Below are positions 1 through 64,000 of a stretch of 64,000 bases of DNA, in pieces. This DNA is from Hymenobacter translucens. GTDB taxonomy: Bacteria; Bacteroidota; Bacteroidia; Cytophagales; Hymenobacteraceae. Below the pieces are notes generated by a model that made no database searches, had not been told where the DNA came from, and worked only from the letters and a program-made list of their open reading frames with translations. A program made the translations under genes and the position numbers. Each line of letters starts with the position of its first letter. The stretch's first letter is position 1. The stretch lies in the NCBI RefSeq assembly GCF_020685205.1, contig NZ_JAJERB010000001.1:62001-126000 (forward strand), given 5' to 3'.

Positions 1-1061
1 GCCTCCGGGGTGAGGTGACCCAGGAAAACCGACCCGGCGCTGGTAACGCCCCCGGCCAGCTCCTCGGCGTTGCGGACAGCCAGGATCAGGTGCTCGGGCG
101 CGTACTGATTGGAAAAGAACAGCATTTCCTCCGGCGTGCGCAGCAGCAAAGCCCGGCTTTCCTGCAGGGCCAGGGCCGCGACGTCGCGGCGGGGCAGCTC
201 GGTTAGCTGCCGGCTCACTTCCTCGTTTACCTGGGCCAGCAGCTCCTGGGATGTCGTCAGCAGAATCACCTGGGAGTCGGGACCGTGCTCAGCCTGGCTG
301 AGCAGGTCGGCCGCGACGAAAGCCGGATTGGCCGAGTCATCGGCAATGACCAGCACCTCGGACGGACCGGCCGGCAAATCGATGGCGACGCCGTGCTGGG
401 TAGCCAGCTGCTTGGCCGCCGTCACGTAGCGGTTGCCCGGGCCGAAAATCTTATCCACCGCCGGCACGCTCTCTGTTCCGCCGGCCAGGGCAGCAATGGC
501 CTGGGCCCCGCCGGCCTTGATGATGGTTGGAATACCCAGCAGCTGGGCCGCGAACAAGATAACGGGGTTCACGGAGCCGTCCTTGCCGGGCGGGGTGCAC
601 AGCACTACCTCGGGGCAGCCAGCCAGTCGGGCGGGCACCCCCAGCATCAGCAGGGTGCTGAACAGCGGGGCCGAGCCCCCGGGAATGTAGAGTCCTACCC
701 GCTGCACCGGTACGCTGCGCCGCCAGCATTCCACCCCCGGCATGGTCTCGAGACGCTTTTCCTCTTCGTGCTGGCTGGCGTGAAACTTCCACAGGTTGGC
801 GTGGGCCTGGCGCAGGGCGGTCTGCAACTCGGCCGGAACCTGCGCGGCGGCCGCCGCCAGCTCCTGGCGCGACACCCGCAGATCGGTGAGCTCGGCGCCG
901 TCGAGCTCGGCGGCATACCGGCGCAGCGCTTCGTCGCCCCGCTGGCGTACGTCTTCGAATATCTCGCGCACGCGCTCATTCACCTGCCGGGCTTCGCCGG
1001 CAGCCGGTCGTTGCTGAAGGGCCGGCCAGCTGGCCGGGTCCGGATAACGGAATATCTGCAT
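1..1061 (-). CDS. hisD: Histidinol dehydrogenase (C-terminus cut by window edge)
   Basis: Catalyses the last two steps of histidine synthesis, oxidising L-histidinol to L-histidine with NAD in the cytoplasm. Residues 1-353 are visible; the remaining C-terminal part lies beyond the window. Family landmarks are the YIPGG motif (about 125-129), the GPSEVLVIAD stretch (232-241), candidate zinc ligands Gln256 and His259 in SQAEHG, and the catalytic Glu323-His324 pair in APEHL. The ATG at 1061 gives the expected N-terminus. It lies 131 bp downstream of hisG in the same direction, so the pair is the start of a his operon, probably controlled by the leader peptide at 2231-2269. The gap before it holds an inverted repeat that ends 14 bp before the start codon. 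Confidence 0.96.
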   Translation of the reverse strand, partial: MQIFRYPDPASWPALQQRPAAGEARQVNERVREIFEDVRQRGDEALRRYAAELDGAELTDLRVSRQELAAAAAQVPAELQTALRQAHANLWKFHASQHEEEKRLETMPGVECWRRSVPVQRVGLYIPGGSAPLFSTLLMLGVPARLAGCPEVVLCTPPGKDGSVNPVILFAAQLLGIPTIIKAGGAQAIAALAGGTESVPAVDKIFGPGNRYVTAAKQLATQHGVAIDLPAGPSEVLVIADDSANPAFVAADLLSQAEHGPDSQVILLTTSQELLAQVNEEVSRQLTELPRRDVAALALQESRALLLRTPEEMLFFSNQYAPEHLILAVRNAEELAGGVTSAGSVFLGHLTPE

Positions 1062-1074
1062 GTTGTTGGGGCTT

Positions 1075-1193
1075 GGATTTTGGGGTCTTGGCGTCTTGGC
1101 TCTTGGGGTGGCGGATACTTGGTTGGTGTTAGTCTGGTCGTGTTGGTTCATTGAACGGCATCCAAGATGCCAAAAGCCAAGACCCCAAAATCC
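1075..1193. repeat. Inverted repeat spanning the hisG-hisD gap (AAGACC-type leader)
   Basis: An 18-bp sequence at 1075-1092 is the perfect reverse complement of 1176-1193. The second arm touches the hisG stop codon; the first lies 14 bp before the hisD ATG. Read on the coding (minus) strand, GGGGTCTTGG follows the stop and a repeated CCAAGA motif precedes the start. Similar motifs occur at 22303, 26068 and 55844. Function is unknown. Confidence 0.8.
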
Positions 1194-2044
1194 TAGCTAA
1201 TCATCTTTTCAATCGGCAGAACCAGGATGCCTTCGGCGCCGACTGCCTTGAGCTGGCCGGTGATGTGCCAGAAGTCGTCCTCGTTAACCACCGACTGCAC
1301 CGACACCCAGCCCGGCTCGGCCAGGGGCGTAACAGTGGGCGACTTGATTCCGGGCAGCAGCGCTTTCACGGCCTCGAGCGAGTCGGCCGGGGCGTTGAGC
1401 AGAATGTACTTGTTGCGGCGGGCCCGGCGCACGGCCTGCATCCGGAACCGCAGCTGGGCCAGCAGGTCCTGCTTCTCGGCCGACAGCTCCTGGTTGGCAA
1501 TCAGCACCGCTTCGGAGCGGAACACCGTTTCCACTTCCCGCAGGCCGTTGCCCAGCAGCGTAGAACCCGAAGAGACGATGTCACAGATGGCCTCGGCCAA
1601 CCCAATGCTGGGGGCAATTTCCACCGAGCCGCTGATGGTGTGCAGGTTGGCCTGCACGCCCTGCCCGGCCAGGTAGCGGCCCAGAATCTGGGGATAGGAC
1701 GTGGCAATGTTCTTTCCCTGCAAATCCTGAGCCCCGGCGTAGGGCTGGTTGCGCAGCACGGCCAGGGACAGGCGGCACTTGCTAAAGCCCAGAGCTTCCA
1801 CTTCCAGGTCGGGAAAGCCGGCTTCCACCAGCACGTTCTGGCCGACAATGCCCAGGTCGGCCACACCGTCCTGCACGTAGCCGGGAATATCGTCGTCGCG
1901 CAGAAACAGGATTTCGAGCGGAAAATTGGTGGCTTCGGTTTTCAGCTTGTAGGTACTGCTGACAAAGCTGATACCGCACTCCCGAATCAGGCTCAGCGAG
2001 TCCTCACTTAAACGTCCGGACTTCTGAATGGCCAATCGAATCAT
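1193..2044 (-). CDS. hisG: ATP phosphoribosyltransferase, long form
   Basis: First committed enzyme of histidine synthesis; condenses ATP and PRPP to phosphoribosyl-ATP. At 283 residues it is the long form that works without HisZ: an N-terminal catalytic part (MIRLAIQKSGRL, with DLGIVGQNVLVE near 63-74) is followed by a C-terminal allosteric ACT-like domain (about 205-283, ending VLPIEKMIS), the usual site of histidine feedback inhibition. It is the first gene of the operon and precedes hisD. A histidine-rich leader peptide and strong hairpins lie within 225 bp upstream, indicating attenuation in addition to feedback control. Confidence 0.97.
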   Translation of the reverse strand: MIRLAIQKSGRLSEDSLSLIRECGISFVSSTYKLKTEATNFPLEILFLRDDDIPGYVQDGVADLGIVGQNVLVEAGFPDLEVEALGFSKCRLSLAVLRNQPYAGAQDLQGKNIATSYPQILGRYLAGQGVQANLHTISGSVEIAPSIGLAEAICDIVSSGSTLLGNGLREVETVFRSEAVLIANQELSAEKQDLLAQLRFRMQAVRRARRNKYILLNAPADSLEAVKALLPGIKSPTVTPLAEPGWVSVQSVVNEDDFWHITGQLKAVGAEGILVLPIEKMIS

Positions 2045-2158
2045 ACTACAAAGAATTAGGGAAGGGAAATAAACCCGGTGGATACGCGGCGCGGGTTCGG
2101 GAAAGACAGGTACGGGAACTGGGCTGCGGAAACCGGAAACGGAAGCAAAGGGCAGCGG

Positions 2159-2210
2159 GGCCGCCTTCGGAAGGCGGCCGGGGAGTCAACTGGACTCCCC
2201 CAACGGGGGC
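2159..2210 (-). promoter_or_regulatory. Candidate his-operon attenuator hairpins
   Basis: Two adjacent perfect hairpins lie between the leader peptide and hisG. One spans 2180-2200 (8-bp stem GGGGAGTC/GACTCCCC, 5-nt loop). The other spans 2159-2179 (about 9-bp stem GGCCGCCTT/AAGGCGGCC). On the minus strand the GGGG of the first stem can instead pair with the CCCC run at about 2206-2209, a mutually exclusive fold typical of attenuators. There is no clean T-run after the last stem, so the exact terminator is uncertain. Confidence 0.65.
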
Positions 2211-2230
2211 AATATGATTGTATTATTCCT

Positions 2231-2269
2231 CTAGAGAGAGGAATGGTGCCCGTGCTGATGATGTGCCAT
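2231..2269 (-). CDS. His operon leader peptide (MAHHQHGHHSSL)
   Basis: A 12-codon ORF reads MAHHQHGHHSSL and stops at TAG. Five of the 12 residues are histidine. It lies 186 bp upstream of hisG on the same strand, just before the paired hairpins at 2159-2210. In classical his attenuation, ribosome stalling at His codons under histidine shortage favours the antiterminator fold. No clear Shine-Dalgarno sequence is visible, which is common in Bacteroidota. The composition and position make coincidence unlikely, but translation and attenuation are inferred. Confidence 0.8.
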   Translation of the reverse strand: MAHHQHGHHSSL

Positions 2270-2368
2270 ACCCCGGCCCTGGGCCGCGCCCGCACTGGGG
2301 GCTGGGGCCGAATGGCGCACTGGGGAGCAGAAGGACACGAACAGGGGCATATGGTCGGAGTGACGGGG

Positions 2369-2376
2369 CAAAAGTA
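2369..2376 (-). promoter_or_regulatory. Candidate -7 promoter box for the his leader
   Basis: On the minus strand this reads TACTTTTG, a full match to the Bacteroidota -7 consensus TAnnTTTG. It lies about 100 bp before the leader-peptide start. No TTG -33 element is seen at 17-23 bp spacing, so the call is tentative. Confidence 0.4.
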
Positions 2377-2529
2377 CGCGGGAAATCAGAACGGGAAAGT
2401 ATTTCTGTAAAATATTGTCCCTTCGTGCACCTTTGCGGTTTAGTACCCCCGTAGAACCGGAGTCTGGCACTATTGTTTCAGACGCTCGGCACTACTCACC
2501 ATTTATGGTTGCAATCTATGCTATTTCAC

Positions 2530-3393
2530 ATGTTGCGCTCCTTTTGCTTCCTCACCGCGCTGTTGCTCCTACCCCTCTTTTCGGTCCACGCCCAGCAGCT
2601 GACGCTGCCCCGGGCCAGCCCCCACGCCGTGGTCATGCAGACCGTCGGGCTAACCGATATAACGGTTGACTACCACACGCCCGGCGTGAAAAACCGGCCC
2701 GTGTGGGGCCAGCTCGTTCCCTACAATCAGGTCTGGCGGGCCGGGGCCAATGAAAATACCATTATCAGCTTTAGCGGCGACGTGACCATCAGCAACCACC
2801 GGGTTCCGGCGGGCAAGTATTCGCTCTACGTCATACCGACCTCGGATCAGGACTGGCAGGTTATTCTCAATAAAGTCACCACCCACTGGGGTGCTGAGGG
2901 GTACGATGCCAAAGATGACCTGATGCGGATGGCCGCCGTACCCGAGCCCATTGCCTTCCACGAAAACCTGCTGTACTGGTTTTCCGAAGTGCGGCCCACC
3001 GGTGCCCGCCTCAACCTGGCCTGGGAAAAGCGGATGGTTAGCATCTACATCGGCGTGGACGTGCACACCAAGGTGCTGCAGGAGATGGAAAAAACCCTGG
3101 CCGCCAAGCCCAACGACTGGCAGCTGCTCAGCCAGGCTGCCGACTACCTTGTGCAGAACAACATTCAGCCCGAGCTGGCTTTGCGCTACATCGACCGCTC
3201 CATCAAACTCAAGGACACCTACAGCAATAACTGGATCAAGGCCCGGCTGCTGGCTTCCCGCAACGACTACGGCACGGCCATCGTGTACGCCAAGAAAGCC
3301 ATTAAGATTGGAGATAAGGACGATGCCAACTTCAAGGCCCAGCTCCCCAGCATGCGCGTTTCCCTTACTGACTGGCAGGCCAAGGCGTATTAG
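2530..3393 (+). CDS. DUF2911 family exported protein with TPR-like C-terminus
   Basis: The gene encodes a secreted or periplasmic protein of unknown function, common in Bacteroidota. After a signal peptide (MLRSFCFLTALLLLPLFSVHA) the DUF2911 domain covers roughly the first two thirds, with GVKNRPVWGQLVPYNQVWR and PAGKYSLYVIP typical of the family. The last 90 or so residues are helical and TPR-like. The reading frame stays open back to 2473; starts at 2518 or 2530 place the signal peptide at the N-terminus and I prefer 2530. It stands alone, convergent with the TonB-dependent receptor, and is followed directly by an octanucleotide repeat and a terminator. Confidence 0.9.
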   Translation: MLRSFCFLTALLLLPLFSVHAQQLTLPRASPHAVVMQTVGLTDITVDYHTPGVKNRPVWGQLVPYNQVWRAGANENTIISFSGDVTISNHRVPAGKYSLYVIPTSDQDWQVILNKVTTHWGAEGYDAKDDLMRMAAVPEPIAFHENLLYWFSEVRPTGARLNLAWEKRMVSIYIGVDVHTKVLQEMEKTLAAKPNDWQLLSQAADYLVQNNIQPELALRYIDRSIKLKDTYSNNWIKARLLASRNDYGTAIVYAKKAIKIGDKDDANFKAQLPSMRVSLTDWQAKAY

Positions 3394-3459
3394 GTCTTAG
3401 GGTCTTAGGGTCTTAGGGTCTTAGGGTCTTAGGGTCTTAGGGTCTTAGGGTCTTAGGGT
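3394..3459 (+). repeat. Tandem octanucleotide repeat GTCTTAGG, about 8 copies
   Basis: Just over eight perfect head-to-tail copies of GTCTTAGG begin at the base after the TAG stop codon of the DUF2911 gene. A hairpin (AGGGTGG/CCACCCT, about 3454-3472) and a rho-independent terminator follow. The unit resembles the GGTCTTGG arms found after other stop codons in the window. Confidence 0.97.
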
Positions 3460-3492
3460 GGTACTGCCACCCTGATTTGGGGTTACAGAAAA

Positions 3493-3525
3493 GAGCCCGC
3501 AACAGCTGTTGCGGGCCTTTTTTTT
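3493..3525 (+). terminator. Rho-independent terminator after the DUF2911 gene
   Basis: Perfect stem GCCCGCAAC/GTTGCGGGC (3495-3503 with 3508-3516) with a 4-base loop, followed by CC and eight T residues on the plus strand. Confidence 0.9.
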
Positions 3526-3560
3526 CGTCGTTGGGCGTTCGTACCAATCCTAAGTCCTAC

Positions 3561-6065
3561 CTAAAACCTGGCAATTGCGCGCAGGTTGACAACTCGCTGG
3601 GACAGGTAGTTGGGCACGGAATACGTGATGCCGTTCACGTCCTGCACGTAGCTGTAGCCGGCCACGTTGTTGGCCTGAAGCACGTTCAGCACTTCCAGTC
3701 CCAGCCACAGGCTTTCCAGCTGGTACCGGCGCCGGGCGCCGGCGGCATCCGGGTGCAGGGCCAGCACCTTGGAGAAGCCCAGGTCCACCCGCTTGTACGA
3801 GCGGGTCAGATCGGCCAGGCCGCGCAGGTCCGGCAGGCCGGGCGGGCTGAATGGCAGGCCGGAGCCGAACACCAGATTCACATAGCCTTTAAAGGAAGGG
3901 TTGTTGGGCAGGTGGTCCTGAAAGAACACCCCCACGTTCAGGCGCTGGTCGGTGGGCCGGCGGATGTACTCTTTAGCCACCCGCCCCGACAGGCGGCCTT
4001 CCTCATCAAACGTATTCACGGAGTCACCCACCAGATTTTCCCGGGTCGTGAGCAGCCCCAGACTAAACCACGATTCGGCGCCGGGCACAAACTCCCCGCT
4101 CACCCGGGTATCGAGGCCGGCGACATAGGCGGTAGCGTTGTTCTGGGCGAAGTAGCGCAGGCGCACATTGTCGATGTCGTAGGGCACGACGTCGGTGAGG
4201 TACTTGTAGTACACCTCTCCGGAAAACCGGAACGGCCGCCCCCACTGCTCAAAGCGGACTTCATTGCCGGCAATCAGGTGGAGGGAGCGCTGGGCGCGAA
4301 GCTCGGGGTTGAGCAGGCCCTGCTGGTTGCGCAGCTCCCGGTAGAAGGGCGGCTGGTAATAGAAGCCCGCGGCCACTTTGTAGGATACCTGCGGATGCCT
4401 GGGGAAAACAAACGAGTACTGCACCCGGGGACTGAACACCAGCTGCCGGTTCACCGACCAGTAGTGGGCCCGCACGCCGTAGGTCAGGGTGCGCAGCGAA
4501 TCCAGCTCCAGGGTGTGCTGGGCGTAGCCCTGGTACCGGTAGCTGCTCAGGTCGAGGTCGGTGCGCAGGCGGGTCATGCGGGCCGGGGGCACAAACCCGG
4601 CGGAGTCGGCAAAGCCATACTCGTCGAGCTGGTCGGATATCAGCTCCCGGCCGGCTTTGGCGCCCCACCGAACGGTATGCCGGGTGCCGGGCGTCCACCG
4701 GCCCCGGGCTTCGAGCGTGCCCAGCCGGGCCAGCAGAGAATTGCGGGAATGGTCGAAGCGGGAGCCGACGTCGCGCTGGCGCACGGCCTGGTTGAAGTCG
4801 GGAGAACGGGGGTCGCGGTTAATTTCGGCCAGGCTGTACTTTGCCTCGACATCCCGGTACTCATACTCGCGCGAAAGCAGCGCGCCGGCCAGCAGCTCGC
4901 CTTCCAGATTCGGGGTAAACTGGTGCCTGAGGTTGAGCCCGCCCTGGTAGGTGTCGTATTGCATCCGCTCCCGCCCCTGGTAGGTAATGAAGATGCGGGT
5001 AAACTGGTTGGTACTGGTGCTGAAGGTGCTTTGCCCGGACTCGGGGTTGTAGCGAAAATCGTTGTGCGCCACCGAGCCCAGAAAACCCAGCGTGGTCTTT
5101 TCCCGGTTGCCTTCGGGACCGAGGGCTGCGCGCACGTAGACCTGCCCGTCGATAAAAGTGGGATTGTAGCCGCCCTGCTGCTGGCGCAGGGAGCGAAGCA
5201 CGTAGGTGGCGTTCTTATAGCGCACCCCGGCCAGGTAGCTTAGCCGCCCGTTCGGCGAGGTTGCTTCCACGTGCCCCGTAGCACCCACCAGGCTGGCGGT
5301 GGCCGAAGCGGCAAACTTCTCGGGGTTTTTGTAGTCGATGTTCAGGACGGAGGAAAGCCGGTCGCCATACTTGGGCTGCCAGCCCCCGCTCGAAAACTCC
5401 ACCTTGCTGACCAGGTCGGGGTTGATAAAGCTGAGTCCCTCCTGCTGGGCCGCCGTAATCAGAAACGGCCGGTACACCTCGATACCGTTCACGTACACCA
5501 GGTTCTCGTCGTAGTTGCCGCCCCGTACGGAATAAGTGCTGGTCAGCTCGTTGTTGGCCACCACCCCGGGCAGGGTTTTCAGGATCTGGTTGAAGTCGCC
5601 GAAAGCCGAGGGCAGCTCCTTGGCCGCTCGGGGGTCGATGTGGGTGATGCTGACCTGCTCCCGGGTGTCAGCCTCGTCGGAGCGGCCCCGGATGGTCACG
5701 TTGCGCAGGGCGCGGGAATCAGTACCCAGGGTGATGGACAGGTCCTGGGAAGCAGTCAGATCCAGCGGAACGCGCACCGTCTGGTAGCCCAGGCGGCGCA
5801 GCACCAGCACCGGGGCACGGTTGCCGGTGCCGGCAGCTACGCTAAGCTGAAATTTGCCCTGACTGTCAGTGTTGGTTCCGCCCGTCTGCCCTTCCACGCC
5901 CACGGCGACCTGCTCGACCGGCTGCCCGGCGGCGTCGCGCACTACGCCGGCTACGGTAACCCGGCCGCCCGGCTGCGCCCCGGCTGCCAGCGAGCAAAAC
6001 AAAGCCAGCAGCAGCAGCCAGCCCCCCGGCCGGGACAAAGAAATGCCTGGATGAACTAGGCGCAT
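3561..6065 (-). CDS. TonB-dependent receptor with carboxypeptidase-like N-terminal domain
   Basis: Outer-membrane gated beta-barrel that imports a substrate using energy from the Ton motor. After the signal peptide comes a CarboxypepD_reg-like domain (about 35-115: VTVAGVVRDAAGQPVEQVAV), then a plug domain (about 130-250, with TLPGVV and SVRGGNYDENLVYVNGIEVY), then a barrel ending in Phe (LRAIARF). The ATG at 6065 overlaps the rpe stop codon by one base (TGATG), implying translational coupling. No SusD partner is adjacent, so the substrate cannot be assigned. A GTG one codon upstream is an alternative start. Confidence 0.93.
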   Translation of the reverse strand: MRLVHPGISLSRPGGWLLLLALFCSLAAGAQPGGRVTVAGVVRDAAGQPVEQVAVGVEGQTGGTNTDSQGKFQLSVAAGTGNRAPVLVLRRLGYQTVRVPLDLTASQDLSITLGTDSRALRNVTIRGRSDEADTREQVSITHIDPRAAKELPSAFGDFNQILKTLPGVVANNELTSTYSVRGGNYDENLVYVNGIEVYRPFLITAAQQEGLSFINPDLVSKVEFSSGGWQPKYGDRLSSVLNIDYKNPEKFAASATASLVGATGHVEATSPNGRLSYLAGVRYKNATYVLRSLRQQQGGYNPTFIDGQVYVRAALGPEGNREKTTLGFLGSVAHNDFRYNPESGQSTFSTSTNQFTRIFITYQGRERMQYDTYQGGLNLRHQFTPNLEGELLAGALLSREYEYRDVEAKYSLAEINRDPRSPDFNQAVRQRDVGSRFDHSRNSLLARLGTLEARGRWTPGTRHTVRWGAKAGRELISDQLDEYGFADSAGFVPPARMTRLRTDLDLSSYRYQGYAQHTLELDSLRTLTYGVRAHYWSVNRQLVFSPRVQYSFVFPRHPQVSYKVAAGFYYQPPFYRELRNQQGLLNPELRAQRSLHLIAGNEVRFEQWGRPFRFSGEVYYKYLTDVVPYDIDNVRLRYFAQNNATAYVAGLDTRVSGEFVPGAESWFSLGLLTTRENLVGDSVNTFDEEGRLSGRVAKEYIRRPTDQRLNVGVFFQDHLPNNPSFKGYVNLVFGSGLPFSPPGLPDLRGLADLTRSYKRVDLGFSKVLALHPDAAGARRRYQLESLWLGLEVLNVLQANNVAGYSYVQDVNGITYSVPNYLSQRVVNLRAIARF

Positions 6066-6772
6066 CACTCCTGCCCCGAAAGTTCAGCCCCAATCGTTGC
6101 ATCCAGATGGGCCCGGAGCTGCGCCAGGGTCGCCACCGGGTCGGGGGAGTTGAAGACAAAGCTGCCGGCCACGAGCACGTCGGCGCCGGCCTCCACCAGG
6201 GCACCGGCGTTTTCAAGGGTTACGCCCCCGTCAATTTCAATCAGCGCCGCTGAGCCCGTATCCACCAGCAGCTCCTTCATGGCCGCCACCTTGCGCAGGG
6301 TGTTCGGAATAAACGACTGCCCGCCGAAGCCGGGGTTTACCGACATGATGAGCACCAGATCCAGATCGGCGGCAATGTCTTCGAGCACGCCCACGGGCGT
6401 ATGCGGGTTCAGGGCCACGCCGGCCTGGCAGCCCAGGGCCTTGATCTGCTGCACCACCCGGTGCAGGTGGGTGCAGGCTTCGTAGTGTACGGTGATGGTG
6501 GTGGCCCCGGCTTCCCGGAAAGCCGCCAGGTAGTGCTGGGGCTCCTCGATCATCAGGTGCACGTCGAGGGGCTGGGCGGCATGCCGGTGAATGGCCTGGA
6601 GCACGGGCAGGCCAAAGGAGATGTTGGGCACAAACCGCCCGTCCATCACGTCGCAGTGCAGCCAGTCGGCGGCGCTGGTGGCGAGTCGTTCGGTTTCAGC
6701 CTGCAGGTTGCCAAAGTCGGCGGCGAGCAGCGAAGGGGCCAGCAGCGGCACCCGGCGGCGGGAAAGTGTCAT
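6065..6772 (-). CDS. rpe: Ribulose-phosphate 3-epimerase
   Basis: Interconverts ribulose-5-phosphate and xylulose-5-phosphate in the pentose phosphate pathway. It is a (beta/alpha)8 barrel with family motifs: LLAPSLLAADFGNL at the N-terminus, HCDVMDGRFVPNISFG carrying the metal-binding His and catalytic Asp, HLMIEEPQ, MSVNPGFGGQSF, and EIDGGV with the second catalytic Asp. ATG 6772 (MTLSRRR) is chosen; the frame stays open to 6832, but that extra stretch is not family-like. The 235-residue length is normal. Its stop overlaps the start of the downstream TonB-dependent receptor. Confidence 0.95.
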   Translation of the reverse strand: MTLSRRRVPLLAPSLLAADFGNLQAETERLATSAADWLHCDVMDGRFVPNISFGLPVLQAIHRHAAQPLDVHLMIEEPQHYLAAFREAGATTITVHYEACTHLHRVVQQIKALGCQAGVALNPHTPVGVLEDIAADLDLVLIMSVNPGFGGQSFIPNTLRKVAAMKELLVDTGSAALIEIDGGVTLENAGALVEAGADVLVAGSFVFNSPDPVATLAQLRAHLDATIGAELSGQE

Positions 6773-6810
6773 ACCACGAAGGTAAAGGTTGAGCGGCAGG
6801 ATTGGCCACG

Positions 6811-6846
6811 AAAAAAACAGTCCCGGTCTCAAAGGAGCCGGGACTG
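6811..6846 (-). terminator. Terminator of the zinc-ribbon gene
   Basis: Stem CAGTCCCGG/CCGGGACTG (6818-6826 with 6838-6846) followed on the minus strand by seven T residues. It lies just after the stop of the gene at 6858 and before rpe. Confidence 0.9.
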
Positions 6847-6857
6847 CGGTGGAAGGT

Positions 6858-7181
6858 TTACTTTTCGGTCTTTACGAAAGCGCGCCAGTCGAGCTGCCCG
6901 TCCTCGCGGCGGCGCAGGAACACGGTCTGGTCGTCGCGCTCCATCTTGCCGAAGGTCAGGTCGCCGCGGCAGCTCAGGCACTTCACGGACGTGTATTTGA
7001 ACTTGCCCTGGGCCACCCGGGAGGTGAGGTCCAGGTTGTCGGAGCCGCAGAGGCCGCACTCGGCCACGTCGGGAAAGCTGAGCCGGTCATATTCGGCCAC
7101 GACATCGTGGAAATTCGAGCCCTGCACGGTGAAATGAAACTGGCGGCGCCCGATGCGCTTGGTAACCATTAACTGGAGCAT
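6858..7181 (-). CDS. Small zinc-ribbon protein of unknown function
   Basis: A protein of about 107 residues (start ATG 7181; ATG 7169 is also possible). It has two CxxC pairs, CGLC and CLSC, about 28 residues apart, forming a likely zinc ribbon, surrounded by charged sequence (KMERDDQTVFLRRREDGQ). There is no signal peptide or membrane segment. It sits between two terminators, so it is probably monocistronic. The frame is open upstream to 7346, but that part overlaps a terminator and looks non-coding. I do not recognise the family; nucleic-acid binding would be typical of zinc ribbons but is not shown. Confidence 0.7.
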   Translation of the reverse strand: MLQLMVTKRIGRRQFHFTVQGSNFHDVVAEYDRLSFPDVAECGLCGSDNLDLTSRVAQGKFKYTSVKCLSCRGDLTFGKMERDDQTVFLRRREDGQLDWRAFVKTEK

Positions 7182-7267
7182 AAATGCAACGTACTTTTTG
7201 TGGCCGGATAACCCGGCGGGCAGCGCCCGGTTAACGGCAACGGTGGGAAAGGATTGTCTTGCCGACA

Positions 7268-7308
7268 CGAAAAAGGAGAAACCCAGCTGCCTGAATTTCT
7301 CCTTTTCG
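7268..7308 (-). terminator. Terminator of the subtilase gene
   Basis: Stem AAAAGGAGAAA/TTTCTCCTTTT (about 7271-7281 with 7296-7306) lies downstream of the minus-strand peptidase gene at 7360. The T-rich arm can act on either strand. Confidence 0.7.
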
Positions 7309-7359
7309 CATCCCTTAAAGATACCCAGAAACGGGGGTAAAAGCAAGCCCTAAACCGGC

Positions 7360-9072
7360 CTAAATCTTCTCAAAACGCACCGTACGCTGGATTTTTCCGT
7401 TGCTGATCAGGCACGTGTACTGCCCCTTCGCCAGGTGGCCGGTGCGCACCTGCACCTGGGTTGCATTCGGAGCCTCCAGCTGCTGCTCGCTCACCAGACT
7501 GCCCCGCCCGTCGTAAAGCCGGATGCGCAGGGAGGCTCCCCGAAATTCGGGCGTAAGCAGCAGATTCATTTCCCCGTCCCGGGTCGGATTGGGGTACACC
7601 GCCAAGCCATCCGGCGTTTTGGCGCCCGTGCTTACTGCCAGCGGCGTACTCGGATTAGCCAGGTTGTAGGCCCGCACAAAGTGGGGAATGCCGTAGCCGA
7701 CTTCATTGTTAGGCGAGGTAAACCGGGTGCCGGAGCGCTGCATAAAGCTGATAACCTGCTGGGCGGTGAGGTTCCGGTTGGCCTGCCAGAACCCGGCAAT
7801 CATGCCGGCCAGCACGGGACAGGAAAACGAGGTACCATTTCCCCGCACCGCTACGCCGGCCGAGTTCAAAAACGTGGTGGCCTGGCCCTGGGCGGCCAGA
7901 TTAGGCTTAATGCGGCCATCGGCCGTGGGGCCGTAGGAGCTGAAGCCCGCGCGGTTCCCCAGGGAGTCCACGGCGCCAACCGTCATGATGGAGTCGGCAT
8001 CGGCAGGCGCGGAGATGTAGCGCCAGGGGCCGCCGCCTTCGTTACCGGCGCTGTTGACCACCAGAATGCCCACCCGGGCCGCCATGGTGGCCGCCCGCGA
8101 CGAAATGGCCGTGCGGCCGTTCAGGTCGTTGTAGGTGTAGTCGATGGACGGGAAATCGAATGTGGTGTAGCCCAGCGAAGAGCTGATGATGTCGACGCCC
8201 ACCGAATCGGCGTATTCGGCGGCTACAAGCCAGTTGGCTTCCTCCACCGGGTGCTCGGAGTTGATGTCCTCGGTGATGAGCAGGTGGTAGGTGGCTTTGG
8301 GCGCCGTGCCGATAAAGTAGCCAGGCTGGTTGCCCGCCATGGTCGACAGCGTGGCCGTGCCGTGGTTGTTACGCAGAAATACGGCCTGGGTCTTATCTAC
8401 AAAATTGAACGTGCTGGCCAGGCGCCGCTCCTGCAGCATCGACGTAAACCCCGGAATCACGTCCACGGCCGGAAAGCCGGCGTCAAACACGGCAATCTGC
8501 ATTCCCTCGCCCCGGAAGTTCGCGTTGTGCATCGCTACGGCCCCGATCATATCGGCCTGCCGGAACGCCCGCCCGTAGTCGGCCCGGGACAGGAGCTGTT
8601 CCGCCTGAGCGCCCCGCTGGGATTCTACCTCGGCGTCGCGCTTGCGGGAGCGGGTGGCCTGGTTGCGGCTGAGCGTGGTGGCCGAGCGCACACTCGGCAG
8701 GGCCTGCAGCTGGGCCAGGGTAACTGAGTCGCAGGAGACCATGGCGGCGTTAAACCAGCGGGAGGTATACAGCAGCTGGGCGCCGGGCACGGCCTTCACC
8801 TGGCTGACGTAGCTCGGATTCACGGGCAGGTCGCGCGGCAGCACCGGAATGTTCTGACGGGTGCGCCGCTGCAGCGACCGGGCCGACAGAAACGCCTGGG
8901 GCTGGGTGACGCTATAAGGCGAGTTAGCCTTGTCACGGAAATAAATCAGGTGCTTACGAACGGCGGGCGGGCCGGCAGCGGGTTCGGGCGCACCGGGGGC
9001 CGCCGTGGCAAAGCCGGCGCCAAGCCAGCTGCTGGCCAGCAGCACAAAGGCGGAGAGTTGCTTTCTAGTCAA
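7360..9072 (-). CDS. Secreted subtilisin-like serine peptidase with T9SS sorting domain
   Basis: S8-family protease exported through the Sec system and then the type IX system. A signal peptide (about 1-25) is followed by a propeptide-like region and the catalytic domain with Asp197 (AVFDAGF), His237 (NNHGTA), oxyanion-hole Asn344 (SAGNEGG) and Ser415 (GTSFSCP). The C-terminal 75 or so residues (VYPNPTRDGEMN to VRFEKI) form a type A T9SS sorting domain. The start is TTG at 9072: an in-frame stop lies 13-15 bases upstream, no ATG/GTG intervenes, and the signal peptide begins there. It is monocistronic. Confidence 0.93.
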   Translation of the reverse strand: MTRKQLSAFVLLASSWLGAGFATAAPGAPEPAAGPPAVRKHLIYFRDKANSPYSVTQPQAFLSARSLQRRTRQNIPVLPRDLPVNPSYVSQVKAVPGAQLLYTSRWFNAAMVSCDSVTLAQLQALPSVRSATTLSRNQATRSRKRDAEVESQRGAQAEQLLSRADYGRAFRQADMIGAVAMHNANFRGEGMQIAVFDAGFPAVDVIPGFTSMLQERRLASTFNFVDKTQAVFLRNNHGTATLSTMAGNQPGYFIGTAPKATYHLLITEDINSEHPVEEANWLVAAEYADSVGVDIISSSLGYTTFDFPSIDYTYNDLNGRTAISSRAATMAARVGILVVNSAGNEGGGPWRYISAPADADSIMTVGAVDSLGNRAGFSSYGPTADGRIKPNLAAQGQATTFLNSAGVAVRGNGTSFSCPVLAGMIAGFWQANRNLTAQQVISFMQRSGTRFTSPNNEVGYGIPHFVRAYNLANPSTPLAVSTGAKTPDGLAVYPNPTRDGEMNLLLTPEFRGASLRIRLYDGRGSLVSEQQLEAPNATQVQVRTGHLAKGQYTCLISNGKIQRTVRFEKI

Positions 9073-9212
9073 GGGGAGCAGGATTTAGCTGGTCTCAAGA
9101 TACGAAAAGAGCAGGGCTTTTGGCAGCTGCCCGTCAGGAATGTGACTGATTTCCCGTCGAATGGTTGTCTGGCCCCGGGATAAAATTTCGTTTCGAGCGG
9201 GTTAAAACCAGA

Positions 9213-9248
9213 CAACAACGCCCGGCATTGGGTTGCCGGGCGTTGTCC
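9213..9248 (-). terminator. Terminator of the mnmA-lipoprotein operon
   Basis: A 13-bp perfect stem (9215-9227 with 9234-9246, core CGCCCGGCA/TGCCGGGCG) with a 6-base loop. It lies 19 bp past the lipoprotein stop codon. The following T-run is weak. Confidence 0.75.
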
Positions 9249-9266
9249 ATAGTCAAATCAAAAAAG

Positions 9267-10001
9267 CTAGCCGCCGTACTCCACCAGCACCTCGGTACGG
9301 GAGTGCCCGGTTTTGATATAGCCGGGCACAAACGCGCAGCCGGAATCAGAGCGAGGGGGGCAGCCGTAGTTGTAGCGCCGCACTACGCGGTATACCGGCC
9401 CCACACCCTTGGCATATACCTGCTGCCACACCGTCGGGTAAATCAGGTTGATGTCGTCGGCCACGGTCGTCACGGTCGCGTCGTAGCGGTAGGTGCCGCC
9501 GCCGCTGCTCACCTCGAACGGCTCCCCCAGCCGGGCGTAGCTGCGGTTTTTGGCTACAATAGTGTCGATCGGGTTGTAGGCGTTCAGGTTCCAGGTTCCG
9601 CCTTCGCGGATCGGAAATACCAGGTCCACGGTGCGGCGGTTGTTTTTGGTGACCAGCACCGTCTGGTCGGTTTTGTTGACCAGCATCACGCTGTCGTCGC
9701 GCCAGTTGTCGGTGGCGGTGGCACGGCGGGAGCGCACGACCCGGAACACCGGCTTGCCCATGGCATCCAGGAACGTCTCGGTGACCCGCTCCCGAAACTG
9801 AAACCGCGTGGCCGTGGGCACGTCCTCGTTCCAGATGGAATCAACCACGTTATAGATGCGGAAGTCGCCGACCTCGACGGGGTAGTACTCCGTGCCCCGC
9901 TCGGGGCCGGGTACGGTTTCGGTGGTGCAGGCCACGGCTACCAGGGCCAGCAGCCCCGCTCCTAATGCCTTGCTTAGCCAGGACTTCCGTTGTTGCTTCA
10001 T
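9267..10001 (-). CDS. Putative lipoprotein of unknown function
   Basis: 244 residues with a lipoprotein signal: a hydrophobic stretch ends in a lipobox (LVAVAC), with Cys25 the likely lipidated residue. The rest is predicted beta-rich and soluble (YYPVEVGDFRIYNVVDS near the start), with no domain I recognise. Two cysteines near the C-terminus (CPPRSDSGC) could form a disulfide. The ATG overlaps the mnmA stop by four bases (ATGA), so translation is probably coupled to mnmA although no functional link is obvious. The likely location is the inner face of the outer membrane or the cell surface. Confidence 0.85.
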   Translation of the reverse strand: MKQQRKSWLSKALGAGLLALVAVACTTETVPGPERGTEYYPVEVGDFRIYNVVDSIWNEDVPTATRFQFRERVTETFLDAMGKPVFRVVRSRRATATDNWRDDSVMLVNKTDQTVLVTKNNRRTVDLVFPIREGGTWNLNAYNPIDTIVAKNRSYARLGEPFEVSSGGGTYRYDATVTTVADDINLIYPTVWQQVYAKGVGPVYRVVRRYNYGCPPRSDSGCAFVPGYIKTGHSRTEVLVEYGG

Positions 10002-11146
10002 AGGTTGGCAGCCGTTACAGCCGAACTTACGGGTACTTCGTAGGTGACGTTGCGCTCAATCCAGCCGCCCCCGAGCACGTCGTTGCCCTCGTAGAACACG
10101 GCGGCCTGACCGGGTGTAATGGCGTGAACCGGCTCCTCGAAATATACGTGGATCTTTTCCCCGATCTGCTCTAAAAAGGCCGGGGAGCCGTGGTGGCTGT
10201 AGCGCACTTTGGTTACCGCCGGCACGAGGCCCCGCCCTTCCAGGGAGGCGTACTTGCCGGGGTTCAGCTTGCCGACTACCGTCACGGTGCTGGCCAGGTC
10301 ATCGTAGTTGCCGAGCACGACCTGGTTGGTTTCGGGGCGGATTTCGGTTACGTACGCCGGGAAGCCCAGGGCCAAACCCAGGCCCTTGCGCTGCCCGATC
10401 GTGTAGAACGGGAAGCCTTCGTGCTTGCCCAGCACGGTGCCGTCGCGCAGCACGAAGTCGCCGCCGGCTACGCGCTCCTCCAGCCCTTCGACGCGCCGCT
10501 TCAGAAAGCCGCGGTAGTCGTTGTCCGGGATAAAGCAGATTTCATAGCTCTCGGGCTTGTTTACCAGCTCGGTAAAGCCCCGGCGCCGGGCCTCGTCGTA
10601 GATTTCGGTTTTGCGCATCCCGCCCAGCGGAAACAGCGTCCGGGCCAGGCTTTCCTGGGAGATGCCCCACAGCGCATAGCTCTGGTCCTTGTTTTCGTCG
10701 AGGCCCTTGCTGACGATAAAGCGGCCGTTCTCTTCGCGCACGTTGGCGTAGTGGCCGGTGGCAATGAACTCGCAGCCGAGTTGGTCGGCCCGGCGCAGCA
10801 GCGCGTCCCACTTGATGTGGGTGTTGCAGAGCACGCAGGGGTTGGGCGTGCGCCCGGCCAGGTATTCGTCGGTAAAGTTGTTGATAACGAAGTCGCCGAA
10901 CTCTTCGCGGATGTCGATAATGAAGTGGGGAAAGCCCAGCTCCACGGCAATCTGCCGGGCATCGTTAATGGAGTCGAGCGAGCAGCAGCCGGTTTCCTTT
11001 TTGGAGCCGCCCGCCGAGGCGTAGTCCCAGGTTTTCATGGTCATGCCCACCACTTCGTAGCCCTGCTCGTGCAGCAGCACCGCGGCTACCGAGCTGTCAA
11101 TGCCGCCGCTCATGGCGACGAGTACGCGTCCTTTGGTCGTATTCAT
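9998..11146 (-). CDS. mnmA: tRNA-specific 2-thiouridylase MnmA
   Basis: Installs sulfur at C2 of the wobble uridine in tRNA Lys/Glu/Gln, using ATP activation and a persulfide relay. Visible signatures are the PP-loop SGGIDSS (residues 13-19), catalytic Cys104 in TPNPCVLCN, GHYAN (131-135) and the second cysteine, Cys204, in YEICFIPD. The 382-residue length is typical. ATG 11146 is chosen because the family starts with a short lead before the PP-loop; the frame continues open to 11386 without family-like sequence. It is followed by a lipoprotein gene with a 4-bp overlap. Confidence 0.97.
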   Translation of the reverse strand: MNTTKGRVLVAMSGGIDSSVAAVLLHEQGYEVVGMTMKTWDYASAGGSKKETGCCSLDSINDARQIAVELGFPHFIIDIREEFGDFVINNFTDEYLAGRTPNPCVLCNTHIKWDALLRRADQLGCEFIATGHYANVREENGRFIVSKGLDENKDQSYALWGISQESLARTLFPLGGMRKTEIYDEARRRGFTELVNKPESYEICFIPDNDYRGFLKRRVEGLEERVAGGDFVLRDGTVLGKHEGFPFYTIGQRKGLGLALGFPAYVTEIRPETNQVVLGNYDDLASTVTVVGKLNPGKYASLEGRGLVPAVTKVRYSHHGSPAFLEQIGEKIHVYFEEPVHAITPGQAAVFYEGNDVLGGGWIERNVTYEVPVSSAVTAANL

Positions 11147-11345
11147 ATAAGTTGAGAAAAACGCCCGGGAGTCCAAAGTTCCCGGCCGCCGCCGCAAAGA
11201 TACGGATTCGGCCCCGGCCGGTCCGGCAAACGAACTTTCCGGGCCCATATCACGCCCCGGAATTTCTTCCGAAGTTTGCGCCCCGAACAACCCCGGCTGC
11301 CGAAAGCCGGTTCGGCTTTTCCGCCTTATTCTCTGCTTGCTTCTT

Positions 11346-11963
11346 ATGGCCTTGATTACCTCCGTCCTCGTCCGTGGCATCAACAACCTCTCCGATGCCC
11401 GCTACTGCGCTGGTATGGGGGCCGACGGCCTCATCTTCACCCTCGACCCGAACCTGCCCGGAGCCGTGACGCCCGCCACGGTAAAGGAGCTGGCCGGCTG
11501 GGTGGCGGGCGTGCGCCTGCTGGGCGAGTTCGACGCCCTGCCGCTGGCTGAGGTTGAGGCGCTGGCGGCGGAGTGTGGCGTGCAGGAGCTGCTGCTGCGC
11601 CGGGCGCCGACCCGGCCCGTGCCCGGCCCGGTCCTGCTGGGCCTGCCGCTGGTACCCCTGCTCACCGGCCAGCTCCCCGATTCCCTGGCCGCGCAGTTTG
11701 CCCCGCTCCTGCCCGAGGGGCTGGCGGCCGTGGTAGAGGTGCCCGCCCGGGAACTGACAACTGCCGAGCAGGCCCGGCTCAAAGCTGTGGGCACCCATCT
11801 GCCGCTGTGGCTCAGCGGCATTACGCCCGACAATGTGCGGCCCCTGCTTGAAGCAGTCTGCCCGGCCGGCATCATCCTCGACGGCGGCTACGAAATCAAG
11901 CCCGGCCTGCGCGACTTCGACACCATGGAAGCCATTTTCGAACAGCTCGAGGAAGAGTACTAG
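11346..11963 (+). CDS. TrpF-like (phosphoribosylanthranilate isomerase-like) protein lacking the catalytic cysteine
   Basis: A 205-residue barrel-type protein with the layout of PRA isomerase: an N-terminal strand followed by NNLSDARYCAGMGADGLIF, later LSGITPDNV, and a C-terminal IILDGGYEIKPGLRDFD resembling the phosphate-binding end of TrpF. In true TrpF the first strand carries KxCGxT, whose Cys is the general base; here the same place reads VLVRGINN, so Cys appears replaced by Arg. No trp genes are nearby. It is likely a diverged paralog with another or non-catalytic role. The start could also be ATG 11337. Confidence 0.75.
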   Translation: MALITSVLVRGINNLSDARYCAGMGADGLIFTLDPNLPGAVTPATVKELAGWVAGVRLLGEFDALPLAEVEALAAECGVQELLLRRAPTRPVPGPVLLGLPLVPLLTGQLPDSLAAQFAPLLPEGLAAVVEVPARELTTAEQARLKAVGTHLPLWLSGITPDNVRPLLEAVCPAGIILDGGYEIKPGLRDFDTMEAIFEQLEEEY

Positions 11964-12051
11964 TAGGAGCGAGTGATTGTGCGGGGGTCCCGGTTCCGCG
12001 CAGGCTGATCGATTTCCTTTCGCACTGAACCCAGCTTCGCTGCCAGCAAAG

Positions 12052-12080
12052 AAAGCCGCCCCAACCAGGGCGGCTTTTTT
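12052..12080 (+). terminator. Terminator after the TrpF-like gene
   Basis: Stem AAGCCGCCC/GGGCGGCTT (12053-12061 with 12068-12076), 6-base loop, followed by a T-run on the plus strand. Confidence 0.9.
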
Positions 12081-12424
12081 ATTTAGCCGGAATCCATGGT
12101 TCACGTGGAGCTCAGCGGGCCGTTACGCGTAGTAACTGACCTTATTCCCTGCCGGGCCTAAACTATACTGACTATGACAGATAAAATCCTTTAAAATCTA
12201 TACAATACCCTTATCATCAGTTATATATAACCCAATCTCGTCGTTACCAAAGTCTAAACGCAGCGTGATTAGGCTTTCGTACCGTAACCACCGGCCGTAG
12301 CTTCACTCCCCGATCTTCTCTCCTATTCCTAACCTGACTACGACGCCGGTCCCGGCTCCTTCTGGCTGAGTAGCGCTTTCGCCCTCATCCAGACCTTTCC
12401 CGGTCGTGTCACAGCTGCCAGTGT
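12081..12424. other. Non-coding upstream region of the first propeller-repeat gene
   Basis: About 340 bp with no credible ORF. An AT-rich patch (about 12175-12235) could hold a promoter, but no TAnnTTTG box with a spaced TTG was found. Confidence 0.5.
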
Positions 12425-14359
12425 ATGCTATACCTCTACCCTTTTACCCACTTTACCCGCCTTCTGAGCCTGACCGGCTGTTTCCTGCTACTGGCCCTGC
12501 TGCTACCGGGCGTATCATGGGCGCAGGCCCCCGCCTGGGCTCACGCGGCCAGCAGCACCCAGGGTACTGGCAGTGGCACCAGCATCTCATTAGCCACGGC
12601 AGTGGATGGCAGCGGCAACGTGTTCGTGACAGGCTACTTCAGCGGGCAGGTTTCCTTTGGCAACACCCTGCTCACCAGCGCGGGCAACCATGATCTGTTT
12701 GTGGCCAAGTACGTGCCGGGTACCAACACCTGGGTCTGGGCCCAAAGCGGCGGCGGAACCGTCAACGATGAGGGCTGGGGTGTTGCCGTAAGCGGGAACA
12801 GCGTGTACGTAACGGGCTCCATCCAGAACAACACCAACGACATTGCCAGGGTGCGCTTTGGCGGCACCGGCCCCGCCACGAGCAGTGTGCAAGTGAATGG
12901 GGCCAGAACTGATGGTGCCGTCAGCGAGGATCTAGTGCTGCTCAAGTACACCGATAACGGTAGCTCGGCCCTGCTGGGCTGGACTCAGGTGGGCGGCGGC
13001 TCCGAAACCGACATGGGCTATAGTGTTGCCGCAAGCGGCTCGAGCGTGTACGTGACCGGCTATTATCAGAATAATCTGGCTGACAGCAAGGCCGTGCGCT
13101 TCGGCGGCTCGGGCACTACGCCCGGTACCGTGCAGGTAAACGGAGCCAGCACAGCGGCCGGCTACGACCTGCTAGTAGCCAAGTACACCGACAACGGCAG
13201 CTCGGCTACAGTGGTCTGGACCCAGGTCGGTGGCGGCACCCACAGCGACCGGGGCACGGACATCACCGTGAGCGGCACAAGCGTGTACGTGACCGGCACC
13301 ATCGTCAACAATACTACCGACGCAGAAACCGTGCGCTTCGGCGGCTCGGGCACCACGCCCGGCACCGTGCAGCTAAATGGAGTCAGCACCGTGCGGACTA
13401 TCCTGGAGGATATCGTGGTGCTCAAGTACACCGATAGCGGCAATTCGGCCACGCTGGCCTGGACGCAGGTAGGCGGCGGCACCGGTAATGATTTCAGCAC
13501 CGACATTGCCGTGAGCGGCAGCAGCCTGTACGTGACTGGTACCATCGCCAATACGTCTGCTGATGCCAAGGCCGTCCGCTTTGGCGCCTCGGGCACTACG
13601 CCCGGCACCGTGCAGCAGAACGGGACCAGCACGACCAACAGCTTCGACCTGCTAGTAGCCAAGTACACCGACAACGGCAGCTCGGCTACAGTGGTCTGGA
13701 CCCAGGTAGGAGGCGGCTCGGGCGACGATATTGGCCAAGGCATTGTGGTGAATGGCACGAGTGTGTACGTAACCGGCAGCATCACCAACACGACGGCCGA
13801 TGTAAAGGCGGTCCGTTTCGGGGGCTCGGGCACTACTCCCGGCACCGTGCAGCAGAATGGAGCAAGCGCTACGATAAGCTCCGACCTGGTCGTTGTCAAG
13901 TACACGGATAATGGCGGCAGTGCTACCCTGGGCTGGACGCAGGTAGGCGGCGGAACCGGTCAAGACTTGGGTTCGGGCATTGCCGTGAGTGGGCAAAGCG
14001 TGCTGATAGGCGGCTTCGTGGTGCCGAGCGCCAGCTTCGGCAGCTTCACCATCCCCAGCCCTATCGGCGCTAACACTACCGTGCTGGTCCGCCTGCTCGA
14101 CACCAGCCTGCCTCTGGCAGTAAGCGGCAAAGGCAACCGGGCGCTGACGCTGTTTCCGAACCCGGCCTATAACAAAACGACCCTTACCGGCGCCGTGCCT
14201 GGTGCCGAGGTGTGCGTGCTCGATGCCCTGGGCCGCACCGTAGCCCGTACCACTGCCGACGCGCGGGGCACTGCCATGCTGGTGCTGCGGCCCGGACTTA
14301 CCGGCGGGGTGTACGTGGTGCGCGCCGGCACCCGGGTCTTGCGGCTGGCAGTAGAATAA
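12425..14359 (+). CDS. T9SS-exported beta-propeller (SBBP-repeat) protein 1
   Basis: A 644-residue extracellular protein. A signal peptide (LLALLLPGVSWA, cleavage after about residue 33) is followed by at least seven SBBP-like repeats of about 70 residues, each with variants of AVSGSSVYVTGxIxNTTxDAKAVRFGGSGTT and LLVAKYTDNGSSATVVWTQVGGG. These fit a beta-propeller or a beta-rich rod. The C-terminus (LTLFPNPAYNKTTLTG to RVLRLAVE) is a type A T9SS sorting domain. The next gene is a paralog in the same direction, 280 bp downstream. Substrate or adhesion partner is unknown. Confidence 0.9.
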   Translation: MLYLYPFTHFTRLLSLTGCFLLLALLLPGVSWAQAPAWAHAASSTQGTGSGTSISLATAVDGSGNVFVTGYFSGQVSFGNTLLTSAGNHDLFVAKYVPGTNTWVWAQSGGGTVNDEGWGVAVSGNSVYVTGSIQNNTNDIARVRFGGTGPATSSVQVNGARTDGAVSEDLVLLKYTDNGSSALLGWTQVGGGSETDMGYSVAASGSSVYVTGYYQNNLADSKAVRFGGSGTTPGTVQVNGASTAAGYDLLVAKYTDNGSSATVVWTQVGGGTHSDRGTDITVSGTSVYVTGTIVNNTTDAETVRFGGSGTTPGTVQLNGVSTVRTILEDIVVLKYTDSGNSATLAWTQVGGGTGNDFSTDIAVSGSSLYVTGTIANTSADAKAVRFGASGTTPGTVQQNGTSTTNSFDLLVAKYTDNGSSATVVWTQVGGGSGDDIGQGIVVNGTSVYVTGSITNTTADVKAVRFGGSGTTPGTVQQNGASATISSDLVVVKYTDNGGSATLGWTQVGGGTGQDLGSGIAVSGQSVLIGGFVVPSASFGSFTIPSPIGANTTVLVRLLDTSLPLAVSGKGNRALTLFPNPAYNKTTLTGAVPGAEVCVLDALGRTVARTTADARGTAMLVLRPGLTGGVYVVRAGTRVLRLAVE

Positions 14360-14639
14360 CAGCCCCACGAGCGAAAAGCGCCAGGCAGTTCCAGCAAGAG
14401 CAGCCGGGCCTGTTTGTTACCGGTAACTGCGGGCAGGACGAGGCTAATGGCAAGGCGGGCTACCCTTCGGGGAATCAGCGAAGTAGATACCAAACTTTAG
14501 TTCTATCCCGGTGCTGCTCGCATGCTCATCTCTACTACCTTTAGCAAACTACAACATTGCTATTTTTCACTACTCTGGATGAAGGACGGCCTCGCCCCCC
14601 TCCTGGCCTTTTCCCGGAGGTAGCACTCCCGCAAGATTT

Positions 14640-16541
14640 ATGCAAAACCTCGACCCTTCGGCCCCGCGTCAGGCCCATTCCACCCGTCCGATTCTGATGG
14701 GCTGTTTGCTGTTGGTTCTGACCTTGCTGCTACCGGGGACGGGCCGGGCCCAGGCCCCGGGATGGGTTAGCGGCATCAGCATTCCAACCGCTTACAAGAC
14801 GCTGGCCACGGCAGTAGATTCCAGGGGCAATGTGTTGATGACCGGCACATTTTTCGGTACCCTGGCTTTTGGCAGCACCATGCTCACCAGCGCCGGCGGC
14901 ACGGACATTTTCGTGGCGAAATACGTGCCCTCCACCAATACCTGGGCCTGGGCCCAACGTGGGGGGGGTACCGGCCATGACTACGGCCTGGGTGTTGCCG
15001 TGAGTGGTTCGAGCGTGTACGTGACCGGGTACATCGTCAATAATACAAGCGACATCAACCAGGTGCGCTTTGGCGGCACTGCCCAAAACGGAGCCAGTGT
15101 CCTGTCCAGTGAGGATCTAGTGGTAGCCAAGTACACCGATAACGGTAACTCGGCTACGCTGGGCTGGACGCAGGTCGGCGGAGGCACAGGCGAAGATCGG
15201 GGCTATGGCATTGCCGCGAATGGATCAAGCGTGTATGTGACCGGCCAAATTGCGAATACCACCAATGGCGATGTTAGGTCCGTACGGTTTGGCGGCTCAG
15301 GTACAGTTCCGGGTACTGTGCAGCAAAATGGGGCCGGTGGAAAGTTCGACTTGCTGGTGGCTAAATACACCGATAACGGTAGCTCGGCTACGCTGGGTTG
15401 GACCCAGGTTGGCGGCGGAATTGAAGGCGAACGGGGCCATAGCATCGCCGTGAGCGGAACCAGCGTGTACGTAACCGGGCACATCCTAAATACCCCATCC
15501 GACTTCTACAGTGTACGCTTCGGCGGCTCGGGCACCACGCCCAGCACCGTACAGGTGAACGGGGCCGGTGGAGGGCTCGACTTGCTGGTAGCCAAGTACA
15601 CCGACTACGGCACAAGTGCTACGCTGGGTTGGACCCAGGTGGGCGGGGGCACGGAGGACGACATCGGCTACGGTATTGCCGTGAATGGATCAAGCGTGTA
15701 CGTCACAGGATATATCAGCAATACCCGCGACGACGTCGCCAGGGTACGCTTCGGCGGCTCGGGCACTACGCCCGGCACGGCGCTACAAACCGGGGCCAGT
15801 GCCTTCACCTTCCTGGCCCCCGACCTGGTGGTGGCCAAATACACGGACAACGGCAGTTCGGCCACGCTGGGCTGGACGCAGGTGGGCGGGGGCGGTCATT
15901 TCGACGTCGGCTACGGTATTGCCGTGAGTGGCAGCAGTGTGTACGTGACCGGGCGTATTTCCAACACCACCACTGACGTCAACACTGTACGCTTCGGCGG
16001 TTCGGGTATCACGCCCGGCACCGTGCAAGTCCTTGGGGTCGGTACCGATACGTTCAATCAGGACCTGGTGCTAGCCAAATACACGGACAACGGCAGCAGT
16101 GCAACGCTGGGCTGGGCCCAGGTGGGCGGGGGCGAGAGCGATGACCGGGGCCGAAGTATTGTGATAAGCGGGCAGAAATTACTGGTGGGTGGCTTTGTGA
16201 CGTTCGACGCCAGCTTTGGCACCTTTACGGTTCCTTCAAGGGGGCCGGACGTCAATCAGTCGACGGAGGTGTTGCTTACTGTGCTCGACCCCACCCTGGT
16301 ACCCGAAACACCAGCCGGGCCGCTGGTCCTCTTCCCGAATCCCACCCGCGAGGGAGCGGCTACCCTCACCGGAGCCGAGCCCGGCACGGAAGTACGCGTT
16401 ATCGATGTTCTGGGCCGCTCCGTAGCTACGGCAACGACTGATAGCACCGGCACCGCCGAACTGATTCTACCCCCTGGGCTGCCCAGTGGCATGTATATCG
16501 TGCTTAGTGGGACTCGGGCCCTGCGCCTGCAAGTCGAGTAA
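14640..16541 (+). CDS. T9SS-exported beta-propeller (SBBP-repeat) protein 2
   Basis: A 633-residue tandem paralog of the preceding gene with the same plan: signal peptide (LLVLTLLLPGTGRA), about seven repeats carrying YVTG and RFGGSG and TLGWTQVGGG, and a type A T9SS domain (LVLFPNPTREGAATLTG to ALRLQVE). The sorting domain is also very close to that of the giant protein at 35548-44367. Repeat-to-repeat DNA similarity would favour recombination within and between the pair. The start at 14640 gives an N-terminal extension of about 20 residues before the hydrophobic core; ATG 14697 (MGCLLLVL) is an alternative. Confidence 0.9.
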   Translation: MQNLDPSAPRQAHSTRPILMGCLLLVLTLLLPGTGRAQAPGWVSGISIPTAYKTLATAVDSRGNVLMTGTFFGTLAFGSTMLTSAGGTDIFVAKYVPSTNTWAWAQRGGGTGHDYGLGVAVSGSSVYVTGYIVNNTSDINQVRFGGTAQNGASVLSSEDLVVAKYTDNGNSATLGWTQVGGGTGEDRGYGIAANGSSVYVTGQIANTTNGDVRSVRFGGSGTVPGTVQQNGAGGKFDLLVAKYTDNGSSATLGWTQVGGGIEGERGHSIAVSGTSVYVTGHILNTPSDFYSVRFGGSGTTPSTVQVNGAGGGLDLLVAKYTDYGTSATLGWTQVGGGTEDDIGYGIAVNGSSVYVTGYISNTRDDVARVRFGGSGTTPGTALQTGASAFTFLAPDLVVAKYTDNGSSATLGWTQVGGGGHFDVGYGIAVSGSSVYVTGRISNTTTDVNTVRFGGSGITPGTVQVLGVGTDTFNQDLVLAKYTDNGSSATLGWAQVGGGESDDRGRSIVISGQKLLVGGFVTFDASFGTFTVPSRGPDVNQSTEVLLTVLDPTLVPETPAGPLVLFPNPTREGAATLTGAEPGTEVRVIDVLGRSVATATTDSTGTAELILPPGLPSGMYIVLSGTRALRLQVE

Positions 16542-16557
16542 GCCTTCCTGATTTGAT

Positions 16558-16598
16558 AAGCGCCCGGCTGATTCTTTATGGAGCGGCCGGGCGCGCTT
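16558..16598 (+). terminator. Possible terminator after the second propeller gene
   Basis: The inverted repeat GCGCCCGGC ... GCCGGGCGCGC lies just after the stop codon, with a loop of about 17 bases. No T-run follows, so it may be an mRNA-stabilising hairpin. Confidence 0.45.
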
Positions 16599-16818
16599 GT
16601 GTCCGGCCGGTACTCGCCGGGAGCAGTGTGCTAACGCCGAGGCGGGAAGCGGACGGCCCCGCGGCGAGGGGTCGCATTGGGGTATATAAAAATTACGCTA
16701 AACGTATCTTTCTAACCCTCAGCCATCGTAGAGGAAGCTAAGCAGCGGATTAAGCGGGGAAGCAACATTATGCCAATGATCATTCAGCACGGTACGCTAA
16801 CATCGTAAAGCCCCCACC

Positions 16819-18390
16819 ATGGATAGAACCTTACGCTCGCCCCTTTATCTTCTATTCGCCCTGCTCACGTACGGGTGCGGCTCCCCGGAGAAAGAAACTA
16901 TTCCCGAGCCGGAACCCACCGCCAGAATTCTGATCTTCTACAAAACGGCCGGGTTCTACCACTCCTCCATCCCCGTCGCCATCTCTGCGTTGCAGAAGCT
17001 TGGCAAGGACCACAACCTCGCCGTCGACACCACCCGGGTAGCGGCCAACTTCAACCCGGCGAACCTGGCCCGGTACCAGGCCGTCGTATTCCTGAGCACG
17101 ACCGGCGACGTGCTCAACAACAGCCAGCAGCAGGCCTTCGAGCAGTACATCCAGGCCGGCAACGGCTTCGTGGGCATTCACGCCGCTACCGATACGGAGT
17201 ATGACTGGCCCTGGTACAACGGGCTGGTGGGCGCCTACTTCAATGGCCACCCGGCCATTCAGCAGGCGACCATCCAGGTCACCAACAAAAACCACGACGC
17301 CACCGCTCCCCTGCCCGATTCGTGGCAGCGCACTGATGAATGGTACAACTTCCGGGACCTGGACCCCGGGGTGCAGGTGCTGGCCAGCCTCGACGAGCAA
17401 ACCTACTCCGGGGGCATTCACGGCAGCAGCCACCCGATTATCTGGTACCACGACTATAAAGGCGGCCGGGCTTTTTACACCGCCGGCGGCCATACCGATG
17501 AAAGCTACCGGGAGCCGCTATTTCTGCAGCACCTGCTCGGCGGCCTGCAGTACGCGGTCGGCAAGTCGAAACGCGTCATGACGCCGAATCCAAACCCGAC
17601 CTATCTCTGGAATAACCTGCTGGACCAGAACCTGACGCAGTGGGATAAATTTATTGGCGTGCCTCATTTTACCCTAAACCTGCCGGGTTATCCGTCGGGG
17701 GACGGCATCAATGGAACGCCCATTGGCCTGAACAACGACCCCCTGGAGGTTTTTAAGGTAGTCCAGGAAAATGGGGGACCCGTGCTGCAAATTTCCGGAC
17801 AGATCTACGGGGGGCTGAGCACCAAGCAGGAAATGGGCAACTACCACTTCAAAGCGGAGTTCAGGTGGGGAACGCGCAAGTACGAACCGCGCCTTACGGC
17901 CAAGCGCGACAATGGCATTCTGTACCACGCCAAGGGAAATCAGGGAGTGGTCTGGAATGCGTGGATGGTTTCACAGGAGCTGCAGATCCAGGAGGGCGAT
18001 ATGGGCGACTATTTTGCCCTGGGCACGGGCGGTGATATCCGGGGTGCGTACCGGAATTCAGACAATGAGCTTGATTGGATATACGACCCTGCCGCACCAT
18101 TAAAGCGGTTCGGACTGGGCGAGTACAACCGCTGCCGCCGGGGCCGCAACGCCGAAAGACCGTTAGGCCAATGGAATACGGTGGAGCTGATTTGCCTGGG
18201 GCAGAAAAGCATTCACGTCATCAACGGCGAAGTAGTGATGGTGCTGGAAAACTCCGGAGGCTATAACCCCGCAGGGTCGCAGGTGCCGCTGGCCAATGGC
18301 AAAATTCAAATCCAGTCGGAAGGGGCCGAAGCGTACTACCGCAATGTCCAGATCCGCCCCATCTCGGCAATTCCATTGGAATACAGATAA
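16819..18390 (+). CDS. ThuA-like / DUF1080 fusion lipoprotein
   Basis: A 523-residue lipoprotein with lipobox LLTYGC near residue 20. Residues about 35-255 form a ThuA-like (class I amidotransferase-like) domain: ILIFYKTAGFYHSSIPVA, GFVGIHAATDTEYDWPWYNGLVG and YHDYKGGRAFYTAGGHTDE. Residues about 270-515 form a DUF1080 / 3-keto-disaccharide hydrolase jelly-roll (NGILYHA, NAWMVSQELQIQEGDMGDY, WNTVELIC, GKIQIQSEGAEAYYRNVQIRPI). Both domains are associated with carbohydrate turnover in Bacteroidota, and DUF1080 enzymes act on 3-keto sugars. Here the gene stands alone with no oxidoreductase or SusCD pair, so the substrate is unknown. Confidence 0.9.
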   Translation: MDRTLRSPLYLLFALLTYGCGSPEKETIPEPEPTARILIFYKTAGFYHSSIPVAISALQKLGKDHNLAVDTTRVAANFNPANLARYQAVVFLSTTGDVLNNSQQQAFEQYIQAGNGFVGIHAATDTEYDWPWYNGLVGAYFNGHPAIQQATIQVTNKNHDATAPLPDSWQRTDEWYNFRDLDPGVQVLASLDEQTYSGGIHGSSHPIIWYHDYKGGRAFYTAGGHTDESYREPLFLQHLLGGLQYAVGKSKRVMTPNPNPTYLWNNLLDQNLTQWDKFIGVPHFTLNLPGYPSGDGINGTPIGLNNDPLEVFKVVQENGGPVLQISGQIYGGLSTKQEMGNYHFKAEFRWGTRKYEPRLTAKRDNGILYHAKGNQGVVWNAWMVSQELQIQEGDMGDYFALGTGGDIRGAYRNSDNELDWIYDPAAPLKRFGLGEYNRCRRGRNAERPLGQWNTVELICLGQKSIHVINGEVVMVLENSGGYNPAGSQVPLANGKIQIQSEGAEAYYRNVQIRPISAIPLEYR

Positions 18391-18465
18391 CGTCCTTCCC
18401 TGAAATGACGAACGATGGGGCTGACCTGCAGGTTCTGCTGCTCGTTGCCGGGGAAGACCGCAAAC

Positions 18466-18507
18466 ATAAATACCCGACTGCTTCTGAGTGAGCAGCCGGG
18501 TATTTAC
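18466..18507. terminator. Bidirectional terminator between ThuA/DUF1080 gene and trmB
   Basis: Stem AAATACCCG/CGGGTATTT, extended through an imperfect inner stem (18468-18482 with 18491-18505), lies between two convergent genes. Confidence 0.75.
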
Positions 18508-18572
18508 GTTCAGAAAAAGTCCTGCCTGTGACGGGCACTTATATCGACACCACCCGGCCGTGGGCGGTCTGC

Positions 18573-19235
18573 TTAGCTCAGCTGAAACTGCAGGTACTTG
18601 ATGGGGATGCCCGCCTGGCGGAAGCGCCGCTCGTAGTGGGTCTGGATGTCCTCGGCGTGGGGCAGCAGCTCGGGGGTGGCGTACAGGTCGGCCGTATGGG
18701 CCAGAACGGTGGCGCCGGGGCGGCTCTGCACGGTTTCCAGGGAGTACTCGTAGAGCGGGCCGTCGTCGGTTTTGAGGTGAACCAGTCCGCCGGGGCGCAG
18801 CACCTGCTGGTACAGGCTCAGAAAACGTGGCGACGTCAGGCGGCGCTTAATGTCCCGGTCGCGGGGGCGCGGGTCCGGAAAGGTAATCCATACTTCATCC
18901 AGCTCCCCGGGCGCGAAATGGTCGAGCAGGGCTTCGGCCCGGGTGCGGACAAACCCCACGTTGCGCAAGCCCAGCGCTTCGGCCCGGGTGCTGCCCCGCC
19001 AGATCCGGTCGCCCTTGATGTCGAGGCCCAGGAAGTTGCGCCCGGGGTAGCGCTGGGCCAGGCCTACCGTGTATTCTCCCTTGCCGCAGCCCATTTCAAG
19101 CGTGATGGGGCTGGCATTTCCAAAAAAGGTTTCGTGCCATTTGCCGGCCGTGTTGCCATAGGCATCCTTTCCGGGCTCGACAATGTCGGGGCGCCGTGCG
19201 TTCAGCGCAAACCGCTCTAGTTTTACTCGACTCAT
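18573..19235 (-). CDS. trmB: tRNA (guanine-N7-)-methyltransferase
   Basis: Methylates N7 of G46 in the tRNA variable loop using S-adenosylmethionine. The Rossmann fold shows the SAM motif EMGCGKGEYT, then NFLGLDIKG, followed by the family-specific ITFPDPRPRDRDIKRRLTSPRFL catalytic segment and VHLKTDDGPLYEYSL. The 220-residue length matches the family. ATG 19235 gives the usual MSRVKLERF start. It lies 212 bp downstream of folC in the same direction and ends at a shared terminator. Confidence 0.95.
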   Translation of the reverse strand: MSRVKLERFALNARRPDIVEPGKDAYGNTAGKWHETFFGNASPITLEMGCGKGEYTVGLAQRYPGRNFLGLDIKGDRIWRGSTRAEALGLRNVGFVRTRAEALLDHFAPGELDEVWITFPDPRPRDRDIKRRLTSPRFLSLYQQVLRPGGLVHLKTDDGPLYEYSLETVQSRPGATVLAHTADLYATPELLPHAEDIQTHYERRFRQAGIPIKYLQFQLS

Positions 19236-19447
19236 ATCAGGTAAGCGTGAGCTGAACCAGCCGCAGCCGGCTCAGCGTTGGTTTTCAAATCGTTTGTAGT
19301 CCCAGGCAGCGCAAAAAGACTTAGCAAGGCAGAACGAGGTATTTTTAGGTTTTGGGCTGCAATCAGCCCAGAATCAGTTCAAGCGCAGCTCGACGTTTGT
19401 TTCGAATGGATGTGCTGCTTCAGCAACAAGCAAACCTTCGGTGCGCG

Positions 19448-20743
19448 TTACAGGCCCTCGACCTCGGCCACGACAAAGGTACTGCCCCCGATAAACACCA
19501 CGTCATCCGGGCCGGCGGCCGACCGGGCCGCCCGCACGGCGGCCATCACCGGGCCGTACACCTCCCCTTTCAGCCCGGCGGCTACGGCAAGCTCCGCCAG
19601 CTCCGGGGCCGGCAGGGCCCGCGGAATAGCCGCCTGGCAAAAATAGTAGCGGGCCTCGGCCGGCAGCAGGCGGAGCATTTTCGTCACGTCCTTGTCGTTT
19701 ACCGCCCCCAGCACGATGTGGAGCGTCTGGTAGGGCAACCGGGCCAGCTGGGCCGTCACGAACCGGATACCGGCTTCGTTGTGCCCGGTGTCGCAGATAA
19801 CCAGCGGGCAGCGGCCCAGTATCGTCCACCGGCCCCGGAAGCCGGTCAGGCGGCGCACATCCCGCAGTCCCTCCCGCACGGCCGCTTCAGGAATCTCAAA
19901 GCCCTGCCGCCGCAGCTCATCCACCACGGCCAGCACCCCGGGCACGTTCCGGCGCTGATAGTCACCAGCCAGTCCCAGCTCCAGATCAGCCAGCTCGATG
20001 GCGCCCGATACCTCCAGCAGCTGGGCTTCGGCGTCCGGGGCAGGCTCAGCCAGCTGGGCCACGTGGTAGTGCTGATCGGCAAACGTCAGCGGAGCCAGCT
20101 CAGCCCGGGCTTTCTGCTCAAACACCGGGGCTACCTCGGACTGGGTCTGGCTGATGACAACCGGCACCCCGGGCTTGATGATGCCGGCCTTTTCCCCGGC
20201 AATCAGGGGCAGCGTGTCGCCCAGCAGGTTCTGGTGGTCGAAGCTGATGTTGGTGATAAGCGAAACCAGTGGGGTGATGATGTTGGTGGAGTCGAGGCGC
20301 CCGCCCAGGCCCACTTCAATGACGGCAACGTCCACCTGCTGCCCGGCGAAATACCGAAACGCCAGCGCCACGCACATCTCAAAAAACGACGGCTGGATCT
20401 GCTCGAACAGGGGCCGCCACTCGGCCACGAACTGCACCAGGTAGTCGGGCTCCAGCTCCCGGCCATTCACCCGGATCCGCTCGGTAAACTCCCGCAGGTG
20501 GGGCGAGGTATAGAGCCCCACCTTGTAGCCGGCGGCCTGCAGCACGGCGGCCAGCAGATTCGAGCTGCTGCCCTTGCCGTTGGTGCCGGCCACGTGAATG
20601 GTGCGCAGCTGCCGCTCGGGGTTGCCCATGGCGGCTACCAGGGCCTCGGTGTTGCCCAGCCCCTTCTTAAAGCCCGCCGCCCCCACCTTCTGGAACATGG
20701 GAAGCTGATTGTAAAGGTAAGCCAGGGTTTCGGCGTAGGTCAC
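19448..20743 (-). CDS. folC: Bifunctional folylpolyglutamate synthase / dihydrofolate synthase
   Basis: Adds glutamate to dihydropteroate and extends folate polyglutamate tails in the cytoplasm. The Mur-ligase-type ATP site is VAGTNGKGSSSN; further motifs are YTSPHL, FEMCVALAF, VEVGLGGRLDSTN, SFDHQNLLG and, in the C-terminal domain, DTGHNEAG. The preferred start is GTG 20743 (VTYAETLAYLYNQLPMFQ), which matches the usual N-terminus and gives 431 residues; an ATG at 20824 would add 27 unlikely residues and reach the terminator region of the next gene. Confidence 0.95.
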   Translation of the reverse strand: MTYAETLAYLYNQLPMFQKVGAAGFKKGLGNTEALVAAMGNPERQLRTIHVAGTNGKGSSSNLLAAVLQAAGYKVGLYTSPHLREFTERIRVNGRELEPDYLVQFVAEWRPLFEQIQPSFFEMCVALAFRYFAGQQVDVAVIEVGLGGRLDSTNIITPLVSLITNISFDHQNLLGDTLPLIAGEKAGIIKPGVPVVISQTQSEVAPVFEQKARAELAPLTFADQHYHVAQLAEPAPDAEAQLLEVSGAIELADLELGLAGDYQRRNVPGVLAVVDELRRQGFEIPEAAVREGLRDVRRLTGFRGRWTILGRCPLVICDTGHNEAGIRFVTAQLARLPYQTLHIVLGAVNDKDVTKMLRLLPAEARYYFCQAAIPRALPAPELAELAVAAGLKGEVYGPVMAAVRAARSAAGPDDVVFIGGSTFVVAEVEGL

Positions 20744-20837
20744 GGGAAAGGCGGTGGGTGGAGTGCAAAGGAACGGCAGCAACTCGGAAAAACCGCCCGG
20801 CCCCGCTCCTTCTGCATTCGGCAAAACCGGCCGGAAA

Positions 20838-20876
20838 CGAAAAGCACCTTTCTGTCCGTCAGAGAGGTGCTTTTCA
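20838..20876 (-). terminator. Terminator of the Ton-motor operon
   Basis: 15-bp stem with one or two mismatches (20840-20854 with 20860-20874, AAAAGCACCTTTCTG/CAGAGAGGTGCTTTT) lies 20 bp past the TonB-like gene on the minus strand. Confidence 0.85.
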
Positions 20877-20895
20877 AAAGTCGGCGGAAGACCTG

Positions 20896-21768
20896 CTAGT
20901 CGGCGCGGATGACGAAGCGGATAAAGCCGGTGGCCCCGCCTGAGCCTTCACTTACCCGGCGGAAGGTGGCCTTGTTGTACACCTCGTCGCGGTAGATCTT
21001 TTCCACGGCCGGCGAAACGTTGCCGGAAACCTTAATCACGTTCTCGACTTCCCCGTCCTCGCTGATCTTGATTTTAAAAACCAGCTCCCCGCTTTCGTTT
21101 GAAACGTCTTTGGGGTTGGGCCGGGTTTCGAAGGCCCAGCCGGGCATGCTCAGGGAGCTGCTGCCGGAGCCGCCGTTGCCGTGCCCGGGCTTGCCGTAGA
21201 GGGCCTTGGCATCAAGGGAGCCGTTCGGGTCGCCCTGGTCGCCGACGGAGCCGGGCCGGTCGCCGTTATTATTGCCGGTAGGCGTGTTGCTGGTGCCGGC
21301 CGTACCGTTGCCCCCGCCGTTGTCGCTGCCCTTGGGCGTGTACAGGGTCCGGGGCTTTTCCACGGGGCGGGGCGTTTCGCGCACTTCCTCTTTGGGCGGG
21401 CTGGGCTTCTCAACGGGCGGCACCGACACCGGGCTTTCCTCGGCCTCGCTCGTGATGATCTTTTCCTCGGAGGCTTCGGTCCGGACGGGCTCACTTGCCT
21501 GCTCGGGCTGGGGGTCGGGGCTAGCGGCGGGCGGGCGGCTGTCCTCCCGGTTCTGCGACTCGTTGGCCGTGGCCGTGGTCTGCACGTCGCCGTAGCCAGC
21601 CGGGTCGAGGCCGTAGTTCAGCTCCACGCCTTCCTCGCCCATGCCCAGCAGCGGCGGGTCGGGGCCTCTGAAGACAGTGAGCAGAAAGGCGCCCGCCAGC
21701 AGCGCGTGGATCAGCACGGTGCCGATTATCGCCTCGCGGCGGTGCTGTTCGCGATATTCGATAGGCAT
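20896..21768 (-). CDS. TonB-like energy-transducer protein
   Basis: A 290-residue periplasm-spanning protein that passes energy from the ExbB/ExbD motor to outer-membrane receptors. It has one N-terminal membrane helix (about 14-34), a long Pro/Glu/Lys linker (about 70-145), a Gly/Asn-rich spacer and a C-terminal TonB-like domain (GELVFKIKISEDGEVENVIKV to FIRFVIRAD). It is the last gene of the operon with ExbB and ExbD upstream, followed by a clear terminator. Several TonB-dependent barrels in the window could be partners. Confidence 0.88.
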   Translation of the reverse strand: MPIEYREQHRREAIIGTVLIHALLAGAFLLTVFRGPDPPLLGMGEEGVELNYGLDPAGYGDVQTTATANESQNREDSRPPAASPDPQPEQASEPVRTEASEEKIITSEAEESPVSVPPVEKPSPPKEEVRETPRPVEKPRTLYTPKGSDNGGGNGTAGTSNTPTGNNNGDRPGSVGDQGDPNGSLDAKALYGKPGHGNGGSGSSSLSMPGWAFETRPNPKDVSNESGELVFKIKISEDGEVENVIKVSGNVSPAVEKIYRDEVYNKATFRRVSEGSGGATGFIRFVIRAD

Positions 21769-21774
21769 GACACG

Positions 21775-21880
21775 TTGGTTTTTAGTTGCTGGTTTCTGGT
21801 TTTTTGGATCCGGTTATTCAGTCAACGTATCGGACTTCATTAATTAACCAAAAACCAAAAACAAATTACCAAAAACCAAA
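21775..21880. repeat. Inverted GGTTTTT-type arms in the exbD-tonB gap
   Basis: Repeated TGGTTTnTGG motifs (21775-21807) face repeated CCAAAAACC motifs (21848-21880) as imperfect inverted arms. On the coding strand, GGTTTTTGG follows the exbD stop and CCAGAAACCAG precedes the tonB-like start, the same layout as at 1075-1193. Confidence 0.75.
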
Positions 21881-21887
21881 CGGAAGC

Positions 21888-22295
21888 TTAGCTGCCGCCT
21901 TGCTGGGCCTGGGTGGCCATCACCATCTTGATCTTAAGACGGTTCCCGATTTCCAGGATATCAACCAGCTTCTGCACGTTCAGCGAGTTGTCGACGCGCA
22001 ACACCACGGTGGTTTGCGTATCGCCGGCCAGGCGCTGCTGCAGGCCCTGCTCCAGGGTAGCGGCACTCAGCTCCTGGCGGTCCAGAAAATAGCGGCCCTG
22101 CGCGTCGACCGACACGTTGATGGTTTGCTTCATGACGGCCTTGCCCGAGCGGGCGTTCGGCAGCATCAGCTTAATCACGTTGGGGTTAACCATCGTGCTC
22201 ACGATCAGGAAGAACAACATCAGAAAGAACATGATGTCGTTCATCGACGAGGTCTCGACGTGCGAGGACAGCTTCCGACGACGGGTAAGATTCAT
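21888..22295 (-). CDS. exbD: ExbD/TolR-type biopolymer transport protein
   Basis: A 135-residue inner-membrane motor subunit with one helix (about 18-40, NDIMFFLMLFFLIVSTMV) carrying the conserved Asp20 needed for proton flow, followed by a periplasmic domain (INVSVDAQGRYFLDRQEL to MVMATQ). It works with the ExbB-like protein upstream and the TonB-like protein downstream. It lies 131 bp after exbB and is preceded by an AAGACC-type leader repeat. Confidence 0.93.
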   Translation of the reverse strand: MNLTRRRKLSSHVETSSMNDIMFFLMLFFLIVSTMVNPNVIKLMLPNARSGKAVMKQTINVSVDAQGRYFLDRQELSAATLEQGLQQRLAGDTQTTVVLRVDNSLNVQKLVDILEIGNRLKIKMVMATQAQQGGS

Positions 22296-22302
22296 TTTAA
22301 AA

Positions 22303-22333
22303 GGTCTGAGGTCTTGGAAACTTAGGTCTTGGA
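22303..22333 (-). repeat. AAGACC-type leader repeat before exbD
   Basis: On the coding strand this reads two copies of CCAAGACCT separated by a short spacer, ending about 8 bp before the ATG at 22295. It matches motifs before hisD, the barrel gene at 26065 and bshB1. A weak complement lies after the exbB stop (about 22393-22425). Confidence 0.75.
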
Positions 22334-22426
22334 GTTTTCGATGCTATAAGCCTAGGATCTGCTCTTTTTTTACGAGTCAGTTAACCCGTACTAAGCCCTA
22401 ACCTTCTAATACCTAAAGCTTCAGGG

Positions 22427-23122
22427 CTAGTTATCCTGAAGGATGTCCATGAATTCGAGGGCCGAGTTTTCCATGTTGAAAACCAGGCGCTCAACCAGGA
22501 TGCTAAGCCAGTGGTAGCCTACGTGGGCAATGATGCCGACGATCAGACCAGCGGCCGAGGTCACCATCTTGGTGTACAGGCCACCCGAAATCTGGGCGAT
22601 GCCGAAGTCACCGGTGGTGGAGATGGCGAAGAAGATCTTAATTACCCCGATGATGGTGCCTACAAAGCCGATCATGGGAGCAATGCCGGCGATGATGCCC
22701 AGGATGCTGATGTTTTTCTCGAGGCGGGCTACCTCGATCTTGCCCACGTTCTCGACGCTGGTTTCGATTTCCTTGAGCGGCAGCCCGATGCGGCGAATGC
22801 CTTTTTCAATCATGCGGGCCAGCGGGGACGGGTTCTGGGCGCAGAGCATCTTGGCACCCTGCAGGTCGCCTTTCACCATCAGCCCCCGGATGCCCGACAT
22901 AAACGAGTCGGGGTTGGCCGTCGCGCGGCGGATGGTGATATACCGCTCAATGATGATGTAAATGGAGATGAAGGAAAGAATGAAGATCGGAATCATCACC
23001 CAGCCGCCCTTCACAATCAGGTCAATCAGGGAAAGTGTGGGAGCTGCTTCCGCCGCCGCGTTGGCAGCAGTGGCGGCGGAGTCGGCAACGGCCGTGGTGG
23101 CCTGCAACAGAAAAGAGGTCAT
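22427..23122 (-). CDS. exbB: ExbB/TolQ/MotA-type proton channel protein
   Basis: A 231-residue inner-membrane stator subunit of the Ton motor. After an Ala-rich N-terminus the first membrane helix is GGWVMIPIFILSFISIYIIIE (about 39-59); two more helices follow a cytoplasmic loop, with the signature ISILGIIAGIAPMIGFVGTIIGVI and SGGLYTKMVTSAAGLIVGIIAHVGY. The gene starts two bases after the stop of the HU/SPOR gene, so both are surely co-transcribed. Confidence 0.94.
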   Translation of the reverse strand: MTSFLLQATTAVADSAATAANAAAEAAPTLSLIDLIVKGGWVMIPIFILSFISIYIIIERYITIRRATANPDSFMSGIRGLMVKGDLQGAKMLCAQNPSPLARMIEKGIRRIGLPLKEIETSVENVGKIEVARLEKNISILGIIAGIAPMIGFVGTIIGVIKIFFAISTTGDFGIAQISGGLYTKMVTSAAGLIVGIIAHVGYHWLSILVERLVFNMENSALEFMDILQDN

Positions 23123-23123
23123 G

Positions 23124-24212
23124 CTAATAGTTTAGGATCCAGATGGCTGAGCCAAGCTTTTTGGCCAGCCGGGCCCGTTCGCGCTCCGCTGATGCCCGAT
23201 CGGCAAAGTCGGCGGCGGACAGGTAGAAGTTGCGGCTGCCCCGCTGGGGCAGGATCACCTTGGCCGGGTGGCCGTGCTTGCTGAGTACAACCCGGCCCTT
23301 CTCCGCGCTTTTCAGCGACTTGAAGGCCGCGTCGATGATGTAGAAACGGCCGGTGCGCGCGTTAATTGTGCTCGGGCCGGCCACGGTGGCCGGGGCAGCG
23401 GACTTCGGAGCTACTGACGGGCGGGCAGCGGGCTTGGTTGCAGCCGGTGCGGCGGGTTTGGCCGCCGGGGCTACGGCGGGCGCGGCCGCCTCTTCTACCC
23501 GGGCTGCTTCCTCGCGCCACTCGTTGTTGGCAATTCCCGCCTGCTGCCGGCTGATTGCCGGGGTCGCGGGCTTGCTTACCGAGGGGGTGCTGACGGCCCA
23601 GTCCGGCAGTTCTTTCAGGCTGTCGGGCAGGTAGCCCATCTGCAGGGCGAACATGTAGTTGGCCGACAAAATCAGCCCTGCAATGACGACCACGGAGGCC
23701 GTGTTGAAAAGACGCTTCATGGTGCGGCGGGCCCGGGCGGCAGCTAGTTGGGGCAGCACCGGCTGCCGGTCGCGCGCCAGCAGAGCATCGGTGGCGCGAA
23801 TAGGACGGGCCACCAGCTCCGGCAGGCCGTAGCTGGCCGACAGCAGGTTCTGGCTGCCGGTGTACTCAAAGTCGAGGCCGCGGCCGGGGGAGCGGCGGAA
23901 GATGCCGATGCCCGGCAACTCGGTGCGCTGTCCGGTTTCCAGGTCCTGCTGCAGCCCCCGCACGGCTTCGCGCACGAGCTGCCGGGCCTGGGCCACGGAA
24001 ATGTTCTGACTCTGGCTCAGGGCATCAACCAGCAGCCCGTCGTTGCGGGTCAGGGACTGGTTGAAGGCCACGCGCTTGGTGGGCGGGGCCAGCGTGTGCC
24101 GCACCGGATGCACCTGCGCCGGCGCATAGTCGGCAATAAGGCCGCCGAAATCGGGAATGATGACGCAGTCGTGGTCCCGGAGCAAGGTGCGGATGTGGTC
24201 AGATAGCTGCAA
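23124..24212 (-). CDS. HU-CCDC81-type and SPOR domain membrane protein
   Basis: A 362-residue protein. The N-terminal 145 residues (HIRTLLRDHDCVIIPDFGGLIADYAPAQ, then LPGIGIFRRSPGRGLDFEY) resemble the paired bacterial HU-CCDC81 domains, related to HU-type folds. A membrane helix follows (about 167-188), then an Ala/Pro linker (200-280) and a C-terminal SPOR-like domain (RFYIIDAAFKSLKSAE to AIWILNY), which in other proteins binds denuded peptidoglycan at division sites. The topology puts the HU-like part in the cytoplasm and SPOR in the periplasm. The start is TTG 24212; no ATG or GTG fits. It heads the Ton-motor operon. Confidence 0.88.
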   Translation of the reverse strand: MQLSDHIRTLLRDHDCVIIPDFGGLIADYAPAQVHPVRHTLAPPTKRVAFNQSLTRNDGLLVDALSQSQNISVAQARQLVREAVRGLQQDLETGQRTELPGIGIFRRSPGRGLDFEYTGSQNLLSASYGLPELVARPIRATDALLARDRQPVLPQLAAARARRTMKRLFNTASVVVIAGLILSANYMFALQMGYLPDSLKELPDWAVSTPSVSKPATPAISRQQAGIANNEWREEAARVEEAAAPAVAPAAKPAAPAATKPAARPSVAPKSAAPATVAGPSTINARTGRFYIIDAAFKSLKSAEKGRVVLSKHGHPAKVILPQRGSRNFYLSAADFADRASAERERARLAKKLGSAIWILNY

Positions 24213-24256
24213 AAGGGTCGGAGTTACGATGAAGTGGAGGCGGCAGGCGCTGCAAC

Positions 24257-24313
24257 GGCCGGGACCTCCCGGCCGCTCCCAGCCCCGTAGGCTGCTGCGA
24301 CCGGGAGGTCCCG
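24257..24313. repeat. Inverted repeat CGGGACCTCCCGG in an intergenic gap
   Basis: 13-bp perfect inverted arms at 24260-24272 and 24301-24313; each arm is itself nearly palindromic. It lies downstream of the barrel gene (minus strand) and may act as a terminator, though no T-run follows. Confidence 0.6.
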
Positions 24314-24361
24314 CGCGGTATTTCAGACGACTAACGGAAGTGGCATCAACTCAGGTCAGGT

Positions 24362-26065
24362 TCAGAACTCGTACGAAACGCCCGCCAACACGTTGATGCC
24401 CTTCACCGGATAGTTCAGGAAACGCTCGTATTTACGGCCCAGCAAATTGTTGCCTAAAGCAAATATTGACAGTTTTTCCGAGAAACGGTAATCTGCCCGC
24501 AGGTTCAGGTCAAATATGAAGTCCGTGGGCCGCGCGGCTTCGAAGTAATACTGGGCCGGGTCAGACACGGGGTCGGGCAGGTATGCCGAACCGAAACTTG
24601 AGCTGTAGGAATACAACTCCGCGCCCAGCAGCACTTTACCGTACAGGTTGTAGCTACCGAAGGCCATGCCCTGAAACGCGGGGCGGTGGTAGGCCCGGGC
24701 CAGGGTGTGCACCTTGTAGCCGTTGTAGTCGGCCTTGACCCCGACGCGCATCTGCTCGGCGGCGTTGTAGATGATTTCGCCGTGCACGTTTACCAGCTGG
24801 GTACTTTTCCGGTCATACACCAGGTCGAACTTGGTGGAGTCGCGGCGGCTGTTGTTGTAGAAGTACAGATTCCGGTCGTTGGACAACGTCACCTTGGCAT
24901 TTACTTCCAGCGCCCGGACCGGGGTGGTGTTGATGCCGAAGTAGGCCGTGGGCCCGCGGTGGGTGTCGGCTACAAGCTGGTTTTTGCGCAGCCAGGGGTT
25001 CTCCATCGTCAGGTCGTAGAGCGTCACGCGCTGCAGGCCGCCGCCCAGGCCACCGTACACCACGAACTTGTCCTCAATCAGGGTGTAGCCCACCCGGATG
25101 GCCGGGTACACGTTGAACTGCTGGGCCCGGGTCACGGTGTCGCCGGTGTAGCCCAGCGTAGCGCCCACCGACAAAGCCAGGCGGTTCAGGCTCATCTCGT
25201 AGGCGGGGGTCACCTGCACGAAGGGGCGGCTGTAGGACAGCGAGTCTTTCTGCCGGATAAACGAAAAGTCGCCGTTGACGCTGACGGTGCCTTTGTCACT
25301 GAGCTTGTAGCCGGAGCGGAGGCTGGCGTTGAAGTTGCTTTCCGAGGCCTGAAACCGGTCCTTCCAGAAGTTGAAGCCCACGCCGAAGTCATACTTGAAC
25401 TGCGCGTCGGTGTCGCGGTTGCGGGCGTAGACTTTGGCGGCCAGGCGGTGGAACACCTGCTTGATGCTGTCGGCGGAGGGAGTAAAGCCCAGCGCCTCCT
25501 TGTTGTAGCCGTAGAAATTGTACCGCTCGCGGCCCAGGTCGAGCTTGGCGCCCAGCGTAGCCGGACCGTTAAACTTCTCGCCCATCAGCCCGACGCTGGT
25601 CTGGCTGACGCCCGAGTTGCGCTTGTCGACCGGGCCGTTCAGCGACGACACGTGGCTTAGGTTGAGGCCGTAGTTCAGGTCGTTGCTGCGGGTATTGTGG
25701 ATGTAGGCCTTACCGTAAGCGGTGCCGTAGTTGCCGCCCCCGAGCTTGACGTAGTTGCCGGTCAGTGGGGTCTGGTCTTCCTGCCGGATGGTGAGCACCC
25801 GCACCGAGGGGTTGAGGCGGTCGGCGGGAAGGCGGAAGTCGGGATACGTGTAGTTTACCGTCCGCTCCTGCCGCGCCGGCGGGTCAATCTTCACCTTCTC
25901 GAAGTTGCGGGTGGCTTCGGGCAGCTCATTGACCCGCTCCTTCACGATTTCGATTTCGGCGTCTTCAATCTTGCCCCGCGGGGTCTGGGCCCAGGACGTA
26001 TGCGGGACGGCCGCGGAAGTCAGTAGCGTGGCCAGGGCCAGCAGATGGGATGAGCGAAGCGTCAT
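24362..26065 (-). CDS. Outer-membrane beta-barrel protein (TonB-dependent-receptor-like)
   Basis: A 567-residue outer-membrane protein with a signal peptide (MTLRSSHLLALATLLTSAA). Alternating beta strands run to a terminal Phe (GVSYEF), the usual outer-membrane insertion signal. It lacks a clear plug domain, so it is shorter than a full TonB-dependent receptor; residues 30-80 (IEDAEIEIVKERVNELPEATRNFEKV) may be a remnant or adaptor. ATG 26065 is chosen over an upstream start at 26107 because it puts the signal peptide at the N-terminus. It follows the TPR protein at 26263 and is preceded by an AAGACC-type repeat. Confidence 0.85.
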   Translation of the reverse strand: MTLRSSHLLALATLLTSAAVPHTSWAQTPRGKIEDAEIEIVKERVNELPEATRNFEKVKIDPPARQERTVNYTYPDFRLPADRLNPSVRVLTIRQEDQTPLTGNYVKLGGGNYGTAYGKAYIHNTRSNDLNYGLNLSHVSSLNGPVDKRNSGVSQTSVGLMGEKFNGPATLGAKLDLGRERYNFYGYNKEALGFTPSADSIKQVFHRLAAKVYARNRDTDAQFKYDFGVGFNFWKDRFQASESNFNASLRSGYKLSDKGTVSVNGDFSFIRQKDSLSYSRPFVQVTPAYEMSLNRLALSVGATLGYTGDTVTRAQQFNVYPAIRVGYTLIEDKFVVYGGLGGGLQRVTLYDLTMENPWLRKNQLVADTHRGPTAYFGINTTPVRALEVNAKVTLSNDRNLYFYNNSRRDSTKFDLVYDRKSTQLVNVHGEIIYNAAEQMRVGVKADYNGYKVHTLARAYHRPAFQGMAFGSYNLYGKVLLGAELYSYSSSFGSAYLPDPVSDPAQYYFEAARPTDFIFDLNLRADYRFSEKLSIFALGNNLLGRKYERFLNYPVKGINVLAGVSYEF

Positions 26066-26067
26066 AT

Positions 26068-26096
26068 CTTGATGGGGTCTTGAGGTCTTGGGGGGT
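26068..26096 (-). repeat. AAGACC-type leader repeat before the barrel gene
   Basis: On the coding strand two copies of the form CAAGACC(C) end a few bases before the ATG at 26065, matching the motif before hisD, exbD and bshB1. Confidence 0.75.
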
Positions 26097-26108
26097 GTGG
26101 ACGGCAAT

Positions 26109-26228
26109 CCAAAAGGCGGTCATGCAAAGGCGAAGCCGAAGCATCTCGCGTGCTGACGTATGATTACGAATCCAGCGAACCGAGCGGGAGTCCTCGCCTT
26201 CGCTCGGAATGACCGCCTTTTTTTATTT
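26109..26228. repeat. REP-like inverted element and terminator after the TPR gene
   Basis: Outer arms AAAAGGCGGTCAT (26111-26123) and ATGACCGCCTTTT (about 26209-26222) enclose two further palindromic stretches. The minus strand at 26191-26213 contains GTCATTCCGAGCGAAGGCGA, resembling a dispersed intergenic repeat widely seen in Bacteroidota (recalled, not searched). The outer hairpin with its T-run could also terminate the TPR gene. Confidence 0.65.
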
Positions 26229-26262
26229 GGGAACACGTCTGATTCCTAAACTTCTGGGCTGC

Positions 26263-29200
26263 CTACTCCCCGCCCGTCGGGGCGGCGGTGGAGTCCGGCT
26301 GGGTGGGCTGCAGCGAGTTGCGGGTCGGGGCTTTGGCACCACCGGCCGGCGCTTTGGTGCCCGGCTTGGGAGCCGGCGCTTTGGGTGTAGTCGTTTTGCC
26401 ACCGGCCGGCGCTTTCGTGCCGGGCACCGGGGCAGCGGGCGTATCAGCACCGAGGGCGCTCAGGCGCTGCCGGGCCCCTTCCACGATTTCAGCCACCGGA
26501 AACTTGTTTTCGATGATGGAGTTCAGCGTGGCCCGGGCCTGGAAGGTTTCGCCCTGGGCGGCGTACACGTCAGCAATCAGCAGAAAGGACCGGCCCAGCC
26601 AAAGGTTGTAGGAGCTGAAGGCAGAGTTGCTCTTGTAGGCGGCCTCCAGGGCTTCGGGATACTTCTTCTGCTGGAAGTAGATGCTGGCCAGCAGGTATTG
26701 GGCCTCGGCCCCGTTCTCGTCGGTGGCGGTGGTAGCGGCCGTGTTCAGCTCGGTTACGGCCTGGTCGAGGTTGCCGGCTTTCAGGCTGGCCTTGCCCAGG
26801 TACAGCAAGGCGGCGTTGGTGGCATTAAGGGCGGCGTTGCCCTGCGTGCGCAGCTCCTCGGCCACGCGGCGGGTGCCCGCAAAGTCACCGGCCTCATAGT
26901 AGCTCTTCATCAGACCGATGCCGGCCGTAGCCACCTCGCGGCGGTTCTGGGAGGCTTCGCGGAGGCGGCCGTAGAAGCGGATGGCCTCGGTGTAGTTCTT
27001 GTTTTCAAACTCCAGGTCGGCTACCCGGCCTACGGCGCGGTTGATAAACTCGCTTCTGCCTTCCTGCACCACGGCCCGCAGGCGGGTCAGGGCCTCGGCC
27101 TTCTTGCCGGTTTTCAGGTAGGCATCGCCCAGGAAGTAGCGGCCGTCGGCGGCCAGGGCGTTGCTCGGGTACTGCTTGAGGTAGGCTTCAAACTTGGGAA
27201 TGGCGGCGGCGTACTTCTCGGCCAGGTACAGGGACTTGGCCGACTCGAACTCCACGCTTTCCAGGGCGTCGCTCTGCGGGTTCTGCTGCTTGAAGGCCGT
27301 CAGGTACTGGTCGAAGTCCTCGGTGCGGCCCAGCGCCGTCAGGCTCTGCTGCAGGCTGTAGATGGCGCTGCTGGCCGCCTTGCTGCGCGGAAACTGCTGG
27401 AGCACCTGCTGGAAGTCAGCCACGGCCTTTTCGTGCTGGCCGAGGTTGGCCTGGGCCGTGCCGCGCTTCTGCAGCGACGAGGGAATCAGCGGACTATTTG
27501 GCCGGTTTTCAATCAGGCGGGTAAAGCCGGCCACGGCCGGCGCGTAGTTGCCGCTCTGGTACTCGAGCTGGGCCTGCTGGTAGACGGCATCGTCGGCGTA
27601 GCGCGACTCGGGCGCGACCTTGAGCAGGGTGGCCAGCGTGCTGCTGGCTTCCTGCCGCTTGCCCATCAGCCCCAGCGTGAGGCTTTTCTGGTAGTAGGCG
27701 TAGTCCTTATCGGCGGCGTTGGCGCTGATAACCTTGTCGTAGTAGTCCAGCGCCTGCTGGTAGCTTTTCGACACGTAGGCAATGTCGCCCAGGCGCAGGG
27801 TGGCGTCGTAGTAGTTGGCGCCGGCCTTATCGGCCTGCGCGTCGTTCAGGTAAGCCTGGAACTGGGTGCGGGCGCTGCTGTACTGCTTGGTGTTGTAGTA
27901 GGCGTAGCCCAGGCCGTAGCGGGCCTTCTGGTCGAAGTCGGTTTCGGCGGCCGAGCCGCTGCGGGCCGTGCGGGCCGCCGCCGTGTAGCTCTGGATAGCT
28001 TCGGGGTAGCGCTGCCCCATGCTGAAGATTTCGCCTTTCAGCACCTGGGCCGCCGCCCGCAGGGCATCGTCCTGGGGATACTTCAGCGACTTGTCGAGCA
28101 GCGGCAGGGCCTCGTTGAACTGGCCGTTGTTGTAGTAGGTGGCGGCCTGCAGGTAGGCCACGCGCTGGTAGGTGGCGTTGAGCTTGCTGCTGCGGTCGTC
28201 CAGTCCTTCGAGGTAGCGCAGGGCCTGGGCGTAGTCGTTGGAGCTCAGGAAACTCTCGCTCAGAATGTCGTCGGCCGTGGCGCGGTTGGCTGACCGCGGA
28301 AACTTCTTGTTGAAGTCGCGCAGGGCGGCAATGACTTCGGCCGAGTTGCCCAGCTCGTAGTTGATCTGGGCGTAGCGCAGCGTGGCGTTGTCGGTCACGT
28401 TCCTGTCGAGGGCCACCTTGCGGGCGGCGTCGAGGGCGGAGAGGGCAAACTGCTTCTGGCCGGTCTGCAGGTAGCTCAGGCCCAGCGTGTAGGCCGCGTT
28501 CTGGCCCACCGAGTCGCGCTGGGCGGCCACGCTCTTCAGGCTGTTGATGGCGCCCTTGTAGTCGCCCATCTTGTAGTTGGCGTAGCCGATCTTGTACTGC
28601 ACGGCGGCCGGGATGTTCTTGCGGCCCGCGGCGTAGGCGTTGAAGTACTGCGCGGCCTGGGGGTAGTCTTTTTTCTGGTAATAGGCGTCGCCGACCAGCA
28701 GCTGGATTTCCTCGGGGCTCTGCGGCAGGGGCTTCTGGGCCAGAGCCTTGGTGCCGTAGGCAATCAGCCCGTCGAGGTCACCTTCCTTGTAGAAGATCTG
28801 GCTGATGACGGCCGGCACCACGAGGCGGTAGGCATCGTTCTGCTCGGCCACGCCCAGGTCCTTGCGGGCCCCGGGAAAGTCGCCGGCCCGGAAAGCGAGG
28901 TAGCCGGCGTAGTAGTTGCTGGCGTAGCGGTACTGGTGCTGGCCCTGCTTGTTGCGGTCGAAGAGCAGCTTGGCCTTGTCGTACTCCTTTTCGGCGAAGT
29001 AGCTGTAGGCCAGCTTGAACTCCGACTCGGCCCGCTGCTCGCCCGAGAGGTTGTCGGCGGCCACGCGCTGCAGGTAGTCGGCGGCGCGGGCATAGTCCTT
29101 CTTCTCGAAATAGAACTTGCCCAGCTCGAAAAAGGCCGACGACGCCTGCGGGTGGGCCGGGTTGCGGGCCGCAAAGCCCAGCACCAGTGCCTCGGCGTCG

Positions 29201-29469
29201 GGGTGCAGCAGGTAGAGGCCCGACACGGCGTAGTAGTATTCGGCGTCGGTGGTACGGTCGCGCAGCTCGCCGGTGCGGCGCTGGGTCAGGTCGAGGTAGT
29301 GCTGAAAGGCCTGCTGGGCGGCGCCGTACTTGGCGCGGTCGAAGAGCTCAAGGCCTTCCTGAAAGTAGCGCTCATCGGAGGCAAACACCTGGGTTTGCTG
29401 GGCGGAGGCGGCCAGGGGCGCTGCGGCGCTGAGCGAGGCAGCCAGCGCCAGCCGGGGAAATAGCTTCAT
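26263..29469 (-). CDS. Large tetratricopeptide-repeat periplasmic protein
   Basis: A 1068-residue protein with signal peptide (AASLSAAAPLAASA, cleavage near residue 23) followed by about 25 TPR-type helical hairpins from about residue 30 to 1010 (for example ELGKFYFEKKDYARAADYLQRV). The C-terminus (about 1015-1068) is a low-complexity Lys/Ala/Pro/Gly tail with repeated TKAPAGG. TPR solenoids are scaffolds; residues 300-700 resemble YbgF/Tol-Pal-type repeats. It is upstream of the outer-membrane barrel in the same direction, separated by a repeat element, so the two may act together in envelope assembly (inference). Confidence 0.9.
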   Translation of the reverse strand: MKLFPRLALAASLSAAAPLAASAQQTQVFASDERYFQEGLELFDRAKYGAAQQAFQHYLDLTQRRTGELRDRTTDAEYYYAVSGLYLLHPDAEALVLGFAARNPAHPQASSAFFELGKFYFEKKDYARAADYLQRVAADNLSGEQRAESEFKLAYSYFAEKEYDKAKLLFDRNKQGQHQYRYASNYYAGYLAFRAGDFPGARKDLGVAEQNDAYRLVVPAVISQIFYKEGDLDGLIAYGTKALAQKPLPQSPEEIQLLVGDAYYQKKDYPQAAQYFNAYAAGRKNIPAAVQYKIGYANYKMGDYKGAINSLKSVAAQRDSVGQNAAYTLGLSYLQTGQKQFALSALDAARKVALDRNVTDNATLRYAQINYELGNSAEVIAALRDFNKKFPRSANRATADDILSESFLSSNDYAQALRYLEGLDDRSSKLNATYQRVAYLQAATYYNNGQFNEALPLLDKSLKYPQDDALRAAAQVLKGEIFSMGQRYPEAIQSYTAAARTARSGSAAETDFDQKARYGLGYAYYNTKQYSSARTQFQAYLNDAQADKAGANYYDATLRLGDIAYVSKSYQQALDYYDKVISANAADKDYAYYQKSLTLGLMGKRQEASSTLATLLKVAPESRYADDAVYQQAQLEYQSGNYAPAVAGFTRLIENRPNSPLIPSSLQKRGTAQANLGQHEKAVADFQQVLQQFPRSKAASSAIYSLQQSLTALGRTEDFDQYLTAFKQQNPQSDALESVEFESAKSLYLAEKYAAAIPKFEAYLKQYPSNALAADGRYFLGDAYLKTGKKAEALTRLRAVVQEGRSEFINRAVGRVADLEFENKNYTEAIRFYGRLREASQNRREVATAGIGLMKSYYEAGDFAGTRRVAEELRTQGNAALNATNAALLYLGKASLKAGNLDQAVTELNTAATTATDENGAEAQYLLASIYFQQKKYPEALEAAYKSNSAFSSYNLWLGRSFLLIADVYAAQGETFQARATLNSIIENKFPVAEIVEGARQRLSALGADTPAAPVPGTKAPAGGKTTTPKAPAPKPGTKAPAGGAKAPTRNSLQPTQPDSTAAPTGGE

Positions 29470-29861
29470 TGCGGGGCGTTACGGGAAGCGGGCCCAACGG
29501 GCCCGACTTGGTCAAAAGTAGCGAAAAATGCCGTTTAGTTGCGTGAAAAACGGCCTTTTTGCGGCTGGTAACGTTGGCGGGCGGGATTTTCGTGTGGGGT
29601 GGGACGAGCGGGCAGGGCGGGTTTTCAACTCTTACCGGCTGGTCGGACGCGCCTTCAGTACCTTCTTACCAGCCCAGGCCGCAACCCGTGTACAGCCCGA
29701 AATCAGCTACCAGCATAACTCACCGGGCGTAGCTTACGATCATCCAAAAAAGCTCGCACTGAACACAGGCCAGGTGCTCGTACCACTGCTCCCTTAGCTG
29801 CTTCAGTTAGTCAGCCGGTTCACGCCGGCTCGGGCCGGAAGCACTGATACAATGAAGCAGC
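29470..29861. other. Intergenic region without a convincing gene
   Basis: About 390 bp between the TPR gene start and the stop of the HMA-AraC gene. An 89-codon plus-strand ORF (29528-29797) has no recognisable features and is not called. No strong promoter or terminator was found. Confidence 0.5.
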
Positions 29862-30530
29862 TCAAGGCTCATTTCGTTTTCCAGGCTTAGCCCTGGACAC
29901 CTCATGCAGGCCCGAACGGCGGTGGTGTCCGGGGTCCAGGCGCTGAAACTCGGTCGGGGTCATGCCGGTGACCTGCTTGAACTGGTTCGTGAGGTGCGCG
30001 GCACTGCGGTAGCCCAGCTGCCGGGCCACTTCGGCCACGGGGTCGTCCTGGTAGCTGAGCAGCTCTTTGGCCCGCTCCACCTTCTGCCGGATGATGTACT
30101 TCTCCAGGGTGAGGCCTTCGCGGGCCGAGAAAACCTGCGAGAGCGTGTGGTAGTCGCGGCCGAGCCGCTGGCTCAGGTACACCGAGTAGTTCAGCACGGG
30201 CCACTGCTCCACGGGGGTGTAGTGCACCCATTCCACTACGGCGGCCTTGAGCTGCTCCACTACCTGGTCGCGGGGGTCTTCCAGCAGGTCGAACCCCAAC
30301 GGACCAAGTGCGGCCTGCAGCGCGGCCGGGTCGGGTTTGCCGCTGGCTGGGGTTGTGACGTCGGCGCCGCCCAGCCCGACCTGGAGCACCTGCAGGCCCT
30401 GGTGCTCCAGCTCCTGGCGCACCTGACGGGCACAGCGCGGGCACACCACCCCGCGCAGCAGCAGGCGCGTAGCCCCGGCCGGGGGAGTAACCGGTAAAGA
30501 AGTAATGAGAGAAGCGTCGGCGGGCGGCAT
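29862..30530 (-). CDS. HMA-AraC fusion transcriptional regulator 1
   Basis: A 222-residue regulator (ATG 30530; frame open to 30569). Residues about 20-85 resemble a heavy-metal-associated (HMA) fold with a CxxC metal-type motif in LRGVVCPRCARQV. Residues about 120-205 are an AraC-type double helix-turn-helix (EGLTLEKYIIRQKVERAKELL, then VAEVARQLGYRSAAHLTNQFKQVTGMTPTEFQ). It is divergent from the efflux gene at 30746, the usual layout for a local regulator. A paralog lies on the other side of that gene. Metal or small-molecule sensing through CPRC is inferred. The C-terminal tail is basic. Confidence 0.88.
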   Translation of the reverse strand: MPPADASLITSLPVTPPAGATRLLLRGVVCPRCARQVRQELEHQGLQVLQVGLGGADVTTPASGKPDPAALQAALGPLGFDLLEDPRDQVVEQLKAAVVEWVHYTPVEQWPVLNYSVYLSQRLGRDYHTLSQVFSAREGLTLEKYIIRQKVERAKELLSYQDDPVAEVARQLGYRSAAHLTNQFKQVTGMTPTEFQRLDPGHHRRSGLHEVSRAKPGKRNEP

Positions 30531-30638
30531 TTGCTCCTTCAACGCAGACTTCCGGCACGCGGATGCCACCCGTGGCGGGTCTACTAATCTTGTAAGCGAG
30601 GCGAATGATTGTGTACAGCCCCCGCTAAGGGGCCTCAG

Positions 30639-30646
30639 TAATTTTG
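30639..30646 (+). promoter_or_regulatory. Candidate -7 box for the efflux gene
   Basis: TAATTTTG matches the Bacteroidota TAnnTTTG consensus 100 bp before the ATG at 30746. The nearest TTG is 27 bp upstream, outside the usual spacing, so the call is weak. Confidence 0.35.
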
Positions 30647-30745
30647 CACTGGTTCAAGATGGGAAGAGTCCCGGCGTTAAGGCCGCCCGATTTTTCCTGT
30701 TCACCGCTGCCGGCAACTTCCTGCCGCAGGTTATTCTACTTCGCC

Positions 30746-32266
30746 ATGTCAACAACCATAAGCTTAACCCAAAGCGGAGCGCATCAGCAAGGTAGCCCGC
30801 ACCGTCTCGCCCTGCTGGTGATTGCCACCGCCCAGCTCATGCTGGTGCTCGACGACACCATCGCCAACATTGCCCTACCCAGCATCCAGCGTGATCTGGG
30901 CGTGGACGCGGCCCTGCTGCCGTGGATTATCAACGCCTACCTGCTAGCCTTCGGGGCCCTGCTGCTCTTCGGGGGGCGTCTGGGCGACCTCTACGGGCGC
31001 CGCCGCGTGCTGCGCGTCGGCCTGGCCCTGTTCACCGGTGCTTCCCTGCTCGGGGGATTGGGGCTGAACGCTGCTATGCTCATCGGCGCCCGCGGCCTGC
31101 AAGGCATCGGCGCGGCCCTGGTAGCGCCCAACGTACTGGCCCTGATTGCCACGACCTTCCCCGCCGGCAAGCCGCGCACGTCCGCGCTGGCCGTGTACGG
31201 GGCCATGTCCGCGGTGGGCATGACCATCGGGGTGTTGCTGGGCGGTTTGCTTACGGGCCTGCTGAGCTGGCGCTGGGTGTTTTTCATCAACGTGCCCATC
31301 GGTATGGTGGTGCTGCTGGGCACCCGCATCCTGGTGGAGGGGCAGCGCAACCCCGGCAAGCTGCATCTGCTGGATGCCGTCACCGGCGCCGGCGCCATGG
31401 TGGCCCTGGCATACGGCATCACCCGCGGCGGAGAGCACGGCTGGGGCGACCCGTTCACCTTGGGTGCGTTTGCCGTGGCGCTGGCGCTGGGCGCGGTTTT
31501 CCTCGGCGTGCAGCAGCGCCGGGAGCACCCGATGTTGCCCCTAACCCTGTTCCACGACCGCACCCGTTCAGGTTCCTACGTAGTCGTGCTCTTCATCGGG
31601 GCCGCGCTGATGGCGACCTACTACCTCCTGACACTGTTTATGCAGCAGGTTCTGGGCTTCCAGCCCGTCATGGCCGGGGTGGCTTCCCTGCCGGTTAGCA
31701 TCGGCATTGTACTGGCGGCGGGCGTGAGCACCAAGCTGCTGGAGCGCTTCCCGCCTCGTGCGGTGGCGGTGCCCGGCCTGCTGCTGGCCGCCGGGGGCCT
31801 GTACTGGCTCTCAACGCTGACCGTCGGCGCCTCCTATTTAGGGCACGTGCTGCCCGCCCTCTTTCTCACCTACTTTGGCCTGGGCATGGGCTTTTTACCA
31901 ATGACGCTCACCACAGTTCACGGTGTGGCCCAGGAGCAGGCGGGCGTAGCCTCGGCCCTGCTCAATACGGCCCAACAAATCGGCGCAGCTCTGGGCATTG
32001 CCGTGCTCTCCACCGTTTCAACGCTGGTTGCTAACCGCCAGCTGCCCCAGGCCGCCGACGCCTTGCAACGGGGACTGGCCGGCCACGACCAGCGCCTCGT
32101 GGCCGCGGCCAACGCTGCGCTGACCCAGGGCTACACCACCGGCTTTCAGGTTGGGGCGGGCCTGTTACTTCTAGCTGCCCTGGTGGTAGCCGTCACCGTC
32201 ACCCTGCCCCAAATCCAGCCCGAAGCCGAACCCGGCGCGGCGCTTGAGCCTGAGCGGGTGCTGTAA
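30746..32266 (+). CDS. DHA2-family MFS drug efflux transporter (EmrB/QacA type)
   Basis: A 506-residue inner-membrane proton antiporter with about 14 hydrophobic segments. Signatures are LDDTIANIALPSIQRDLG in helix 1 (the family's D-x-T-I-V-N-V-A-L-P motif), GGRLGDLYGRRRVL (motif A) after helix 2, and AVYGAMSAVGMTIGVLLGGLL (motif C-like) in helix 5. ATG 30746 (MSTTISLTQ) is chosen over an upstream in-frame start. It is flanked by two HMA-AraC regulators and followed by a broken HMA gene, suggesting induction by a metal or metal-chelating compound (inference). The substrate is unknown. Confidence 0.92.
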   Translation: MSTTISLTQSGAHQQGSPHRLALLVIATAQLMLVLDDTIANIALPSIQRDLGVDAALLPWIINAYLLAFGALLLFGGRLGDLYGRRRVLRVGLALFTGASLLGGLGLNAAMLIGARGLQGIGAALVAPNVLALIATTFPAGKPRTSALAVYGAMSAVGMTIGVLLGGLLTGLLSWRWVFFINVPIGMVVLLGTRILVEGQRNPGKLHLLDAVTGAGAMVALAYGITRGGEHGWGDPFTLGAFAVALALGAVFLGVQQRREHPMLPLTLFHDRTRSGSYVVVLFIGAALMATYYLLTLFMQQVLGFQPVMAGVASLPVSIGIVLAAGVSTKLLERFPPRAVAVPGLLLAAGGLYWLSTLTVGASYLGHVLPALFLTYFGLGMGFLPMTLTTVHGVAQEQAGVASALLNTAQQIGAALGIAVLSTVSTLVANRQLPQAADALQRGLAGHDQRLVAAANAALTQGYTTGFQVGAGLLLLAALVVAVTVTLPQIQPEAEPGAALEPERVL

Positions 32267-32321
32267 GCAGGCGTCATTTGCCAGCACTTCACCCTGGTTT
32301 TCAGTTCCTCAATCTGAAGCC

Positions 32322-32534
32322 ATGAGCACACGCGCGTTTTAAAACCAACATTAACTGTGGGGGCTGCGTGAAAGCCGTTACCACGACCCTCAACGGCTAA
32401 GCGCCATCGTGAACTGGCAAGTGGACATCACCAGTTGCGAAATGATGCTGACTGTGACAAGCAACCTGAACAAAGCCCAGATAGTAGAGCTCGTCGAAAA
32501 GGCGGGCTTCCGAGCCGAGTTCTTCCGGGCCTAA
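32322..32534 (+). pseudogene. Decayed HMA (copper-chaperone-like) gene
   Basis: Two reading frames together encode a near-complete HMA domain of about 70 residues: FKTNINCGGCVKAVTTTLNG with an intact CxxC site, then IVNWQVDITSCEMMLTVTSN, continuing to VEKAGFRAEFFRA before TAA at 32532-32534. One base appears missing soon after the ATG (32322), and another near 32398, where reading NGLSAIVNWQVD would need one extra base. Each lesion meets a stop in the wrong frame. It sits between the efflux gene and the second HMA-AraC gene, so it is a likely former chaperone of this cluster. Sequencing error is possible. Confidence 0.75.
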
Positions 32535-32617
32535 GCCCCTGCCCTAGCGGTTTCCGTAAAAACGCCTGGGTAGAGCCCAAGCGTTTTTGCTTTCTTGACT
32601 ACTATTCATTCGTTGCT

Positions 32618-33181
32618 ATGAATCATCTGGTGCGTATCAAAGGCATGGTTTGCCCCCGCTGCATTCAAACCGTGGGGACTGTGTTCCGGGAACAGGGCTT
32701 TCCGGTAACGGAGGTGCAGCTTGGTATGGTGACCTACTATACCCATGCGGAGCAGTCCCACGACCTGACCAGGGTGCAGCAGCAGCTGGCGGCGGAAGGC
32801 TTTGAAATCCTGGACGACAAGCAGACCCGCACCCTGACCCGGCTTAAAGAGCTGGTGGATGCCTGGATTCAACAAGGGGCCGAGCACCAGCAAACGTTGG
32901 CCGCCTACGTGAGCGACGCGCTGCACCAGAACTACACTTCGCTAAGCACACTGTTTTCGACCACCCAGGGCACCACGCTGGAGCGCTACCTCATCAGTCG
33001 CCGCATCGGGCTGGCCCAGCAGCAGCTGGCCACCACCGAGGACGCGCTGGCCGTCATTGCCGACCGGCTCGGCTACAGCAGCAGTCATCATCTCTCCAAT
33101 CAGTTTAAGCGGGAAACCGGCCTGACTCCCTCGCGCTACCGGGAGCTGGCGCGCGTGCAGAACGTGCCGACCGGCAAGTAG
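32618..33181 (+). CDS. HMA-AraC fusion transcriptional regulator 2
   Basis: A 187-residue paralog of the gene at 29862. The N-terminal HMA-like domain (residues 1-70) carries CxxC in IKGMVCPRCIQTVG; the C-terminal AraC helix-turn-helix pair is TTLERYLISRRIGLAQQQL followed by LAVIADRLGYSSSHHLSNQFKRETGLTPSRYREL. The frame opens at 32435, but ATG 32618 directly before the HMA domain is the natural start. It lies downstream of the efflux gene and the broken chaperone, and ends at a strong terminator. Confidence 0.9.
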   Translation: MNHLVRIKGMVCPRCIQTVGTVFREQGFPVTEVQLGMVTYYTHAEQSHDLTRVQQQLAAEGFEILDDKQTRTLTRLKELVDAWIQQGAEHQQTLAAYVSDALHQNYTSLSTLFSTTQGTTLERYLISRRIGLAQQQLATTEDALAVIADRLGYSSSHHLSNQFKRETGLTPSRYRELARVQNVPTGK

Positions 33182-33533
33182 CGGGCAGCTTTTCAGCTTT
33201 CCTGATCCTATAGTAACCTGCACCCGCCCTTGGCACCACTGGCGCGAGTTCGAGGAGTGTAAGGCGTACCTCACCTTAAGGCGGAGGTTGAACCTCCACT
33301 GCCGCACTCAAGGCAAACCGGCTTCGCGTCTCAGCTTTATATACTCCATTCCGGCCCGGCGGCCGGGATGGTTTTTTCGCGAGAGTACTGAGCCAGAAAG
33401 CGCGGCATCAGGCACCAGTCAATTCCAGCGGGCTAACAGAACCTTATTTCAGGGCTGCATCCGCACTTTAGGAATGTAGAAAACCAGTCGTTTTCTTTGC
33501 TTATTCCCCAAATGCGTCCCCGTTGCCTTCTCT
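33182..33533. other. Intergenic region with palindrome and terminator
   Basis: About 350 bp with no convincing gene. It holds a 15-bp near-palindrome GGAGGTTGAACCTCC (33283-33297) and the terminator at 33346-33377. A short ORF at 33288-33479 overlaps the terminator and is rejected. Confidence 0.6.
33346..33377 (+). terminator. Rho-independent terminator after HMA-AraC 2
   Basis: 11-bp stem CCATTCCGGCC/GGCCGGGATGG (one G-T pair) with loop CGGC, followed directly by six T residues. Confidence 0.88.
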
Positions 33534-33767
33534 ATGGAACCCTCCGTTTTAAATCAGCTTTTTCCTCCCAACCCCGGTGGCGGCGGCCTGCGCGGCGACC
33601 CGTACCTCTGGCAGGAACTCCGGGGCGTGTTTGCTCATCTGCAGCTACCAACCCGCCCCGACGAAATCGACGCCCTCCTGCCGCTGCTGTACCGCAACCT
33701 GGTCGGTGAGCCGCTCGTGGCGGGCCGGCAGCCGCTCGTGGAGCGTTTTCAGGGCGGCATGAGTAGT

Positions 33768-33780
33768 GGTCAGGTCAGGT
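33768..33780 (+). repeat. 5-bp tandem duplication GGTCA causing the frameshift
   Basis: GGTCA at 33768-33772 is repeated at 33773-33777 and followed by GGT. Copy-number change by slippage would switch the downstream reading frame. Confidence 0.9.
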
Positions 33781-33919
33781 ATCGGCTGACTATTGGCTGG
33801 AACAGGGCTTTCCTATTCTTAAAAGCAAAATTCTGGAAGCTGCTGCCGCTCAAAAGCCAGCTGCTCTGTATCCCTGGGCCCCGGAAGCCGCGCTACGGTC
33901 GGCGCTGCTGGGGCTGGCG

Positions 33920-35356
33920 GTGGGTGATGCCCTGGGCGTCCCGGTTGAGTTCCAGAGTCGCGCGGCCCGCCGCTCCGACCCGGTAACCCACATGCGCGCC
34001 TTTGGGACCCACAACCAGCCGGCCGGCACCTGGTCCGACGATGCCTCCCTGACCTTCTGCCTGGCCGAAACCATTGCCGACGGATTCACGCTGGGCAAGC
34101 TGGCTCAGAACTGCTGCCGCTGGTACTTTGAAAATTTCTGGACGCCCCATGGCCGCGTTTTCGATATCGGCGTTACGACCCGGGAGGCGCTGCAGCGCAT
34201 CAAGCAAAAGCCAGGACTGGTGCGCGCCGGCGGCACGGATGAGTACTGCAACGGCAACGGGTCCCTGATGCGGATTCTGCCGCTGGCCTTCTACCAGCCC
34301 ACTGCCCCGCTGGCGCAGCGGTTCCAGCTGATCTACGACGTGTCCGCCGTCACCCACGGGCATGTCCGCTCGGCGGTGGCCTGCTTTCTGTATCTGGAAA
34401 TGGCCGGCTACCTGCTGGCCGGTCACCCGCCCGAGCAGGCCTACGAGCTACTCTGCCAAAAGGCGCCGGCCCAGCTGGCTGAGCTAAACATCCCGGCCGG
34501 GGAACTCCCGCACTTCGAGCGAATCCTCAGCGGCCGACTGCCCACCCTGAGTGAGAAGGCCATCGACAGCGGAGGCTACGTGATGCACACGCTGGAGGCA
34601 GCTTTCTGGTGCCTGCTGCGCTACAACACCTTTGCCGCTACCGTACTGGCCGCCGTAAACCTGGGAGACGATACCGACACGACCGGCGCCGTGGCCGGTG
34701 GCCTGGCGGGGCTATACTACGGCGAAGCTGCTATTCCAGTGGAGTGGCGGCAGGTGCTGGTTCGACGGCCTGATATCGAGGACCTGGCCTGGCGCATGCA
34801 AACCGCGACTATAACCTCAGCCGCCTCAGTTGCCTCCCCGCCTCCCCGCCCCCTGCCCAACAGCTACTGGGCTACCCCGTCCGTGCTGGGCTGCGAGTAC
34901 CCGGGTGATTTAAGCTATGACGTTGCCCGGGCCAAGCTGACCGCCCTACTCGATGCCGGCATCACCGACTTTTTTGACCTGACCGAGCTGCGGGATAAAA
35001 TGAAGCCCTACGAACAGCTGCTCCAAAAGCTGGCTGCTGAGCGGGGCCTGACGGCCCGCTACCACCGGTTTGGCATTCGCGACGTGCAGGTTCCGACCCC
35101 CGAAGTGCTGGAGAGCGTGCTGGCGGAGTTGGCCGCCACCGTGGCGGCCGGGCGCAAAGCCGTTGTGCACTGCTGGGGTGGAGTCGGCCGGACCGGGACC
35201 ATCATCGGCTGCTACCTGGTGCGCCACCACCAGCTGACCGGGGAGCAGGCCTTGCAGCACATCATGCAGGAATGGCAGGGCGTGGCGAAAATTCACCTCA
35301 AGCCAAACTCCCCCGAAACCGAAGCCCAGTGTGAGCTGGTGAAAAACTTTCGCTAG
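33920..35356 (+). CDS. ADP-ribosylglycohydrolase-phosphatase fusion, open catalytic part
   Basis: The intact frame is open from 33767; GTG 33920 is the first usable start codon, but it cuts into the first conserved motif (LRSALLGLAVGDALGVPVEF), so this is probably not a natural N-terminus. Residues 1-300 are ADP-ribosylglycohydrolase-like, with acidic metal motifs WSDDASL and NLGDDTDTTGA. Residues about 320-475 form a dual-specificity/tyrosine phosphatase-like domain with catalytic loop HCWGGVGRTG (Cys and Arg present). Pairing both activities suggests removal of ADP-ribose and phosphate from one substrate (inference). Confidence 0.8.
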   Translation: MGDALGVPVEFQSRAARRSDPVTHMRAFGTHNQPAGTWSDDASLTFCLAETIADGFTLGKLAQNCCRWYFENFWTPHGRVFDIGVTTREALQRIKQKPGLVRAGGTDEYCNGNGSLMRILPLAFYQPTAPLAQRFQLIYDVSAVTHGHVRSAVACFLYLEMAGYLLAGHPPEQAYELLCQKAPAQLAELNIPAGELPHFERILSGRLPTLSEKAIDSGGYVMHTLEAAFWCLLRYNTFAATVLAAVNLGDDTDTTGAVAGGLAGLYYGEAAIPVEWRQVLVRRPDIEDLAWRMQTATITSAASVASPPPRPLPNSYWATPSVLGCEYPGDLSYDVARAKLTALLDAGITDFFDLTELRDKMKPYEQLLQKLAAERGLTARYHRFGIRDVQVPTPEVLESVLAELAATVAAGRKAVVHCWGGVGRTGTIIGCYLVRHHQLTGEQALQHIMQEWQGVAKIHLKPNSPETEAQCELVKNFR

Positions 35357-35384
35357 TTCCTGGACGGCTGCACTCCCTGGCAAG

Positions 35385-35416
35385 AAAAAGGACCGGCAGT
35401 AAAACCAGTCCTTTTT
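35385..35416 (+). terminator. Terminator after the ADP-ribosylglycohydrolase gene
   Basis: Stem AAAAAGGAC/GTCCTTTTT (35385-35393 with 35408-35416); symmetric, so it could also serve the convergent giant gene. Confidence 0.85.
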
Positions 35417-35547
35417 CATTTAAGCGTCAGGCTGCTCAGCAGAGCAGCCCTGGGTGCAGGCTGTAGCCGCACAGGGCCTGCTGGCACTTCCTCTGTCATT
35501 TAGAAGGACGCTTTAAACCATGGCGCGGCGGGTTGGCAGCCTTTTGC

Positions 35548-38500
35548 TTATTCTACCGCCAGCCGCAGGGCTTTGCTGCCCACGCGCACCACATACACGC
35601 CCGTGGGCAAACCGCGTGGCAGCACCAGCTCCACCACACCCGTAGCATCAGTCGTGGCCGTGAGCACCTGACGGCCCAGCGCGTCATATACTGTTACGGC
35701 CGTGCCCGGCTCAGTGCCGGTAAGGGTGGCCGCGCCGGTGGTCGGGTTGGGAAACAGCAGCAGCCCGGCCGTGGGCCTGGCACTTACGCGAACCGGCCGC
35801 ACGGGTGAGTAGCTGAAGGTGCCATCCCTATCCACTTGCCGCAGGCGGTAGTAGAGCAGGCTGATTGCATCCGGGTAGCGGCCATCCAGGAAAGCATAGT
35901 CACTGGCCCGACTCGAGTTCCCCTGGGCTGCTACCGTGCCTAGGCGCTCAAAGGTGCGGCCGTCTGCGCTGCGCTCTACTTCAAACCGGTCCGAGTTGTT
36001 CTCCGAAGCGGTGCGCCAGGCCAGCTCCACGGCCGGGCCGCGCTGCTCAGCCGTGAAGCTGACCAGCTTCACGGGCAATGGGCCCTCGGTACCGGTCAGG
36101 TAGAACTCCGAGAAGTGGTCGGTCACGTCCAGGTTGGCGGCAAACCAGGAGGCGCAGGCCGGTGCGGTGGCTGGCGCGGGCAGCACCCGCCGCTCACCGG
36201 TGGGCGCGTTGTTAGCCAGGGCGCAGTCCTCGTTGGTGCCACTGTATTGGGTAGCGTTCAGCGTGGCCAGGGTTAAGGACGGGGCGGCGGCTTGCAGGCG
36301 GGCAAACTCAGCGGTGAGACCGTAGAAACGCACGGCCACCGTGCGGCCGTCGAAGCGCCCCCCGCTGGCCGTGAGGTGGAAGTTACGGTCGAGGTAGGCC
36401 CCCATGCCCGCTTCCCGGCGCACGGCAGTGGCCGGGTTGGCGCGCAGCACGTCGATAGCCAGGTCGCCGAGCGAAGGGCCGGTGTAGTTGTAAGCCGCCA
36501 CCACCTGGCCGGTGCTGCTCAGCAGGTAGTGCCAGCCCCCGTCGTTGAGGCTGGCCGTGGGCGGCACGGCGGTGGCGCAGGCATCCGGTGCGCCACCGTC
36601 ATATACGGCCAGCACAGCAAAGGCCGGGGCGGTGGCGCTGCTACCGCCAGACGTGGTCACGACTACGGCGCTGCTGCCCGCCGCCATGCTGGACGGCACT
36701 GTGGCCGTAAGGGAAGTAGGCGAGTTTACGATGACGCTACCGGCCGCCACACCGCCAAAGCTGACGCTGCTGCCAGGCATGAAGCCCGTCCCGGTGAGCG
36801 TGACCGGCATCCCCGGCAGTTCGGCTGGTACACTCAGGGCGGTAATGGTGGGCGGGCAGGCCGTGAGCGTGACGACGTTCGACGCGGCCGAGGTTTCGCC
36901 GTTCAGGCTGGCCACCACCGAGTAGGTGCCGGCCGTGCTCGTCACCAGCGGGTTGGTTGTGATATTACCGGGGCTAAAGGTGAACGTGGCCCCGCTCACC
37001 GGCGTGGGCACATCGGTCTGGCCGCCGGTGGCGCTGAGGCGGCTGAGCCGGTTGGCCGGGGTACCGTTGTAGGTCGTGAAGTCGCCGCCAACCACCAGGC
37101 TGCCATCGGCCAGCACGGCCAAGCCCCGCGTACTGTTGTCGAAGCCGCTGCCGGTGGCCAGGCTGGCGTCGGGGCTACCGGCGGCGGTGAGGCGAATCAG
37201 GCGGTTAGCGGGGGTGCCGTTGTAACTCGTAAAGTTGCCGACCACCACCAGCTTGCCATCGGGCTGCGGCATGATGGCGTACGCCTGCCCGGAGGTGGCC
37301 CCGTTGGAAAAGCCAGAGCCGGTGGCGAAGCTGGTTTCGGGGCTGCCGGTGGAGGACAAGCGGCTGATGCCCCTCTGAGTCAGGTTGACATACTGCGTAA
37401 AATTGCCACCCACCACCACCTTGCCATCGGCCTGTACCACCACGCTGAGTATACTGCCGTTGAAGCCAGAACTAGTGAAGCTGTTATCATAGGTGCCGTT
37501 GGCATGGAGCCGAAATATGGGGCTGGAGAAGCCTGAGTAGAGCAAGCCCATCAGCACCTTACCATCGGCCTGCACGGCCACGCTGTTCACTGTACTAGTA
37601 GTGGTGGAGGTGAACGTGGCGTCGCGGGAGCCATCCGGGTTGAGGCGCAGCAGCCGGGCGGTACTCACCCCGTTGTATTGCGAGAAGCCGCCACCCACCA
37701 GAATCCGGCCATCGGGCTGCACCACTACACTGTTTACATCGGAGTCGAAGCCCGCGCCGGTGGCAAAGCTGGCGTCGAGGGTGCCGTCGGCGTGGAGGCG
37801 GATCAGGCGGTTCTGGCCCGTGGTGCCGTTGTAGGCGGTAAAGTCACCACCCACCAGCACCTTGCCGTCGGCCTGCACGGCCACGGCGGTAACTGCCGCA
37901 TTGAAGCCCGTGCCCAGGGTGAAGCCGGCATCGCGGGAACCGTCGGCGTGGAGGCGGATCAGGCGGTTCTGGCCTGTAGCGCCGTTGTAGGTGGTGAAGT
38001 CGCCGCCCACCAGCACCTTGCCGTCGGGTTGAACCACTACGCTATGCACCTGGCCATTCAGACCGGTGCCGGTGCCAAACCCCGGGCTGACAGCCGAGGC
38101 CGTGAGGGTGCGTGACACGCAGGCATCGAACGGACCAGCCGGGCTGAGCGCGGCCACCAGCCCCGCCGGGCGCGGCGTGTAGGTGAAGCTGCCCGCGGAG
38201 CTTATAGCCGCGCCGGAAAAGGAAGTGAGGGTAATCACCCCTGTAGCCGCATCCGTCGGCACCTGCACCGTGAGGCTGCCGGCCGACTGCACCGTAAACA
38301 ACGCCAGACCACTTCCGCCGAAGCGCACGCCCCGAATCTGGTCGAGGCTGGTGCCGGTGATGGTCACCAGCGTGCCGGCCGGGCCGCTCGCCGGCGAGAG
38401 GCCGCTGATACTTAACGGCACCACGGTAAAGGTGCTGCCCGTGTACGCGATGCCGCCCTTTGTCACGCGTACGGGACCAGTGGTGGTGCCGGCCGCCACC

Positions 38501-41500
38501 GTAAAGGTGATTTGAGTGGGCGAGTTCACCACAAAACCGGTTTGCAACACGGTATTGATGCGCACGGCTGTAGCCCCGGTCAGGTTAGTGCCGGTAATAA
38601 CGACCACCGTGCCCACCCCGCCGCCGGTGGGCGAGATGGAGGTAATGGTTACCGGGTCTACCGTGAAGACGCCGCCGCTGTATACGCTGCCGCCGGGCAT
38701 CGTCACGCTCACGGCGCCGGTGGTGTTGTTTGCCGCCACGGTGAAGGTAATCTGGGTGTCCGAGTTCACCGTGTACGAAGCCACTGCCACGCCGTTGATG
38801 CGCACGCCGTTGGCTCCCAGAAGGTTGGTGCCGGTGAGGGTGACCACCGTGCCGGAGCCGCCGCTGGTGGGCGTAAAGCTGGTGATGGTTACCGGGTCCA
38901 CCGTAAAGGTGCCGCCCACGGCCGTGCCGCCGAGCGTCGTCACCCGCACCGGCCCCGTGGTGCTGCCCGCTGCCACCGTGAAGGTGAGGCTGGTGGCCGT
39001 GGTCGTGCCGGTGATGGTGCCGGCCGTGCCATTGACCGATGCGACGCTGGCATATTCTAGGTTCGTACCCGTAACGCTCACCACCGTGCCCGTGGCGCCG
39101 CTGGTGGGCGTGAACGAGGTAATGGTCGGGGCCGGGCAGACCGTGAGCGTGACGGCGTTGGAGGCGGCCGAGGTTTCGCCGTTCAGGCTGGCCGTGGCCG
39201 TGTAGCTGCCCGCCGTGCTGGTCACCAGCGGGTTGGTGGCGCTGCCACCCGGCGAGAAGGTGAACCTAGCGCCGGCCACCGGTTTGGCGGAGGTGTCAAG
39301 CGCACCGGCCGGGGTCAGGCGAACCAGGCGATTGGTCGGCGTGTTGTTGTAGTTGGTGAAGTCGCCACCCGCCAGCACCTGCCCGTCGGCCTGCGCTGTC
39401 AACGTGTACAGCGTGCTGTTGAAGCCGGTGCCGGTAGCGAAAGCAGCATCCCGCGACCCGTCGGCGTTAAGGCGCAGCAGCCGGTTCAGGCTGGTAGTGC
39501 CGTTGTAGCCCGTGAAGTCGCCCGCCGCCAGCACTTTACCGTCGGGCTGGACTATCAGGTTCCATACCACGGCGTCGAAGCCCGACCCCGTGGCGAAGGT
39601 GGCATCGATGCTCCCGTCGGCGTTAAGACGCAGCAGCCGGTTCAGGCCGGTAGTGCCGTTGTAGCCCGTGAAGTCGCCGCCCACCAGCACCTTGCCGTCG
39701 GCCTGTACGGCCACGGTGTTCACCGTTCCCGCGAAACCGGTACCCGTGACAAACGTGGCATCCAGCGACCCGTTGGCATTGAGGCGCACCAGGCCGTTGC
39801 GAGGGGTTCCGTTGTAGCCGGTGAAATTGCCCCCTGCCAGCAGCTTACCGTCCGGCTGCAGCGCCAGCCGCGGGCCGAAGACGTTGATGCCGGTAAAGCC
39901 CGAACCGGTGACGAAGCTGGCGTCCCGGCTACCGTCGGCGTTGAGGCGAATAAAATTCCCGACCGTTGCGCCTTGGTAAGTGGTAAAGATGCCGGCCACC
40001 AGCACTTTACCATCCGGCTGTACCACCATGCTCTGCACGGCGTAATTAAAGCCGGTGCCCGTGCCGAAGGTGGCGTCGAGCGTTCCGTCGGCGTTGAGGC
40101 GCACCAGCCGGTTCAGCCCGGTGGTGCCGTTGTAGGCGGTAAAGAAGCCGCCCACCAGCACCTTGCCATCGGCCTGCACGGCCACGGAGTTCACGTTATT
40201 ATCGAAGCCGGTGCCGGTCACGAAGGCGGCATCGCGCGAGCCATCGGGCAGCAGTCGTACGAGCCGGTTCTGCGCGGCGCTGTTGTAGGTCGTAAAAGTG
40301 CCGCCCGCCAGAATCCGACCGTCGGTCTGCACCACCAGTCCGTAAACAGCCCCGTTGCCCCCGGAGCCAGTGCCGAAAGCCGGACTGACGGCCGACCCCG
40401 TGAGGGTGCGCGGCTGACACGCGTCCTGCGGGCCGGCCGGGCTAAGGGTAGCCACCAGCCCCGCCGGGCGCACGTAGTATGTGAAGGTGCCGCCGGTCAG
40501 GGTGTTGCCCGCCATTGAGGTAAGCGTGAGCGCCCCCGTAGCGGCGTCAACCGGCACCCGCACCGTGAGGCTGCCGGCCAACTGCGCCGTGAACAAGCCC
40601 AGCCCGCCGGTGCCGAAGCGCACGCCCCGCACCCGGTCGAGGTTTGTGCCCGTGATGACGACGAGCGTACCCGCCGGCCCGCTGGCTGGCGCGATGTTGC
40701 TGATGGTTGGGTTCACGACCGTGAATGTGCCGCCGGTGGATGTACCGGCCAGGTTGGTCACCTGCACGACGCCCGTGGTGGTGCCTGCCGCCACGGTGAA
40801 GGTCAGGCTCGTAGCCGAGCGGGCTGTAATCGAGGCCGCCGTGTTATTGACCGTCACGGCCGTAATGTCGCCCAGCGTGGTGCCAGTGATGGTTACCACG
40901 GTGCCCGTTTCGCCGCTGGTGGGCGTGAAGGAGGTGATGGTCGGCGCCACGCATTCCGTCACCATCACGATGTTGGAGTTCGCGGTGAGGCCGTTGAACG
41001 TAGCCCTCGCCTGGTGCTCGACTGCAAAGCGGGGGTAGAACGGATTGGTGCCGTTGGCGTTCGACATACTGAACGATGCCCCGCTCACCGGCGTGGGCGT
41101 GATGTTCTGGGTGCCGTCGGGGGCGAGGCGCACCAGCCGGTTCTGCCCCGCGTAGCCGTTGTAGCTCGTGAAGCTGCCACCCGCCAAAATCAGGTTGTTG
41201 TTTTGCAAAGCCAGGCTGACCACCGTGCCGTTGGCCCCGCTGCCGGGCACAAAGCCGGCATCGGCCGAGCCGTCGGTATTGAGGCGAATAACGCGACCGG
41301 CGGCTACGCTTTTGTAGGTCGTGAAGCTGCCGCCGAGCACCGCCTTGCCGTCGGACTGCAACACGATGCTCTGCACCGTGGCATCGAAGCCGGTGCCGGG
41401 CACGAAGGTGGCATCGCGGCTGCCGTCGGCGTTGAGGCGAATAATGCGGCTGGCGGCCACGCCTTGGTACGTGGTGAAATTGCCGCCCACCAGCACCTTG

Positions 41501-44367
41501 CCGTCAGCCTGCACTCCGATGCTGTAGACGCCGCCGGCGTTGAAGCCCGTGGCGGTGTTGAAAGTGGCATCCACCGAGCCGTTGTGGTTGAGCCGGACGA
41601 TGCCATTGGCCGTCGTACCGTTGAAAGTGGTGAACATGCCGCCCACCAGCACCTTGCCATCGTTCTGCACCGCAATGGTGTAGACGGAGCTATTGGCTCC
41701 CACGCCGATAACAAAGCCCGCATCCTGGGTGGCGTCGCTGTTGAGGCGCACGATGCCGTTGCTCAAGGGGCCGTTGTTGTAGCGGGTAAAATCGCCGCCC
41801 ACCAGTATCTGGGCATTGGCCTGCAAGGCCAGGCAGCGCACCACCGCGTTGAAGCCCGTACCGGGATTGAAGGTATTATCCACCTCGCCGGAGCTGGCCC
41901 AGCCATCCCCGTAAAGCCGCACCAGGTTGGTTCTGGGGCTGCCGTTATAAGAGATAAACTGGCCGCCCACCAGTATTTTGTTATCGAGCGTCGGCACCAC
42001 ACTGTTCACGGTGTTGCCGGGGCCGGCGTTGATGCCGGAGCCGGTGGCGTTGAAGTTGGGGTCTATGGCGCCGTCGACCGTGAGCTGCATCAGGCCGTTG
42101 CGCGCCGTGCCGTTATAGGAAGTAAAGTCGCCGCCCACCAGGATTTTGCCAGCCATCAGGTTGCCGCTCATCAGGTAGGGCGCCACGCTTTTCACCGCGC
42201 CGTTGAAGCCGGTGCCGGTGCCGAAGGCCGGGGTGTGGGCCGTGGCCGTGAGGGCGCGCGGCGCGCACATATCCAGCGGCCCCACCGGCGTAAGGCTCGC
42301 CCCCAGGCCAAAGGGTCGGGGCAGGAAGGTGAAGCTGTTGGGGGTGACGACAGTGTAGCCCGTGGCTGTGGTGAGGGTGAGCGGCCCGGTGGCGGCGTCT
42401 ATGGGCACCCGCACCGAGAGGTTGTACATGCCTTGTGCCGTGAATAGCCCCCGCCCACCCGTGCCGAAACGCACCGTCTGCACGTGGTTGAGGTAGTTGC
42501 CGGTAATCGTGACCAGCGTCCCCTCCGGCCCGCTGCTCGCTGGGAAGTCGATGTTGCTGAGCGTAGGGCAGGCCGCGATGGCAACCGTGTTGGAGGCCGG
42601 CGAGGTTTCGCCGTTGTAGCTGGCCACCGCCGAGTAATTGCCCGCCGTGGTGGTGGTGAGCGGGTTGGTGGTGGTGTTGCCCGGCGAGAACGTGAACGCG
42701 GCCCCGGGCATGGTCGTCGGCGAGTCGTTCAAGCTGAAGTCTGGGTTCACCCGCACCAGGCCTCGGTGGCCCGTCGGGTTGCCGGTGTTAAAGTTGGTGT
42801 ACGCGTCGAAGCTGCCGCCAATCAGCAGCTTGCCATCGGGCTGCTCGGCCACGGTGGTTACCGTCGGGTTGCGGGTGCCGGTGTAGTCGACGGTGTAGCC
42901 GTTGAGGCCGACCTCCGCCCCGTACGAGTCCAGGCGCACGAGCCCCGACTCGCTGGTGCCCGCCCGCCGGCCCACCAGCACGTGGCCGCTGCGCTGCAGG
43001 GCCACCAGCAGCACTTCCGTCGCAATGCTTCCGGTGAAGTCCGTGTCGGCCGAGCCAGTGGATAGGAGACGTACCAGGTTCGGACGGGCCGAGCCGGTGT
43101 ACGTGGCGAAAGAGCCGCCGGCCAGGATTTTGCCATCGGCCTGCACCACTAGGCTGTTCACCCGCGCCGCGTTGCTGACGTGGCCGTTGCTGTACACGTA
43201 GAAGGTGTTGCCTCCGGGGTTGAATGCAGTATCCTCCGTGCCATTGGTATTAAAGCGGACGAGGCGGTTGATGTAGATGGGGTTTTGCACGTCGCCCCGG
43301 TTCTCGATGACCCCTCCCCCAATCAGCACCTTACCGTCGTCCTGCAAGACCACAGCGTTGATGCCCTGAAGGCCCGTCATTTGGCCGGCGAACGTGCCAT
43401 CGCGGCTGCCGTCGGCGTTGAGCCGCACCACGTTGCCCTGAGGCTGGCCGTTGAAGGTGTCGAACAGGCCACACACCAGCACCTTGCCGTCGGGCTGCAC
43501 CACCACGCCGCGCACCTCATGCGGGCGGCTGAACGTGTAGCCGAAGCCCGAACCCAGCCCGAAGCTGGCATCCACCGTGCCGTCGGCGTTGAGCCGAATC
43601 AGGTTTGGGGCCGCCGCGCCGTTGTAGTAAGCAAACTGACCGCCCACCAGGATTTTGCCATCGGCCTGCAGCGCGATGCTGTTCACGGTGCCGTCGAAGC
43701 CCGAGCCGACGCTGAACCCCGTATCCAGGGTGCCGTCCACGTTGATGCGGGTCAGGTTATTCTGGGAGATGTAGTGCGTCGCGAACTGCCAGCTCTGGAA
43801 GGTGCCACCCAGCAGGATTTTGCCGTCGGGCTGCTGCACCACGCACTGCGCCGCGCCACTGAGGCCGCTTCGGGTCATGGCAAAAGCTGGCGTAGTGGCC
43901 GTGGCCGTGAGCGTGCGCGCCTGGCAGGCATCGAACGGCCCGGCCGGGCTGAGGGTAGTATACATTCCCCGGGGCCGCGCGAGGTACGAGAAGCTGGTGG
44001 CACTGCTTACCGCGCTGCCCGAGAGCGGGGTGAGCCGCAGCGCCCCGCTGGCCGCGTCCACCGGCACCTGTACCGTGAGGCTGCTGGCCGACTGCGCCGT
44101 AAACAGCGCCAGCGCCCCCCCGCCGAAGCGCACGCCCCGCACCTGGTCGAGGTTGCTGCCCGAGATAGTGACGAGCGTGCCCGCCGACCCGCTGCTCGGC
44201 GAAAAGCTGCTGATGGTGGGCGCCTGCGCGCGGCCCAGCAGCGGCAACAGGCTCAACAGTAGCAACACTACCCAGCGGGCGGTCAACGCAGGCAGCATGT
44301 ACCGTAGGGTCAGTGACTGGTCGAAGCCGCGCCCGAACTGGCTCGTGGATAAGTAAGTGTGTTTCAT
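35548..44367 (-). CDS. Giant four-module TIG/delta-60-repeat T9SS surface protein
   Basis: A 2939-residue exported protein. After the signal sequence (LLLLSLLPLLGRA, near residue 47) the same module occurs four times: one to four IPT/TIG domains followed by a delta-60-type propeller with many copies of VQPDGKVLVGGDFTxYNGT and RLNADGSRDAxF. TIG groups begin near residues 49, 602, 1141 and 1749; each propeller ends with an Ig-like SLNGETSAASN segment. A last TIG (about 2506), a linker and a type A T9SS domain (2862-2939, LLFPNPTTGAATLTG to ALRLAVE) follow. It is a likely adhesin or matrix protein. ATG 44298 (MLPALTARW) is an alternative start. Confidence 0.93.
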   Translation of the reverse strand: MKHTYLSTSQFGRGFDQSLTLRYMLPALTARWVVLLLLSLLPLLGRAQAPTISSFSPSSGSAGTLVTISGSNLDQVRGVRFGGGALALFTAQSASSLTVQVPVDAASGALRLTPLSGSAVSSATSFSYLARPRGMYTTLSPAGPFDACQARTLTATATTPAFAMTRSGLSGAAQCVVQQPDGKILLGGTFQSWQFATHYISQNNLTRINVDGTLDTGFSVGSGFDGTVNSIALQADGKILVGGQFAYYNGAAAPNLIRLNADGTVDASFGLGSGFGYTFSRPHEVRGVVVQPDGKVLVCGLFDTFNGQPQGNVVRLNADGSRDGTFAGQMTGLQGINAVVLQDDGKVLIGGGVIENRGDVQNPIYINRLVRFNTNGTEDTAFNPGGNTFYVYSNGHVSNAARVNSLVVQADGKILAGGSFATYTGSARPNLVRLLSTGSADTDFTGSIATEVLLVALQRSGHVLVGRRAGTSESGLVRLDSYGAEVGLNGYTVDYTGTRNPTVTTVAEQPDGKLLIGGSFDAYTNFNTGNPTGHRGLVRVNPDFSLNDSPTTMPGAAFTFSPGNTTTNPLTTTTAGNYSAVASYNGETSPASNTVAIAACPTLSNIDFPASSGPEGTLVTITGNYLNHVQTVRFGTGGRGLFTAQGMYNLSVRVPIDAATGPLTLTTATGYTVVTPNSFTFLPRPFGLGASLTPVGPLDMCAPRALTATAHTPAFGTGTGFNGAVKSVAPYLMSGNLMAGKILVGGDFTSYNGTARNGLMQLTVDGAIDPNFNATGSGINAGPGNTVNSVVPTLDNKILVGGQFISYNGSPRTNLVRLYGDGWASSGEVDNTFNPGTGFNAVVRCLALQANAQILVGGDFTRYNNGPLSNGIVRLNSDATQDAGFVIGVGANSSVYTIAVQNDGKVLVGGMFTTFNGTTANGIVRLNHNGSVDATFNTATGFNAGGVYSIGVQADGKVLVGGNFTTYQGVAASRIIRLNADGSRDATFVPGTGFDATVQSIVLQSDGKAVLGGSFTTYKSVAAGRVIRLNTDGSADAGFVPGSGANGTVVSLALQNNNLILAGGSFTSYNGYAGQNRLVRLAPDGTQNITPTPVSGASFSMSNANGTNPFYPRFAVEHQARATFNGLTANSNIVMVTECVAPTITSFTPTSGETGTVVTITGTTLGDITAVTVNNTAASITARSATSLTFTVAAGTTTGVVQVTNLAGTSTGGTFTVVNPTISNIAPASGPAGTLVVITGTNLDRVRGVRFGTGGLGLFTAQLAGSLTVRVPVDAATGALTLTSMAGNTLTGGTFTYYVRPAGLVATLSPAGPQDACQPRTLTGSAVSPAFGTGSGGNGAVYGLVVQTDGRILAGGTFTTYNSAAQNRLVRLLPDGSRDAAFVTGTGFDNNVNSVAVQADGKVLVGGFFTAYNGTTGLNRLVRLNADGTLDATFGTGTGFNYAVQSMVVQPDGKVLVAGIFTTYQGATVGNFIRLNADGSRDASFVTGSGFTGINVFGPRLALQPDGKLLAGGNFTGYNGTPRNGLVRLNANGSLDATFVTGTGFAGTVNTVAVQADGKVLVGGDFTGYNGTTGLNRLLRLNADGSIDATFATGSGFDAVVWNLIVQPDGKVLAAGDFTGYNGTTSLNRLLRLNADGSRDAAFATGTGFNSTLYTLTAQADGQVLAGGDFTNYNNTPTNRLVRLTPAGALDTSAKPVAGARFTFSPGGSATNPLVTSTAGSYTATASLNGETSAASNAVTLTVCPAPTITSFTPTSGATGTVVSVTGTNLEYASVASVNGTAGTITGTTTATSLTFTVAAGSTTGPVRVTTLGGTAVGGTFTVDPVTITSFTPTSGGSGTVVTLTGTNLLGANGVRINGVAVASYTVNSDTQITFTVAANNTTGAVSVTMPGGSVYSGGVFTVDPVTITSISPTGGGVGTVVVITGTNLTGATAVRINTVLQTGFVVNSPTQITFTVAAGTTTGPVRVTKGGIAYTGSTFTVVPLSISGLSPASGPAGTLVTITGTSLDQIRGVRFGGSGLALFTVQSAGSLTVQVPTDAATGVITLTSFSGAAISSAGSFTYTPRPAGLVAALSPAGPFDACVSRTLTASAVSPGFGTGTGLNGQVHSVVVQPDGKVLVGGDFTTYNGATGQNRLIRLHADGSRDAGFTLGTGFNAAVTAVAVQADGKVLVGGDFTAYNGTTGQNRLIRLHADGTLDASFATGAGFDSDVNSVVVQPDGRILVGGGFSQYNGVSTARLLRLNPDGSRDATFTSTTTSTVNSVAVQADGKVLMGLLYSGFSSPIFRLHANGTYDNSFTSSGFNGSILSVVVQADGKVVVGGNFTQYVNLTQRGISRLSSTGSPETSFATGSGFSNGATSGQAYAIMPQPDGKLVVVGNFTSYNGTPANRLIRLTAAGSPDASLATGSGFDNSTRGLAVLADGSLVVGGDFTTYNGTPANRLSRLSATGGQTDVPTPVSGATFTFSPGNITTNPLVTSTAGTYSVVASLNGETSAASNVVTLTACPPTITALSVPAELPGMPVTLTGTGFMPGSSVSFGGVAAGSVIVNSPTSLTATVPSSMAAGSSAVVVTTSGGSSATAPAFAVLAVYDGGAPDACATAVPPTASLNDGGWHYLLSSTGQVVAAYNYTGPSLGDLAIDVLRANPATAVRREAGMGAYLDRNFHLTASGGRFDGRTVAVRFYGLTAEFARLQAAAPSLTLATLNATQYSGTNEDCALANNAPTGERRVLPAPATAPACASWFAANLDVTDHFSEFYLTGTEGPLPVKLVSFTAEQRGPAVELAWRTASENNSDRFEVERSADGRTFERLGTVAAQGNSSRASDYAFLDGRYPDAISLLYYRLRQVDRDGTFSYSPVRPVRVSARPTAGLLLFPNPTTGAATLTGTEPGTAVTVYDALGRQVLTATTDATGVVELVLPRGLPTGVYVVRVGSKALRLAVE

Positions 44368-44755
44368 GCGGAAAGCGGGAACAGGATTAGCGGAAATCAG
44401 TTGAGCAGTTCGTCAGCCTGCCGGGCTGTTGAAGATCCAACTGCCGGCTGGCCCGCGCGTCGGCTCGAGCGCATGCGCGCAGGGGCAACGGGTACTGAGA
44501 ATCAGGAGGTAGCAAGGCTGCTACGAACCTGCATTTTCACTGTATAAAGGTGGCCATAAGGCCAGCTGAACCCGGCCGAATTCCTGCCATTTTGCACTGT
44601 TTCCCTGATTATTGGCCGTTTGGCAGGATTTTATCCTCTTTTGGCGGGCTTTTCACGGGCTTGCGAACGGCAGGCGTTCTTAGCATGCCGCCGGCCCGCT
44701 TCTCCCCTGGCGCGCACGAATCTCCTTCTGCCCCCTACACCCTGCCGCCCACACA
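44368..44755. other. Intergenic region between kinase-regulator and giant gene
   Basis: About 390 bp with only unconvincing short ORFs. It must contain the promoter of the giant gene, but no TAnnTTTG box with proper spacing was found on the minus strand. Regulation by the upstream AraC-type hybrid protein is possible but inferred. Confidence 0.5.
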
Positions 44756-47700
44756 CTATACCTGCGGCGTGCGGTACTCGCTGGGCCGGCGGCCAAAACG
44801 CTCAGCATAGCAGGTGCTGAAATACTTGGCCGAGGCGAAGCCCACCGCTTCGGCCACCTGCGCCACGGTGCCGAAGTTGCCGGCTTCAAGCAGCTGCCGG
44901 GCCTGGTACAGGCGCAGCTCGCGCAGCCAGGCCGCTGGCGTAAGACCAGCCAGCTCGCCCAGCCGGCGGTACAGCGTCCGCTCGCTCAGGCCCAGTAGCC
45001 GGGCCAGCTCGGCCGGGCCAAACTCCTCATCGCCCAGGTTGGCCATTACCCGTTCCTGCCACCGGGTGAGCTGCTCACTTGCAGTGGGTGGGGCAGCCGG
45101 TGCTTCTTCGGCCTCCGCATCAGGAGCGGCTGCAACTTGCCCCACGGTCAGTGCTACACTGGCAGCTTCGCCCGGTGCTTCCTCAGCCTGAGCAGCAAAT
45201 TGGCGGCGGACGTCCTGGCGGGCCAGCAGCAAGTGCACCCGGGCCAGCAGCTCGGCCGGAGAGAAAGGCTTGGTCAGGTAGTCGTCGACGCCCACGGTGA
45301 GGACGGCTTGGCGGTGTACCTCGTCGGCGCGGGCCGTGAGCATCAGCACGGGCACGGCGGCAAGGGCCGGGGCGGACTTAAGGCGGGCCAGCAGCTCGGT
45401 ACCGCTCAGGCGCGGCATCATGGCGTCGGTGGTAATAAGGTCGACGGGGGCTTCGCGGCTGAGCAGCTCCAGTGCCTCCTGACCGTCAGCCGCGGTCAGC
45501 ACTTCGTAGGCCGGGCTCAGCAGCTGGCACAGGTACGCGCGGAGGTCTGGTTCGTCTTCCACCACCAGCACGCGGGGAGGCGAGTTAGCCGGGGAGGGTT
45601 GCCGGTGCAGCGTTTCGCTTGCGGGTGACAACGCAGATGCTGGCATTATCCCCGCATTCTCGCTTTCAAACGATGTCCTTTCTAAAGTTTCCCTAACCGT
45701 TTCGGCCAGAAAGCGCAGGGTGAAGGCGGCGCCCTGCCCTGTCCCACTCACCAGCGTGAGGGTGCCGCCCAGCAGCTCAGCCAGCTCGCGGCTTAGCGCC
45801 AGGCCCAGGCCGGTGCCGCCCTGGGCCTGGTTTTGCGGGCTTTGGTAGAAGCGTTCGAACACCCGCTCCTGCTCGGCCGGCGCGATGCCGGGGCCGGTGT
45901 CGCGCACGGTCAGGGTATAGTAGCCATCAGCAGCAGGCAGCGCAGCCTCGACGCTGACGGTGCCGCCAGCCGGCGTGTGGTTCAGCGCGTTGCCGAGCAG
46001 GTTGGTCATAATTTGCTCCACCTTGTCGGCATCCACCAGCAGATACAGCGCCGCAGGCAGCATTTCGGGGCCGTGCAGCGCCAGGCCGCGCGCCGCCGCC
46101 AGGGGCTCAAACTGGCCGACTATCCGTCGCAAAAAAGGCGCTATGTCCGTAGGCATGGGCTGCACGGTCAGGCGGCCGGCCTGCAGCTTGGTCAAATCCA
46201 GGATGCGGTCAATCAGCTCGCTGAGGCGCTGGGCCTGCCGATGAGCCAGCGCGACCGGGGCGCGCACGCCGGCAGGCAGCGGTTGAACGGGGTTAGTCAG
46301 CAGGGTTTCGAGCGGGGCCAGCACCAGGGTCAGGGGGGTGCGCAGCTCGTGGCTGGCATTGGCGAAGAATTGATTTTTGGCCGCGTCCAGCTCGCCCAGG
46401 CGCTGAGCCTGGTCTTCCAGCTGCTGCTGCTGGGCGGCCAGGCGGGCATTGTCGCGCCGCTGCCGGCGGGTGGTCCGCCACAGCACCACGGCCAGCGCAC
46501 CCAGGCCGGCCAGGCCTACCAGCAGCCCACCCAGGGCCGTACGCTGCTGCCGGGCTTGCACGGTGGCCTGGAGCTGCGTTCGGCGTAAACGAGCCAGACG
46601 ACTTTGCTGCCGCTGGGCGGCCTGGTCGAACTCGTAGCGGGCCACGCGCGTGGGTATCTGCGCGGCCTCCAGCGTATCGGCCAGGGCCAGGGCAGCCAGG
46701 CCATACGTAGCCGCCCGGGCCGGCTGGCCCTGCTCCTGGCAGCTGGCAGCCAGCCCGCGCAGGTAGTCCAGGGTGAGGACTGCCTGGTGTTCCTGCCGGG
46801 CCTGCTGCAGCGCCGTCTGCCAGGCGTGCAGGGCCCGCGCTCCCTGGCCGGTGGCCGCGTAGTAGCGGGCCCAACTGGCCCTTAACTCGCAGTAGCCGGC
46901 ATACGAGCGCAGCGGCAAATGCAAGGAGTCGACCAGGTGCTGGCCGGCTACGAGCAGGGGCCGGGCCGCATCCGGGCGGCCCAGCGCCAGCAGGATGGCG
47001 CTTTCCTGCACCAGGCCCAGCGCACGGTCGTAGGGCGTAACAGTACCCGTGGGCCGATGGGGACGCAGGGTGCGGGCATTGTAGCGCTGCGCGTCGGCAA
47101 AGCGCCCCAGCTTGAAGTAGGCGCGGGCAAGGGCATGGTTCATGGCCGCGTAATAGGTTTCCGGTGCGAAGCCAGGTAAAGTCAGCGCTTTCTGCAGGAA
47201 GGGCAGCGCCCGGGCGTGGTTGCCCCATTCGTTATACATGATGCCGATGGCGCCCAACTCGTTGTAGTAGCGAAAGGTCGAGCAGGTGCGGAATAGCTCC
47301 GCGGCCCGCATCCGCTGGCTGATGGCCTGGTTGTAGTCGCCCCGGGCGCCGTAGTAACTGCCGAGCATGCGGTAGCAGATGGCGCTATTCATCACGCTGC
47401 CACGCTGGCGCTCGAGCGCCAGCCGCCGCGTGAAGAACTCCCGGTTGGCTTCCGGCTGCTTCAACTCGGAATTGACCTCCTTGATCCACTCAAGCAGATA
47501 GGGCTGCGGTCCGCCCCCCAGGGCGTCGTAGGCGCGCAGGGCCGCGAGCAGGGTGTCGCGCATGGCCGACAGATCGGGAGCCGGGCGCAGCGCCAGCTCG
47601 TCGAAGGCCACCACCAGCCGCAGCGGAACCTGTTCAGGGTAGCGCAGACGCGTGGCCAGCCGCAGCGCTTCGCGGTGCTCGACCAGCAGATCGGGCAGCG

Positions 47701-48028
47701 CCTCCCGCGACAGGTCGGTCAGATGGAAAAGCTGGGTGAGGGTTTGCAGGCGCAGGCTATCGCCGGTCTGCCGGGTCAGGACCTGTCGCAGCGAGTCGTT
47801 GTTGGCATCCCAGTAGCGGTGGTCGTAGCGCACCGCCCGTTGCCGGCGCTGGTACCCGGCCCGCTGTTCTGGTTCTGGGCCCGCCGAAGCGGCGGGAAGC
47901 TGCCCCGGCAGCAGAAACAGGAAAAGCAGCCAGGCTCGCCGCGTTAGCCGGAACTCATGCCTTCGACGCAGATCTAAAAGACAAGGCATAGCAGCTTCAG
48001 AACGAGCGCAGTGCCCGGGAATAAACAA
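44756..48028 (-). CDS. Hybrid two-component protein: TPR sensor, histidine kinase, receiver, AraC HTH
   Basis: A 1090-residue one-protein signalling system. The N-terminal region (about 15-480) has a signal or anchor helix and TPR-like repeats, probably periplasmic; a membrane helix lies near 500-520. The kinase core follows: H-box NASHELRTPL (His about 557), N-box LLGNALNHTP, DTGPGIAP and GGTGLGLAL. Then come a receiver (VLVVEDEPDLRAYL, phospho-acceptor Asp in TTDAMMPRLSG near 866, Lys in YLTKPFSPAE) and a C-terminal AraC HTH (about 985-1085). Such hybrids often control polysaccharide or surface genes in Bacteroidota; the T9SS giant gene lies directly downstream. ATG 47989 is an alternative start. 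Confidence 0.93.
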   Translation of the reverse strand: MFIPGHCARSEAAMPCLLDLRRRHEFRLTRRAWLLFLFLLPGQLPAASAGPEPEQRAGYQRRQRAVRYDHRYWDANNDSLRQVLTRQTGDSLRLQTLTQLFHLTDLSREALPDLLVEHREALRLATRLRYPEQVPLRLVVAFDELALRPAPDLSAMRDTLLAALRAYDALGGGPQPYLLEWIKEVNSELKQPEANREFFTRRLALERQRGSVMNSAICYRMLGSYYGARGDYNQAISQRMRAAELFRTCSTFRYYNELGAIGIMYNEWGNHARALPFLQKALTLPGFAPETYYAAMNHALARAYFKLGRFADAQRYNARTLRPHRPTGTVTPYDRALGLVQESAILLALGRPDAARPLLVAGQHLVDSLHLPLRSYAGYCELRASWARYYAATGQGARALHAWQTALQQARQEHQAVLTLDYLRGLAASCQEQGQPARAATYGLAALALADTLEAAQIPTRVARYEFDQAAQRQQSRLARLRRTQLQATVQARQQRTALGGLLVGLAGLGALAVVLWRTTRRQRRDNARLAAQQQQLEDQAQRLGELDAAKNQFFANASHELRTPLTLVLAPLETLLTNPVQPLPAGVRAPVALAHRQAQRLSELIDRILDLTKLQAGRLTVQPMPTDIAPFLRRIVGQFEPLAAARGLALHGPEMLPAALYLLVDADKVEQIMTNLLGNALNHTPAGGTVSVEAALPAADGYYTLTVRDTGPGIAPAEQERVFERFYQSPQNQAQGGTGLGLALSRELAELLGGTLTLVSGTGQGAAFTLRFLAETVRETLERTSFESENAGIMPASALSPASETLHRQPSPANSPPRVLVVEDEPDLRAYLCQLLSPAYEVLTAADGQEALELLSREAPVDLITTDAMMPRLSGTELLARLKSAPALAAVPVLMLTARADEVHRQAVLTVGVDDYLTKPFSPAELLARVHLLLARQDVRRQFAAQAEEAPGEAASVALTVGQVAAAPDAEAEEAPAAPPTASEQLTRWQERVMANLGDEEFGPAELARLLGLSERTLYRRLGELAGLTPAAWLRELRLYQARQLLEAGNFGTVAQVAEAVGFASAKYFSTCYAERFGRRPSEYRTPQV

Positions 48029-48236
48029 TAGCCAAAAGTAGGCAATGCACTCCTCTTTCAGGTTCCAGCCATGTAAATATTCAACGGAAATCTACTCTGA
48101 AAGCAAGGCCGCCCGGGCAAAAAACAGTTGGGTCACCGGGCGACACTTACTGGCAACGTAAGCTTAGCACCTAGGTCGCACCACCAAGGAAAAGCCGAAG
48201 AATCACTGAAACTGCTCTACGCCTAACCTGATGCGC

Positions 48237-49286
48237 TTAGGCCACTGCGCTGAGCGGCACGGGGTGCAGGATCAGAAACACCAGCTCCCGCAGAATCTCG
48301 CCGTCGGTCATCGAGCCACTTTCGATGCCCTTGCTTTGCAGATCGGCCCGGCGGATCAGGTGGATAATGTCGCGGGTGCGCTGCAGACTGTAGCCGCGCA
48401 GCGCCTGCTGGTACTCCTTCTGGGCAAACGAGTTCATGATGCCCAGCTTCTTAAAGTCGGCGTCGGACGGGTTGTTGGCCTGGTGCAAAACCAGCAGCTT
48501 GGTAAAGAAGCCGAACAGCAGCGTCAAATTCGGAATCAGCGGATTGGCTTTCGGATTAGCCTCGAAGTACATCAGGATGCGGTTGGCCTTGAGCACGTCG
48601 CGCTGCACCAGGGCTTTCTGCAATTCGAAGATGTTGTAGTCCTTGCTGATGCCCACCAGCCGCTGCACCAGGTCTTCGTCGATGGGCTGCCCGGGCTTGA
48701 GATTGAGCAGCAGCTTGTCGACTTCGTTGGTCAGCCGGCCCAGGTCGGCGCCGATGTACTCGGCCAGCATGGCGGTGGCCTGCCCGGTAATCTGCTGCTG
48801 CCGCGACCGGACGTAGGCCGTAAGCCAGGCCGCCACCTGGTTGTCGTAAATCTTCTTGCTGGTGACCAGGGAGGCCTTCTCCCCCATCAGCTTACCCAGC
48901 TTTTTGCGGGCATCCAGGGTTTTGTGCTTGTAGCAGAACACCAGTACGGTGCTGGGCAGCGGGTTCTTCAGGTAGGCTTCCAGAAACGGAAAGCTTTTCT
49001 CCGCTTCCAGATCAGCCACGGCCTGGGCTTCCTTGACGATAACCACCGACCGCTCGGCCATCATCGGAAACCGCCTCGCCTGGCCCAGAATGGAAGCCAC
49101 GTCCACGTCTTTGCCGTAGAGCACCACCTGGTTGAAGCTCCGCTCGTGCTCGGGCATTACGTGCTGCTCGAGGTGGTCGGCAATCAGGTCGATGTAGTAC
49201 GGCTCATCCCCCTGCAGAAAGTACACGGGGGCAAACTGCCGCTGGCGCAGCTGGTGCAGAAGCTCGTCGGGCGAGAAGGAAGGCAA
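48237..49286 (-). CDS. holA: DNA polymerase III delta subunit
   Basis: A 349-residue clamp-loader subunit that opens the beta clamp during replication. The N-terminal region has the family motif PVYFLQGDEPYYIDLIAD, followed by FPMMAERSVVIVKEAQ and ISKDYNIFELQKAL; the helical C-terminus (FFTKLLVLHQA to ELVFLILHPV) is the collar domain. It is divergent from tyrS, with both genes sharing an unusual repeated leader. ATG 49286 begins 5 bp after the repeat arm. Confidence 0.93.
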   Translation of the reverse strand: MPSFSPDELLHQLRQRQFAPVYFLQGDEPYYIDLIADHLEQHVMPEHERSFNQVVLYGKDVDVASILGQARRFPMMAERSVVIVKEAQAVADLEAEKSFPFLEAYLKNPLPSTVLVFCYKHKTLDARKKLGKLMGEKASLVTSKKIYDNQVAAWLTAYVRSRQQQITGQATAMLAEYIGADLGRLTNEVDKLLLNLKPGQPIDEDLVQRLVGISKDYNIFELQKALVQRDVLKANRILMYFEANPKANPLIPNLTLLFGFFTKLLVLHQANNPSDADFKKLGIMNSFAQKEYQQALRGYSLQRTRDIIHLIRRADLQSKGIESGSMTDGEILRELVFLILHPVPLSAVA

Positions 49287-49373
49287 GTTGAATTAGTAAG
49301 TAAGAATTAGTAAGTAAGAATTGCTCCTTATGCAGTTCCTGATACGGAATGCGCCGAAGACAATTCTTCTGGT

Positions 49374-49381
49374 CAAAGGTA
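49374..49381 (-). promoter_or_regulatory. Candidate -7 promoter box of holA
   Basis: Minus-strand TACCTTTG, a full match to TAnnTTTG, 88 bp before the holA start. It is the mirror image of the tyrS box 12 bp away. No clear TTG -33 element is visible. Confidence 0.55.
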
Positions 49382-49393
49382 CGGGCTGGCGCT

Positions 49394-49401
49394 TACCTTT
49401 G
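49394..49401 (+). promoter_or_regulatory. Candidate -7 promoter box of tyrS
   Basis: TACCTTTG, a full TAnnTTTG match, 124 bp before the tyrS start and in mirror symmetry with the holA box. The two boxes face outward. Confidence 0.55.
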
Positions 49402-49524
49402 CAGCTTAGTTGGCAAGGATTGGAGGCCACTTGACCGACCAGTCAGGTTGCGCTACTCGCAGTAAATGAGTTGCGCAGTTCCAATTCTTACTTACTAATT
49501 CTTACTTACTAATTAAAAGAAGGA

Positions 49525-50841
49525 GTGGATTTAATCGAAGAACTGCGCTGGCGCGGCATGTTTCACGACATGATGCCGGGCACCGACGAGCACCTGCGCC
49601 GCCATGCGCCCATTACCGGCTACATTGGGTTTGACCCCACGGCCGAAAGCCTGCACATCGGCAACCTGGCCACGATTATGCTGCTGGTGCACCTGCAGCG
49701 GGCCGGGCACCGTCCGGTAGCTCTCGTGGGTGGCGCCACGGGCATGATCGGCGACCCGTCGGGCAAGTCGGCCGAGCGCAACCTGCTCGACGAGGAAACC
49801 CTGCGTCGCAACCAGGCCGGCATCCGGGCCCAGCTCGAGAAGTTTCTGGACTTTTCCGAGGGCCCCACCGGCGCGCTGGTCGTGAATAACTATGACTGGT
49901 TTAAGGAGTTCGGGTTTCTGCAGTTTCTGCGTGAGGTGGGCAAGCACCTGACGGTAAACTACATGATGGCCAAGGACTCGGTAAAGCGCCGGATCAGCCC
50001 CGACGAAAACGACACGGCCGCCCGGGCCGATGGCCTGAGCTACACTGAGTTCAGCTACCAGCTGCTGCAGGGCTACGACTTTGTGCACCTGCACAAGACC
50101 CTGGGCTGCACCCTGCAGATGGGCGCCTCCGACCAGTGGGGCAACATCACCACCGGCACCGAGCTGATCCGCCGCCTCGGCAATGCTGAAGGAACCGAAG
50201 CCAAGGCCTTTGCCCTCACCGGCCAGCTCATCACCAAGGCCGATGGCACCAAGTACGGCAAAAGCGAAACCGGCACCGTCTGGCTCGACGCCCGCATGAC
50301 CTCGCCCTACCAGTTCTACCAGTTCTTCCTGCGGGCCGAGGACGCCGATGCACCCCGTCTGATCCGCGTGTTCACCTTGCTGACCGAGGACGAAATCAAG
50401 GCGCTGGAGGCCGAGCACGCCGCCGCCCCTCACCTGCGCACCCTGCAGAAAGCCCTGGCCAAAGACGTCACCATCCGGGTGCACTCCGAGGCAGCCTACG
50501 AAGCGGCGGTGGCCGCATCCCAGGTTTTGTTTGGCGGCGGGGAGCTCGGCTCGCTCGACGAGGCCACCCTGCTCGACGTGTTTGCCGGGGAGCCGCAGGT
50601 TGAGGTCTCGCACGCGCTGCTTTCGGAGCTGAACGTTATCAGCCTGCTGAGCGAAGCCACCAGCGGCGTCATCTTCGCCTCCAAGGGCGAGGCCCGGAAG
50701 ATGATTCAGAACGGGGGCGTGAGCCTGAACCGCCAGAAGGCCACGCTGGAGCAGATGGCCCTGGATACGCCTCTGCTACTTGATAAGTACATCGTGGCCC
50801 AGAAGGGCAAGAAGAGCTACTTCCTGATCAAGCTGGTATAG
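49525..50841 (+). CDS. tyrS: Tyrosyl-tRNA synthetase
   Basis: Charges tRNA-Tyr in the cytoplasm. The class I signature is SLHIGNL (HIGN at residues 44-47); the KMSKS-like loop is KYGKS (near 243). A C-terminal S4-type RNA-binding domain is seen in [16 protein letters not shown]. It has 438 residues, normal for TyrRS. The start is GTG 49525: an in-frame stop lies just upstream and GAAGGAG overlaps it. Its leader carries the same 33-bp arm as holA. Confidence 0.96.
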
Positions 50842-50861
50842 CCCGCTGCACAGCCGCCAAC

Positions 50862-50896
50862 GAAAAAGGGAGCCCCGGACGGGACTCCCTTTTTTA
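50862..50896 (+). terminator. Terminator after tyrS
   Basis: Imperfect stem AAAAAGGGAG ... CTCCCTTTTT with a long T-run at 50889-50895. Confidence 0.85.
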
Positions 50897-50904
50897 GTAA
50901 CTCA

Positions 50905-50927
50905 AAAGCGGCCTTGGGAGCCGCTTT
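50905..50927 (-). terminator. Terminator of the histone-like gene
   Basis: Stem AAAGCGGC/GCCGCTTT (50905-50912 with 50920-50927) four bp past the stop codon of the gene at 50931. Confidence 0.75.
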
Positions 50928-50930
50928 GAC

Positions 50931-51230
50931 TTACTTCTTCTTAGCAGCGGGGGCAGCCTTCTTGGCACCACCAGCGGCAGCACCAGCTTTCTTGGCGCCA
51001 CCAGCGGCACCAGCGGCCTTCTTAGCACCACCGGCAGCGGCACCAGCGGCTTCGCCACCCGTGTTCTTCATGTTCTGCACTTCCGAACGGATTTGCTGAG
51101 CCATGTTCTTCAGTTCCTGCATACCCTTGCGCACGCGGGTACCGGCAGCCGAGTTGCTCTTGTCGTAGAACTTCTCGAAGTCACCTTCCAGCGACTTAAC
51201 CAGATCATGCAGTTTGCCAAAATTGTTCAT
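50931..51230 (-). CDS. Histone H1-like DNA-binding protein
   Basis: A 99-residue basic protein that probably compacts DNA. The first 60 residues form a predicted helical domain (FGKLHDLVKSLEGDFEKFYDK, then AAGTRVRKGMQELKNMAQQI). The tail is a repetitive Lys/Ala/Gly stretch of repeated GGAKKA motifs, like the C-terminus of eukaryotic histone H1 and chlamydial Hc1. No enzyme domain is present. It is monocistronic with an AT-rich upstream region, unusual in this GC-rich window. Confidence 0.9.
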   Translation of the reverse strand: MNNFGKLHDLVKSLEGDFEKFYDKSNSAAGTRVRKGMQELKNMAQQIRSEVQNMKNTGGEAAGAAAGGAKKAAGAAGGAKKAGAAAGGAKKAAPAAKKK

Positions 51231-51412
51231 TTGAGGGGGGGTTGTTTGGTGTGGAACATTGTGTTTGACCGGGCCTAATATACAGGGATTTCAAATACAA
51301 GCAATAGTTCAATTTTTTTTTAAAAGCCCCTCAGCCTGCTCCAAAAGCAATTTTTTGCTTACCCTCCTCCCCTTCACCAGGTAAGATAACCGCCTGACTT
51401 CTGGGAATTGTT

Positions 51413-51453
51413 CAAAAAACAACCCCGGCCGCGAGGTTCGCAGCCGGGGTTTT
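51413..51453 (-). terminator. Terminator of the SPT-like gene
   Basis: Stem AACCCCGGC/GCCGGGGTT (51421-51429 with 51443-51451) followed on the minus strand by a T-run. Confidence 0.88.
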
Positions 51454-51482
51454 CAGGATCTGGACCTTGGGCAGGTAGCCGG

Positions 51483-52721
51483 CTAGGCCGGAACCTGGGC
51501 TTTGGAATAAAGTCCCTTATCAAGCTTGGCGGCCACGGCCTCGAAGGCCACAATCGTTTCGCGCACGTCTTCCAGCGTGTGCACGGCCGTAGGAATCAGG
51601 CGCAGCATAATCACGCCCTTGGGCACCACCGGATACACTACGATGGAACAGAAAATACCGTGATTCTCACGTAGATCGAAGGTTATCTGGGTTGCGTCGG
51701 GAATTTCGCCGTTGAGGAACACCGGCGTTACCGGCGACTTGGTCGTGCCCAGGTTGAAGCCCTTTTCGCGCAATCCGCTCTGCAGGGCCCGCACGATGGT
51801 CCAGAGGTTGTCTTTCAGCTCCGGCTGGGTGCGCAGCAGCTCCAGGCGCTTCAAAGCGCCCACTACGAGCGGCATGGGCAGGGATTTGGCGAAAATCTGG
51901 CTCCGCATGTTGTAGCGCAAATATTCAATTACGCTTTCGGGTCCGGCCACGAAGGCACCGATGCTGGCCATGCTCTTGGCAAACGTCGAAAAATAGAGGT
52001 CAATGCCGTCCTGAATGCCTTGTTCTTCGCCCGTTCCGGCCCCCGTGGCGCCCATTGTGCCGAATCCGTGGGCATCATCGACGAACAGACGGAACTGGAA
52101 TTTCTCTTTCAGCGCGAGCACGCCCTTCAGGTCGCCCTGGTTGCCGGACATGCCGAATACGCCCTCAGTGATGACCAGAATGCCACCGCCGGATTCATTG
52201 GTCAGGCGGGTAGCGCGCTCCAGCTGCTTTTCCAAGCTGCCCATATCGTTGTGGGTGTACACAAACCGCTTGCCGGCGTGCAGGCGCACCCCGTCGATGA
52301 TGCAGGCGTGCGACTCGGCGTCGTACACAATCACGTCGTGGCGGTTTACCAGCGCGTCGATAATCGAAACCACGCCCTGGTAGCCGAAGTTGAGCAGCAG
52401 GCAGTCGGGCTTCTGCACAAACTCCGCCAGCTCATTTTCCAGCTGCTCGTGCAGGTTCGAGTTGCCGCTCATGATGCGTGCACCCATCGGCAGACCCATG
52501 CCGTACTCCGCTGCTCCGTCGACGTCGGCCTGCCGCACGGCGGGGTGGTTGGCCAGGCCCAGGTAGTTGTTGAGGCTCCAGGTCAGCACCTCTTTACCGC
52601 GAAAAATCATCCGGGGCTTGATTTCGCCTTCCAGCTTGGGGAAGGTAAAGTAGCCGTGCGCATAGTGCGAGTGGCTGCCCAGCGGGCCGCGGTTAGAGGC
52701 AATCTTCTCGAAAAGATCCAC
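51483..52721 (-). CDS. Serine palmitoyltransferase-like PLP enzyme (alpha-oxoamine synthase family)
   Basis: A 412-residue PLP-dependent enzyme that joins an acyl-CoA to an amino acid with decarboxylation. The fold-type I core shows NNYLGLANHP, ARIMSGNSNLHEQLE, DAESHACIIDG, FVDDAHGFGTMG with the PLP-binding Asp and His, and STFAKSMASIGAF whose Lys forms the Schiff base. Bacteroidota use such an enzyme to start sphingolipid synthesis, the likely role here; AONS or KBL activity cannot be excluded from sequence alone. It is divergent from accC and has its own promoter. Confidence 0.88.
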   Translation of the reverse strand: MDLFEKIASNRGPLGSHSHYAHGYFTFPKLEGEIKPRMIFRGKEVLTWSLNNYLGLANHPAVRQADVDGAAEYGMGLPMGARIMSGNSNLHEQLENELAEFVQKPDCLLLNFGYQGVVSIIDALVNRHDVIVYDAESHACIIDGVRLHAGKRFVYTHNDMGSLEKQLERATRLTNESGGGILVITEGVFGMSGNQGDLKGVLALKEKFQFRLFVDDAHGFGTMGATGAGTGEEQGIQDGIDLYFSTFAKSMASIGAFVAGPESVIEYLRYNMRSQIFAKSLPMPLVVGALKRLELLRTQPELKDNLWTIVRALQSGLREKGFNLGTTKSPVTPVFLNGEIPDATQITFDLRENHGIFCSIVVYPVVPKGVIMLRLIPTAVHTLEDVRETIVAFEAVAAKLDKGLYSKAQVPA

Positions 52722-52803
52722 AGAGGAACAGGTTAAATGTGAATGAAATTAGTGAAGCGTGGGTGCGCCAGCTGCCGTAAATAGACACTATTCGGGCAAT
52801 TCG

Positions 52804-52834
52804 CAAAGGTAGCGGGCAGAGCCGAGGCATCCAA
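52804..52834 (-). promoter_or_regulatory. Promoter of the SPT-like gene
   Basis: Minus-strand TTG (52834-52832), a 20-bp spacer and TACCTTTG (52811-52804) match the Bacteroidota TTG / TAnnTTTG promoter. It gives a leader of about 75 bases before ATG 52721. Confidence 0.65.
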
Positions 52835-53003
52835 CTATCCGGCCCGGCCTCGGAAAATCGGTCAGCGCGTTTTACGGACCCGCCGCAAACGCGTTTCTTT
52901 GAGCTTCCAAATGGTTTCTGCTCATTCCTCCGGGGCCCGGCCAGATCAAAGAGGCCGCGCTTTGAAAGAATCCTTCCTGCCCGACTTCCCACCCATATCA
53001 CTA

Positions 53004-54512
53004 ATGAAACAGATCAAGAAGCTCCTGGTTGCCAACCGTGGTGAAATTGCCCTGCGCGTGCTGCGCTCGGCCAAGGAAATGGGCATTCAGACCGTAGCCA
53101 TCTACAGCACCGCCGACCGCAACGCCCTGCACGTGCGCTATGCCGATGAGGCCGTGTGCGTGGGCGGGCCCCAGTCGTCGGAAAGCTACCTGCGCGGCGA
53201 CGCCATCCTGGAAGCCTGCCGCCGCCTGGGCGTAGACGCCATTCACCCGGGCTACGGCTTCCTGTCGGAAAACGCGGAATTCGCCCGATTGGTCACGGAA
53301 GCGGGCCTGATCTTCGTCGGCCCCTCCCCCGAGGCCATGAACATCATGGGCGACAAGCTCTCGGCCAAGCAGGCCGTGAAGGCCTACAACATTCCCTTGG
53401 TGCCGGGCACCGACGAGGCGATTTCCGATGTGGAGGAAGCCAAGCGTATTGCCGCCGAAGTTGGTTTTCCGATCCTGATCAAAGCGTCCGCCGGCGGGGG
53501 CGGCAAGGGCATGCGCATCGTGAACTCGGCCGCCGAGTTTGAGGAGCAGATGCAGCTGGCCATCAACGAGGCTACCTCGGCCTTTGGCGACGGCTCGGTA
53601 TTCATTGAGAAGTTCGTAACCGGCCCGCGCCACATCGAGATTCAGGTGCTGGGCGACGAGCACGGCAACATCGTGCACCTGTTTGAGCGGGAATGCTCGA
53701 TTCAGCGCCGCCACCAGAAGGTAATCGAGGAAGCGCCTTCGTCCGTACTCACGCCCGAGCTGCGCGCCCGGATGGGGCAGTGCGCCGTGGACGTGGCCCG
53801 GGCCTGCGACTACACCGGGGCCGGCACCGTGGAGTTTCTGCTCGACGAGCAGCGCAACTTCTACTTCCTGGAGATGAACACCCGCCTGCAGGTGGAGCAT
53901 CCCGTCACGGAGCAGATTACCGGCCTGGATCTGGTAAAGGAGCAGATCCGGGTGGCGCAGGGCCTGCCCCTGCCCTTTTCGCAGCAGGACCTGACCATCA
54001 CCGGCCACGCCCTGGAGCTGCGCGTCTACGCCGAAGACCCGCAGAACAACTTCCTTCCCGACATCGGCACGCTCACGACCTACGTGCGCCCCCAGGGCCC
54101 CGGTGTGCGCGTCGACGACGGCTTCGAGCAGGGAATGGACATTCCAATCTACTACGACCCGATGATTGCCAAGCTCGTCACCTTTGGGAAAGACCGGCAG
54201 GAGGCCATTGAGCGGATGCTGCGCGCCATCGACGAGTACCAGATTACCGGCATCCAGACCACCCTGGGCTTTGGGCGCTACGTGCTCCAGCACCCGGCCT
54301 TTGTCAGCGGCGACTTCGACACGAACTTTATCCGGGACCATTTCTCGCCCACGGCCATTGCCGACGCCGCTCCCCAGGGCCCGACCACCGAAAAGCTGGC
54401 CGCCGTGCTTACCGCCATGCTGCTGACTGAGAAGAAGCCCGCCCCGGCTACCGCAGCTGATTCGGCTGCGTCGGTTTCCAACTGGAAGCGCAACCGGACC
54501 GGCATTCGCTAG
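53004..54512 (+). CDS. accC: Acetyl-CoA carboxylase, biotin carboxylase subunit
   Basis: Carboxylates biotin on its carrier protein using ATP and bicarbonate, the first half of malonyl-CoA synthesis. Motifs are the N-terminal KKLLVANRGEIALRVLRSA, HPGYGFLSENAEFA, the ATP-grasp glycine loop KASAGGGGKGMR, FLEMNTRLQVEHPVTE with catalytic residues, and a C-terminal domain up to residue 450. The tail (about 455-502) is low-complexity. ATG 53004 is chosen; the open frame to 52899 has no family-like sequence. accB is not adjacent, so this may be a stand-alone gene or the biotin carboxylase of a related acyl-CoA carboxylase. Confidence 0.92.
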   Translation: MKQIKKLLVANRGEIALRVLRSAKEMGIQTVAIYSTADRNALHVRYADEAVCVGGPQSSESYLRGDAILEACRRLGVDAIHPGYGFLSENAEFARLVTEAGLIFVGPSPEAMNIMGDKLSAKQAVKAYNIPLVPGTDEAISDVEEAKRIAAEVGFPILIKASAGGGGKGMRIVNSAAEFEEQMQLAINEATSAFGDGSVFIEKFVTGPRHIEIQVLGDEHGNIVHLFERECSIQRRHQKVIEEAPSSVLTPELRARMGQCAVDVARACDYTGAGTVEFLLDEQRNFYFLEMNTRLQVEHPVTEQITGLDLVKEQIRVAQGLPLPFSQQDLTITGHALELRVYAEDPQNNFLPDIGTLTTYVRPQGPGVRVDDGFEQGMDIPIYYDPMIAKLVTFGKDRQEAIERMLRAIDEYQITGIQTTLGFGRYVLQHPAFVSGDFDTNFIRDHFSPTAIADAAPQGPTTEKLAAVLTAMLLTEKKPAPATAADSAASVSNWKRNRTGIR

Positions 54513-54534
54513 CAGTGCGGCCACTCCGAAAAGC

Positions 54535-54567
54535 AAAAGCCCGGCTCATCGTGAGCCGGGCTTTTTT
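54535..54567 (+). terminator. Terminator after accC
   Basis: 14-bp perfect stem (54535-54548 with 54552-54565, AAAAGCCCGGCTCA/TGAGCCGGGCTTTT) with a 3-base loop and T-run. Confidence 0.93.
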
Positions 54568-54597
54568 GTCGCCATTGCGGCCGGTCTGAGCTGCTTC

Positions 54598-55041
54598 TTA
54601 CGACAGCAGCCGGGCCTGGTGCGCGGCATTAATCAGCGCGGGCGCGTTTTTCAGCGTTGCCAGCACCACTTCCTTGGCCGCCTGCCGCAGCTCGTCCCGG
54701 CTGATGTCGCGGGCTTCTTCCTGCACTAGTTCTGATAGCGCCTGAAACGCAAACGTGAGGGCCTGGCGCTTGGGCCGCTCGGCCCGGATTTCCTTATACA
54801 CTTCGTCGAAGTGGGCCCGGATCTTCAGGCGGCGAAGATGAAACACCGAGTCGCTGGCCACGTGGGGCTGGATCGTGTCGAGCAGCCTGAGCAGGGGCCG
54901 CATCTGCACGGCCTTGGATACGACTGCCCCACCCAGGCGCTGCCGCCTTGATACCTTGTCATCCAAATGCACTGTCTCAGCCAGCGTAGGCTCCAGCGTA
55001 GAGTTCATGGATTCCGGGTCGTGGGAATCAGCAAGTGCCAT
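54598..55041 (-). CDS. Conserved-looking hypothetical protein
   Basis: About 147 residues from ATG 55041 (MALADSHDPESMNS); the frame is open to 55113. It is soluble and mainly helical, with basic patches (SRRQRLGG, HLRRLKIRAHFDEVYKEIRAERPKRQ) and no signal peptide or known domain. It lies 78 bp downstream of bshB1 in the same direction. The leader just before the start, on the coding strand, contains TTACTTCTTACTATTTCACC, closely similar to the holA/tyrS leader arm. Confidence 0.7.
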   Translation of the reverse strand: MALADSHDPESMNSTLEPTLAETVHLDDKVSRRQRLGGAVVSKAVQMRPLLRLLDTIQPHVASDSVFHLRRLKIRAHFDEVYKEIRAERPKRQALTFAFQALSELVQEEARDISRDELRQAAKEVVLATLKNAPALINAAHQARLLS

Positions 55042-55070
55042 CGGTGAAATAGTAAGAAGTAATAGAATTG
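55042..55070 (-). repeat. Leader stretch similar to the holA/tyrS arm
   Basis: Coding-strand sequence directly before ATG 55041 reads CAATTCTATTACTTCTTACT followed by ATTTCACCG, sharing the CAATTCT and CTTACTA blocks of the 33-bp arms. Similarity is partial. Confidence 0.45.
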
Positions 55071-55119
55071 GTTTATTGGTCGGCTGACGCTCAAGATAAG
55101 CAGGAGCCGGCAATGGTTG

Positions 55120-55836
55120 CTACTTCAACGCGGCAAGATCCAGAACCCCAATCGGCCGCTCCACGGTAAAGCCTTCCCCGAACTCCACCCCGATGGCGTG
55201 CCCGAACTCCCGGGCCCGTCCTTCCACGAAGTGCCAGAACTCGGGCGAGGAAATATGGGTGTGGGGCTGCCCGTCGGCCACGTTGAACTGGGAGCCGTAC
55301 GCAGCCACTGAGGCGCGCTTGGTTTCCCAGTGGGCCGAGATGTCCACCACGAAGTCGGGCTTGATGTAGCGGTCCTGGATGAAATGGTACACCTGCTTCG
55401 GCCGCCACGCTGCCTGGGGCTGCCCGTCGGCGCCTACGGTCTCAATCATCTTCAGCCCGGCCAGAAAGCACGACTCCGAGGCCAGCTGGGAGCCGCGGCC
55501 GTGGTCGGGGTGCCGGTCGTAGATGGCGTTACAGAGCACTACCTCGGGCTGGTAGCGGCGCACGGCGGCAATGACGGGCAGCTGATGCTCCCGGTCGTTG
55601 CGGAAAAAGCCGTCGGGCAAACCCAGGTTTTCGCGCGCGCTCAGCCCCAGGATTTCCGCCGCTGCCGCGGCCTCCGCCGCCCGGGTCTGGGGCGTACCGC
55701 GGGTACCCAGCTCGCCCCGGGTCAGATCCACCACGCCTACTTTTTTGCCCTGGGCAATGGCCAGAGCCAGGGTACCCCCGCAACAAAGCTCGGCGTCGTC
55801 GGGGTGCGAAGCCAGCACCAGAATGTCAAGTTTCAT
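55120..55836 (-). CDS. bshB1: Bacillithiol biosynthesis deacetylase BshB1
   Basis: Removes the acetyl group from GlcNAc-malate in synthesis of bacillithiol, a low-molecular-weight thiol used by Bacteroidota and Firmicutes. It is a LmbE/PIG-L-fold zinc hydrolase with HPDDAE (residues 11-16) and YDRHPDHGRG as zinc-binding motifs, plus TRGELGTRGT. The 238-residue length is typical. It lies downstream of an M23 peptidase gene with a 149-bp gap holding an AAGACC-type leader repeat; no other bsh gene is in view. Confidence 0.95.
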   Translation of the reverse strand: MKLDILVLASHPDDAELCCGGTLALAIAQGKKVGVVDLTRGELGTRGTPQTRAAEAAAAAEILGLSARENLGLPDGFFRNDREHQLPVIAAVRRYQPEVVLCNAIYDRHPDHGRGSQLASESCFLAGLKMIETVGADGQPQAAWRPKQVYHFIQDRYIKPDFVVDISAHWETKRASVAAYGSQFNVADGQPHTHISSPEFWHFVEGRAREFGHAIGVEFGEGFTVERPIGVLDLAALK

Positions 55837-55843
55837 ATTGTTC

Positions 55844-55878
55844 GGGGTCTTGGGGTCTTGGGTGCTTTGGGTCTTGGA
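55844..55878 (-). repeat. AAGACC-type leader repeat before bshB1
   Basis: On the coding strand three motifs of the form CCAAGACC(C) end about 8 bp before ATG 55836. A partner (55954-55980) just after the M23 stop codon reads GGGGTCTT on the same strand, so the two can pair in mRNA. Confidence 0.8.
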
Positions 55879-55985
55879 TAAGTAGATGGGCCAGGGAGGT
55901 CTAGTAAGAAAATAGAACCTACATGACCGACTGGATATAGACTTTTCAAAAATCTAAGACCCCAGAACCCCACCATCCAAGCTCC

Positions 55986-57098
55986 CTACTTAATCCGTAG
56001 CGTCCGGCCGGGGCGCAGCACCCGGGAATTACCGTTCAGACGCCGCAGCTGGGCCTGGGACACGCCGTACTTATCAGCTATTTCCGAAAGCGTGTCGCCG
56101 TTGCGGATGCGGTGCGTGACCACCCGCCGGGCGGCCGACGGGCCCGAACCCGACCGTTTGGCCCGGGCTTTGGCGGCCAGGGCCTTGCTGTAGTAGGCAA
56201 ACAGAGCCGAGGTAATCTGGAAGTTGTCTTGGCGCAGCTTGTAGTCGGGAAAGTCGTACACCCGCTCCGGGTCGATGGGGTTGCCCTCGTAGCGCACCTC
56301 GTAGTGCAGGTGGGAGCCGGTGCTGCGGCCGGTGCTGCCGCCCAGGCCGATTACCTGCCCGGCTTTCACAAACGTACCCGGCGCCACCAATTGCCGGCTG
56401 AGGTGCCCGTAGAGTGTCTCCAGGCCGTTGTAGTGGCGCACCAGCAGGTAGTAGCCGTAGCCGCTGCCGTCGTATTTGGCAATGCGCACCACGCCGTCGA
56501 ACGCGGCCCGCACCGTGTCGCCGGTATTCAGGTCCAGGTCCACGCCATAATGCCAGCGGTAGCCGCGGAAGCCGAAGTCCGACGTCAGGGGTGTGGTTTT
56601 CAGGGGCATCTTGGCAAAGCGCTGCTTTTGCGGCTCAATCAGGGCCACGTTGAGCGTGTCGCGCAGGCGGCGCCCGTCCACCCGGTACGGGTTGATGTTA
56701 TGGGTGTCCCAGATAGCGTAATAGCCGGCCACCTTCACCCAGGAGGAATCAATGAGTACCTCTTCCGACATCTCCACAATCTGGGGCTCTCCCTCGTCGA
56801 GCGTGGCGGTATCCTCGCTCACGATGGAAAGCTTCTTGGCCGGGTTGAAGAAGATGGATTTCGCCGCATCCGACGCGTCGTCGGGCAGGTCCTCGGTTTC
56901 AATCAGCACCGTGGTATCGGGCCGCACATAGCGGATGGTGGGCGACTTCACCCGGAAGAAATCCTTGTTGCGACCCGCCGAGCCGGCCTTGGCCCGGGGC
57001 TGGGGGGCCTTCCGCCGCTGCGCCAGCCCCGGCGTCGAGGCCAGCAGCAACAGCAGCAAAACCAGGGTCAGCCACCCATATTTGATTAAACTCAGCAA
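55986..57098 (-). CDS. M23 peptidase (LytM) with C-terminal LysM domain
   Basis: A 370-residue cell-wall hydrolase or its regulator. A signal peptide (LVLLLLLLASTPGLA, near residue 27) is followed by an N-terminal region, then the peptidase M23 domain (about 170-280) with zinc-site motifs HYGVDLD and HLHYE, and a C-terminal LysM peptidoglycan-binding domain (about 327-370, HRIRNGDTLSEIADKYGVSQAQLRRLNG). The metal residues look intact, so it may be catalytic. It lies between trxB and bshB1, separated from both by inverted repeats. Confidence 0.93.
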   Translation of the reverse strand: MLSLIKYGWLTLVLLLLLLASTPGLAQRRKAPQPRAKAGSAGRNKDFFRVKSPTIRYVRPDTTVLIETEDLPDDASDAAKSIFFNPAKKLSIVSEDTATLDEGEPQIVEMSEEVLIDSSWVKVAGYYAIWDTHNINPYRVDGRRLRDTLNVALIEPQKQRFAKMPLKTTPLTSDFGFRGYRWHYGVDLDLNTGDTVRAAFDGVVRIAKYDGSGYGYYLLVRHYNGLETLYGHLSRQLVAPGTFVKAGQVIGLGGSTGRSTGSHLHYEVRYEGNPIDPERVYDFPDYKLRQDNFQITSALFAYYSKALAAKARAKRSGSGPSAARRVVTHRIRNGDTLSEIADKYGVSQAQLRRLNGNSRVLRPGRTLRIK

Positions 57099-57110
57099 AA
57101 GGCGAAGGGG

Positions 57111-57221
57111 GTGAAGTGAAGGAATGATGCGTAGTAAATGAGCGAATGAGGGCTTTTATTGTCCCAGCAGGCCAGGTTAAGGCCGCCGGCACATCCCTCA
57201 TTCACGCATTCGCTTGCTCAC
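57111..57221. repeat. Inverted GAATGA-type arms in the trxB-M23 gap
   Basis: 57111-57152 (GTGAAGTGAAGGAATGATGC and AGCGAATGAGGG) and 57195-57221 (CCCTCATTCACGCATTCGCT) are imperfect inverted arms built from a GAATGA-type unit, one at the trxB stop and one about 12 bp before the M23 start. Confidence 0.75.
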
Positions 57222-58163
57222 CTAGTGGCCCAGCGCGGCGAGGTAGCGCTCCGCGTCGAGGGCAGCCATGCAGCCGGAGCCGGCGGCTGTCACGGCCTGG
57301 CGGTAGGTGTAGTCCTGCACGTCGCCGCAGGCAAACACGCCGTCGACGTTGGTGCGGGCCGTGCCGGGAATCGTTTTCAGGTAGCCCTGCTCGTCGTGGT
57401 GCAGGTAGGGCTGGAAGATCTTGGAGTTGGGCTCGTGCCCGATGGCCACGAAAAAGCCCTCAATCGGAATTTCGCGGGTTTCGTGGGTCAGCAGGTTTTT
57501 CACCCGCACACCTTCCACGCCGTGCTCCCCCAGGATTTCGTCGGTGGCCGTATTCCAGAGCACCTCGATCTTGGGGTTGTCGATAACCCGCTTCTGCATG
57601 ATCTTGGAAGCGCGCATCTCGCCCTTGCGTACCAGCATGTACACCTTCGAGCACAGATTGGCCAGGTAAGTAGCCTCCTCGGCCGCGGTGTCGCCGGCCC
57701 CCACAATGGCGACGTCCTTGCCCCGGTAAAAGAATCCGTCGCATACGGCGCAGGCCGAAACGCCCGAGCCGTTCAGCCGGGCTTCCGACTCCAGCCCCAG
57801 CCACTTGGCCGACGCTCCCGTGGCAATAATGACGGTGTCGGCGGTCAGCTCAGTGCTTTCGTCGATGGTAACGCGGTGCGGGTGGCCCGAGAAGTCGACT
57901 GCTGTAGCCAAACCGTAGCGGATGTCGGTGCCAAAGCGGGCGGCCTGCTTTTTCAGGTCTTCCATCATCTCCGGACCCATGATGCCGTCGGGGTAACCAG
58001 GAAAGTTCTCCACGTCGTTGGTGATGGTCAGCTGACCGCCGGGCTGCAGGCCCTGGTACATGACGGGCTGCATGTTGGCCCGGGCCGCATAGATGGCCGC
58101 CGTATAGCCAGCCGGACCCGACCCGATAATCAGGCACTTTATGTGTTCAGGAGTGGTGCTCAT
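57222..58163 (-). CDS. trxB: Thioredoxin reductase
   Basis: NADPH-dependent flavoenzyme that reduces thioredoxin. FAD-binding GSGPAGYTAA (residues 14-23), redox cysteines Cys138 and Cys141 in ACAVCDG, an NADPH site VGAGDTAAEEA and a second FAD motif FACGDVQD are all visible. ATG 58163 gives 313 residues, the usual length; the frame is open to 58328 without matching sequence. Confidence 0.96.
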   Translation of the reverse strand: MSTTPEHIKCLIIGSGPAGYTAAIYAARANMQPVMYQGLQPGGQLTITNDVENFPGYPDGIMGPEMMEDLKKQAARFGTDIRYGLATAVDFSGHPHRVTIDESTELTADTVIIATGASAKWLGLESEARLNGSGVSACAVCDGFFYRGKDVAIVGAGDTAAEEATYLANLCSKVYMLVRKGEMRASKIMQKRVIDNPKIEVLWNTATDEILGEHGVEGVRVKNLLTHETREIPIEGFFVAIGHEPNSKIFQPYLHHDEQGYLKTIPGTARTNVDGVFACGDVQDYTYRQAVTAAGSGCMAALDAERYLAALGH

Positions 58164-58291
58164 GACAAGTAGAATACAGAAGTAAACCGCAAAGATAATT
58201 ACCCGGCTGCTGCCAGGGCTATCTTTAGGCGGCAGGGTTGGAAAACGGTCCGGCAATGCGCCAAGGAATGACTCAGTCGGTGCCGGCCGGC

Positions 58292-58326
58292 AACAAAAAA
58301 CCCCAACGGCAGGGCTGGGGTTTTTC
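58292..58326 (-). terminator. Terminator after rpoD
   Basis: Stem AAAAACCCCA/TGGGGTTTTT (58296-58305 with 58316-58325) 22 bp past the sigma-factor stop codon. Confidence 0.85.
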
Positions 58327-58346
58327 AAAGTGGATAAGTAATGCCG

Positions 58347-59210
58347 TTATCCGAGGTAGGGCTTCAGGGCCTTGGAGCGCGAGGTGTGGCGCAGGCGGCG
58401 AATGGCCTTTTCCTTGATCTGGCGCACCCGCTCCCGGGTCAGGTTGAACTTCTCCCCGATTTCCTCCAGCGTCAGGGAATGCTCCCCGTTCAGGCCGAAG
58501 TAAAGGGTGATTACATCGGCTTCGCGCTTGGTGAGCGTACTCAGGGCGCGCTGCACCTCCTTGCGGAGCGAGTCGTTCATCAGGCCCGTATCGGGGCTTT
58601 CCTCGTCCTCGTTCTCCAGTACGTCAAGCAGGCGGTTTTCCTCACCCTGCACGAAGGGAGCATCCACCGATACGTGACGGCCCGAAATCTTGAGCGTGTC
58701 CACTACTTCCGAGGTGGTCAGCTCGAGCACTTCGGCAATTTCTTCGGGCGAGGGCTCCCGCTCGAACTTCTGCTCCAGCTCCGAAAACGACTTGCTGATT
58801 TTATTGAGCGAGCCTACGCGGTTCAGGGGCAGGCGCACGATGCGCGACTGCTCGGCCAGGGCCTGCAGGATGGACTGGCGAATCCACCAAACGGCGTAGG
58901 AAATGAATTTAAAGCCACGGGTTTCGTCGAAGCGCTTGGCGGCTTTGATCAGGCCAAGGTTGCCCTCGTTGATCAGGTCGCCGAGGGAGAGACCCTGGTT
59001 CTGGTACTGCTTGGCTACCGACACCACAAAGCGCAGGTTGGCCTTCGTCAGTTTCTCCAGTGCCTGCTGGTCACCTTCCTTGATGCGCTGCGCCAGCGTT
59101 ACCTCCTCGTCGGGAGTGAGCAGGTCGACCTTGCCAATCTCCTGGAGGTATTTATCCAGCGACTGGCTTTCGCGGTTGGTGATCTGCTTGCTGATTTTAA
59201 GCTGTCTCAT
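58347..59210 (-). CDS. rpoD: Primary RNA polymerase sigma factor (sigma-70 family)
   Basis: A 287-residue housekeeping sigma factor; Bacteroidota RpoD is short and lacks region 1.1. Region 1.2 ([30 protein letters not shown]), region 2 ([48 protein letters not shown]), region 3 and region 4.2 HTH ([29 protein letters not shown]) are complete. It reads TTG / TAnnTTTG promoters such as those noted here. A perfect 9-bp hairpin (59265-59302) lies between pnp and this gene. Confidence 0.95.
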
Positions 59211-59264
59211 TGCGGGCGCGAAAGAGTTGTAATTCTGTAAAAATGATTTGGGTAGTGCCTTTTA

Positions 59265-59302
59265 CGGGTACCGACCGAATGTTTCCAACGTGCCGGTACC
59301 CG
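59265..59302 (-). terminator. Hairpin between pnp and rpoD
   Basis: Perfect 9-bp stem CGGGTACCG/CGGTACCCG (59265-59273 with 59294-59302), loop about 20 bases. No T-run on the minus strand, so it may be a processing or regulatory hairpin. Confidence 0.55.
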
Positions 59303-59315
59303 CGAAAGTTCGCAA

Positions 59316-61481
59316 CTACGCTTTGGCTTCGCCGTTTTCGGCGGGCGCCGACTGCGGCTTGGGCAGCAGCACCTTGCGCGAGAGGCGGTATTTGCCGGTC
59401 TTCTTGTCGATGTCCAGCAGCTTCACGTCGATTTCCTGACCTACCTCCAGCACGCCTTCGAGACTGTTGAGGCGCTCGTGGCCGACCTCCGAGATGTGGA
59501 GCAGGCCATCCTTGCCGGGCATGATCTCCACGAAGGCGCCGTAGGGCTGGATGCTGCGCACCTTGCCTTTGTAGGTTTCGCCTACTTCCGGCTGGGCCGC
59601 AATGGCTTTGATCCGGTCGATGGCAGCCTGCATGTCGGTCTGGTTGGCGGCGTAGATGCTCACGTGGCCTTTCTCGTCCTTCTCCTCGATGATCACCGTG
59701 GCGTTGGTGTCCTTCTGGATCTGCTGGATGACTTTGCCACCGGGTCCGATTACGGCGCCGATGTACTCTTTGTCGATCAGCATCTTGTGCGAGCGGGGCG
59801 TGTGGGGCTTCAGCTCGGCAGCCGGCTCGCTGATGGTCTTGGCCATCTCGCGCAGGATGTGGAGGCGGCCTTCGCGGGCCTGGTGCAGCGCAGCCGTCAT
59901 GATCTCGCTGCTCAGCCCCTGGATTTTGATGTCCATCTGGCAAGCCACGATTCCCTTCTCGGTGCCGGTTACTTTAAAGTCCATGTCGCCGAGGTGGTCC
60001 TCGTCGCCCAGGATGTCGGACAGCACGGCGTACTCACCGGTTTCCTTGTCCTGCACCAGACCCATCGCGATGCCTGATACGGCAGCGCGCACCGGGATAC
60101 CGGCATCCATCAGGGCCATCGAGCCGGCGCAGACGGTGGCCATCGACGAGGAGCCGTTCGACTCCAGGATGTCCGACACGATACGCACGGTGTAGGGGTT
60201 CTCATCGTCCGAAGGCATTACCTTCTTCAACGAGCGCAGCGCCAGGTTGCCGTGGCCGATTTCCCGGCGGCCCGGACCGCGGTTGGGCTTCACCTCACCG
60301 GTCGAGAAGGCCGGGAAGTTGTAGTGCAGCATGAACTTGCTGTAGCCCGACGTCATGGCCGTGTCGATGATCTGCTCGTCGAGCTTGGTGCCGAGGGCTA
60401 CCGTGGTCAGCGACTGGGTTTCGCCGCGGGTAAACAAGGCCGAGCCGTGGGCGCCGGGCAGGTAGTTCACCTCGCTCCAGATGGGGCGGATTTCGGTGAG
60501 CTGACGACCGTCGAGGCGGGTACGCTCCTTGATCATCATGTCGCGGATGCCTTTCTTCTCGGCCGAGGCGTAGTAGCGGCTGAACATCTTCTGATCCAGC
60601 TCGGGATTCTCCTCGAGCAGCTGGGCCAGCAGGGGCTTCTTGATACCACCGAACGCTTCCTTGCGGCCGGCCTTGCTGGTGTTGCCCGACTTGGCGATGT
60701 CGTAGGCACCCTGGTAGACGGCTTCGGTGATGCGCTTCTTGAGCTCATCGTTTTCCTCGTACTTGGGGTACTCGCGCTTTACGTGGGACTTTTCCACGGC
60801 GGCGGCCAGCTCCTGCTGCACGCGCACCTGCTCCTTGATGGCTTCGTGCGCAAAGGCAATGGCTTCTACCATTTCCTCTTCGCTTACTTCGTTCATCTCG
60901 CCTTCCACCATGGCAATGGAGTCAGCGGTGGCACCTACGATCAGGTCGATGTCGGCACGGGCAATGTCGGCGGTGAGGGGGTTGATCTGCAGCTTGCCGT
61001 CGATGCGGGCTACGCGAACCTCAGAGATCGGGCCGGCGAAGGGAATATCGGAGATCGACAGGGCGGCCGAAGCGGCCAGGGCGGCCAGGGCATCGGGCTG
61101 CACGGTCTTATCGGCCGAAATCAGGGTAATCAGAACCTGTACTTCGTAGTGGTAGTCCTTGGGGAACATCGGCCGCAGGATGCGGTCCACGATGCGGCAC
61201 ACCAGAATTTCGTAGTCCGACAGGCGGCCTTCGCGGCGCTGGAACGAGCCGGGAATGTTGCCGGCGCCACCGAACTTCTCCTGGTAGTCCACCGACAAAG
61301 GCAGGAAGTCGACGTCACCGCGGGCGCTGGGCTGCGACACCACGGTAGCCAGCAGCATCGCGTCGCCGAGGCGCACGACAACGGCGCCGTCGGCAAACTT
61401 GGCGAGCTTACCGGTTTCCAGGGTGATCTGCCGGCCGTCGGGCAGGGTAATACTTTTGGTAATAGCGTTGTAATTAGCCAT
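59316..61481 (-). CDS. pnp: Polynucleotide phosphorylase
   Basis: 3'-to-5' phosphorolytic exoribonuclease, a degradosome component. Two RNase PH-type domains ([21 protein letters not shown] near the N-terminus; [19 protein letters not shown] near 350, with [15 protein letters not shown] and [15 protein letters not shown]) flank a helical linker; a KH domain ([20 protein letters not shown]) and an S1 domain ([21 protein letters not shown]) follow. ATG 61481 gives 721 residues. It follows rpsO, the conserved rpsO-pnp order, with two hairpins between them. Confidence 0.96.
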
Positions 61482-61585
61482 TGGAGTCGTTTGCTTGGGA
61501 AAGCATGCAGCAGGCCGAGCAGCCAAAAACGCCGGGGCCGCCCGTTGCGGTGGCGTTTGCTCTTGGTATTCTGAGAAACAGCGAA

Positions 61586-61609
61586 GCCGGGTAAAGAGGC
61601 CTACCCGGC
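61586..61609 (-). promoter_or_regulatory. Hairpin in the pnp leader
   Basis: Perfect 8-bp stem GCCGGGTA/TACCCGGC with an 8-base loop, 105 bp before the pnp start and just past the rpsO terminator. In E. coli a leader stem-loop mediates pnp autoregulation by RNase III; the same role here is only inferred. Confidence 0.55.
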
Positions 61610-61613
61610 AACA

Positions 61614-61653
61614 CAAAAAAAGTAGGGAACCCTGCCAGAGGGCTCCCTACTTT
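61614..61653 (-). terminator. Terminator between rpsO and pnp
   Basis: Stem AAAGTAGGGA/TCCCTACTTT (61619-61628 with 61644-61653) with an inner CCCT/AGGG pair, followed on the minus strand by a T-run. It may only partly stop transcription into pnp. Confidence 0.85.
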
Positions 61654-61664
61654 GCGGAATGTGC

Positions 61665-61940
61665 TTACTTACGAATGCCCAGTTCCTTGATGATGGCGCG
61701 GTAGCGGTTGATTTCGCGGTGCTGCAGGTAGTTGAGCAGGCGGCGACGCTTACCAACCAGCTTGAGCAGGCCGAGGCGGGTCGAGAAGTCCTTTTTGTTG
61801 ACTTTCAGGTGCTCGGTGAGGTGATTGATGCGGTGCGAGAACAGCGCGATTTGCGATTCGGCCGAACCGGTGTCGGTTGCGGTCTTGGCGAGGCTGTTCT
61901 TCTCGAAAATAGCCTGCTTTGCTTCGGTGGTAAGTTTCAT
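61665..61940 (-). CDS. rpsO: 30S ribosomal protein S15
   Basis: A 91-residue small-subunit protein that binds 16S rRNA and helps assemble the central domain. The sequence ([40 protein letters not shown], then [16 protein letters not shown]) matches S15 end to end. ATG 61940 is the family start; the frame is open further upstream without matching sequence. It is followed by a terminator and pnp, a conserved order. Confidence 0.97.
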
Positions 61941-62101
61941 CGGCAGATAGGTTTCCCCGTCTTTGATTAAGCGTGAAAAAAGAAATTTGTGAACGGCCCG
62001 CACTTCGAGCCGGGCGCAAAGGTAAGAATTATTTGCTCCGGTTGCATAGCCCGATCCGGGATTTATGCGAGAAATGCCTGCCCTACCCGGGCGCCTCCCT
62101 C

Positions 62102-63535
62102 CTACACCGTGCGCTGATAGCCGCGGAACGGCCAGCGGATCTTGGCCGGCAGGCGGTGCCAGAAGTCGGTTTCCAGCAGGCCGGAGTCGCGGCGGGCCTG
62201 GTTGAGGAAAAACAGCCCTGAGGGCAGCAGCGCCAGCGTGGAAAGCCACATGCCAATGCCCACCGGCATGACCGCTTCGCGGCCGTACTTCTCGCCGATG
62301 ATGGACACCACGTAGTAAATGATGAAAAACAGAATCGACACCAGAATCGGCACGCCCAGGCCGCCTTTCTTGATAATAGCGCCCAGCGGGGCCCCGATCA
62401 GGAACATGAGCAGTACGGCAAAGGACTGGGTGTACTTGCGGAATATCTCGATGCGGAAGTTGCCGGTTTCCTTGGCCAGTCCGTTGAGCCGATCAGCGGT
62501 GGTGGTGGCGTAGGACTTGATGTTACGGGCCCGGTTGGTGGCCTGCTGCACCATTTGCAGCGTCAGGGCCGGCAGGAGCTGGGGCGGTACCTGAATGCCG
62601 GCCGTGCGCCGATTGGCCGCCTGCCCCGTGGTATCAAACCGCATAAACGTGTAGTACGGGTTGATCTGCGTCAGAAACTGCTTGCGCTCCAGGCTGAGCT
62701 TGTTATGCAGGGAATCGGTGAAGTTGTGTAGCTGTGGCAGGTTCAGCATCATCTTGTTTTCCTTGAACAGCTCCTGGGGCGTGCGGTCGAGGCTGAACGA
62801 GGCCAGGGAAAACGTAATCATGTTGCGGTCAAAGGCCTGGCGCACAAAGCTGGCCCCGGCCCGGTCGCGGGCGTCGGGCTGCTCGACGTAGCTCTGACCG
62901 TGAAACAGCTCCAGCCCCAGGTACTGCCCCCCGAAGCGGGTAAACATGCGGCCGGAGTCGGCCAGAATCACGGTGGCGCTGCCCCGGCCGTTGGTATGGT
63001 CGTAGATCATCACGTCCCGGAGCCGGTCCCCGTTCTCGCCCAGCTTCTTGCTGACCTTGATGGTGTAGCCGGGAATGCCGTTGTAGAACACGTTCTCGCG
63101 AATGTCGAGGGCCAGCTTTTGCTGGCGCACGTCCCAGAGCAGGCTGTAGGCCTTGAGGTTGGCCTTGGGCATGATGGTGTTGTTGAACCAGAACGCCACC
63201 CCGGCCAAAACCAGGCACACCAGCAGCACCGGGCTCAGAATGCGCAGCAGCGAAACGCCGGAGGTCTTGATGGCCGTCAGCTCGTGGTGCTCGCCCAGCT
63301 GCCCGTAGGTCATCAGCGTGGACAGCAGCACGGCCAGGGGCAGGGAAATCGGCACGATCAGCACGCTGAAGTAAAACAGCAGCTGGGTGATGACCTCCCA
63401 GCCCAGATCCTTGCCCACGAGGTCGTCGAGGTACTTGATCATCGACTGAATCAGCAGGATGAACTCCACCACCGCAAACGTGAGGAAGAACGGCCCGGCA
63501 AAGGCTTTTAGAATCAGCTTATCGAGTTTTTTCAT
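62102..63535 (-). CDS. LptF/LptG-family (YjgP/YjgQ) permease
   Basis: A 477-residue inner-membrane protein of the lipopolysaccharide export machine that spans the membrane six times and extracts LPS for transport. The N-terminus [20 protein letters not shown] and [22 protein letters not shown] are typical of LptF/G; a large periplasmic region (about 130-365) is followed by three C-terminal helices ([30 protein letters not shown]). F versus G cannot be assigned. It is downstream of a START-like gene and upstream of rpsO in the same direction. ATG 63535 is chosen over an upstream in-frame start. Confidence 0.9.
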
Positions 63536-63574
63536 GAGCGCAACAGAAACGAGTGGCCGGGAGCCAACCCGCAA

Positions 63575-63616
63575 AAAAAAGCAAAAGCTAAACGAAGGTA
63601 GTCCTCGTTTAGCTTC
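63575..63616 (-). terminator. Terminator of the START-like gene
   Basis: 11-bp perfect stem AAGCTAAACGA/TCGTTTAGCTT (63585-63595 with 63605-63615), followed on the minus strand by a long T-run. Confidence 0.92.
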
Positions 63617-63647
63617 CGCTCCGGTTCTTCCGAACCAAAAAACTGGC

Positions 63648-64000
63648 TTAGGCGCCCATTAGTTCGCGCAGGCGCACAATCAGGCTGTCCCACATTTCCT
63701 GGAGCTCGATGTCGTCGGTTTCTTCGGAGTAGTCGGTCACCTTCAGGTAAACCTCCTGGGTGAGCTGGGACTCTTCAATCGTAAAGTCGAGGTAGTTGGC
63801 GTCGGAAACCGAGCGTTTGTTGGCATCGAGGAAAACGAAGCGCACCGAGCGGTTGGTCCGGTGGGAGCTGACTTCAGCGAAGTGGCTCTGGTTGTCCCAG
63901 ATGAAGTTGAAGCGGTGGTCTTCGTCGAGGCGTACATCCTGGCAGAACCACTGACTCAGGCCCGAAGCCGAGGCCAGATACGGGTACAGAATCTTGGGCG
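63648..64000 (-). CDS. START-like (AHSA1-type) domain protein, N-terminus cut by window edge
   Basis: The last 116 or so residues are visible. The sequence KILYPYLASASGLSQWFCQD, then FNFIWDNQSHFAEV and SVRFVFLDANKRSVSDANYLDF, and the C-terminal helix LQEMWDSLIVRLRELMGA fit a SRPBCC/START-like hydrophobic-pocket fold common in Bacteroidota. The ligand is unknown. The gene ends at a strong terminator before the LptF/G-family permease. Confidence 0.82.
   Translation of the reverse strand, partial: PKILYPYLASASGLSQWFCQDVRLDEDHRFNFIWDNQSHFAEVSSHRTNRSVRFVFLDANKRSVSDANYLDFTIEESQLTQEVYLKVTDYSEETDDIELQEMWDSLIVRLRELMGA

Follow-up and report, generated by a model that had tools for sequence, protein, structure and literature searches.

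The sequence upstream of hisG in Hymenobacter translucens raises the question of whether the histidine operon of this organism is preceded by a leader that senses histidine through a short peptide, and, if so, by what means such a leader could stop transcription. Within the window, by which we mean the whole 64,000-nucleotide stretch of DNA that was analysed, the ORF list places the leader on the minus strand between hisG and a divergent ORF, and the positions of all features are collected in Table 1. The first gene of the operon is taken to be hisG on the basis of a preliminary description of this DNA and of general knowledge of the family; the name and start of the gene that follows, hisD, are likewise our assumption. 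The short ORF does stand ahead of hisG and hisD, in the order that the preliminary description had given. Judging from sequence comparison, we think it probable that the leader is transcribed as part of the his operon and acts by ribosome-mediated attenuation.

Table 1. Features of the his leader and neighbouring genes, numbered by position in the window.
Feature	Position	Strand	Basis or remark
Leader stretch	2376-2045	minus	from the -7 box to hisG
Possible degenerate -33 element, TTTC	2395-2398	minus	18 nt 5' of the -7 box; sequence only, weak
-7 box, TACTTTTG	2369-2376	minus	fits the Bacteroidota consensus TAnnTTTG
Leader ORF, 39 codons plus TAG, MPLFVSFCSPVRHSAPAPSAGAAQGRGMAHHQHGHHSSL	2350-2231	minus	His-rich ORF in 99/99 genus loci
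12-codon frame	2269-2231	minus	in-frame 3' end of the 39-codon leader ORF; probably internal Met
Control codons His-His-Gln-His-Gly-His-His	2243-2263	minus	sequence; His cluster shared by the examined loci of genus and family
Candidate pairing P1, 5' arm ACGGGCA in the His-Gly-His codons	2247-2254, partner 2203-2211	minus	weak
Hairpin A, ATTCCTCT/AGAGGAAT, across the stop codon	2225-2244	minus	perfect stem; least variable hairpin
Conserved CATATTG, 8 nt after hairpin A	2210-2216	minus	class I alignment, spacing
Hairpin B, CCCCC-GUU-GGGGG, alternative to C	2197-2209	minus	shares bases with C
Hairpin C, GGGGAGUC/GACUCCCC	2180-2200	minus	perfect, 8 bp
Hairpin D, GGCCGCCUU/AAGGCGGCC	2159-2179	minus	10 complementary bases around 1 base; no U-tract behind
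C-rich, G-poor stretch, hairpin D to hisG	2045-2158	minus	composition and predicted folding
hisG (ATP phosphoribosyltransferase), heading the operon	1193-2044	minus	matched in 100/101 genus genomes
hisD, histidinol dehydrogenase, truncated by the window edge	3-1061	minus	translation

Leader ORFs are so short that gene callers easily overlook them. The preliminary description had pointed to a 12-codon ORF with five His codons, and this frame is present (ATG GCA CAT CAT CAG CAC GGG CAC CAT TCC TCT CTC TAG), but its start had been misplaced, as it forms the 3' end of a longer ORF. The consensus of the -7 element in Bacteroidota is TAnnTTTG, and the box of this kind that had been claimed upstream was recovered, with a gap of 18 nt between its end and the ATG at 2350. 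In 96 of 99 Hymenobacter loci, TAnnTTTG occurs no more than 60 nt before a leader ATG, compared with 5 of 1881 control windows further upstream; its distance from the ATG has a median of 17 nt (range 6-22), and the box is also found near the leader ATG in 24 of 28 loci from other genera of the family. The three Hymenobacter loci without the box (L018, L033 and L035) have TAGTATTG at that position. An upstream TTTG 17-23 nt from the box was found in only 16 of the 96 Hymenobacter loci with a box and in 10 of the 24 loci of other genera. Since the box sits near the leader ATG in 96 of the 99 loci, the leader ORF likely starts at 2350, and the Met codon at 2269 is likely internal. The same consensus motif puts a putative promoter 5' of the ORF, and hence the ORF within the leader of the transcript. 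When related pairs of leaders were compared, differences at the three codon positions numbered 790, 667 and 1158, and the excess at position 3 is what would be expected of a translated frame, though the skew is only moderate.

The comparison with close relatives had been fixed in advance as the test of the proposal, and a His-rich short ORF was present upstream of hisG in all 99 Hymenobacter loci, all 28 loci of sister genera and all 80 named loci listed. A match to hisG was found in 100 of 101 Hymenobacter genomes (none in G071), and 99 loci were used, G058 being left out as its match lies at a contig end and its first 72 residues are absent. Under a rule that asked for an ATG ORF of 10-70 amino acids with at least four His in any eight residues, hits were obtained in 97 of the 99 real upstream regions, in none of the 99 reverse strands and in none of 1980 dinucleotide shuffles; exactly three His in eight were reached in two real regions, two reverse strands and 40 shuffles. 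These loci are kin and not independent trials, and the controls address chance. Three further loci of the genus outside the 99 (L106, L110 and L112) also carry a His-rich ORF, and the other repeat loci are duplicates. In G010 and G091 the hisG match is broken into three pieces, one of which contains stops in G091, owing to frameshifts or assembly errors; both genomes carry the His-rich leader ORF (L098 and L099).

The loci of sister genera comprise 20 from three genera, taken from 67 genomes with a hisG match, and eight from a fourth. All 20 satisfy the His rule, which is reached by no reverse strand out of 20 and by a single one of 400 shuffles, and all eight genomes of the fourth genus (L100-L105, L107 and L108) carry a His-rich ORF; in both genomes of a fifth genus, a hisG match was absent. 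Among the best-matching named hisG loci listed, 80 of 80 have at least three His in eight residues (52 Hymenobacter, 19 Pontibacter, 5 Rufibacter, 3 Adhaeribacter and 1 Solirubrum), with H. daecheongensis DSM 21074 and H. norwichensis DSM 15439 in the list, and these overlap the genomes of the 99 and 28 loci. Because the His-rich ORF was kept in all genus and family loci examined while the chance controls stayed near zero, the sensing half of the proposal is supported: a His-sensing leader peptide upstream of hisG is well supported by sequence. A short ORF rich in codons for the cognate amino acid is present before the first gene, and it is presumably translated.

Outside the family the picture is more mixed. 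In the same order, 6 of 23 further loci, the best-scoring of 52 matching genomes among 69, have at least three His in eight residues (L191, L192, L200, L201, L206 and L211, with L200 doubtful), so a His leader is not universal in the order. Inspected by eye, L206 reads WHHHAFHHGSLP, followed by a stop-codon hairpin (GGCTCTC/GAGAGCC) and then by CATATTACCCCCC and a GGTATGC/GCATACC hairpin, an architecture like that of the window's type with quite different hairpin sequence; the leader of L211 ends LHHSS and possibly has a stop-codon hairpin. In a sample across the phylum, 23 of 28 loci reach three His in eight and 18 reach four (L142 being doubtful as a leader), and those below three are L137, L139, L143, L148 and L149.

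We divided the 99 Hymenobacter leaders into three classes according to the end of the peptide. Class I, the type of the window, has 56 members, whose peptides finish with HSS and no more than one further residue; the 24 leaders of class II close with HHHHLWGAGLCAGC or a similar sequence, and in the 19 of class III the His run is followed by a final HL or HR. The eight loci of the fourth genus make up class IV and the 20 loci of the other three genera class V. Two perfect hairpins had been described behind the ORF; both exist, as C and D, but there are three in all, and the third, hairpin A, lies across the stop codon. In an alignment of 36 of the 56 class I leaders, from which near-duplicates were excluded, hairpin A is paired in 97.9% of cells and six of its eight pairs are invariant. 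A stem of at least 6 bp straddling the stop codon was found in 53 of 56 class I leaders, compared with 267 of 1120 cases with a shuffled 3' flank. This test is applied to classes I and V only, because it is unspecific in class II (393 of 480 shuffles have a stem of this length) and in canonical relatives (12 of 21 real leaders, 205 of 420 shuffles) and fails in class III (3 of 19) and class IV (0 of 8). Behind hairpin A, the distance from the first stop-codon base to the start of CATATTG is 17 nt in 43 of the 56 class I leaders, 20 nt in eight and 16 nt in five; in class V, the motif could be located in all but 5 of 20 loci.

Hairpin C is paired in 90.9% of cells with changes on both sides in five of eight pairs, one pair failing in 10 of the 36 leaders, and hairpin D in 90.0% of cells with changes on both sides in three of seven pairs, one pair failing in 16 of 36. 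The alternative pairing that had been suggested is also there as hairpin B, which has bases in common with C. The class I structure as a whole beats 500 of 500 shuffles on five measures, although sequences that are kin may reach this even when unstructured, and the structure under test was derived from one of the aligned leaders. We also considered P1, a pairing of the His-Gly-His codons with CCCGU, which is paired in 92.2% of cells and loses one pair in 9 of 36 leaders. No changes on both sides of P1 were seen among the 36 aligned leaders, and for want of covariation it was set aside as the principal antiterminator of the window type.

Class II leaders have a stem directly after the His codons that is paired in 99.6% of cells, with one-sided variation, and the 3' arm of this stem serves at the same time as 5' arm of another, terminator-like stem. 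The P1/P2 structure of this class is no better than shuffles, and with variation on one side it lacks compensatory support. The terminator-like stem is paired in 92.2% of cells, a value reached by 1 of 500 shuffles, and shows changes on both sides in two of eight pairs, which 226 of 500 shuffles also reach. In class III, a strongly conserved block (ACCGGGCAACCGGGCTGG...GCCAGCCGCTCGCGTCTCC) lies directly after the leader stop, for example in L081, L085 and L093, and possibly contains a CCGG-GCAA-CCGG hairpin; an Rfam match was absent at E up to 0.5 in L073, L080, L081 and L093. By eye, AT-rich repeats such as AATTCTTAATTC or CAACATTCAAC occur just 5' of the hisG start in L003, L014, L021 and L026. 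In the window, a tandem 8-mer (GGTCTTAG, about eight copies) lies directly after an ORF end at 3393-3456.

We then come to the output of the leader. A search for a hairpin with a U-rich tail found no U-tract terminator between the stop codon of the window leader and hisG; by this sequence measure, the leader lacks the intrinsic terminator of ribosome-mediated attenuators. The contrasts drawn here rest on the position of hits and on matched sets of leaders and not on shuffles, and scattered weak hits are left uninterpreted. In class I, 37 of 56 leaders have some hit of a hairpin with a U-tract, at scattered positions, and in seven of them (L002, L003, L011, L014, L015, L018 and L046, best in L011) a hairpin covering D is followed by a short U run. 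Hits were obtained in 14 of 24 class II leaders (seven at the stem itself), 12 of 19 in class III, 6 of 8 in class IV and 7 of 20 in class V. Of the six order-level His leaders, five are without a U-tract terminator and L201 has a weak one at +88. Among the more distant Bacteroidota his leaders, meaning the 23 of 28 fetched that have at least three His in eight residues (L142 doubtful), 21 carry a hairpin and U-tract 19-39 nt past the stop, the two others being L135 and L138.

As a control within the same genomes, we examined the region before trpE. A Trp-rich leader precedes the gene in all 15 genomes, which represent five genera, and all 15 of these leaders have a hairpin and U-tract 20-44 nt after the leader stop. 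In H. translucens itself, the trp leader (L173, G000:C11, about 580.9-581.4 kb) encodes MTVQHTLCAWWWPLRNSGRESLCVR, behind which come AGCCCGGCCGCCCGCCGGGCU and a run of U. It resembles the his leader of the window in being a cognate-codon peptide before the first biosynthetic gene, but it differs in its textbook hairpin and U-tract. Upstream of ilvD no consistent leader was found in 10 genomes; branched-chain-rich ORFs occur there only in L179, L187 and L188, and the one in L188, a Hymenobacter, is a short ORF (MRCFLLPVVVIIPALAGW) that is either a leader or chance.

Based on the preliminary description, the leader should have had the complete layout of an attenuator, including structures that exclude each other. 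This was overstated for the layout, as the U-tract terminator was not found and hairpin B is predicted to be far weaker than hairpin C in all 56 class I leaders (medians of -2.9 and -15.3 kcal/mol, with C in a longer piece; -7.8 and -16.0 kcal/mol in the window). For mutual exclusion the outcome is divided: B and C of the window share bases, and class II congeners have mutually exclusive stems, but predicted folds gave no switch in the window. For these folds, the RNA of 16 leaders was masked up to a ribosome placed either on the first codon for His or on the stop codon. In the window leader (L001) the two states are distinguished by hairpin A alone, with C and D formed in each, and five other class I leaders fold broadly alike in the two states with small shifts (for example in D of L005). 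Two of the 24 class II leaders, L027 and L048, are predicted to form the stem after the His codons when the ribosome is stalled and the terminator-like stem when it is at the stop, which is the classical logic with the expected polarity. We rejected L126 as a clean switch, since in its masked folds the terminator-like stem forms when the ribosome is stalled, which is the opposite polarity. A textbook flavobacterial leader, L152, also keeps its terminator in both masked states, and the lack of a switch in the window is therefore weak evidence.

From the conserved ORF, the His cluster, the promoter box and the hairpins, all of which are established by sequence comparison, we infer where transcription starts, that the ribosome stalls, in which direction the leader responds and that transcription ends prematurely. 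In the proposed mechanism, a ribosome would translate the 39-codon peptide, which has the His cluster at its end. When charged His-tRNA is scarce, the ribosome would stall on this cluster, hairpin A over the stop codon could form, and transcription would proceed into hisG. When histidine is plentiful, the ribosome would reach the stop, hold hairpin A open and leave, and transcription would then end before hisG. This last step would not be the textbook one with a U-tract and may involve a decayed terminator at D, a Rho-dependent route or a pause-based route. Tentatively, with a confidence that falls somewhat short of even, we suggest that the window-type leader has kept a His sensor common to other Bacteroidota, has lost the intrinsic terminator and now stops transcription by its conserved stop-codon hairpin and tandem hairpins in a Rho- or pause-dependent manner, while the trp leader of the same cell is still of the textbook kind.

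Three versions of the termination step can be set against this evidence. It is plausible, if on balance doubtful, that the leader is a textbook attenuator whose terminator has decayed, with D, or C and D together, acting in spite of a poor U-tract and with B or P1 as antiterminator. The seven class I leaders that keep a D-covering hairpin with a short U run would be remnants in this sense, B and C do share bases, and a masked-fold test that misses the switch in L152 would be insensitive here as well. The window is nevertheless without a U-tract hit, its B is predicted to be far weaker than C, and terminator decay would have to be specific to his, because the trp leaders of the same genomes kept their U-tracts in 15 of 15 cases.

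Termination could alternatively be Rho-dependent, with the C-rich, G-poor stretch serving as a Rho loading site once the leader ribosome has left, which we regard as possible but unlikely. Of the 56 class I leaders, 43 have a 78-nt stretch with a C/G ratio of at least 2 between the stop of the leader ORF and hisG (the highest value in the window leader is 2.54), and Rho is encoded in the genome. Such stretches were found elsewhere in 1 of 24 class II, 5 of 19 class III, 2 of 8 class IV and 5 of 20 class V leaders, in 7 of 15 regions before trpE and, for other genes of the window, in 6 of 27. Over the 100 nt that precede the start codon, hisG of the window has a C excess of 0.35, which ranks second among 28 genes (median 0.10). 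The excess may nonetheless be ordinary composition, because the region before trpE, which follows a normal terminator, has a median skew of 0.26. In the last 110 nt of the window leader, 67% of positions are predicted to be unpaired, but predicted accessibility is not changed by the position of the ribosome (class I median 0.52 in all three states), and a Rho site modulated by the ribosome is unsupported on this measure. A stalled ribosome normally favours Rho, which would give the wrong polarity unless something else intervenes.

A pause-based route, in which hairpin A and the CATATTG 8 nt behind it would form a his-type pause site coupling the polymerase to the leader ribosome, with C and D acting on the paused complex, seems to us rather unlikely. 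It would account for the near invariance of hairpin A and of the sequence behind it in the 36 aligned class I leaders and for the spacing of 17 nt between stop codon and CATATTG in 43 of 56. Half of hairpin A is, however, fixed by coding constraint, and the motif was not detected in a quarter of the class V loci searched (5 of 20).

Very improbable is the idea that the ORF is translated but senses no amino acid, the hairpins merely stabilising the mRNA; the conserved structure of C and D and the absence of an evident switch in the window are compatible with it, but it would then be hard to explain why the same genomes carry a cluster of His codons ahead of hisG and one of Trp codons ahead of trpE. 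That the ORF arose by chance, for which we found no supporting point, is virtually excluded by the counts in real regions, shuffles and reverse strands at four His in eight, related as the loci are, and by conservation across genera.

The proposed leader can be compared with several known systems. hisL, the leader of proteobacterial his operons (RF00514, His_leader), is a short ORF with a run of His codons followed by hairpins. The Hymenobacter leader is like it in having a His-rich short ORF upstream of hisG with hairpins behind, but differs in its longer peptide, its interrupted His cluster, the hairpin straddling the stop and, in the window type, the lack of a detected U-tract terminator. 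RF00514 was not matched between 1000 and 3500 of the window at E up to 1, and an Rfam search of 15 relatives at E up to 0.5 gave no RF00514 either, the only matches being sub-threshold ones to Thr_leader in L146 and L105. The only Rfam hit in the window, to a microRNA family at 1068-1200, was judged to be chance (22.8 bits against 180) and overlaps an inverted repeat. That repeat, 36 nt long and imperfect (83%), occupies the hisG-hisD spacer (1071-1197), and different inverted repeats are visible by eye in the corresponding spacer of several further Hymenobacter loci.

A study of Flavobacterium psychrophilum reports, in the part available, strong clues that amino-acid operons are preceded by attenuators based on leader peptides, and it lists the hisG 5' element, which has no Rfam hit, among those also present in other genera of Flavobacteriaceae (PMC9723704). 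That element is like ours in belonging to Bacteroidota and lying upstream of hisG (PMC9723704, in the part available); the contrast in U-tracts is drawn between the window leader and the distant Bacteroidota his leaders examined here (21 of 23), and not with the hisG structure of that paper. His-rich leader-peptide attenuators of Firmicutes his operons have been found by comparative genomics and, in the accessible part of the report, differ in having three to five consecutive His codons and a terminator with an antiterminator (PMC9413887). The portions at hand of other papers mention leader-like sORFs in Bacteroides (PMC7366714), treat leader genes in general (PMC4833913) and deal with Bacteroidota his genes, with attenuation taken up there only for Salmonella enterica and Escherichia coli (PMC8305728). 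In the literature on leader peptides, attenuation and termination in Hymenobacter, Flavobacterium and Bacteroidota, judged by titles and the openings of abstracts and with subscription papers mostly outside, we found no description of this leader.

In conclusion, attenuation by a His leader is already known and the sensing role proposed here is ordinary in principle, whereas the interest of the window type lies in how it would stop transcription. The his leaders of these bacteria amount to a natural experiment in which the same sensor before the same gene is joined to different outputs, namely a U-tract in 21 of 23 distant Bacteroidota, mutually exclusive stems in class II and a terminator that was not found by our search in the window and other class I leaders. 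The textbook trp leader in the same cells serves as an internal control. Together, these leaders raise the question of whether attenuation by an amino-acid leader peptide may be possible without a U-tract terminator, and by what factor it would then be brought about.
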